Positions 1 through 25,736 of a stretch of DNA of 25,736 bases are shown piece by piece (within the stretch, counting starts at the first letter, position 1; the number at the start of each line of letters is the position of its first letter). The DNA is taken from the NCBI GenBank assembly GCA_001304015.1, contig LJUY01000036.1:1-25736 (forward strand). Reading direction: 5' to 3'. A program made the translations under genes and the position numbers. This DNA is from a candidate division Zixibacteria bacterium SM23_81 (GTDB taxonomy: Bacteria; SM23-81). Below the pieces are notes generated by a model, which made no database searches, had not been told where the DNA came from, and saw nothing but the letters and a program-made list of their open reading frames with translations.

Positions 1-3000
1 CTGGGGAAGCGGAGACGACAATCTGATGGGCTTCCACGTCTTGCCCGTTGTGACGCACCTCGATGGGTCGCTCCATCACGTCTATGCCGTTGGCGTCCTG
101 AATGATGGCCACGATCTTGGCATTGCTGGCAACCAGGGCTCCCTCGGCGAAATGTTGGTCTTCTGCGTTAACCTCAATGCTGGGGGGAGTCTGGTCTCCA
201 TTGATCATGGGGCAAAACAAACCCAGCTTAGAGACGGTGGCCACGACCGAGTCAGATGCTGGCCATGAGACCTCCGCATGCCTGATCCACCGCTGTATCG
301 CTAAATTCCAGCGGTATATTGCTAATTTGTCCCTGTGACTGATATTCAGGGAATCCCCCCCATCCAGCCTGAAGGCCAGGAGAATCTGGGGGGAGTCAGA
401 GACGGAGATCGAGGAGTCGACGAGTGCCACCTGATAGGCCAGTTGAACCCCCGTTCTCAACTTGGCGGGTTGCAGATCCGGCTGTTCTTCGATATGGGGA
501 GGCATTGATTGGATGCTCACGACCTGAGGAGACTGCACTACGCCGGCCGGGATGTCGCAGTTGAAATTGCCATCTGGGCTATAGGCTGGCGCATGGTATC
601 CGTTCACTACTGTGCCCTCACCAGGGGTCACGTTAAACCTGTCCACATCGATTTGCGCACTGGCAACGTTGTTGTTCTCGTTGGTTTCCTGGATGGCGTC
701 TTCGGGATCCACCTCTACCAGAACCGCATAAGTGTGGGATGAAAGTGCCCAGGGAAGAAAAAGTGTGGCTCTCGCACCACCGGGAATGTGTTCGATGAGC
801 CCTTCCCTGGTATCAGATTTCTCAAAAGACTCCGTTATGGTGACTCGGACTAAAATCGAGTTGGCCTGCATACCCCCGAGATTTTCGACATCAAGAGCAA
901 TACCCACCGTCTCCTCTCCCGTCAGAATAATGCTGTTCTGGAGGATTTGCAGATCGGGTGGGGAAGGGAGTTGATAAAAATGCTGGGCACTGGACTTACG
1001 CTGGCCGGAGGAGTCCACGACGATTACCCAGTAACGGACGAGGGCGCCGGCAGAGAAGGGGGGAATGGCCTCGCTGGTACGATATTGGTGGGGTGATGAT
1101 TGAAGGACCATCATTTGGGTGGTATCTATGGGGCTTTTGGTCCATCGACATAGGATAGAGTCGACTCCCTGGGGAGCGTCCACAGTAGCCCAGATATGCA
1201 CGCTGTCACCCTCGGTGGGCTCCGCTGGATCGGTAAGGATACTGTCGAAATAGGCTTCGCCCAGCGAGAAAGAAACAGCTCCTGCGCCATCGGTCAGGTT
1301 CTGCGAATCCCAGAAGTAACATCTCGCTATGCCGGTTCCCCTAGAGGCAGTGTCTGGGAGGCCAATTTGGGCTTGGAATCCGCCATCAACGACAGGAAGG
1401 GAAGATTCCCAAAGAGGCACCCCGGCATGGTCCAGAATGGTCAGTTGCGCTTGTCCTCCGTTCCTCCCGCCCGTGGTCCCCTGAATGTTCAGGGTATCGC
1501 CCAGATTGACGGCCCGAGGTTGGATGGATAGGGATACTTTCCTTTCGGGAAAGCCTATCCTAGCGGCGGGGTCACCCAGGAGCGTATAGGTGTTGACCAG
1601 ATCCCGGGCGACTTGCCCACCATAGTGAGATATGTATTGCAGCTTGGCTTGGATTACCGCCTGGCCGATGATTTCGTATCCTCGCGAGAAAATAATCTTC
1701 ATGAGTTCGCTGTCCAGCTGATAGTCGCCGTATAACCATCCCAATCCTGAGGCGCCCCAAAATCCCACCACACCCTTGTCCTCGGCCAACAGGAGTCGTT
1801 CACCCAGACAGTCTCTTATGGGTTCTTCAAAGGCGGTGGTGAAACAGGTCATGCTAAGCACCATCGGCCAGCGAGAAGCGTTTCGCAGTCTTTCCACGTC
1901 ATCCAGACGCATGAGGCCGGCGTCTGACCAAATTCCCCCTCCTCCATGACCGATGTAGTTCACCAACGACGCTCCCGCATCCAGGGCGTCGATGAGGTCT
2001 TGGGTGCGACCGTAGAAAGGATCAGTCTCAGGATAAGGGCTGAAGGCGTAGATTCTGGAGAGCATGAACTCCGGTGTCACGTAGTTCTGAATGAGTCTTT
2101 CAGACTGAAACCGGAAGGTGGAACCATAGTTACCTGTTCCACAGATGAATAACAATCGTCGACGCCAATCTCCTAACTCGGGCTCATCCTCTCCGCCTAT
2201 GATTTTGTTTATGATGCCGTCCAATTGGCTGTTTGTTCGCACCGGCAGCCTTCCCAGAAACAAATCGGGAAGTTGGTCCTCTCCGCTGACACAGGCATAA
2301 AGGTTGTCGCAAGGAGTGGCTCCCCATAAAGAGGTTTGAGCCATTATCGGCGGAATGTAATTTCCGCCGAGTCCCATGGTATCTTTATAGTCCCAACTTC
2401 CATCCCCCACCAGGAGCACGTAAAGAGGTTGCGGGTCCCAATTTTGATGGGCATATTTCAGGAAGTCCCGAATGGCTTCCGGCGTGAAGAGTCCGTGGCT
2501 GAATTCATCATAGATGTGCCCTACCTCAACCACCTCCACTTGCAATCCCTGACTGGCTCTAAAATCCGCCAGGGGCAGAACGTGCTCATAGAAGTCCTGG
2601 TGTACGATGATGACAAGATCAGCTCCCTTCCCGGGAGCCCTCAGGTCTGACGGAGACCGGAGCTCGATGGACTCAACTCTTTTTTTGGCCCTGGAGCTCA
2701 CTGCCAGGTATTTCGCTTGCTGGTCGAAAATTTCGTCTTGAAAGGTCAGTTGATAATAGGATTTCCCGCCAATCTCCGTCCATTCTCCTTGGCCATTGAC
2801 CATGACGCTGGTGCCCAGCTTGTAGACCCAGACGGGGGAGCTTCTGAATCCTTTAAGGGTAAACTGATATAGCCCTGTTGGGCCCCCCTTGGGTTTGTTG
2901 AACTCCAGAAAGTCGTCTTCTGCCCAGTATAGCCTGGGGTACTCAACCTGAATCCAGTTGAGCAGAACTCTGTCGATGAGACCAGCTTCGGTGTCACCAG

Positions 3001-4504
3001 GGCAGATCAGGCTGAGGATATTATCACCCTTCCGGATGGCGCTGCTGGTGACTTCAAAGCCATCCTGAGCGCTGTCGATGAGTAGTTTCTCCTGGCCGTC
3101 CCACATCCGGTCGGCCACCAATTGGTCATTGAGGTAGATGAGAGTGTGATGGTCGGGATCGTGTTGCTCGGAGGAGGTACGACCGTGCAACATAACGCGC
3201 ACCCGAGGTCGGAGGGGAGAATCCCTATCCGGCCGAGGGAGGTTGATGGGATATTCACTCATCTGCTGAGCGCTGACACCCGAGTCCCAAAACCAGTGAT
3301 CGCGCAATGAGAATTGCTCATTAAGATGATCCCTATGGTTGTCCTCCTCAGCGTGCACTGTGAACTCATAACAAATAGGCCTTCGGGGCGCAGGATTGCC
3401 AATGTCTTTGATGCCCCCGTCCTCTTCCACCATTCTCGTCCCCTCCTCAGAACCCCAAGAAAGGTGGTAAACATTTTTTAAACTATACGGATCCTGCACC
3501 ATGTCTTCGTGCTCTGGTAAATAGGTTTGCGTGTTGCTCCGACCATAAAACTCGATGGCATCACCTTCATCGAAGGAGCCGTCTTTTTCGCCGATAACGT
3601 AAAGGGGGACCGTTTTCCCTTTGTTACTCAACTGAAAGGTGCGCGGGTCGATAATTCCCAGATCAAGACCAGCCTGAGTAAGTTCCTGGCGACTGATGGA
3701 ATAGAGGCCGTCTTCTACAACGGTGATTCTGCAGCGTTGGGAACCTTCCGTATGGCCCATGATCTGGGGGAGGGTCTCCATCGTCCTCGCCTGTCGCCAG
3801 GACCTGGCCGTGGGATAATTCAAAAGTAGGTCTGAGAGCACTTGTTCCGCAACTGGTGTATCTTGAGAAAGGCGAGCAGCTGAAGGGGTTGAAACGGCCC
3901 GTTGGATGAAATGCACCATGACCACCAAACGATGGCAGACTCTCAGCTGACCGCTCACCGGGTTGTACTGGAAGGGAAAGAGTCGGATCTGGCCAATTCT
4001 CTGGTCACGGAAAAAGCCCAGAGGTTCTGCTTCTGCCAGGATGCTGGGGTAGAATGCGTTTCGGCCGTAAACTTTTTCTGCTGGAGTGAAGGTCCAGCTC
4101 ACTGACCTCCCAGAAGCCTGTTGGTCTGCACTGGGCGTTGGTACCGGACAGAGCAGTCCTACATCTAGGGTGGTCCATTCTTCTTCCAGCACATGCACCT
4201 GCAGCTCGCTCTCAAGGGGCATGCCCACCAGAAATCCTCTGACGGGAAGCAGCGGCCTGCCTCTGCTCGAGGTATATCCGCAGCTGGAGGCTTTCAGCCG
4301 TGAATATCCTTCTCCAGCACCATCAAGAGCTTCCACCTGGTAATGGAGGGTGATCGCCTCCAGCACCATCGTGGTGAGCCCGGATTCCAGCACCCGGATC
4401 TCATTCCCCTGAGCTGCGAGATGCCCAGGATCAAAAAGGAGGAAGAACAAAGCAAAGAAAGACGCCATTCCAACGGACGTCTTTATCACTCGTCTCTTAC
4501 TCAT
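1..4504 (-). CDS. Secreted gingipain-like C25 cysteine peptidase, 3' end beyond window
   Basis: One open frame runs from ATG at 4504 to the left edge: 1501 codons without a stop, so the gene is partial. Residues 1-32 are a Sec signal peptide: a basic start (MSKRRVIK), a hydrophobic core and a cleavage-like LAAQG. Residues of about 35-220 resemble a C25 propeptide (a stretch reading IRLFPFQYNPVSGQLRV). The peptidase domain spans about 650-980, with the His motif NYIGHG (His853) and the Cys motif SMTCFT (Cys887), the catalytic pair expected for C25. A CARDB-like adhesion domain (about 1182-1290, ending in a DAIQETNENNN-type stretch) and further beta-rich sequence follow. The protein is predicted to be exported and proteolytic or adhesive. 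It lies 8 nt after gmhA and is probably co-transcribed; no clear Shine-Dalgarno is seen. Any C-terminal sorting domain lies outside the window. Family call is firm, substrate unknown. Confidence 0.88.
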   Translation of the reverse strand, partial: MSKRRVIKTSVGMASFFALFFLLFDPGHLAAQGNEIRVLESGLTTMVLEAITLHYQVEALDGAGEGYSRLKASSCGYTSSRGRPLLPVRGFLVGMPLESELQVHVLEEEWTTLDVGLLCPVPTPSADQQASGRSVSWTFTPAEKVYGRNAFYPSILAEAEPLGFFRDQRIGQIRLFPFQYNPVSGQLRVCHRLVVMVHFIQRAVSTPSAARLSQDTPVAEQVLSDLLLNYPTARSWRQARTMETLPQIMGHTEGSQRCRITVVEDGLYSISRQELTQAGLDLGIIDPRTFQLSNKGKTVPLYVIGEKDGSFDEGDAIEFYGRSNTQTYLPEHEDMVQDPYSLKNVYHLSWGSEEGTRMVEEDGGIKDIGNPAPRRPICYEFTVHAEEDNHRDHLNEQFSLRDHWFWDSGVSAQQMSEYPINLPRPDRDSPLRPRVRVMLHGRTSSEQHDPDHHTLIYLNDQLVADRMWDGQEKLLIDSAQDGFEVTSSAIRKGDNILSLICPGDTEAGLIDRVLLNWIQVEYPRLYWAEDDFLEFNKPKGGPTGLYQFTLKGFRSSPVWVYKLGTSVMVNGQGEWTEIGGKSYYQLTFQDEIFDQQAKYLAVSSRAKKRVESIELRSPSDLRAPGKGADLVIIVHQDFYEHVLPLADFRASQGLQVEVVEVGHIYDEFSHGLFTPEAIRDFLKYAHQNWDPQPLYVLLVGDGSWDYKDTMGLGGNYIPPIMAQTSLWGATPCDNLYACVSGEDQLPDLFLGRLPVRTNSQLDGIINKIIGGEDEPELGDWRRRLLFICGTGNYGSTFRFQSERLIQNYVTPEFMLSRIYAFSPYPETDPFYGRTQDLIDALDAGASLVNYIGHGGGGIWSDAGLMRLDDVERLRNASRWPMVLSMTCFTTAFEEPIRDCLGERLLLAEDKGVVGFWGASGLGWLYGDYQLDSELMKIIFSRGYEIIGQAVIQAKLQYISHYGGQVARDLVNTYTLLGDPAARIGFPERKVSLSIQPRAVNLGDTLNIQGTTGGRNGGQAQLTILDHAGVPLWESSLPVVDGGFQAQIGLPDTASRGTGIARCYFWDSQNLTDGAGAVSFSLGEAYFDSILTDPAEPTEGDSVHIWATVDAPQGVDSILCRWTKSPIDTTQMMVLQSSPHQYRTSEAIPPFSAGALVRYWVIVVDSSGQRKSSAQHFYQLPSPPDLQILQNSIILTGEETVGIALDVENLGGMQANSILVRVTITESFEKSDTREGLIEHIPGGARATLFLPWALSSHTYAVLVEVDPEDAIQETNENNNVASAQIDVDRFNVTPGEGTVVNGYHAPAYSPDGNFNCDIPAGVVQSPQVVSIQSMPPHIEEQPDLQPAKLRTGVQLAYQVALVDSSISVSDSPQILLAFRLDGGDSLNISHRDKLAIYRWNLAIQRWIRHAEVSWPASDSVVATVSKLGLFCPMINGDQTPPSIEVNAEDQHFAEGALVASNAKIVAIIQDANGIDVMERPIEVRHNGQDVEAHQIVVSASP

Positions 4505-4512
4505 GCGGCACG

Positions 4513-5106
4513 TCATTTCTGCGGACTTTCAGCTGCCAATTCTCTTTCCAGCAGATCCAGGACGATGTGACCGATGGTGATATGAGCCTCCTGGATGCGC
4601 TGAGAGTTCTCAGAGGGAACCTCCACGGAAAGGTGGGAGGCCTCGGCTAATGGTTCTCCACCCGAGCCAACAAGGGTCACGGTGAACAAGCCCAATTCGC
4701 GAGCGCGGCGTACGGCTCTCAGGACGTTCTCTGATTTTCCGCTCGTGCTGATGGCCACCAAAATGTCTCCCTTTTGGCCGAGAGCCTCGACCTGTTTGGC
4801 GAACACCTCCTCGAAGCCGTAATCGTTTGACAGACAGGTGATAATCGATGTGTCAGTGGTCAGGGCGATGGCGGCCAGGGGAGGATTGTCCCTCCCGAAT
4901 CGGCCCACCAATTCTGCTGCCAAATGTTGTGCATCGGCGGCGCTACCCCCATTGCCACAAAACAGAATCTTGCCTCCTTGGCGGTAACATTGGCTGATCC
5001 TCTGATAAAACTCTGCGATCTGACCGATACTTCTCTGCGCGAGATCTCGTTTTACAGTGGCACTTTCGGCCAGCTGTTGGCTGATAATTTTGTGCTGTTG
5101 TGACAT
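4513..5106 (-). CDS. gmhA: Phosphoheptose (sedoheptulose 7-phosphate) isomerase GmhA
   Basis: 197 residues, the normal length for GmhA, a cytoplasmic SIS-fold enzyme that converts sedoheptulose 7-phosphate to D-glycero-D-manno-heptose 7-phosphate, the first step of ADP-heptose synthesis for LPS core or surface glycans. Family motifs are clear: the phosphate-binding GNGGSAADAQH loop with AELVGRF at about residues 51-70, the SNDYGFEEVFAKQ segment, STSGKSENVL, and C-terminal QEAHITIGH with the Glu and His expected of the active and metal site. The gene sits 10 nt after the PHP phosphatase and 8 nt before the secreted peptidase, in a run that looks like one operon. No other heptose genes (hldE, gmhB) are in the window, so the sugar could serve an S-layer or capsule as well as LPS. 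The Shine-Dalgarno is weak. Confidence 0.93.
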   Translation of the reverse strand: MSQQHKIISQQLAESATVKRDLAQRSIGQIAEFYQRISQCYRQGGKILFCGNGGSAADAQHLAAELVGRFGRDNPPLAAIALTTDTSIITCLSNDYGFEEVFAKQVEALGQKGDILVAISTSGKSENVLRAVRRARELGLFTVTLVGSGGEPLAEASHLSVEVPSENSQRIQEAHITIGHIVLDLLERELAAESPQK

Positions 5107-5116
5107 GATTTTTTCT

Positions 5117-5911
5117 CTATTTGCCAGTTATTTCTCGCCACACTTTCCCCCAAAGACCGATTTCTTCGCGCTCTGATGGCAGCAGGCGCTTCGTGGGGAA
5201 GGGTTTTCCCTCCAAAATGATCTCTGGATTGGCCGTCACGAGAAGCTGGGCCTGTTCATGCCCGATGACCTGTGCAGCGGTCTCAACTGCCCTCCTCAAA
5301 CTCACCGGTCTGTCAGTGGAGTTGTGCGCATCGCTGCCGATGAAATGGACAAGCCCCCTCTTCAGGAGAGAGAGAGCCGTTTTTTTTACCTGTTTCCCGA
5401 ACTTTCCCTCTAGGCTGCCGGCGTTCACCTGAATCAGCGCCCCAGAGCGAATGAAGGGGTAGAGGGTCGACTCGTTTCTCAACACGGACGAACTTCGCTC
5501 CGGATGGGCCACAATGGGGACGATACCATGTGTGATGAGACGAAAGCTCATCTTCTCAGCGCCTGGCGGGATGCCCTGCATGGGGAACTCCACCAGAAGG
5601 TATTTTCCGGTCCCGTTCAAGGTCAGACAAGGGAAGGCCAGGACTTTTTCTATCTCCGGCTGAAAGTAAATCTCAGAGCCAAAAACCAGCTTCACAGGAG
5701 GACCATCGGCCAAGATGCGCTCTTTGAAACTCTCAAAGCTGGTAACGAGAAAATCGACGAGCTCCTGGTTGGGTACCCCTAAAAGATGCGGAGTAACGCA
5801 GATAGTGCTGATGCCCTCTTCCCATCCCTTCCTGACCATGGCCACCGACTCTTCTATATCCATGGGACCATCGTCTACGGCCGGAAGAAGGTGGGCGTGA
5901 AGATCGATCAT
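5117..5911 (-). CDS. PHP-domain tyrosine-protein phosphatase (CpsB/YwqE type)
   Basis: 264 residues with a PHP metal-dependent hydrolase fold. Metal-ligand motifs appear in order: DLHAHLLPAVDDGP at residues 3-16, VTPH at about 39-42, GSEIYF at about 78-83, VAHPER at about 135-140, and GSDAHN at about 193-198. This layout is that of the CpsB/CapC/YwqE family, which dephosphorylates tyrosine kinases of exopolysaccharide export in known members. No BY-kinase, Wzx or glycosyltransferase gene is visible here, so the target is an inference. A GGTGAG-like ribosome site stands about 5 nt before the ATG. The gap to the upstream GGGP synthase gene is 6 nt, consistent with co-transcription. A histidinol-phosphatase-type PHP is possible but less likely, because the DLHAHLLPAVDDGP start is typical of CpsB/YwqE. 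Confidence 0.85.
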   Translation of the reverse strand: MIDLHAHLLPAVDDGPMDIEESVAMVRKGWEEGISTICVTPHLLGVPNQELVDFLVTSFESFKERILADGPPVKLVFGSEIYFQPEIEKVLAFPCLTLNGTGKYLLVEFPMQGIPPGAEKMSFRLITHGIVPIVAHPERSSSVLRNESTLYPFIRSGALIQVNAGSLEGKFGKQVKKTALSLLKRGLVHFIGSDAHNSTDRPVSLRRAVETAAQVIGHEQAQLLVTANPEIILEGKPFPTKRLLPSEREEIGLWGKVWREITGK

Positions 5912-5917
5912 AGGTGC

Positions 5918-6661
5918 TCACCGATTGTGGATGGCTGCGGCGAATTCCTTAAGGCGACCTGGGCTCCCTTTCACCTCGAAGGCATTGCCCACAACCACGA
6001 AATCGGCTCCGGCCCGAACCTTCTCCTCCGCGACCCGCGGCTCTCGGATGCCACCGCCCACCACCAGGGGCAGGGAAACATAGGCATCCACGGCCTGGAT
6101 CATCTCTTTGGGCACGGTTTGCACGGCGCCGCTTCCCGCATCCATGAACAGCAGCTTCATACCCAAGTATTGTGCTGCCAAAGCGTGAGCCTTGGCGATG
6201 TCCGGCTTGTCTCGAGGAATGGGTAGAGAGTCGCTCATGTACTGAACAGAGGTCAGCCGGCCCGAGTCGACCAGAAGATAGCCCGTGGAGATGGGCTCGA
6301 TGCCGATTTCTTTGATCAGAGGAGCAGCACGAACTTGTTGTTCTATAAGATGTTGTGAAGCACGCCCGCTGATTAATGAAAGGTATAAGATAGCGTCAGC
6401 GTGTCGCGAAATTTGAGCCATGTTACCGGGAAAGATAATTAACGGAAGTTCGACCCGCTCCTTGATCTTTTCCAGAACCTCCTGGAAACGCAATGACAAA
6501 AGCAAGCTGCTGCCCACCAGAAGCGCGTCCACATCGCTCTGAGCACATTGCTCCCCCAGGTTCGCGAGCCGTTCCGTTTCCAGGCGATCTGGATCTAGAA
6601 GGACCAGAAATCCGGCACCCCGACGCTGTCTCACCTCTCGCAAAGTCTCATAGACGGTCAT
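5918..6661 (-). CDS. Geranylgeranylglyceryl/heptaprenylglyceryl phosphate synthase family protein
   Basis: 247 residues with the TIM-barrel pattern of the GGGPS/PcrB family. Visible marks are the N-terminal LLDPDR, LVGSS at about 48-52, PLIIFPGN at about 72-79, an ISTGYLLVD segment, a Gly-rich LVVGGGIR phosphate-binding loop near 199-206, and GADFVVVGNAFE near the C-terminus. Characterised family members join a polyprenyl diphosphate to sn-glycerol 1-phosphate in an ether link, the first step of archaeal lipids; some bacteria, including Bacillus and FCB lineages, carry homologues. Chain length and substrate cannot be told from sequence alone. No glycerol-1-phosphate dehydrogenase or digeranylgeranyl transferase is in view. 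The gene follows alaS by 9 nt and precedes the PHP phosphatase by 6 nt, within an operon-like run. Confidence 0.87.
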   Translation of the reverse strand: MTVYETLREVRQRRGAGFLVLLDPDRLETERLANLGEQCAQSDVDALLVGSSLLLSLRFQEVLEKIKERVELPLIIFPGNMAQISRHADAILYLSLISGRASQHLIEQQVRAAPLIKEIGIEPISTGYLLVDSGRLTSVQYMSDSLPIPRDKPDIAKAHALAAQYLGMKLLFMDAGSGAVQTVPKEMIQAVDAYVSLPLVVGGGIREPRVAEEKVRAGADFVVVGNAFEVKGSPGRLKEFAAAIHNR

Positions 6662-6670
6662 ACCTGGCCC

Positions 6671-9301
6671 TCATCCTTTCTGTAAGAGCCCCTGTATAGC
6701 CTCGGGCACAGCGGCCAAGGCCTCCGGTAACTTCGAGGGATCCCCCCCGCCGCCCTGGGCAAGGTGTGGTTTCCCTCCTCCTTTCCCCCCAACAACCGCG
6801 GCCACTCGTTTGACGATATCCCCGGCACGCAGCCCACGCTCAGACATGGCTTTCTCACCCACCACGGCTACGAACAGAGCATCCTGTCCCACCACTGTGC
6901 CCAACACTCCCACCCCAGCTGAGAGTTTTTCACGGAGAGTGTCAGCCATTTGTAGCAAGGCATCCCGCCCCACAGTCTCGACCTGAGCCGCCACCACTCG
7001 CAAGCCGTCTACTTCTTGTGCGCCGGCCAGTAAGTCGTCCAGCTGTGTGATGGCTGACTGAGCCGTCATATCCTGAAGCTTCTTCTCCAGCGCCCCCTTG
7101 GCGTCCAGCAGCTTTTTTACGCGCTCGTTGAGCTGTTCGGGGGTGGTCTTTAGCACCTCCGCTACATTGCGAATGGTCTTCAACTGGTCATGAATGTGCT
7201 GGAAAGCCGCCTCTCCCGTTAAAGCCTCGATTCGTCGGATTCCAGCGGCGATACCGCTCTCGCTTATGATACGGAAGAGGCCTATTTCTCCGGTGGCCTG
7301 AACGTGCGTGCCTGCGCAAAGCTCTTGGCTGGTTTCTGTAACCTCTACCACCCGCACCTTTTCGTCGTATTTCTCTCCAAACAGAGCCATGACCCCCTTG
7401 GCTCGAGCCTCCTCAAGAGAGGTCTGATAAGAGGTCACTGGAAGGTTCTCCCGGATTTTGTGGTTGACCAGCGTCTCCACCTGATCCAACTCCTGAGATG
7501 TCAAAGCAGCGTAGTGGGTGAAGTCGAACCTGAACCGATGTGGGGATACCATGGAGCCTGACTGATGAACGTGGGAGCCCAAGACCTGACGCAAGGCCGC
7601 TTGCAGGAGGTGGGTGGCGGTGTGGTTTCTGGCCGTCGATTTCCGTCTATCGGGATTGACCACAGCTCTGACCTTGCCTGGGCCGATCTGCCCTTGTGCC
7701 AACGTACCTATGTGGACGGTTTCATCGTGTGTGCCCACGGTCCTACGGACGGTGCTAGATATTTCGATGGTGAATCCATCGCCGATGAGTTTGCCCTGAT
7801 CGCCCACCTGACCACCTGCTTCGGCGTAAAAGGGAGTTTTATCCAGAATGACTTCCACGCGGTCATCTTCGATGGAGTCCCATTTTCGTATTGTTGATTC
7901 TGATTCACACGTATCGTAACCCACAAAGACAGAGCTTTTTCCCTTTGACAATTGTTTCCAATTTCTTGCTTTTTGTGTCGTGTCAACTGTCACAGAGACT
8001 TCTCTGGATCGTTTCCTTTGCTCAGCCATAGCTTGCTCGAATCCCTCAAGGTCCACATCCATTCCCTTCTCCCGGGCCATTACCTGGGTGAGATCCGCGG
8101 GAAAACCATAGGTGTCGTAGAGGCGAAAGACCTCATCGCCAGGAATGATGGTCAAACTCTGGCGATTTAGCCCCGTAACAACTTCCTCGAACTTCTCGAT
8201 ACCCTGGTCGAGGGTTTGGCCAAATCGCTCCTCCTCGGCTTTGATGACCAGGGCCACATGTTCCTGCCCCTGACGCAGCTCGGGGTAAGCCTGGCCCATG
8301 ATGTCTACCACCCCCGCCGCAAGCTTGTAGATGAACGGCTCGTGCATCTCCAGGAGGCGTCCGTGACGGGCGGCGCGGCGAAGAATGCGTCTGAGCACAT
8401 AGCCGCGGCCTTCGTTGGAGGGCATGGCTCCATCGGAGATGGCGAAGCTCAGGGCACGGATATGATCGGCAATGATCCACATGGAGGTCCGTACCTGAGG
8501 ATCATCGGGATTCTTGCCGCTGAAATCCGCAATGCGGTCTAGGATTGGTGCGAACAAATCGGTACCATAGTTTGAGGGTGCATTTTGCATCAGCGCGGCA
8601 AGCCTTTCCAGCCCCATGCCGGTGTCCACATGCTTGTTCGGGAGCTCGGTCAGACGGCCGGATTCATCCCGATGGTACTGAATGAAGACCAGATTCCAGA
8701 CCTCGAGGAAACGTTCACAGCCGCAATTTACACCACAGCTGGGCTTACCACAGCCGAACTCTGGTCCGCGGTCGAAGTGAATTTCCGAGGAGGGACCACA
8801 GGGACCGGTGTCGCCCATTTCCCAGAAGTTCTCAGAGGCATCGAAGCGAACAACCCGGTTAGCCGTCAGATCCGTCACCTCAGGCCATAGCTCCGCGGCC
8901 TCATCATCTTCGATAAAAACGGAGGCCCAGAGCCGGTCTTTGGGCAGGTTCATGTTGTTCGTTAGGAACTCCCAGGCATATTGGATGGCCTCTGTTTTAT
9001 AGTAATCGCCGAAAGACCAATTGCCCAGCATCTCGAAAAAGGTATGGTGGAGTCCGTCTCTACCCACTTCCTCAAGATCGTTATGTTTGCCGCTGACCCG
9101 AATGCATTTTTGTACCGATGCAGCCCGTTTGTAAGCCCGATGTTCCTGGCCCAGGAAGATACGCTTGAATTGGTTCATGCCAGCGTTGGTGAACAGGAGG
9201 GTGGGATCGTCCTCAGGCACAACTGGTGAACTGGAAATAATTTTGTGTTCGCGTTCCTCAAAATAGCTAAGGAATGCCTGTCTGATCTCGTTTGAAGTCA
9301 T
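6671..9301 (-). CDS. alaS: Alanyl-tRNA synthetase
   Basis: 876 residues, full length for AlaS. The class II catalytic domain begins with the typical EIRQAFLSYFEEREHKI start and the VPEDDPTLLFTNAGMNQFK motif. The editing domain carries HTATH near residue 561 and CAGTH near residue 661, the two zinc-ligand motifs. The C-Ala/DHHA1 domain ends with a glycine-rich GGKGGGKPHLAQGGG motif. It charges tRNA-Ala and clears mischarged Ser and Gly. It stands 48 nt after recX, the common recA-recX-alaS order. The ribosome site is weak. A CGC-anticodon tRNA-Ala gene is also in this window near 22 kb, apparently unlinked in regulation; no T-box-like leader is seen. Confidence 0.98.
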   Translation of the reverse strand: MTSNEIRQAFLSYFEEREHKIISSSPVVPEDDPTLLFTNAGMNQFKRIFLGQEHRAYKRAASVQKCIRVSGKHNDLEEVGRDGLHHTFFEMLGNWSFGDYYKTEAIQYAWEFLTNNMNLPKDRLWASVFIEDDEAAELWPEVTDLTANRVVRFDASENFWEMGDTGPCGPSSEIHFDRGPEFGCGKPSCGVNCGCERFLEVWNLVFIQYHRDESGRLTELPNKHVDTGMGLERLAALMQNAPSNYGTDLFAPILDRIADFSGKNPDDPQVRTSMWIIADHIRALSFAISDGAMPSNEGRGYVLRRILRRAARHGRLLEMHEPFIYKLAAGVVDIMGQAYPELRQGQEHVALVIKAEEERFGQTLDQGIEKFEEVVTGLNRQSLTIIPGDEVFRLYDTYGFPADLTQVMAREKGMDVDLEGFEQAMAEQRKRSREVSVTVDTTQKARNWKQLSKGKSSVFVGYDTCESESTIRKWDSIEDDRVEVILDKTPFYAEAGGQVGDQGKLIGDGFTIEISSTVRRTVGTHDETVHIGTLAQGQIGPGKVRAVVNPDRRKSTARNHTATHLLQAALRQVLGSHVHQSGSMVSPHRFRFDFTHYAALTSQELDQVETLVNHKIRENLPVTSYQTSLEEARAKGVMALFGEKYDEKVRVVEVTETSQELCAGTHVQATGEIGLFRIISESGIAAGIRRIEALTGEAAFQHIHDQLKTIRNVAEVLKTTPEQLNERVKKLLDAKGALEKKLQDMTAQSAITQLDDLLAGAQEVDGLRVVAAQVETVGRDALLQMADTLREKLSAGVGVLGTVVGQDALFVAVVGEKAMSERGLRAGDIVKRVAAVVGGKGGGKPHLAQGGGGDPSKLPEALAAVPEAIQGLLQKG

Positions 9302-9349
9302 AATACTATCGGCTTATAACCAGGATTTTGTGGCCGCGGGGGCATCTCC

Positions 9350-10015
9350 TCAGTCCTCTTTTCCTTTGTGCAGGGCCTGTTCGACGACCTCCCACACCAC
9401 CTCTCGGGGGAATCCTCGTCTCAAGAGAAAGGCGGCCATCCTCTGTTTGGCCTTCTTTTCGTCCAGTGCAAGATAGCGTTTTCGCCTGATCTTGAGCAGA
9501 TTGGCGGCCAGCTCTTTTTGGGAGACCTGGCCAAAGGTCTCTGCGACGGTTTTCTCCACAATCTCGTTTGAGATGCCCTTTAGCTTCAGTTCCCGGCGCA
9601 GAAGACGCTCTCCCAGCGGCTTGGTGGCCACACGGCTTTGAGCCCATTGGGCAGCGAATTGCACGTCATCCAGCAAGTCACTCTGGCGGAGTTCTCGGAT
9701 GACCTGGTCGATAACGTTCTGTGAGTGTCCTCTCTTTTTAAGTCGCTCGGCCACCTCCCAGACGCTTCGGGCGCGATAGCCGATGAAATCCAGTGCGAAG
9801 CTCTTAGCCTTGCTCTTTTCTGCAGCTGAAGTCACTTTCTGCAGCTGGCTTTGACTGAGTTCCAGGCCTTGGCGCAAACCCATATCTTGGGCTACCTGGA
9901 GGTCAATGCCCATGGCGAAACGGCCGTCTAAATAGAGAGACACCCTTCTGGGATTGCGTTTCTGGCTCTCTATTTTGGTGATTCTGAGTTTTTCTCTTTT
10001 GCTCACAAGGCTCAA
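9350..10015 (-). CDS. recX: Regulatory protein RecX
   Basis: 221 residues, built of the repeated three-helix RecX units. The diagnostic stretch is the ALDFIGYRARSVWEVAERLKKRG region (about residues 73-95), followed by LDDVQFAAQWAQSR at about 115-128 and the basic RRELKLKGIS block. RecX binds RecA filaments and limits their growth. It lies 50 nt downstream of recA on the same strand, the usual coupling. The start shown is TTG at 10015; a GTG three codons later (10006) is a credible alternative, and neither has a strong Shine-Dalgarno. The first 50 residues form a basic beta-rich region seen in many longer RecX proteins. Confidence 0.9.
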   Translation of the reverse strand: MSLVSKREKLRITKIESQKRNPRRVSLYLDGRFAMGIDLQVAQDMGLRQGLELSQSQLQKVTSAAEKSKAKSFALDFIGYRARSVWEVAERLKKRGHSQNVIDQVIRELRQSDLLDDVQFAAQWAQSRVATKPLGERLLRRELKLKGISNEIVEKTVAETFGQVSQKELAANLLKIRRKRYLALDEKKAKQRMAAFLLRRGFPREVVWEVVEQALHKGKED

Positions 10016-10065
10016 CGGCTCATCTGTTGGTAGGAGATGGCCGGATGGGGGCGAGAGGATGAATT

Positions 10066-11127
10066 TCAGACTTTTTCCTTCGGGGAGGTCGTTTTTATTT
10101 CCTGGGCCTTCTCCGTTTCTACTTTCGCCATGCCCAGGGTCTCTCTCACCTTGCTCTCGATCTGCTGGGCCACTGCGGGCGTGTCCTTGAGAAAGAGCCT
10201 GGCGTTTTCGCGGCCTTGACCCAGCCGTTCTCCGCCAAAGGAAAACCAGGTTCCACTTTTCTCAACCACGCCGTGTTCGGTGGCCAGATCGAGGAGCTCG
10301 CTTTCCCGGGAGATGCCTTCCCCGTATATAATGTCGAACTCGCTGTCTCGAAATGGAGGAGCCATTTTATTTTTGACCACCCGCACCCTGGTTCTGTTAC
10401 CGATGGTACTATCCCCTGATTTGATGGAGCCTACCCTCCGGATGTCCAGACGCAGAGAGGCATAGAACTTGAGGGCCCTGCCGCCGGTAGTCGTCTCCGG
10501 GTTGCCGAACATCACGCCCAACTTCATTCGAATCTGGTTGATGAAGACGACACAGGTTTTTGACTTGCTAATGGTTCCGGTGAGCTTGCGCAGGGCCTGA
10601 GACATGAGGCGAGCCTGAAGGCCCATGTGCGCGTCTCCCATATCTCCCTCGATCTCGGCCCGCGGGACCAGGGCGGCCACCGAATCGATGACCACCACAT
10701 CGATGGCTCCGCTGCGGACCAGGGTCTCGGCGATCTCAAGCGCCTGCTCACCGGTGTCTGGTTGCGAGACCAGGAGGTTGTCGATGTCTACTCCCAAATT
10801 GCGGGAATAAACCGGGTCAAGAGCGTGCTCGGCATCGACAAAGGCCGCTATTCCTTTTTTTTTCTGAGCTTCGGCGATGATGTGAAGGGCTAGGGTTGTC
10901 TTTCCGGAGGCCTCCGGACCAAAAATCTCCACAACTCTGCCCCGTGGGACACCTCCGACTCCGAGAGCCGCGTCCAAACCAAGAGATCCTGTGGAGATCA
11001 CCGGCACTTGGATTCTCGCCGCGTCTTCGCCCAGCCGCATGATGGAGCCCTTTCCGAACTGACGCTCGATTTGAGAGATGGCCAAATCCAGGGCCTTGGC
11101 CTTCTCAGTCTTTACCTCCTCCGCCAT
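10066..11127 (-). CDS. recA: Recombinase A
   Basis: 353 residues from the ATG at 11127. This start is preferred over an in-frame GTG at 11136, because that GTG overlaps a GGAGGT Shine-Dalgarno spaced 7 nt before the ATG. Motifs: [15 protein letters not shown] near the N-terminus, Walker [18 protein letters not shown] Walker B region, loop L1/L2 segments with [21 protein letters not shown], and an acidic/lysine-mixed tail. RecA drives homologous recombination and induces SOS by stimulating LexA self-cleavage. It is followed by recX and preceded by a 151-nt gap after thpR that holds a candidate promoter with inverted repeats. No intein is present. Confidence 0.98.
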
Positions 11128-11219
11128 TGCTCTCACCTCCGTATGGTGTGGGGTTCATGGAGTCCAAAAATCAGACGGATTGTCTACAAGACAAAATGGG
11201 TTTGGGAGTCCTCAGCGCG

Positions 11220-11260
11220 GAACGGGCACGAATATGAGACCGTTCTGCGACATCGTCCAA
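11220..11260 (-). promoter_or_regulatory. Candidate recA promoter with overlapping inverted repeat
   Basis: On the minus strand TTGGAC (11255-11260) and TCATAT (11232-11237) are 17 nt apart. An inverted repeat GAACGG-N14-CCGTTC (11220-11245) covers the -10 box. A second dyad, TTGTC-N5-GACAA (11180-11194), lies between it and the recA start. Either could be the SOS operator of this lineage; neither matches the Bacillus or E. coli LexA consensus exactly. Confidence 0.4.
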
Positions 11261-11278
11261 ACTGGTATAAAAGCCATT

Positions 11279-11842
11279 CTATCTTAATTCGATCACCTTC
11301 AGGGCGCTGTACTCAGCTCCCGTTGGTTTCAACTCACTGCGCATGACCTTCACTGCGGTTACAGGTATCTCCCCACTCTTGAAGACGATGGACGCAAGCC
11401 TTTCCAGAAGAGGCTGGATGCCACGAAGCGATTTGACGCGTCCGATGGTCAGATGTGGGGAGAAGCCTCTCTTCTCCTTGGGGAAACCGTATCCGGCCAA
11501 CTGAGCCTCTATTTGCTCCTGAAGTTTTCTCAGCAGTTCTTTCCCCTTGGGCACGCCTATCCAGATGACGCGCGGCCTCCGCAGGTTAGGAAAGCCGCCT
11601 ATCTCAGCCAACTCGAAGGAGAACGTGGAAATCCCCGTCACGCCTCTCTCTACAGCTTGATAAACCATGACCAGCTGCTCCTGGGAGATTTCTCCCAGGA
11701 ATTTCAGGGTCAAGTGGAGGCTCCCGGGTCGCGCCCAGCGGATCATGGAACCCAGCGGCCGCAGCTGCTCGATAATCTGGCCGAGCTGCGCCTTAACAGC
11801 CGGGGAAATGTCCACGGCCACAAAAGTTCTTACCTCAGCCAT
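11279..11842 (-). CDS. thpR: RNA 2',3'-cyclic phosphodiesterase (2H family, LigT/ThpR)
   Basis: 187 residues, the typical size. The two HxTx catalytic motifs of the 2H phosphoesterase superfamily are plain: HLTLKF at about residues 43-48 and HLTIGR at about 130-135. The start RTFVAVDISPAVK is also typical of the family. Members open RNA 2',3'-cyclic phosphates to 2'-phosphates or, in reverse in vitro, ligate tRNA halves; the cell role is uncertain. It sits 25 nt after cinA and upstream of recA, an arrangement (cinA-thpR-recA) found in several phyla. Ribosome site is weak. Confidence 0.92.
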   Translation of the reverse strand: MAEVRTFVAVDISPAVKAQLGQIIEQLRPLGSMIRWARPGSLHLTLKFLGEISQEQLVMVYQAVERGVTGISTFSFELAEIGGFPNLRRPRVIWIGVPKGKELLRKLQEQIEAQLAGYGFPKEKRGFSPHLTIGRVKSLRGIQPLLERLASIVFKSGEIPVTAVKVMRSELKPTGAEYSALKVIELR

Positions 11843-11867
11843 GCAGAACTAACTCGCATTTTAGAAA

Positions 11868-13100
11868 TCAGAGCTTCAGCAGATGCTTTCGGATCAGATT
11901 CAGGGCTGCCATGACGCAGCATTCCTTATTGGTCCTCCGATCCTGGCCGAAGACAAAGCGTTGTGCACACGACCCCTCATGGTGGGCCAATCCGACAAAT
12001 GCCAGGCCTATGGGTTTTTCGGCCGTAGCTCCGGTGGGACCGGCGATGCCCGTTGTAGACAAACCCAGGTCCGTCCCGCTGATCTTTCGCACCCCCTCGG
12101 CCATGGCTATTGCCACTTCCTGGCTCACGGCGCCATGTCGGTCCAGAATCCGCCGGGGAACCTTGAGGATCTCTCTTTTGGCCCGGTTGCTGTAAGCAAC
12201 AACTCCCCTCTCGAGATAGGCCGAGCTGCCCGGCACATCGGTCAGACGATCGGCCAGAAGCCCTCCCGTGCAGGACTCAGCCAGCGCGATGGTCACCCGC
12301 TTCATGATCAGCAGGGTGGCCACTACGCGCTCCATGGTGTCATTGTCCACGCCGTAGATCTGGTCCTCCAGTCGCTCCTCGATTTGCTGCGTCGCCCGGG
12401 ACAAAAGGGCCTGGGCTTCTTTCGCTCTGTTCGAGCGCGCTGTAAGCCAGAGATCTACGTTGCAGGGCCCAGGGAGATAAGCCAGCCGTATGCCCTCTCT
12501 GGAGATTCTCCTCAATCTCTCGCTGAGAGCTGATTCACCGATGCCAACCGTCCGCAATCGGCGACGTCTCACTACCCTCTCTGCGGCGGTGTTCCCAAGT
12601 GCCACGGCTATCTGCTGCTCGAAGATGGCTCGCATTTCCTGGGGCACTCCCGGCAGGATGTAAAGGGACTTTCCGTTCTTCTCCAGTCGCAAGCCCGGCG
12701 CTGTTCCCACAGGGTTATCCAGAACTTTTGCCCCCTGGGGGAGGAGCGCCAGAGATTCCAGCTTGCTGTGGAGCCTCTGGCCATTTTTTTTCAGGCGTTC
12801 CTGAATACGCTGGAGGACCCGCTGCTCCAGAATTAATCGGCGTCCTAAGGCCTGAGCTAAAGCGCTTCGAGTGACATCGTCCTCGGTGGGCCCCAGGCCG
12901 CCGGTTATCAAGATGAGATCCGCTCTCTGCAGGGCCAGGGATAGGGCTTGCCCGATCCGTTTTGGATGATCCCCCACAGTGGTCCGCCATAGGGGTTCCA
13001 GGCCCATCTCCGCCAACCTTCGCCCTAAAAAGGCAGCGTTGGTATCAGCCGTTTGCCCCAGGAGGAGTTCATCCCCGATAGTGATGATCTCGACCATCAT
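11868..13100 (-). CDS. cinA: CinA family protein (molybdopterin-binding domain plus NMN deamidase domain)
   Basis: 410 residues, full length. The N-terminal domain (about 1-170) is MoaB/MogA-like with EIITIGDELLLGQTADTN and ITGGLGPTEDDVTR; its relatives hydrolyse ADP-ribose-type pyrophosphates. The C-terminal domain (about 255-410) is the CinA/PncC amidohydrolase with ALAESCTGGLL and GIAGPTGATAEKPIGLAFVG, which converts nicotinamide mononucleotide to nicotinate mononucleotide in NAD recycling. Both domains look intact. It is 21 nt after pgpA and 25 nt before thpR. The start shown has two tandem ATG codons at 13100 and 13097 and only a poor Shine-Dalgarno. Confidence 0.95.
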   Translation of the reverse strand: MMVEIITIGDELLLGQTADTNAAFLGRRLAEMGLEPLWRTTVGDHPKRIGQALSLALQRADLILITGGLGPTEDDVTRSALAQALGRRLILEQRVLQRIQERLKKNGQRLHSKLESLALLPQGAKVLDNPVGTAPGLRLEKNGKSLYILPGVPQEMRAIFEQQIAVALGNTAAERVVRRRRLRTVGIGESALSERLRRISREGIRLAYLPGPCNVDLWLTARSNRAKEAQALLSRATQQIEERLEDQIYGVDNDTMERVVATLLIMKRVTIALAESCTGGLLADRLTDVPGSSAYLERGVVAYSNRAKREILKVPRRILDRHGAVSQEVAIAMAEGVRKISGTDLGLSTTGIAGPTGATAEKPIGLAFVGLAHHEGSCAQRFVFGQDRRTNKECCVMAALNLIRKHLLKL

Positions 13101-13121
13101 GGGTCGTTCCGTAGGACAATC

Positions 13122-13607
13122 TCAGCCACGCAGAGCCAAGACTAAGTGCAGTAGCACATTAGTGTATATGCCAGCCATGACGTCGTCGGCCATAATTCCC
13201 CATCCATCGGGAAAGGTCTCGAGCTTTCGTATGGGGAACGGCTTCCAGATGTCAAAAATTCGGAAGAGGACAAAGGCTATGGCCACCAGCGTCAAGCTTT
13301 TGGGCAGGGCAAACAGAGCGATCCAGAATCCAACCACCTCATCTATGACGACGCGAGAAGGATCAGGCCCCACGTGCCTTCGCATGGCGGTGCTGGCCCG
13401 TATCCCCAGGAAGAAGAACACCAGGATGCACCCCCCACTGACCAGGGGGGCGTGCAATCCCAAGAACCAGTAAATAGCTGCGGCTGCAAAGGTTCCCGCT
13501 GTTCCCGGCGCAATGGGGAAATGTCCCACAAAACCCGCCGTGGCGATGATCCTATCGGCCTTAGTGGGCAAAGTGCCGATCCAACACCTCCGGAAGCTGG
13601 CATACAA
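13122..13607 (-). CDS. pgpA: Phosphatidylglycerophosphatase A
   Basis: 161 residues, an inner-membrane PgpA enzyme that removes the phosphate of phosphatidylglycerol phosphate. Diagnostic motifs in order: FPIAPGTAGT (about 30-39), RVVIDEVVGFWIAL with the key acidic residues (about 85-98), FRIFDIWKPFPI (about 115-126), and GWGIMADDVMAG (about 135-146). Hydrophobic segments lie between them. It directly follows pgsA (23 nt), so the two successive steps of phosphatidylglycerol synthesis are adjacent. The start is uncertain: TTG at 13607 is preceded by AAAGG at 10 nt; no ATG in frame lies before the conserved core. Confidence 0.93.
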   Translation of the reverse strand: MYASFRRCWIGTLPTKADRIIATAGFVGHFPIAPGTAGTFAAAAIYWFLGLHAPLVSGGCILVFFFLGIRASTAMRRHVGPDPSRVVIDEVVGFWIALFALPKSLTLVAIAFVLFRIFDIWKPFPIRKLETFPDGWGIMADDVMAGIYTNVLLHLVLALRG

Positions 13608-13630
13608 TTCTAGTTAACCTTTGCCACCCA

Positions 13631-14218
13631 TCACTTGAGCATGCCCTTGATGAGCGCGGCGTTTTTGACGATATAATCAATCCCCGAAACGAGGGTCAGG
13701 ACCATGGTCACCAAGACCAGCCAATTGAATGCCTTGAAGGCGACCTCCGTGGGCATCGGGGAATGATGATGACCCAGGGCGGACCAGGTCATTTGTAAGT
13801 TAGTGAAAAACAGGATAAGGACGATGACCACCATTTGGCTAGCCGTCTTCCACTTGGCCAGTATGCTGGATGTGATGACAACGCCTCGATAGGCAGCCAT
13901 GGCTCGCAAGCCTGTGATAAAAAGTTCCCTGACGATGATGGGAAGGACGATCCAGCTCTTCACATATCCCCGGGCCACGAAAGCGATGAAGGCAGTTGAT
14001 GTCAACAGCTTATCCGCCAGGGGATCCATGAACTTGCCGAAGCTCGTGACCACGCCCGTTTTTCTAGCCAGGTGGCCATCGTACACATCGGTGAGTGAGG
14101 CGACGGCGAAGATAAACAGGGCGAAGTAACGGGAGTAGATGCTCTCGATAAGAAAAGCAACCGTGAAGATGGGACTCAAAATGATCCTGGTTAAGGTGAG
14201 CTTATTAGGCAGATTCAT
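13631..14218 (-). CDS. pgsA: CDP-diacylglycerol-glycerol-3-phosphate 3-phosphatidyltransferase
   Basis: 195 residues from the ATG at 14218. The start is preferred over an upstream TTG at 14266 because a GGTGGG ribosome site lies about 10 nt before the ATG and the protein then begins MNLPNKLTLTRI, as usual for PgsA. The CDP-alcohol phosphotransferase motif is visible as LTDVYDGHLARKTGVVTSFGKFMDPLADK with small differences (DGxxAR...G...D...D), spread over about residues 43-70. Several membrane segments follow. It makes phosphatidylglycerol phosphate from CDP-diacylglycerol and glycerol 3-phosphate. The motif has Tyr-Asp-Gly where many have Thr-Asp-x-x-Asp-Gly; catalytic Asp residues remain. 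It lies 70 nt after porB. Confidence 0.93.
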   Translation of the reverse strand: MNLPNKLTLTRIILSPIFTVAFLIESIYSRYFALFIFAVASLTDVYDGHLARKTGVVTSFGKFMDPLADKLLTSTAFIAFVARGYVKSWIVLPIIVRELFITGLRAMAAYRGVVITSSILAKWKTASQMVVIVLILFFTNLQMTWSALGHHHSPMPTEVAFKAFNWLVLVTMVLTLVSGIDYIVKNAALIKGMLK

Positions 14219-14288
14219 CTTGTGCTTCCCACCTTCGGAGGGCTTTCGCCGTGGTCTATCACTCAAATTCTATGGACGACGCGCTGGG

Positions 14289-15206
14289 TCATGTGGCTCT
14301 GCGCTGAAGCTCCTCCCAGCGGCGATCAACCTCAGCTTGGGCTTTCTTTAATATATGTCTGTTTTTGGGCTCGTACAGGTGCCGAAATCTTCCCTGCTGC
14401 TTCGTCCACTCGTCAAGAGGCTTCTTTTCCTTGGGCTTGTAGGTGATTTTCCAAACGCCATTCTCCACTTCATACAGGGGCCAGAAGCAAGTCTCCACGG
14501 CCAGGCGAGCCATTTGAATGCTTAGCTCCTGGGGGTATATCCAGCCCGGAGGGCAGGGGGAGATGATGTTGATGAAGCTGGGTCCATCAGCTTCCAGGGC
14601 CTTGGCCACTTTGTCCGTTAGGTCACGCCAGCGGCTGGGTGATGCTTGGGCCACATAGGGCACGTTGTGTGCAGCAACGATGCCCGTCAGGTCTTTGGGG
14701 AACTCTCTCTTGCCGGGAATTACTTTCCCCGCCGGGCTGGTCGTCGTGTGTGCGCCGAGGGGTGTGGAGCTGGACCGCTGAATGCCAGTGTTCATATAGG
14801 CCTCGTTGTCGTAGCAGATATACAGCATTCTATGCCCGCGCTCCAGAGCACCGGAGAGTGCCTGGAGCCCTATGTCGTAGGTTCCACCGTCGCCACCGAA
14901 GGCGATAAACCGGTATTCGGCATCCAACTTGCCCCGTTTCTTCAAGGCTCGGTAAGCGGTCTCCACGCCGCTGATGGTGGAGGCCACATTCTCGAAGGCG
15001 TTGTGAATCCAGGAGCACCTCCAAGAGGTATACGGAAAGATGGATGTGGAAACCTCCAGGCAACCGGTGGCCGCGCCCACCACCACGTGGGTGTCGGTGC
15101 TAAGCAGGATCTGTCGAACGATCACAGGCGCCGCGCAGCCGGGACACATCCGGTGTCCACCACAAAGCAGTTCCTCTTTTTTAGATAGTTCTTTGAGACT
15201 AGGCAT
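14289..15206 (-). CDS. porB: Pyruvate:ferredoxin oxidoreductase, beta subunit
   Basis: 305 residues, the thiamine-diphosphate-binding beta subunit of a four-subunit 2-oxoacid:ferredoxin oxidoreductase. Visible signs: cysteines in HRMCPGCAAP (about 18-27), ATGCLEV near 46-52, the PYTSWRCSWIHNAFEN stretch typical of PorB, and the TPP/Mg motif GGDGGTYDIG followed by CYDNEAYMNTGIQRS. A final cysteine near 216 in ISPCPPGW completes the cluster ligands. The enzyme cleaves pyruvate with CoA to acetyl-CoA, CO2 and reduced ferredoxin, oxygen-sensitive in known members. It begins 8 nt after porA. Other oxoacids as substrate cannot be excluded, but the PorB-specific stretch favours pyruvate. Confidence 0.94.
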   Translation of the reverse strand: MPSLKELSKKEELLCGGHRMCPGCAAPVIVRQILLSTDTHVVVGAATGCLEVSTSIFPYTSWRCSWIHNAFENVASTISGVETAYRALKKRGKLDAEYRFIAFGGDGGTYDIGLQALSGALERGHRMLYICYDNEAYMNTGIQRSSSTPLGAHTTTSPAGKVIPGKREFPKDLTGIVAAHNVPYVAQASPSRWRDLTDKVAKALEADGPSFINIISPCPPGWIYPQELSIQMARLAVETCFWPLYEVENGVWKITYKPKEKKPLDEWTKQQGRFRHLYEPKNRHILKKAQAEVDRRWEELQRRAT

Positions 15207-15214
15207 TTGCGCTC

Positions 15215-16396
15215 CTATTCTCGCAAGTTCAAATAATTCACAATTTTAGTAACATTTCCCGTTTTGGCGACCTTCCCAAGTTTCTGGTAGACTTCCTGAA
15301 TATTTTCAATCTCCACGGCCCGTCCTCCCAGGCCATAGATGAAGTTGATCACCGGGATGCGATGGCCTTCATTATAAAGAGCCGAACACACTTCACAGAA
15401 AAGAGGTCCTCCCTGCGCGCCAAAGGAGAGAGATCGGTCAAGAACTGCTACGGCTTTTTTGCCGCTGAGAACCTTGGCGATCTCCATGGCCGGGAAGGGG
15501 CGAAAGACGCGGAGTTTCAGCAAACCCGCCTTGATTCCCCGCTGGCGAAGCTCATCCACTACTGGCCGAGCTGTACCCGCCGTGGATCCCAGAATGACAG
15601 CGGCGATCTCAGCGTCTTCCATGCGATAGGCGTCGAAAAGACCATAGGTGCGTCCGCTTTTTTGACCAAATTCATGGCCTACCTGGACGGCGACCCGTTT
15701 GGCATTCTCCATGCCATCCACCTGCGGTCGTTTGTGCTCAAAGTAGTAGTCGTGGAAATCGATGGGGCCATAGGTTACTGGATGTTGTGGATTCAATAGG
15801 GGATATGGAGGCTTATATTCTCCGACAAATTTCTGAACCTCCTTCTTCTCCAGGAGGCGGATGTCCTCCATGCCGTGGCTGATGATGAATCCATCCAAGG
15901 TGACCATGGCCGGAGTAAGCACATCAGGATGTTCTGCGATTCGCATCGCCTGTATGGTGTTATCGTAAGCCTCCTGGGCATTTTCGCTGTAAATCTGGAT
16001 CCACCCCGCATCTCGACAACCCATAGAGTCACTGTGATCGCACAGGATGTTGATGGGCGCGGAGAGGGCTCGGTTTACCACGGGCATAACGATGGGCAGC
16101 CGATTGGATGCAGCAATGTAGACAATCTCCCACATCAAAGCCAATCCGTTGGCGGCGGTGGCGGTCATCGCCCGAGCTCCCCCAGCGGATGCGCCCACAG
16201 TGGCGCTCATGGCGCTATGCTCCGACTCCACCAGGATCAGCTCGGTGTCCACATCGCCATCGGCCACGAAGTCTGCGAACTTCTGCATCAGGGCCGTTTG
16301 AGGTGTGATGGGATAAGCGGCCACCACATCGGGGTTGATCTGCATCATGGCATAAGCGGCAGCCTCGTTTCCCGTTAATGCTAAAATTTTTGCCAT
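15215..16396 (-). CDS. porA: Pyruvate:ferredoxin oxidoreductase, alpha subunit
   Basis: 393 residues, normal for PorA. The N-terminal pyrimidine-binding domain shows GNEAAAYAMMQINPDVVAAYPITPQT and the VESEHSAMSATVGASAGGARAMTATAANGLALM stretch; a middle segment has SENAQEAYDN; the C-terminal transketolase-C-like domain has LKLRVFRPFP and a DRSLSFGAQGGPL motif with the conserved Asp-Arg. With PorB it forms the catalytic core. It is 27 nt after porD and 8 nt before porB. The order gamma-delta-alpha-beta is the one usual for archaeal and thermophile-type Por operons. Confidence 0.95.
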   Translation of the reverse strand: MAKILALTGNEAAAYAMMQINPDVVAAYPITPQTALMQKFADFVADGDVDTELILVESEHSAMSATVGASAGGARAMTATAANGLALMWEIVYIAASNRLPIVMPVVNRALSAPINILCDHSDSMGCRDAGWIQIYSENAQEAYDNTIQAMRIAEHPDVLTPAMVTLDGFIISHGMEDIRLLEKKEVQKFVGEYKPPYPLLNPQHPVTYGPIDFHDYYFEHKRPQVDGMENAKRVAVQVGHEFGQKSGRTYGLFDAYRMEDAEIAAVILGSTAGTARPVVDELRQRGIKAGLLKLRVFRPFPAMEIAKVLSGKKAVAVLDRSLSFGAQGGPLFCEVCSALYNEGHRIPVINFIYGLGGRAVEIENIQEVYQKLGKVAKTGNVTKIVNYLNLRE

Positions 16397-16423
16397 ATCT
16401 TACCTCCCAACCATCTGGGGGCT

Positions 16424-16720
16424 TCACTTTTTCTCTTTGACCATGGTAATAGCTTTGATCTTGGGGGGACACTCTTCGGCGCAGATCCCGCAGCCTTTAC
16501 AGTGTTTCATATTAAAACCGGCAAACTTCTCGTTCTTAACAATGATGGCGCCATCTGGACATAATATCCAACATAACAGACAGTTGGTGCATTTCTTCGG
16601 GTCATGAACAGGCATGAAGGTTCGCCAACCACCGGTTTCGTATTTTTCAGAATTTCCCGCATCGAGGATCAGCGCCCCCAAAGGTAGATCCTTGTATCCT
16701 GGTTCCTTGGCCTGACTCAC
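16424..16720 (-). CDS. porD: Pyruvate:ferredoxin oxidoreductase, delta (ferredoxin) subunit
   Basis: 98 residues, with two 4Fe-4S ferredoxin motifs: CTNCLLCWILCP at about 43-54 and CKGCGICAEECP at about 74-85. It passes electrons from the PorAB core to external ferredoxin. The start is a GTG at 16720 whose bases overlap the porG stop (GTGA, 4 nt), a sign of translational coupling. All eight cluster cysteines are present. The N-terminal 40 residues contain a GALILDAGNSEKYETGGWRTFMP segment, typical of PorD. Confidence 0.95.
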   Translation of the reverse strand: MSQAKEPGYKDLPLGALILDAGNSEKYETGGWRTFMPVHDPKKCTNCLLCWILCPDGAIIVKNEKFAGFNMKHCKGCGICAEECPPKIKAITMVKEKK

Positions 16721-17289
16721 TCGGTCTTCACCTCCTTGTAAGCTCTCTTGATGGCCTTTATGTTACCCTTTATCACCTCTGGGCGGAACTTTTCAGAAAA
16801 TTTGTTGCGAAATCCATCAACCAAGCCTTCCAGGGGCAAAATCCCCGTGGCCTTCATGACGGCACCTATCATTGGGGCATTTGGAATGGGCTTGCCGATA
16901 CAATCGATGGAAATCTGGGTCGCATCCACGGTGAAGATTTTCCTACCCTTCAAGGTGAGTCTTTTTCTGATCGTCCCAGGGCTCTCCAATGTGTTCACCA
17001 CCAGAATGCCGGCCTCGGGCAGCCCTTCGGTCACATCTACGGCGTCGAGGAGGGTTGAGTCCAAAACGGCCACAGCGTCAGGGGTGTGGATAGGGGAGTG
17101 GATGTAGATGGGTTCCTCGCTGATGCGAGTAAAAGCTCTCACTGGTGCACCCCTTCGCTCGGCACCGTACTCTGGAAAAGCCTGTATGTGTCGGCCCTCG
17201 CCCAACGCGGCTTGTGCCAAGATCTTGGCTGCCGTCACAGCTCCCTGGCCGCCCCTCCCGTGCCAGCGGATTTCGGTCATCTCTGTCAT
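16717..17289 (-). CDS. porG: Pyruvate:ferredoxin oxidoreductase, gamma subunit
   Basis: 190 residues, the Rossmann-like gamma subunit. Motifs: EIRWHGRGGQGAVTAAKILAQ at about 5-25, QAFPEYGAERRGAPV at about 36-50 and RAFTRIS, and a C-terminal NAPMIGA segment. In the enzyme it contributes to CoA binding. The start at 17289 is chosen because AGGAGG stands 7 nt ahead; another ATG only 3 nt after the Shine-Dalgarno is in a different frame. It is the first gene of the por operon. The 110-nt gap upstream holds the outer end of an inverted repeat (17339-17376), so the por promoter lies close to or inside the boundary of the neighbouring cassette. Confidence 0.94.
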   Translation of the reverse strand: MTEMTEIRWHGRGGQGAVTAAKILAQAALGEGRHIQAFPEYGAERRGAPVRAFTRISEEPIYIHSPIHTPDAVAVLDSTLLDAVDVTEGLPEAGILVVNTLESPGTIRKRLTLKGRKIFTVDATQISIDCIGKPIPNAPMIGAVMKATGILPLEGLVDGFRNKFSEKFRPEVIKGNIKAIKRAYKEVKTE

Positions 17290-17338
17290 GCATGTGCCTC
17301 CTGATTGTTGAGATTCGAGTTGGTGTTTCTTAATGATT

Positions 17339-17376
17339 GTCGTTTGGCGGATTCGAAGCTGGTTACGTCATTCGTT
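17339..17376 (-). repeat. Left copy of 38-bp inverted repeat bounding the HNH/four-helix-bundle cassette
   Basis: Read on the minus strand this stretch matches 18678-18715 read on the plus strand at 31 of 38 positions by hand alignment. The outer 12 nt, CCGCCAAACGAC, are identical. Inward of it lies a series of TTCGA/TCGAA-like short repeats. The opposite orientation puts the two copies as terminal inverted repeats around two genes. Confidence 0.7.
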
Positions 17377-17399
17377 TGTCGAAGTTCGATGTTCGATAA

Positions 17400-17795
17400 C
17401 TATCTTTTCCGAAAATCCTTCCATTTTTTAGCCAGAAGGTAGATTTGCCTACTTGTTTTATCGTAAGTGTCAATAAGTTTCTCACATAAAACCTGGTCAA
17501 CCCGTGAAGAATAGAGATCTCGCGTGTGACTTAATGATACAATCATCTCGTTACTTTCACCCAAAGCCTCATAGAGATATTTCTGGAATCCTCTTCTCTG
17601 ATGCCTTTTTGCGTATCCCTCAGCTATGAGACGAGGAATTGCTTTGGCTGATCTGCGCAATTGATCGGCAAGATCATCGCGCTCTTCTCGAGGGAGCTTG
17701 GTTACTATTTTTGTGATGACCTCGATAGAGGCAGCATAGGAATTCTTATAAACTTCTAAATCCCAAAAGCTGCGAATTCGTTTGCTTGATTCCAT
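17400..17795 (-). CDS. Four-helix-bundle protein (23S rRNA intervening-sequence protein family)
   Basis: 131 residues. The start FWDLEVYKNSYAASIEVITKI, the LPREERDDLADQLRRSAKAIPRLIAEGYAKR stretch and YLYEALGESNEMIVSLSH are the marks of the S23/IVP four-helix-bundle family; Avd proteins of diversity-generating retroelements belong to the same fold. The helices are amphipathic with no membrane segment. Function is unknown for stand-alone members; a nucleic-acid role is inferred from the basic surface of relatives. It is not inside a 23S rRNA here. It lies 65 nt downstream of the HNH gene, same strand, with few G+C by eye compared with the por genes, and no reverse transcriptase or template repeat is seen near. 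Ribosome site is poor. Confidence 0.88.
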   Translation of the reverse strand: MESSKRIRSFWDLEVYKNSYAASIEVITKIVTKLPREERDDLADQLRRSAKAIPRLIAEGYAKRHQRRGFQKYLYEALGESNEMIVSLSHTRDLYSSRVDQVLCEKLIDTYDKTSRQIYLLAKKWKDFRKR

Positions 17796-17860
17796 TCCGG
17801 ATGCAGCGCTCTGATGTGAGATTCGTTATTTATAATCAGAGAAAAATGACACACCGCATG

Positions 17861-18595
17861 CTATTCCCTATCTGGCGATTCTTTTGGTTGAGATCCATTT
17901 TTTGTTACAATGTCCATAACAGGTCTGCTACCTCTCTGGGAATTGCAGTGCAGGCGGGCGGTGACGAGATTATCAAAAGAGTTGTCTCCTCCCTCAGATA
18001 TGGGTTGCAGATGATCGAGAGTTGCTGTGAAGCGGGTGAGCTGCTTGTCACAATAGCGGCACTTGAATTGGTCTCTTTCGAATACTTTCAGACGGTTTTC
18101 TCGAACATTGTAATAATCGAGTTCCTTTTTGGTATCAATAGGTTTGGGTTCGGCCTTTTCTGATTTCTGCATCAGATCCTGACAGAGAGAAATCTCCTCC
18201 GGCAGGTGAATCTTGTATAGAGTGCCATTTCGATTCGTGTCTCCTGCTTTGGTGATGGCACCCTTCTGTTCCAGACCTTGCAGGGCTTTCTGGACTGCAG
18301 CATAACTCAAACCATCAGACTGGCCACTTGAGGACGTAATAACGCCCTGCATCATGCCACGGACGCTCGCGCGCGTGAACTGCGTTCCAGTCGCAAGGAT
18401 AGAATTGCGAAACAGATGCCAGTAAACGGCTGATTCATATGGATATAGGGAAGGTTGCAGAAAGTCGACGATCGAGCAAATGATCTCCGGTAGCTCCAGT
18501 GCGCTGAAGTTCTGAACGAAAGCTTTGTCGTCAGATGACGCGGTTGCTTTCTCTATTTCATCGAGCAATATTCTGATCTGATCAAGCTGTTTCAC
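17861..18595 (-). CDS. HNH endonuclease with N-terminal winged-helix-like domain
   Basis: 244 residues, GTG start at 18595 with AAAGGA 6 nt ahead. Residues of about 60-150 look like a winged-helix DNA-binding module (YAAVQKALQGLEQKGAITKAG, then NGTLYKIHLP), resembling plasmid or phage replication-type HTH. The C-terminal HNH domain has CRYC at 179-182, LDHLQPISEGGDNSFDNLV (Asp194-His195 and Asn), and HCNSQRG with Cys217. The third zinc cysteine expected before LHC is Arg214. Codon CGC differs from Cys TGC by one base. The zinc knuckle may be weakened. Nuclease family is clear; target is not known. Gene is bounded with the four-helix-bundle gene by inverted repeats and reads AT-richer than neighbours. 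Confidence 0.85.
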   Translation of the reverse strand: MKQLDQIRILLDEIEKATASSDDKAFVQNFSALELPEIICSIVDFLQPSLYPYESAVYWHLFRNSILATGTQFTRASVRGMMQGVITSSSGQSDGLSYAAVQKALQGLEQKGAITKAGDTNRNGTLYKIHLPEEISLCQDLMQKSEKAEPKPIDTKKELDYYNVRENRLKVFERDQFKCRYCDKQLTRFTATLDHLQPISEGGDNSFDNLVTARLHCNSQRGSRPVMDIVTKNGSQPKESPDRE

Positions 18596-18677
18596 ATTCG
18601 TTCCTTTGTTTCGACTAAATCTCGGATTGCATATATTATGCCCTGCTTGTCATTTTCACGATCCACGATTCACGAAA

Positions 18678-18715
18678 GACGAATCACGTTACGTGCTTCG
18701 AGACCGCCAAACGAC
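18678..18715 (+). repeat. Right copy of 38-bp inverted repeat bounding the HNH/four-helix-bundle cassette
   Basis: Partner of 17339-17376 in the opposite orientation, with 31 of 38 matching positions. Just inward (18657-18680) are short near-tandem units of the ACGATTCACGA kind. The right end is only 18 nt from the recR stop codon. The span between the outer ends is about 1.38 kb. Confidence 0.7.
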
Positions 18716-18733
18716 CTCCGACTTACGCGACAA

Positions 18734-19330
18734 TCACAGCTCTATCCGATCCTCCAACGCCCGGGTCAATGTCGCCTGATCAGCATACTCCAAATCGCCG
18801 CCCACAGGCAAACCTCTGGCCACGCGCGTAACTCTGACCTTCAGCGGTTTGATCAGCTTCATCAAATACAGAGCAGTGGCTTCTCCCTCCACATTGGGGT
18901 TTGTGGCCAAGATGACCTCCTTGACTCCCTGGCTCAACCGGTCCAGCAATTCTTTGATATGCAGATCATCTGGGCCGACACCGTCAAGGGGGGAAAGAGC
19001 CCCACCCAGAACGTGGTAATGTCCTCGGTACTCGCCTATCTTCTCTAGGGCCAGCACGTCGTTGGGCTCCTCCACCACACAGATGGTGGTGGAGTCTCTG
19101 GTCTCGTTTCGGCAAATGATACAGGGGTTTTCCTCGGTGAGGTTAAAACAGACAGAACAGTGTCGGACCTTCTCTTTAACCGCTTTGATGGCGCTGGCCA
19201 GGGAGAGTGCCTGGTCCTGAGATACTTTCAGTATGTAAAACGCCAGCCTTCGAGCCGACTTAGGCCCAATCCCAGGCATCTTAGCCAGCTCATCTATAAG
19301 CTTGGATATGGACTGTGAAGTTTTAAACAT
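18734..19330 (-). CDS. recR: Recombination protein RecR
   Basis: 198 residues, standard length. The N-terminal helix-hairpin-helix reads LAKMPGIGPKSARRLAFYIL; the zinc finger is CSVCFNLTEENPCIIC at about residues 58-73; the Toprim domain has ICVVEEPNDVLALE and the VILATNPNVEGEATALYL stretch, then TRVARGLPVGGDLEYAD. RecR loads RecA with RecO/RecF at gapped DNA. It lies 41 nt after ybaB, and dnaX-ybaB-recR is a highly conserved cluster in bacteria. Downstream comes the inverted-repeat cassette rather than more of the usual cluster. Confidence 0.97.
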   Translation of the reverse strand: MFKTSQSISKLIDELAKMPGIGPKSARRLAFYILKVSQDQALSLASAIKAVKEKVRHCSVCFNLTEENPCIICRNETRDSTTICVVEEPNDVLALEKIGEYRGHYHVLGGALSPLDGVGPDDLHIKELLDRLSQGVKEVILATNPNVEGEATALYLMKLIKPLKVRVTRVARGLPVGGDLEYADQATLTRALEDRIEL

Positions 19331-19371
19331 CTCAATGAAATGGACACCCAGACGAGATGGGACCTTGACTC

Positions 19372-19710
19372 TCAGAACAGGCCGGGGATTTTCAAACCGG
19401 CCAGGCCCTGGGGAATGAGGCCGCCTGTAATCTTGCTCATCTCCTGCTTGGCTATTTCTGAGGCGTTTTCCCGAGCCTGGTTTGCCGCGGCTACGATCAG
19501 ATCTTCCAGAATCTCTACATCATCGGGATTGACGACCTCCGGGTCGATCTTGATGTCGATGAGCTCCTGCTTCCCATTGACAACCACGGTAACCATTCCT
19601 CCTCCGGCGGTTCCCTCCACCCTTTTTTCCGCCAGCTCCTCTTGAAGTTGTTCCATCTGCTTTTGGAGCTGTTGGGCTTGTTTGAGAATCTCGTTCAATG
19701 CTTTGGACAT
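19372..19710 (-). CDS. ybaB: Nucleoid-associated protein, YbaB/EbfC family
   Basis: 112 residues. An N-terminal coiled coil rich in Gln, Leu and Glu (about 1-32, ILKQAQQLQKQMEQLQEELA) is followed by the conserved GTAGGGMVTVVVNGKQELIDIKIDPEVV core, and a tail with GGLIPQGLAGLKIPGLF. Family members form DNA-binding dimers. Small soluble protein, 15 nt after dnaX and 41 nt before recR, the order found in many phyla. Confidence 0.96.
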   Translation of the reverse strand: MSKALNEILKQAQQLQKQMEQLQEELAEKRVEGTAGGGMVTVVVNGKQELIDIKIDPEVVNPDDVEILEDLIVAAANQARENASEIAKQEMSKITGGLIPQGLAGLKIPGLF

Positions 19711-19725
19711 GTCTTTCCTCTTGGT

Positions 19726-21342
19726 TTACTCGATGAGCTCCCCATCCATGGTTTTTAAGATGTCGCCGATAATAGGCTCAATCTTCACCACCTCCTCTAC
19801 GGAAGGCTTTCGGTCGGGTGGCTCAGCGGAAGGCCTCTGTTTTTTAGGGGATTTCGGTAGTTCTGCCAGAGTGAACCTCACCTGGGAATCCTTTCCCAGA
19901 ATCGTCGAAGCCACTTCCTCGATGACAGAGCGATTTTTCTCTTTCTGTGCCTGTTCTCGATGAAAATTGCAGGACTTGGGAAAAGAGATGGTCAGAGTAT
20001 TATCCTGAAGCTTCGAAAGCTCACCGTGCTGCAATATGGCTCCCAGAGAGGCTCTTTTATTCTTCACCTCATTCAGCATATGACCCCAGAGATTTTGAAC
20101 GTCCCCCTTTGGCTCTATGCTCGGCGAAGTTGGTTCCTCGGGCACAAGTTCTTTCTGAATTGGCTGTGTCGGGACCTCCCGTTGGGGACTCAAGTGACCC
20201 TCTTCTCCTAAAACTCGATTCAAACCTTGCACCAAGTCTCTCAGGTGGACAGTGGCTTCCATCTTGGCCAGCTTGACGGCCATCATCTCCAGCAGAAATC
20301 TGGGTCTGCTGCTGTATCTCAAAGCGTTTTCTGTCTCCGAGACGATGGCAATCATCCTGAGCAGATCTTCCTCCTCCATCTCAGCCCCCTGATCTCCGTA
20401 CCTCTTAGCCTCGGAGTCGGGAAGGTCCAGAAGTTCTGGGGATTCGGGGGCCGTCTTCACCAGCAGAAGGTGACGCAGGTGATCCAGCAGACCGTCCACG
20501 AATTCCTCCATATCCCAGCCCCGCTCATCCACAACGGCCACAAGGTCGAGTCCTTTCTTGGGATCCTGGGCGCGTACAGCTTCCATGAGCTGGAAAAAAA
20601 GATCGCGACTGGTCAGCCCCAGGGCTTCGGAGACCATCTCCTCGGTGATCTTCTGACCACCATAGGAGATGACCTGATCTAAAAGGCTCTGGCCGTCGCG
20701 CAGACTGCCCTCGGCCTTTTTGGCGATGAGCGACAGAGCGCCTCTCTCCACCTGGATTTTCTCCTGTTTGGCGATGTAAGCGAGGCGCTGAACGATCTGC
20801 TTGGTGGAGATGCGCCGGAAGTCAAAATGCTGGCAGCGGGACAGGATGGTCAGAGGGATCTTCTGGGGTTGGGTGGTGGCGAAGATGAATACCACATGGC
20901 TGGGGGGTTCCTCCAGGGTTTTCAGCAGAGCGTTAAAGGCCTCAGAGGTGAGCTGGTGTACTTCGTCGATGATGATGATTTTGTATTTTCCTCCTACGGG
21001 ACTATATTTGACATTCTCCCGGAGTCCGCGAATATCCTCGATGCGCCGATTGGAGGCTCCGTCGATCTCCAGCACATCCATGCTGCGGTCGTCGGTGATC
21101 TCTTTACACAGGATGCACTTGTTGCACGGGGTGGGTGTGGGACCTTCTTGGCAGTTGAGGGCTTTGGCCAAAATGCGAGCAGTGGTGGTTTTACCTACCC
21201 CCCGAGGGCCGGAGAACAGATAGGCGTGTCCTATGCGCTCAGAGCGGATAGCGTTTTGGAGGGTTCTGGTGACATGTTCTTGGGCGATGACCTCATCGAA
21301 ACTTTGAGGACGCCATTTCAAAGCCATCACCTGATAACTCAT
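19726..21342 (-). CDS. dnaX: DNA polymerase III subunit gamma/tau
   Basis: 538 residues from the ATG at 21342. A longer frame opens at 21432, but the inner start gives MSYQVMALKWRPQSFDEVIAQ, the family start, and has GGAG 7 nt ahead. The AAA+ clamp-loader module shows Walker A GPRGVGKTTTARI, a four-cysteine zinc site (NCQEGPTPTPCNKCILC), Walker B IIIDEVHQLT, sensor ATTQPQKIPLTILSRCQ and LEEPPSHVVF. The C-terminal part (about 390-538) is divergent and shorter than E. coli tau. It is preceded by a promoter in the gap after SRP RNA. No programmed frameshift signal of the E. coli type was seen. Confidence 0.97.
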   Translation of the reverse strand: MSYQVMALKWRPQSFDEVIAQEHVTRTLQNAIRSERIGHAYLFSGPRGVGKTTTARILAKALNCQEGPTPTPCNKCILCKEITDDRSMDVLEIDGASNRRIEDIRGLRENVKYSPVGGKYKIIIIDEVHQLTSEAFNALLKTLEEPPSHVVFIFATTQPQKIPLTILSRCQHFDFRRISTKQIVQRLAYIAKQEKIQVERGALSLIAKKAEGSLRDGQSLLDQVISYGGQKITEEMVSEALGLTSRDLFFQLMEAVRAQDPKKGLDLVAVVDERGWDMEEFVDGLLDHLRHLLLVKTAPESPELLDLPDSEAKRYGDQGAEMEEEDLLRMIAIVSETENALRYSSRPRFLLEMMAVKLAKMEATVHLRDLVQGLNRVLGEEGHLSPQREVPTQPIQKELVPEEPTSPSIEPKGDVQNLWGHMLNEVKNKRASLGAILQHGELSKLQDNTLTISFPKSCNFHREQAQKEKNRSVIEEVASTILGKDSQVRFTLAELPKSPKKQRPSAEPPDRKPSVEEVVKIEPIIGDILKTMDGELIE

Positions 21343-21501
21343 ATGGTGACTCCAACCAGTTAAAGGGCAACGATGATTTGAGCATTCCAGGGGTTGGAAA
21401 ACCAAGGAAAGCCCCGAAAGCTCAAGCCACATTAGCTGTGAAATGAGATTTAAGGGAGGATAGAGAGGAAAGCTCGGATCCTATACCCCTAGGTCCTATG
21501 A

Positions 21502-21530
21502 ATTATGCAATGTGCCCGAGTGCTAGTCAA
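21502..21530 (-). promoter_or_regulatory. Sigma70-type promoter upstream of dnaX-ybaB-recR
   Basis: On the minus strand TTGACT (21525-21530) and CATAAT (21502-21507) are exactly 17 nt apart. It lies just after the SRP RNA end and about 160 nt before the dnaX start, so dnaX can be transcribed on its own. Confidence 0.65.
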
Positions 21531-21565
21531 AGAGGTGGTCTTAACCTTTCCTGAGAAGAAAGTGA

Positions 21566-21838
21566 AAAGGTCGTGCACCCACCGTCGATCCATCACCCCA
21601 ATGAGAGCGGGAACAGTTAACTCCGATCAAGTGCCCCTGCGGCACCCAAGAGGGCTTGCTTACCGCTGCTACCTTCCGGTCCTGACGGGATTGGGCAAGT
21701 TCTCGTCGCGCAGGACTTGTTCATCAACGCCACTTATTCAAACCCTCCAAGGGGAGAAGAAACCTCAGATGGGAATTCAACCCCGCTATAGCGGATTGCG
21801 GGTATAGGGCACCGCTAGCTCCCCGTCTAGCACGACCT
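21566..21838 (-). ncRNA. ffs: Signal recognition particle RNA, large bacterial type with Alu domain
   Basis: The domain IV core reads CAGGACCGGAAGGTAGCAGC on the minus strand around 21665-21685, with its GGAA tetraloop, the binding site for Ffh. The outer stem CAAGT...ACTTG and CCTGCG...CGCAGG surround it. Further out, the 5' part (about 21780-21835) carries GTGCTAGACGGGGAGCTAGC, GGTGCCCTATACCCGC and AATCCGCTATAGCGG, which closely match the Alu domain of Bacillus scRNA. The extreme ends AGGTCGTGC (21838-21830) and GCACGACCT (21576-21568) pair fully, with a TTTT run after them. So the RNA is about 270 nt, not the 4.5S form. Ends are set from pairing, not mapped. Confidence 0.93.
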
Positions 21839-21939
21839 CACGCATTTCCCAACTTCTGAGGTGGAGCTGACAGATCCCAATAGCCTCCAGGACGGCCTTT
21901 TCATTTGGGACCTGCAGAGACCACCCTGGGAAGAAAAAA

Positions 21940-22012
21940 TGGAGCAGAGCGGGATCGAACCGCCGACCTCATCCGTGCGAGGGATGCGCTCTCCCAGCTG
22001 AGCTACTGCCCC
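21940..22012 (-). tRNA. tRNA-Ala (anticodon CGC)
   Basis: 73 nt cloverleaf on the minus strand. Acceptor GGGGCAG pairs with CTGCTCC and includes the G3-U70 wobble that marks tRNA-Ala; the anticodon stem CATCC/GGATG closes loop CTCGCAC, giving CGC, reading GCG codons; the T loop is GGTTCGATCC-like. Discriminator A73 is followed at once by a TTTTTT run, so CCA is not encoded. It stands about 100 nt upstream of the SRP RNA on the same strand. Confidence 0.96.
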
Positions 22013-22162
22013 ACAATGAGAGCGTCGTCTTAGGAACGATCACCGAAATTCCTCCATCGAGCCTATTTCCTATCGTCCCTAAACGCGTAAAGCAGACCGT
22101 GAGATGAACTGGGTAAAAGATAAAAATCGTCGGATAGTCTTTAGATTAAAAAGCAGCTATCT

Positions 22163-22190
22163 AATATAGCAACTTCCCCTATAAAGTCAA
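22163..22190 (-). promoter_or_regulatory. Sigma70-type promoter for tRNA-Ala and possibly SRP RNA
   Basis: Minus-strand TTGACT (22185-22190) and TATATT (22163-22168) are separated by 16 nt. Transcription would start near 22155, giving a leader of about 140 nt before the tRNA. No separate promoter is recognised between the tRNA and the SRP RNA. Confidence 0.6.
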
Positions 22191-22398
22191 GGACATTTTC
22201 GGCCAAGAAAGGAGAGCACAAGGCATATTGGCAAGCCTCTGCCCGGAGTGAGATGGGCACATTATCTCCTTTTTTTAGAGTTCTAATTTTCAGAAATTAG
22301 AGGTGATGAAGATCCTTCTGTCATAGAATTTTAAGGTTTTCTGACCCTTCGAAACGCATGAAAAGCATCTTACAACACCTACTTTTTACAAATTCCTC

Positions 22399-22434
22399 TT
22401 GACTCTGAGAGAATTATAAGTAATAATAATTATT
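22399..22434 (+). promoter_or_regulatory. Promoter and AT palindrome upstream of rubrerythrin
   Basis: TTGACT (22399-22404) and TAATAA (22421-22426) are 16 nt apart on the plus strand. The palindrome AATAATTATT (22425-22434) overlaps the -10 box inside a longer imperfect dyad, GAATTATAA...TTATTC (about 22411-22435). The AT-rich dyad recalls Fur/PerR-type operators, which control rubrerythrin in other anaerobes; this is inference only. Confidence 0.45.
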
Positions 22435-22698
22435 CTATTGTTAATATTCCAAACAACATTCTCCGAGAATTTGGCAGTCCGGAGGATCAACGGGAGATGC
22501 GCCAGACCGGGTTCCGGTGTGAGTCACAGAGCGCGTGATGATCTTTCTCGGCGGCGGGATTTGGAGAGATAACACATTCCAGATCTCTGGCCGGCACTAT
22601 TTTGTCTGAGAGGGAGGTGAATTTCTCACGGAACTTGTATTCAAATTGTCCGTTAAGAGAATTCGAGAGAATCGTGTCACTCATGGAGGGGTGAAAAG

Positions 22699-23223
22699 AT
22701 GACGCAGATAACTCCTCAGGTCAAGGAGGCCATTCAAGTTGCTATTCAACTGGAAAAGGATGGCCGGCAATTTTTCGAGAAGGCCGCTGAAGAGACGAAG
22801 AACGAACTTGGCAAGAAGATGTTCCTCAAGCTGGCCTCCGATGAAGTTCGTCACCTGGTGACCTTCGAGAAGATGTTCAAGTCAATTGCCGATCCTAAGA
22901 CTTGGAAGGAGCTGCTCAAGGAAGGGCCACCTCGAGAGCGAATGCCATATTTTTCCGAAAAGGCCGAAAGCAGGAGTCCTGCCGAGAAAGGTGCCGGTGA
23001 GGTGGAGGCCCTTCGCCAGGCATTGGATGTGGAGCGAAAGGCCATCGATTTTTTTAAGGAGGTGGCAAAACAGGCAAGCGATCCCGAAGCCAGCCGGATT
23101 TTTGAGATCATAGCTCAAGAGGAGGTCTCGCATTACGATCTCATTCAAGCCCAGATTGATTCTGTCACCAATGCGGGATTCTGGTTTGACGTGGACGAGT
23201 TTAAAATGGACGGTCTCTACTGA
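22699..23223 (+). CDS. Rubrerythrin-like diiron protein (ferritin-like domain only)
   Basis: 174 residues, one four-helix ferritin-like domain. The iron ligands expected are Glu19, Glu49 with His52 (EVRH) in the first half, and Glu112, Glu142 with His145 (EVSH) in the second. There is no C-terminal rubredoxin CxxC pair, so this belongs to the short rubrerythrin group; an electron donor would have to come from elsewhere. Such proteins reduce peroxide or store iron in anaerobes. Ribosome site GGAGGGG is 7 nt before the ATG. It is transcribed from a promoter about 270 nt upstream through a long leader. The tail FWFDVDEFKMDGLY resembles that of other members. It could act as iron reservoir rather than peroxidase. 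Confidence 0.88.
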   Translation: MTQITPQVKEAIQVAIQLEKDGRQFFEKAAEETKNELGKKMFLKLASDEVRHLVTFEKMFKSIADPKTWKELLKEGPPRERMPYFSEKAESRSPAEKGAGEVEALRQALDVERKAIDFFKEVAKQASDPEASRIFEIIAQEEVSHYDLIQAQIDSVTNAGFWFDVDEFKMDGLY

Positions 23224-23428
23224 GGCTCCGGAGAGCCAAGATTATCCTGACCACCACAACCGTGAGGGGCTCGTCAGATCTTAAAAGCGGCCGACCTGAG
23301 TCGACAAGGGGCTGCCGTTGCGTCAGTTACTCCTTTGCCCTGGGCGCCTTTACTGAGGAGCCTCTCTGGGACTACCTCTGAGCAAGGAAATGGAGAGAAA
23401 AGACAGCTCTTGATAGGGAGGTATGGCG

Positions 23429-24163
23429 GTGATGATTGCGAAGCGATGCCATCTGTTGGCAGTCACTGCGCTGCTGTCCTTGGTTCTTTTGGGAAGCTTG
23501 AGTTCCAGAACAGCCGATGCGGAGGAAGTGATCAAAAAGAAAGATAGGGAGCTGTTACGGAAAGAGTTACGAGATCTTTCCGGTGAGGTAACGATGGTCA
23601 TGTTCACTCAGGAGCTGGAGTGTCAGTACTGTGCTCAGACGCGGCAGCTCCTGACGGAACTGGCCTCTTTTTCGGACCGGTTGAAGCTGATAATCCTGGA
23701 TTTCGTACGTGATAATGAGGAGGCGGAGGGCTATGGGGTGGACAAAATACCGGCCATCGTTTTGCTAGGAGATGAGGATGTGGGCATCAGATATTATGGG
23801 GTGCCCGCCGGATACGAGTTAGCCGCGTTGCTTGAGACCATTCGGGACCTCTCCCTTGGCTCCACGGATCTGGAAGACGAAACGCGGGAGAGGCTCCGTA
23901 CGTTGGCCAAGAATGTGCATATCCAGGTGTTCGTCACTCCTACCTGCCCGTATTGTCCCAGAGCGGTGAGAACGGCTTATAAGCTGGCCCAGGAGAACGA
24001 TTTCATCCGGGCCGATGTGCTCGAAGCCATTGAATTCCCGCATCTGGCAAACAGATATCATGTGCGCGGGGTGCCCATGGTGGTCATCAACGAGACAACC
24101 AGTTTCGTGGGTGCCCAGCCAGAGGCTCTTTTTGTGGATAAGATTTTGGAGGCGGTTGAGTAG
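23429..24163 (+). CDS. Exported glutaredoxin-like protein disulfide oxidoreductase (two thioredoxin folds)
   Basis: About 244 residues. The start is GTG at 23429 or ATG at 23432; the ATG at 23423 is only 1 nt after the GGGAGG ribosome site and unlikely. A Sec signal peptide covers the first 30 residues or so (AKRCHLLAVTALLSLVLLG, cleavage near TADA-EE). Two thioredoxin-fold units follow: the first with CQYC (residues 67-70 counted from 23423) and cis-Pro in KIPAI; the second with CPYC (175-178) and cis-Pro in RGVPMV. This pair of active sites is that of the protein disulfide oxidoreductase family known from Pyrococcus and other thermophiles, usually without a signal peptide. It would shuffle disulfides outside the cytoplasm. 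It is 27 nt upstream of a tiny membrane protein gene. Confidence 0.87.
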   Translation: MMIAKRCHLLAVTALLSLVLLGSLSSRTADAEEVIKKKDRELLRKELRDLSGEVTMVMFTQELECQYCAQTRQLLTELASFSDRLKLIILDFVRDNEEAEGYGVDKIPAIVLLGDEDVGIRYYGVPAGYELAALLETIRDLSLGSTDLEDETRERLRTLAKNVHIQVFVTPTCPYCPRAVRTAYKLAQENDFIRADVLEAIEFPHLANRYHVRGVPMVVINETTSFVGAQPEALFVDKILEAVE

Positions 24164-24190
24164 CCCAGCTGAGAGGAGGAGAGTGGCCTG

Positions 24191-24337
24191 ATGAGCAGAG
24201 GGAGTTTCTTCATCATATTGTTGTTTGTTCTGTGGTTTGTCTTGATGCGTTTCGTGTTGCCTAAGTTTGGAGTATATACCTGAATGAGCAAAGCCTGTGC
24301 TCCCGAGGATCGGGAGAAAACTGAACAGCTAAAGTAA
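24191..24337 (+). CDS. Small single-pass membrane protein, candidate selenoprotein read through TGA
   Basis: ATG at 24191 has AGGAGGAGAG 7 nt ahead, a strong ribosome site. Thirty codons encode a short basic start, one hydrophobic segment (about residues 5-23) and MRFVLPKFGVYT, then TGA at 24281-24283. The same frame goes on for 17 codons (MSKACAPEDREKTEQLK) to TAA at 24335-24337, which touches the terminator. A hairpin with GGA loop begins 17 nt after the TGA. If TGA is read as selenocysteine the product has 48 residues with Sec31 and Cys36. If not, it is a 30-residue membrane peptide. Co-transcribed with the exported disulfide oxidoreductase (27-nt gap), so a thiol/selenol partner role at the membrane is inferred. 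I cannot name a family. Confidence 0.6.
24300..24316 (+). promoter_or_regulatory. SECIS-like hairpin downstream of in-frame TGA
   Basis: CTCCCGA (24300-24306) pairs perfectly with TCGGGAG (24310-24316) around a GGA loop. The loop starts 23 nt after the TGA, within the range known for bacterial SECIS elements (about 16-37 nt), and has G at its first two positions, as they do. Confidence 0.5.
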
Positions 24338-24366
24338 GGCGGAAACTTCTGTTTTCGCCTTTTTTT
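24338..24366 (+). terminator. Rho-independent terminator
   Basis: GGCGGAAAC (24338-24346) pairs with GTTTTCGCC (24351-24359) around TTCT, followed by seven T. The 9-bp stem with one G-U pair begins on the base right after the TAA of the candidate selenoprotein. It ends the disulfide-oxidoreductase operon. Confidence 0.9.
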
Positions 24367-24517
24367 GTGCTCCGCTGATGCCAACCTTGAACTCCATGAG
24401 TGGCGCACAGATTTATCCCTTGCCCACAGCGGGGACTTTTTTTATTGTTAGATATGAGAGAGTGAGTCTCGAGAAATTTGTCCTGATGTCGCCACATATA
24501 AATAAGGATGGTATGGC

Positions 24518-25504
24518 ATGAACTATGTGGTCGGAATAGATGGTGGTGCTACTAAAACTGCTGGTCTGCTGGCTGACCTGGAGGGACATGTCTTGGCCCA
24601 GGGGTCTGCGGGCCCCACCAATTACCAGGTCGTGGGTTCCTCGGGAATCACCAATGAGGTTCCTCAGCTGGTGCACGTTCTGTTCGCCAGCGCTCGTGTG
24701 CCTGAGGAGAAATTGGCCTGCATTGCACTGGGGCTTGCCGGTGTGGGGAGGCCGGGAGAGCCCGAGCAAGTGGCCGCCATTGTGGAGGACCTTCATCTGG
24801 CCCGGAAAGTGGTGGTGGATCACGATGCCATAATTGCCCTGGTGGGTGCCCTTGGCGACCAACCAGGCCTGATCGTCATCGCGGGTACCGGCTCTATCGC
24901 ACTGGGCCGGAATGCCCAGGGCCAGAGGGCGCGCTGCGGTGGGTGGGGGTACCTGTTAGGAGATGAGGGAAGTGGCTATTTCGTAGCTCGCCAGGCCTTG
25001 ATGGCGGCGTTAAAGGCTTTCGATGGTCGTGCAGGGGAGACGTTGCTGACGAAGAGGCTCCTGGGGGAGCTAGGTTTACAGACAGTGGAGGAGATCATTC
25101 CCAGAGTCTATCACCAGGGAATGAGCCATGATGAGATGGCCACTCTGGCCCCTTTGGTTTTCGATGCTGCCCGGAAAGGCGATGCTGTGGCTCAGGGCAT
25201 TCTAGACCGGGCTGGTAGAGAGCTGGGATTGATGGCCGCGGCCGTGATCTCGAGGCTGGGGATGAAGGGCGGTAATGTGACCATAGGTTTGGTGGGAAGC
25301 CTGTTTAGGGATAAGGACTTGCTCCTGGCGCCTATGCAAACCGTATTGAGCCAGGTGGTTCAGCCGGAATTCATACAACCTCGCCTGGGTCCCGTTCAGG
25401 GAGCCACGATTCTGGCCCTGAAGGCGGCCGGTGTGGTGGTCACATCGACCATGTTGAGGTCCTTGAAGGGTGATTCAACTGAGTTGAATAGAAAAAGGCC
25501 ATAA
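24518..25504 (+). CDS. BadF/BadG/BcrA/BcrD ATPase family protein, N-acetylglucosamine kinase-like
   Basis: 328 residues with the ASKHA sugar-kinase fold. The phosphate-1 motif is VGIDGGATKT at residues 4-13; a second marker is ALGLAGVGRPGE at about 70-81; the adenosine and phosphate-2 region shows VIAGTGSIALGRN and GGWGYLLGDEGSGYFVARQAL at about 140-160, typical of eukaryotic-type NAGK and bacterial relatives. The likely reaction is phosphorylation of N-acetylglucosamine or a related amino sugar from wall recycling; glucosamine kinase is an alternative. No murein-recycling gene is next to it. A ribosome site AAGGA lies about 9 nt before the ATG. It stands alone between a terminator and the next promoter. 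Confidence 0.86.
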   Translation: MNYVVGIDGGATKTAGLLADLEGHVLAQGSAGPTNYQVVGSSGITNEVPQLVHVLFASARVPEEKLACIALGLAGVGRPGEPEQVAAIVEDLHLARKVVVDHDAIIALVGALGDQPGLIVIAGTGSIALGRNAQGQRARCGGWGYLLGDEGSGYFVARQALMAALKAFDGRAGETLLTKRLLGELGLQTVEEIIPRVYHQGMSHDEMATLAPLVFDAARKGDAVAQGILDRAGRELGLMAAAVISRLGMKGGNVTIGLVGSLFRDKDLLLAPMQTVLSQVVQPEFIQPRLGPVQGATILALKAAGVVVTSTMLRSLKGDSTELNRKRP

Positions 25505-25522
25505 AGCTAAGAAATAAAATCC

Positions 25523-25551
25523 TTGACAAGTTAGGGCGATTGTGATAGAAT
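25523..25551 (+). promoter_or_regulatory. Near-consensus sigma70 promoter
   Basis: TTGACA (25523-25528) and TAGAAT (25546-25551) are separated by exactly 17 nt. It serves the partial gene at 25633. The leader contains an ATGGGAG/CTCCCCAT-type hairpin (about 25558-25590). Confidence 0.8.
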
Positions 25552-25632
25552 ACCATAATGGGAGGGTACCAAGCCGACCAACTCCCCATTTGATTAAAAG
25601 TTAAGGGACTTTCTCTTCGTTCGGAGAGAGCC

Positions 25633-25736
25633 ATGCACCGAGGCTGTATCAAGGGCAGCATAGTCCTGATCCTCTTGGCTTTTTGTTTTGCCATCCCCAC
25701 GGCCCGGGCGGTGGAGCGCTGCGTTTTGGTGGAGCT
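25633..25736 (+). CDS. Secreted protein, 5' end only
   Basis: ATG at 25633 has GGAG 6 nt ahead. The 34 visible codons give a Sec signal peptide: a basic start MHRGCIKG, a hydrophobic core (SIVLILLAFCFAIP) and a likely cleavage after TARA. The mature part begins VERCVLVE and is cut by the window edge. A thioredoxin-fold secreted protein often begins with a similar strand, but too little is visible to name a family. The frame is open to the end. A CTCT/AGAG hairpin (25613-25628) could cover the ribosome site. Confidence 0.7.
   Translation, partial: MHRGCIKGSIVLILLAFCFAIPTARAVERCVLVE

Follow-up and report, generated by a model that had tools for sequence, protein, structure and literature searches.

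A 48-residue reading frame in candidate division Zixibacteria bacterium SM23_81 very likely encodes a tiny, single-pass membrane selenoprotein in which the UGA codon at 24281-24283 is read as selenocysteine (Sec), an assignment inferred from sequence alone and without biochemical proof of selenium. The gene lies on contig LJUY01000036.1, whose positions 1 to 25,736 were analysed and are referred to here as the window, and it belongs to a family with more than 130 relatives across many bacterial phyla, which share a one-helix anchor followed by the motif LP[KR]xG[VI]xT-U-[ML]xxxC. We further propose that the protein would act as a membrane-tethered redox switch linked to thioredoxin-fold proteins. 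Taken jointly and weighted towards identity, selenoprotein and mechanism together merit a probability of roughly 0.6. The features of the locus are as follows.

22699..23223, forward strand: gene for a rubrerythrin/ferritin-like protein, upstream of the oxidoreductase
23423..24163, forward strand: gene for a protein disulfide oxidoreductase (profile match to TIGR02187, 272 bits) with CQYC and CPYC motifs, which we take to be exported from our reading of its N-terminal signal sequence
24173..24183, forward strand: Shine-Dalgarno region GAGGAGGAGAG, 7 nt 5' of the ATG, read from the sequence
24191..24337, forward strand: gene very likely encoding a tiny membrane selenoprotein (48 residues, Sec31 among them), assigned from the frame and its relatives
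24206..24262, forward strand: predicted single membrane helix, approximately residues 6-24, FFIILLFVLWFVLMRFVLP, from the sequence and the hydropathy of relatives
24281..24283, forward strand: putative Sec31 UGA codon (codon 31), from the codons at this column in relatives
24296..24298, forward strand: Cys36 codon, the UxxxxC partner, from its conservation in relatives
24300..24316, forward strand: bSECIS-type hairpin with a 7-pair stem and a GGA loop that starts 23 nt past the UGA
24335-24337, forward strand: TAA stop of the 48-residue frame
24336..24361, forward strand: terminator-like stem-loop followed by a T run, from a terminator scan

A TGA-interrupted frame in a genome with Sec machinery

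The translated product reads MSRGSFFIILLFVLWFVLMRFVLPKFGVYT-U-MSKACAPEDREKTEQLK, starting at the ATG at 24191 and with Cys36 placed five residues past the TGA. The initial annotation of this locus had described a strong ribosome site, a 30-codon open reading frame ending in TGA, 17 further open codons with a Cys at +5, and a TAA set against a terminator. This description held to the base: the ribosome site is present upstream of the ATG, and the terminator-like stem begins at 24336 and thus overlaps the TAA, with the caveat that shuffled sequence yields about as many terminator-like sites. The stable hairpin that had been noted in the tail is likewise present (CTCCCGA-GGA-TCGGGAG, 24300-24316), but its folding energy taken alone is only mildly unusual when compared with shuffles (z -1.7). 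The motif pattern has a single match in the window and none in 100 shuffled versions, and all 80 loci fetched with this pattern share the motif, together with the anchor where it is visible; the 48-residue frame is therefore not a product of chance.

The presence of selA, selB, selC (tRNA-Sec) and selD in the same genome had been proposed as a check on the Sec reading, and all four were found on a single contig of the source genome. The selD gene (L160:4105-5145, contig C7) can be read upstream of its listed start as MTKAAG-TGA-GCGGCTAAG, a GUxxK-type motif in the context GUAAK, and SelD of this organism is itself very likely a selenoprotein.

Relatives, the codon at the Sec column and the SECIS hairpin

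A protein search of 290 genomes returned 26 clear relatives besides the window gene. The codon at the Sec column is TGA in 25 of these and CGA in the remaining one, L031; three further candidates (L036, L037 and L042) were rejected as chance matches. A DNA motif pattern with the TGA fixed was then scanned over one genome per species in 84,980 species and gave at least 80 loci. All 80 fetched loci proved to be relatives, with the same motif in every case and the same anchor wherever the upstream sequence suffices; apart from L059, which is cut short, the segment equivalent to the helix has a mean hydropathy of 0.9-2.6. Judged by record titles, the carriers include Deltaproteobacteria/Desulfobacterota, Acidobacteria, Planctomycetes, Gemmatimonadetes and Verrucomicrobia, as well as Spirochaetes, Armatimonadota, KSB1, Eisenbacteria and Obscuribacterales. 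Cultured organisms among the carriers are Geobacter sp. OR-1, Pelotalea chapellei and Geomobilimonas luticola. Two contigs from viral collections, L215 and L216, also match the motif pattern.

The combined set of 134 members, from which L031 is left out, has the core [WY]-x-x-L-x-x-x-[IV]-L-P-[KR]-x-G-[VI]-x-T-U-[ML]-x-x-x-C. Between 24 and 36 residues, mostly 28-29, precede the U, and the first Cys falls at +5 from it in 127 of the 134, a few relatives being without a Cys there. Tails after the U are mostly 15-49 residues long, with three reaching 90, 140 and 183; the two longest are thioredoxin fusions (L041 and L051), in which the membrane-Sec segment runs in frame into a WCGPC thioredoxin domain. 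The L031 copy (L031:1501-1611) has CGA (Arg), one base away from TGA, at the Sec column and retains an MSDGC tail in a genome that has SelB; it could be a decayed gene, a sequencing error or a true variant. In 55 of the 134 members the frame also terminates in TGA, so that the same codon serves as Sec and as true stop a few dozen bases apart within one gene, an arrangement that isolates the role of hairpin position.

A pattern in which TGA is fixed cannot demonstrate a preference for TGA, and the more telling measurement leaves the U codon free. Strict motif matching of this kind across 345 genomes of one phylum, sampled by a search centred on a Geobacter genome, gave 80 matches in 79 genomes, of which 79 matches have TGA; the sole exception has GGC and lies in a genome that also carries a normal copy. 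A profile search of 246 genomes from the phylum of a planctomycete found 23 carriers, three of which (L194, L200 and L206) encode Cys, as TGT or TGC, at the Sec column. SelB, scored at a threshold of E 1e-60, was found in none of the three Cys-form genomes as opposed to 19 of the 20 Sec-form genomes (Fisher p 0.002). As far as observed, Cys forms are thus confined to genomes in which SelB gave no match, which makes the retention of Sec over Cys testable, if on three genomes only.

The same linkage is seen at the level of the family. In a mixed set, SelB was present in 26 of 26 family-positive genomes, the L031 genome being counted among these, and in 17 of 44 family-negative ones (p 6e-8), with the reservation that the non-carriers came from the same search list rather than from a random draw and that related genomes are not independent. 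An additional set had SelB above the cut-off in 29 of 33 carriers, while in the 345-genome phylum enrichment is uninformative because SelB is found in 307 of the 345 genomes. Support for coding of the tail from a synonymous/nonsynonymous count in close pairs (230 third-position changes versus 135 and 115) is weak, since the pairs were picked by amino-acid identity.

As the folding of the window hairpin alone is only mildly unusual, the case for a SECIS element rests on covariation across relatives. A stem of 6 pairs at fixed columns, scored over 17 relatives, has standard pairs in 72% of cells, and its covariation score of 0.615 compares with 0.223 for shuffles, none of 500 of which scored as high, and with 0.11-0.18 for controls in which the partner was slid. 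Published criteria for a bSECIS ask for a G within the first two loop positions, a loop 16-37 nt past the UGA and a stability of -7.5 kcal/mol or better (PMC13188914). The window hairpin meets all three, with loop GGA at 23 nt and -10.0 kcal/mol. A hairpin of bSECIS shape is found in 94% of the 134 members, and one at -7.5 kcal/mol or better in 54%, as against 3.6% of shuffles; the favourite loops are GGA, AGGT and GGC.

These observations bear on two readings in which no Sec is made. The simpler is that translation stops at the UGA and yields a plain membrane peptide of 30 residues, with the remaining tail and hairpin untranslated or part of a terminator. A stop is indeed the usual meaning of UGA, and the hairpin by itself is only mildly stabler than shuffles; however, the motif after the UGA is kept across phyla, including the Cys at +5, a Cys codon replaces the UGA in three relatives, the SECIS covaries, and in two members the frame runs on into a thioredoxin domain. 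We consider this reading all but excluded. It had also been suggested at the outset that the selenoprotein would be refuted if homologues terminated at the first stop codon and bore no resemblance to one another beyond it, and that homologues with Cys or TGA at position 31 should be sought. The former is not the case, as the [ML]xxxC and the covarying hairpin continue past the TGA, and both kinds of codon were found.

The second reading is a stop-start overlap, in which translation would end at the UGA and restart on the AUG of UGAAUG to make a separate 17-residue peptide. The window does read TGAATG, and Met directly follows the UGA in 94 of the 134 members, but Leu stands there in 31 and Ile in 6, so that a start codon is not conserved. 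Moreover, the Cys forms constitute one continuous frame, and an overlap would leave both the SECIS hairpin and the SelB linkage unexplained. This possibility, too, can be set aside with near certainty. The selenoprotein reading of the initial annotation is supported by every sequence test that was run.

Neighbouring genes and a putative membrane redox switch

Profile matches within 1.5 kb of 151 loci were surveyed and counted on the same and on the opposite strand. The commonest neighbours are FmdB zinc-ribbon genes, of unknown role (24 same strand, 1 opposite), followed by thioredoxin-fold proteins (17 and 3), ArsR-type regulators (10 and 0), rhodaneses (8 and 0), YgaP-like membrane domains (6 and 1), TIGR02187-type oxidoreductases (5 and 0, window included), metallo-β-lactamase (MBL) persulfide-dioxygenase-like proteins (4 and 0), OsmC (3 and 0) and CcdA (2 and 4). 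Sign tests on these counts are indicative only, as related loci are not independent. In 118 of the 151 loci no redox or sulfur neighbour family was seen on the same strand within that distance, partly since many of the available flanks extend for only 1.5 kb. The position of the window gene beside an exported CQYC/CPYC oxidoreductase, as first annotated, holds, and an oxidoreductase of the same kind adjoins the family in four further loci; in one of these, L023, a similar rubrerythrin/ferritin-like gene precedes it.

We tentatively propose the following mechanism. The UGA at 24281-24283 would be decoded as Sec, aided by the hairpin at 24300-24316, giving a 48-residue product with a single N-terminal membrane helix. 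Sec31 would sit just outside the membrane, seven residues past the conserved Pro of the LP motif, and would pair with Cys36 (UxxxxC) to form a reversible selenenylsulfide. The protein could in this way serve as a membrane-tethered redox switch or relay that accepts oxidising or sulfane-sulfur equivalents as they reach the membrane, with a thioredoxin-fold protein, for example the neighbouring disulfide oxidoreductase or a thioredoxin, resetting it. Sec coding, the SECIS, the UxxxxC spacing, the membrane segment, the recurrent thioredoxin-fold neighbours and the two fusions are supported by sequence evidence. The Se-S bond is inferred, as are the protein's partner and substrate and the membrane face on which the Sec lies, and we regard a thioredoxin-linked switch as being at least as likely to prove wrong as right.

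Topology bears directly on the choice of partner. Across the 134 members there are on average 1.5 Lys/Arg in the 12 residues before the Sec compared with 0.4 at the N terminus. Under the positive-inside rule this suggests a cytoplasmic Sec side, although the topology is unresolved. That the protein acts directly with the exported oxidoreductase is therefore unproven. A cytoplasmic Sec would fit cytosolic-type thioredoxins and the thioredoxin fusions but not direct contact with an exported protein. The original suggestion that Sec31/Cys36 forms a redox carrier for this oxidoreductase accordingly remains an inference, given this charge distribution and the fact that FmdB, thioredoxin, ArsR and rhodanese genes are commoner neighbours.

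Two alternative functions for a genuine selenoprotein may be considered. In the first, the protein is primarily an acceptor of sulfane sulfur (persulfide): a membrane enzyme, for instance sulfide:quinone reductase, would load sulfur onto Sec31, and Cys36 or a thioredoxin would pass it on to a rhodanese or a persulfide dioxygenase. In favour of this, the Cys homologues L194 and L200 are flanked by an MBL-rhodanese fusion resembling persulfide dioxygenase and by a flavoprotein resembling type III sulfide-quinone reductase (the L194 pair having been profile-scanned), and rhodanese, YgaP-like and ArsR-type genes show the same-strand counts given above. However, these genes are found at a minority of loci, the matches of the flavoprotein and the MBL-rhodanese protein fall below NCBIfam curated cut-offs, and none of these genes adjoins the window gene, so we think this role unlikely. 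In the second, the Sec-Cys pair serves to bind or sense soft metals or metalloids (Hg, As or Cu). ArsR-family regulators in 10 loci could be cited for it, as could a COG0701-type permease gene in 2 loci, of which the L069 copy has a C-terminal CxxC segment resembling a heavy-metal domain. Yet no metal-resistance operon recurs, and the thioredoxin fusions indicate redox chemistry, which makes metal sensing more doubtful still than persulfide transfer. A thioredoxin-linked redox switch remains the reading we prefer.

Relation to known selenoproteins

The family is likely absent from public catalogues. A Pfam/NCBIfam scan of 22 members gave no credible match (best E 0.075 in NCBIfam and 0.011 in Pfam, all to unrelated families), and we found no tiny single-pass membrane U-[ML]xxxC entry in Table 1 of a 2026 review listing 119 prokaryotic selenoprotein families and subfamilies (PMC13188914). 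No tiny bacterial membrane selenoprotein was found in the literature that we searched, but coverage was incomplete and the family may already have been described. It is nonetheless carried, by strict motif, by 79 of 345 genomes in one phylum, yet neither the curated models checked nor the 2026 inventory contains it. A plausible reason for its having been missed can be offered. The TGA in mid-gene leaves an open reading frame of only about 29 codons, and the deep-Sep predictor drops candidates that lack a known Sec homologue, unless two or more Cys homologues rank in the top ten hits (PMC12013277); members of this family would seldom pass that filter. Short open reading frames interrupted by TGA can thus conceal selenoproteins.

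With the known bacterial families (PMC13188914) the tiny protein shares an in-frame UGA, a bSECIS hairpin, a redox-type Sec-Cys pair and co-occurrence with SelB; it adds a tiny single-pass membrane form not found in the 2026 bacterial inventory. A bolder reading would see here an unrecognised, widespread class of tiny single-pass membrane selenoproteins, nearly always with Sec, in which a Sec-Cys switch at the membrane surface joins reactive-sulfur or disulfide stress to thioredoxin-fold partners; the evidence leaves this finely balanced. Eukaryotic SELENOS and SELENOK are likewise small, single-pass, membrane-anchored selenoproteins, and for SELENOS a Sec188-Cys174 selenosulfide and reductase action have been proposed (PMC3628699). 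The likeness is a functional analogy, homology being neither tested nor claimed, and SELENOS differs in having 189 residues with its Sec at the C-terminal end, whereas in the tiny family the Sec comes directly after the helix.

The TIGR02187 oxidoreductase (PDO_seleno_TRX), which adjoins the tiny family in five loci, is itself a listed UxxC selenoprotein family (PMC13188914), but it is a soluble protein of two thioredoxin-fold domains, unrelated in sequence to the tiny membrane protein. At its second active site the window copy has Cys, while those of L023, L082 and L086 (the last being the same sequence as L018) read TPT-U-P[YH]C, that is, UPYC or UPHC. In L207 the oxidoreductase frame stops directly after TPT, at this second active site.
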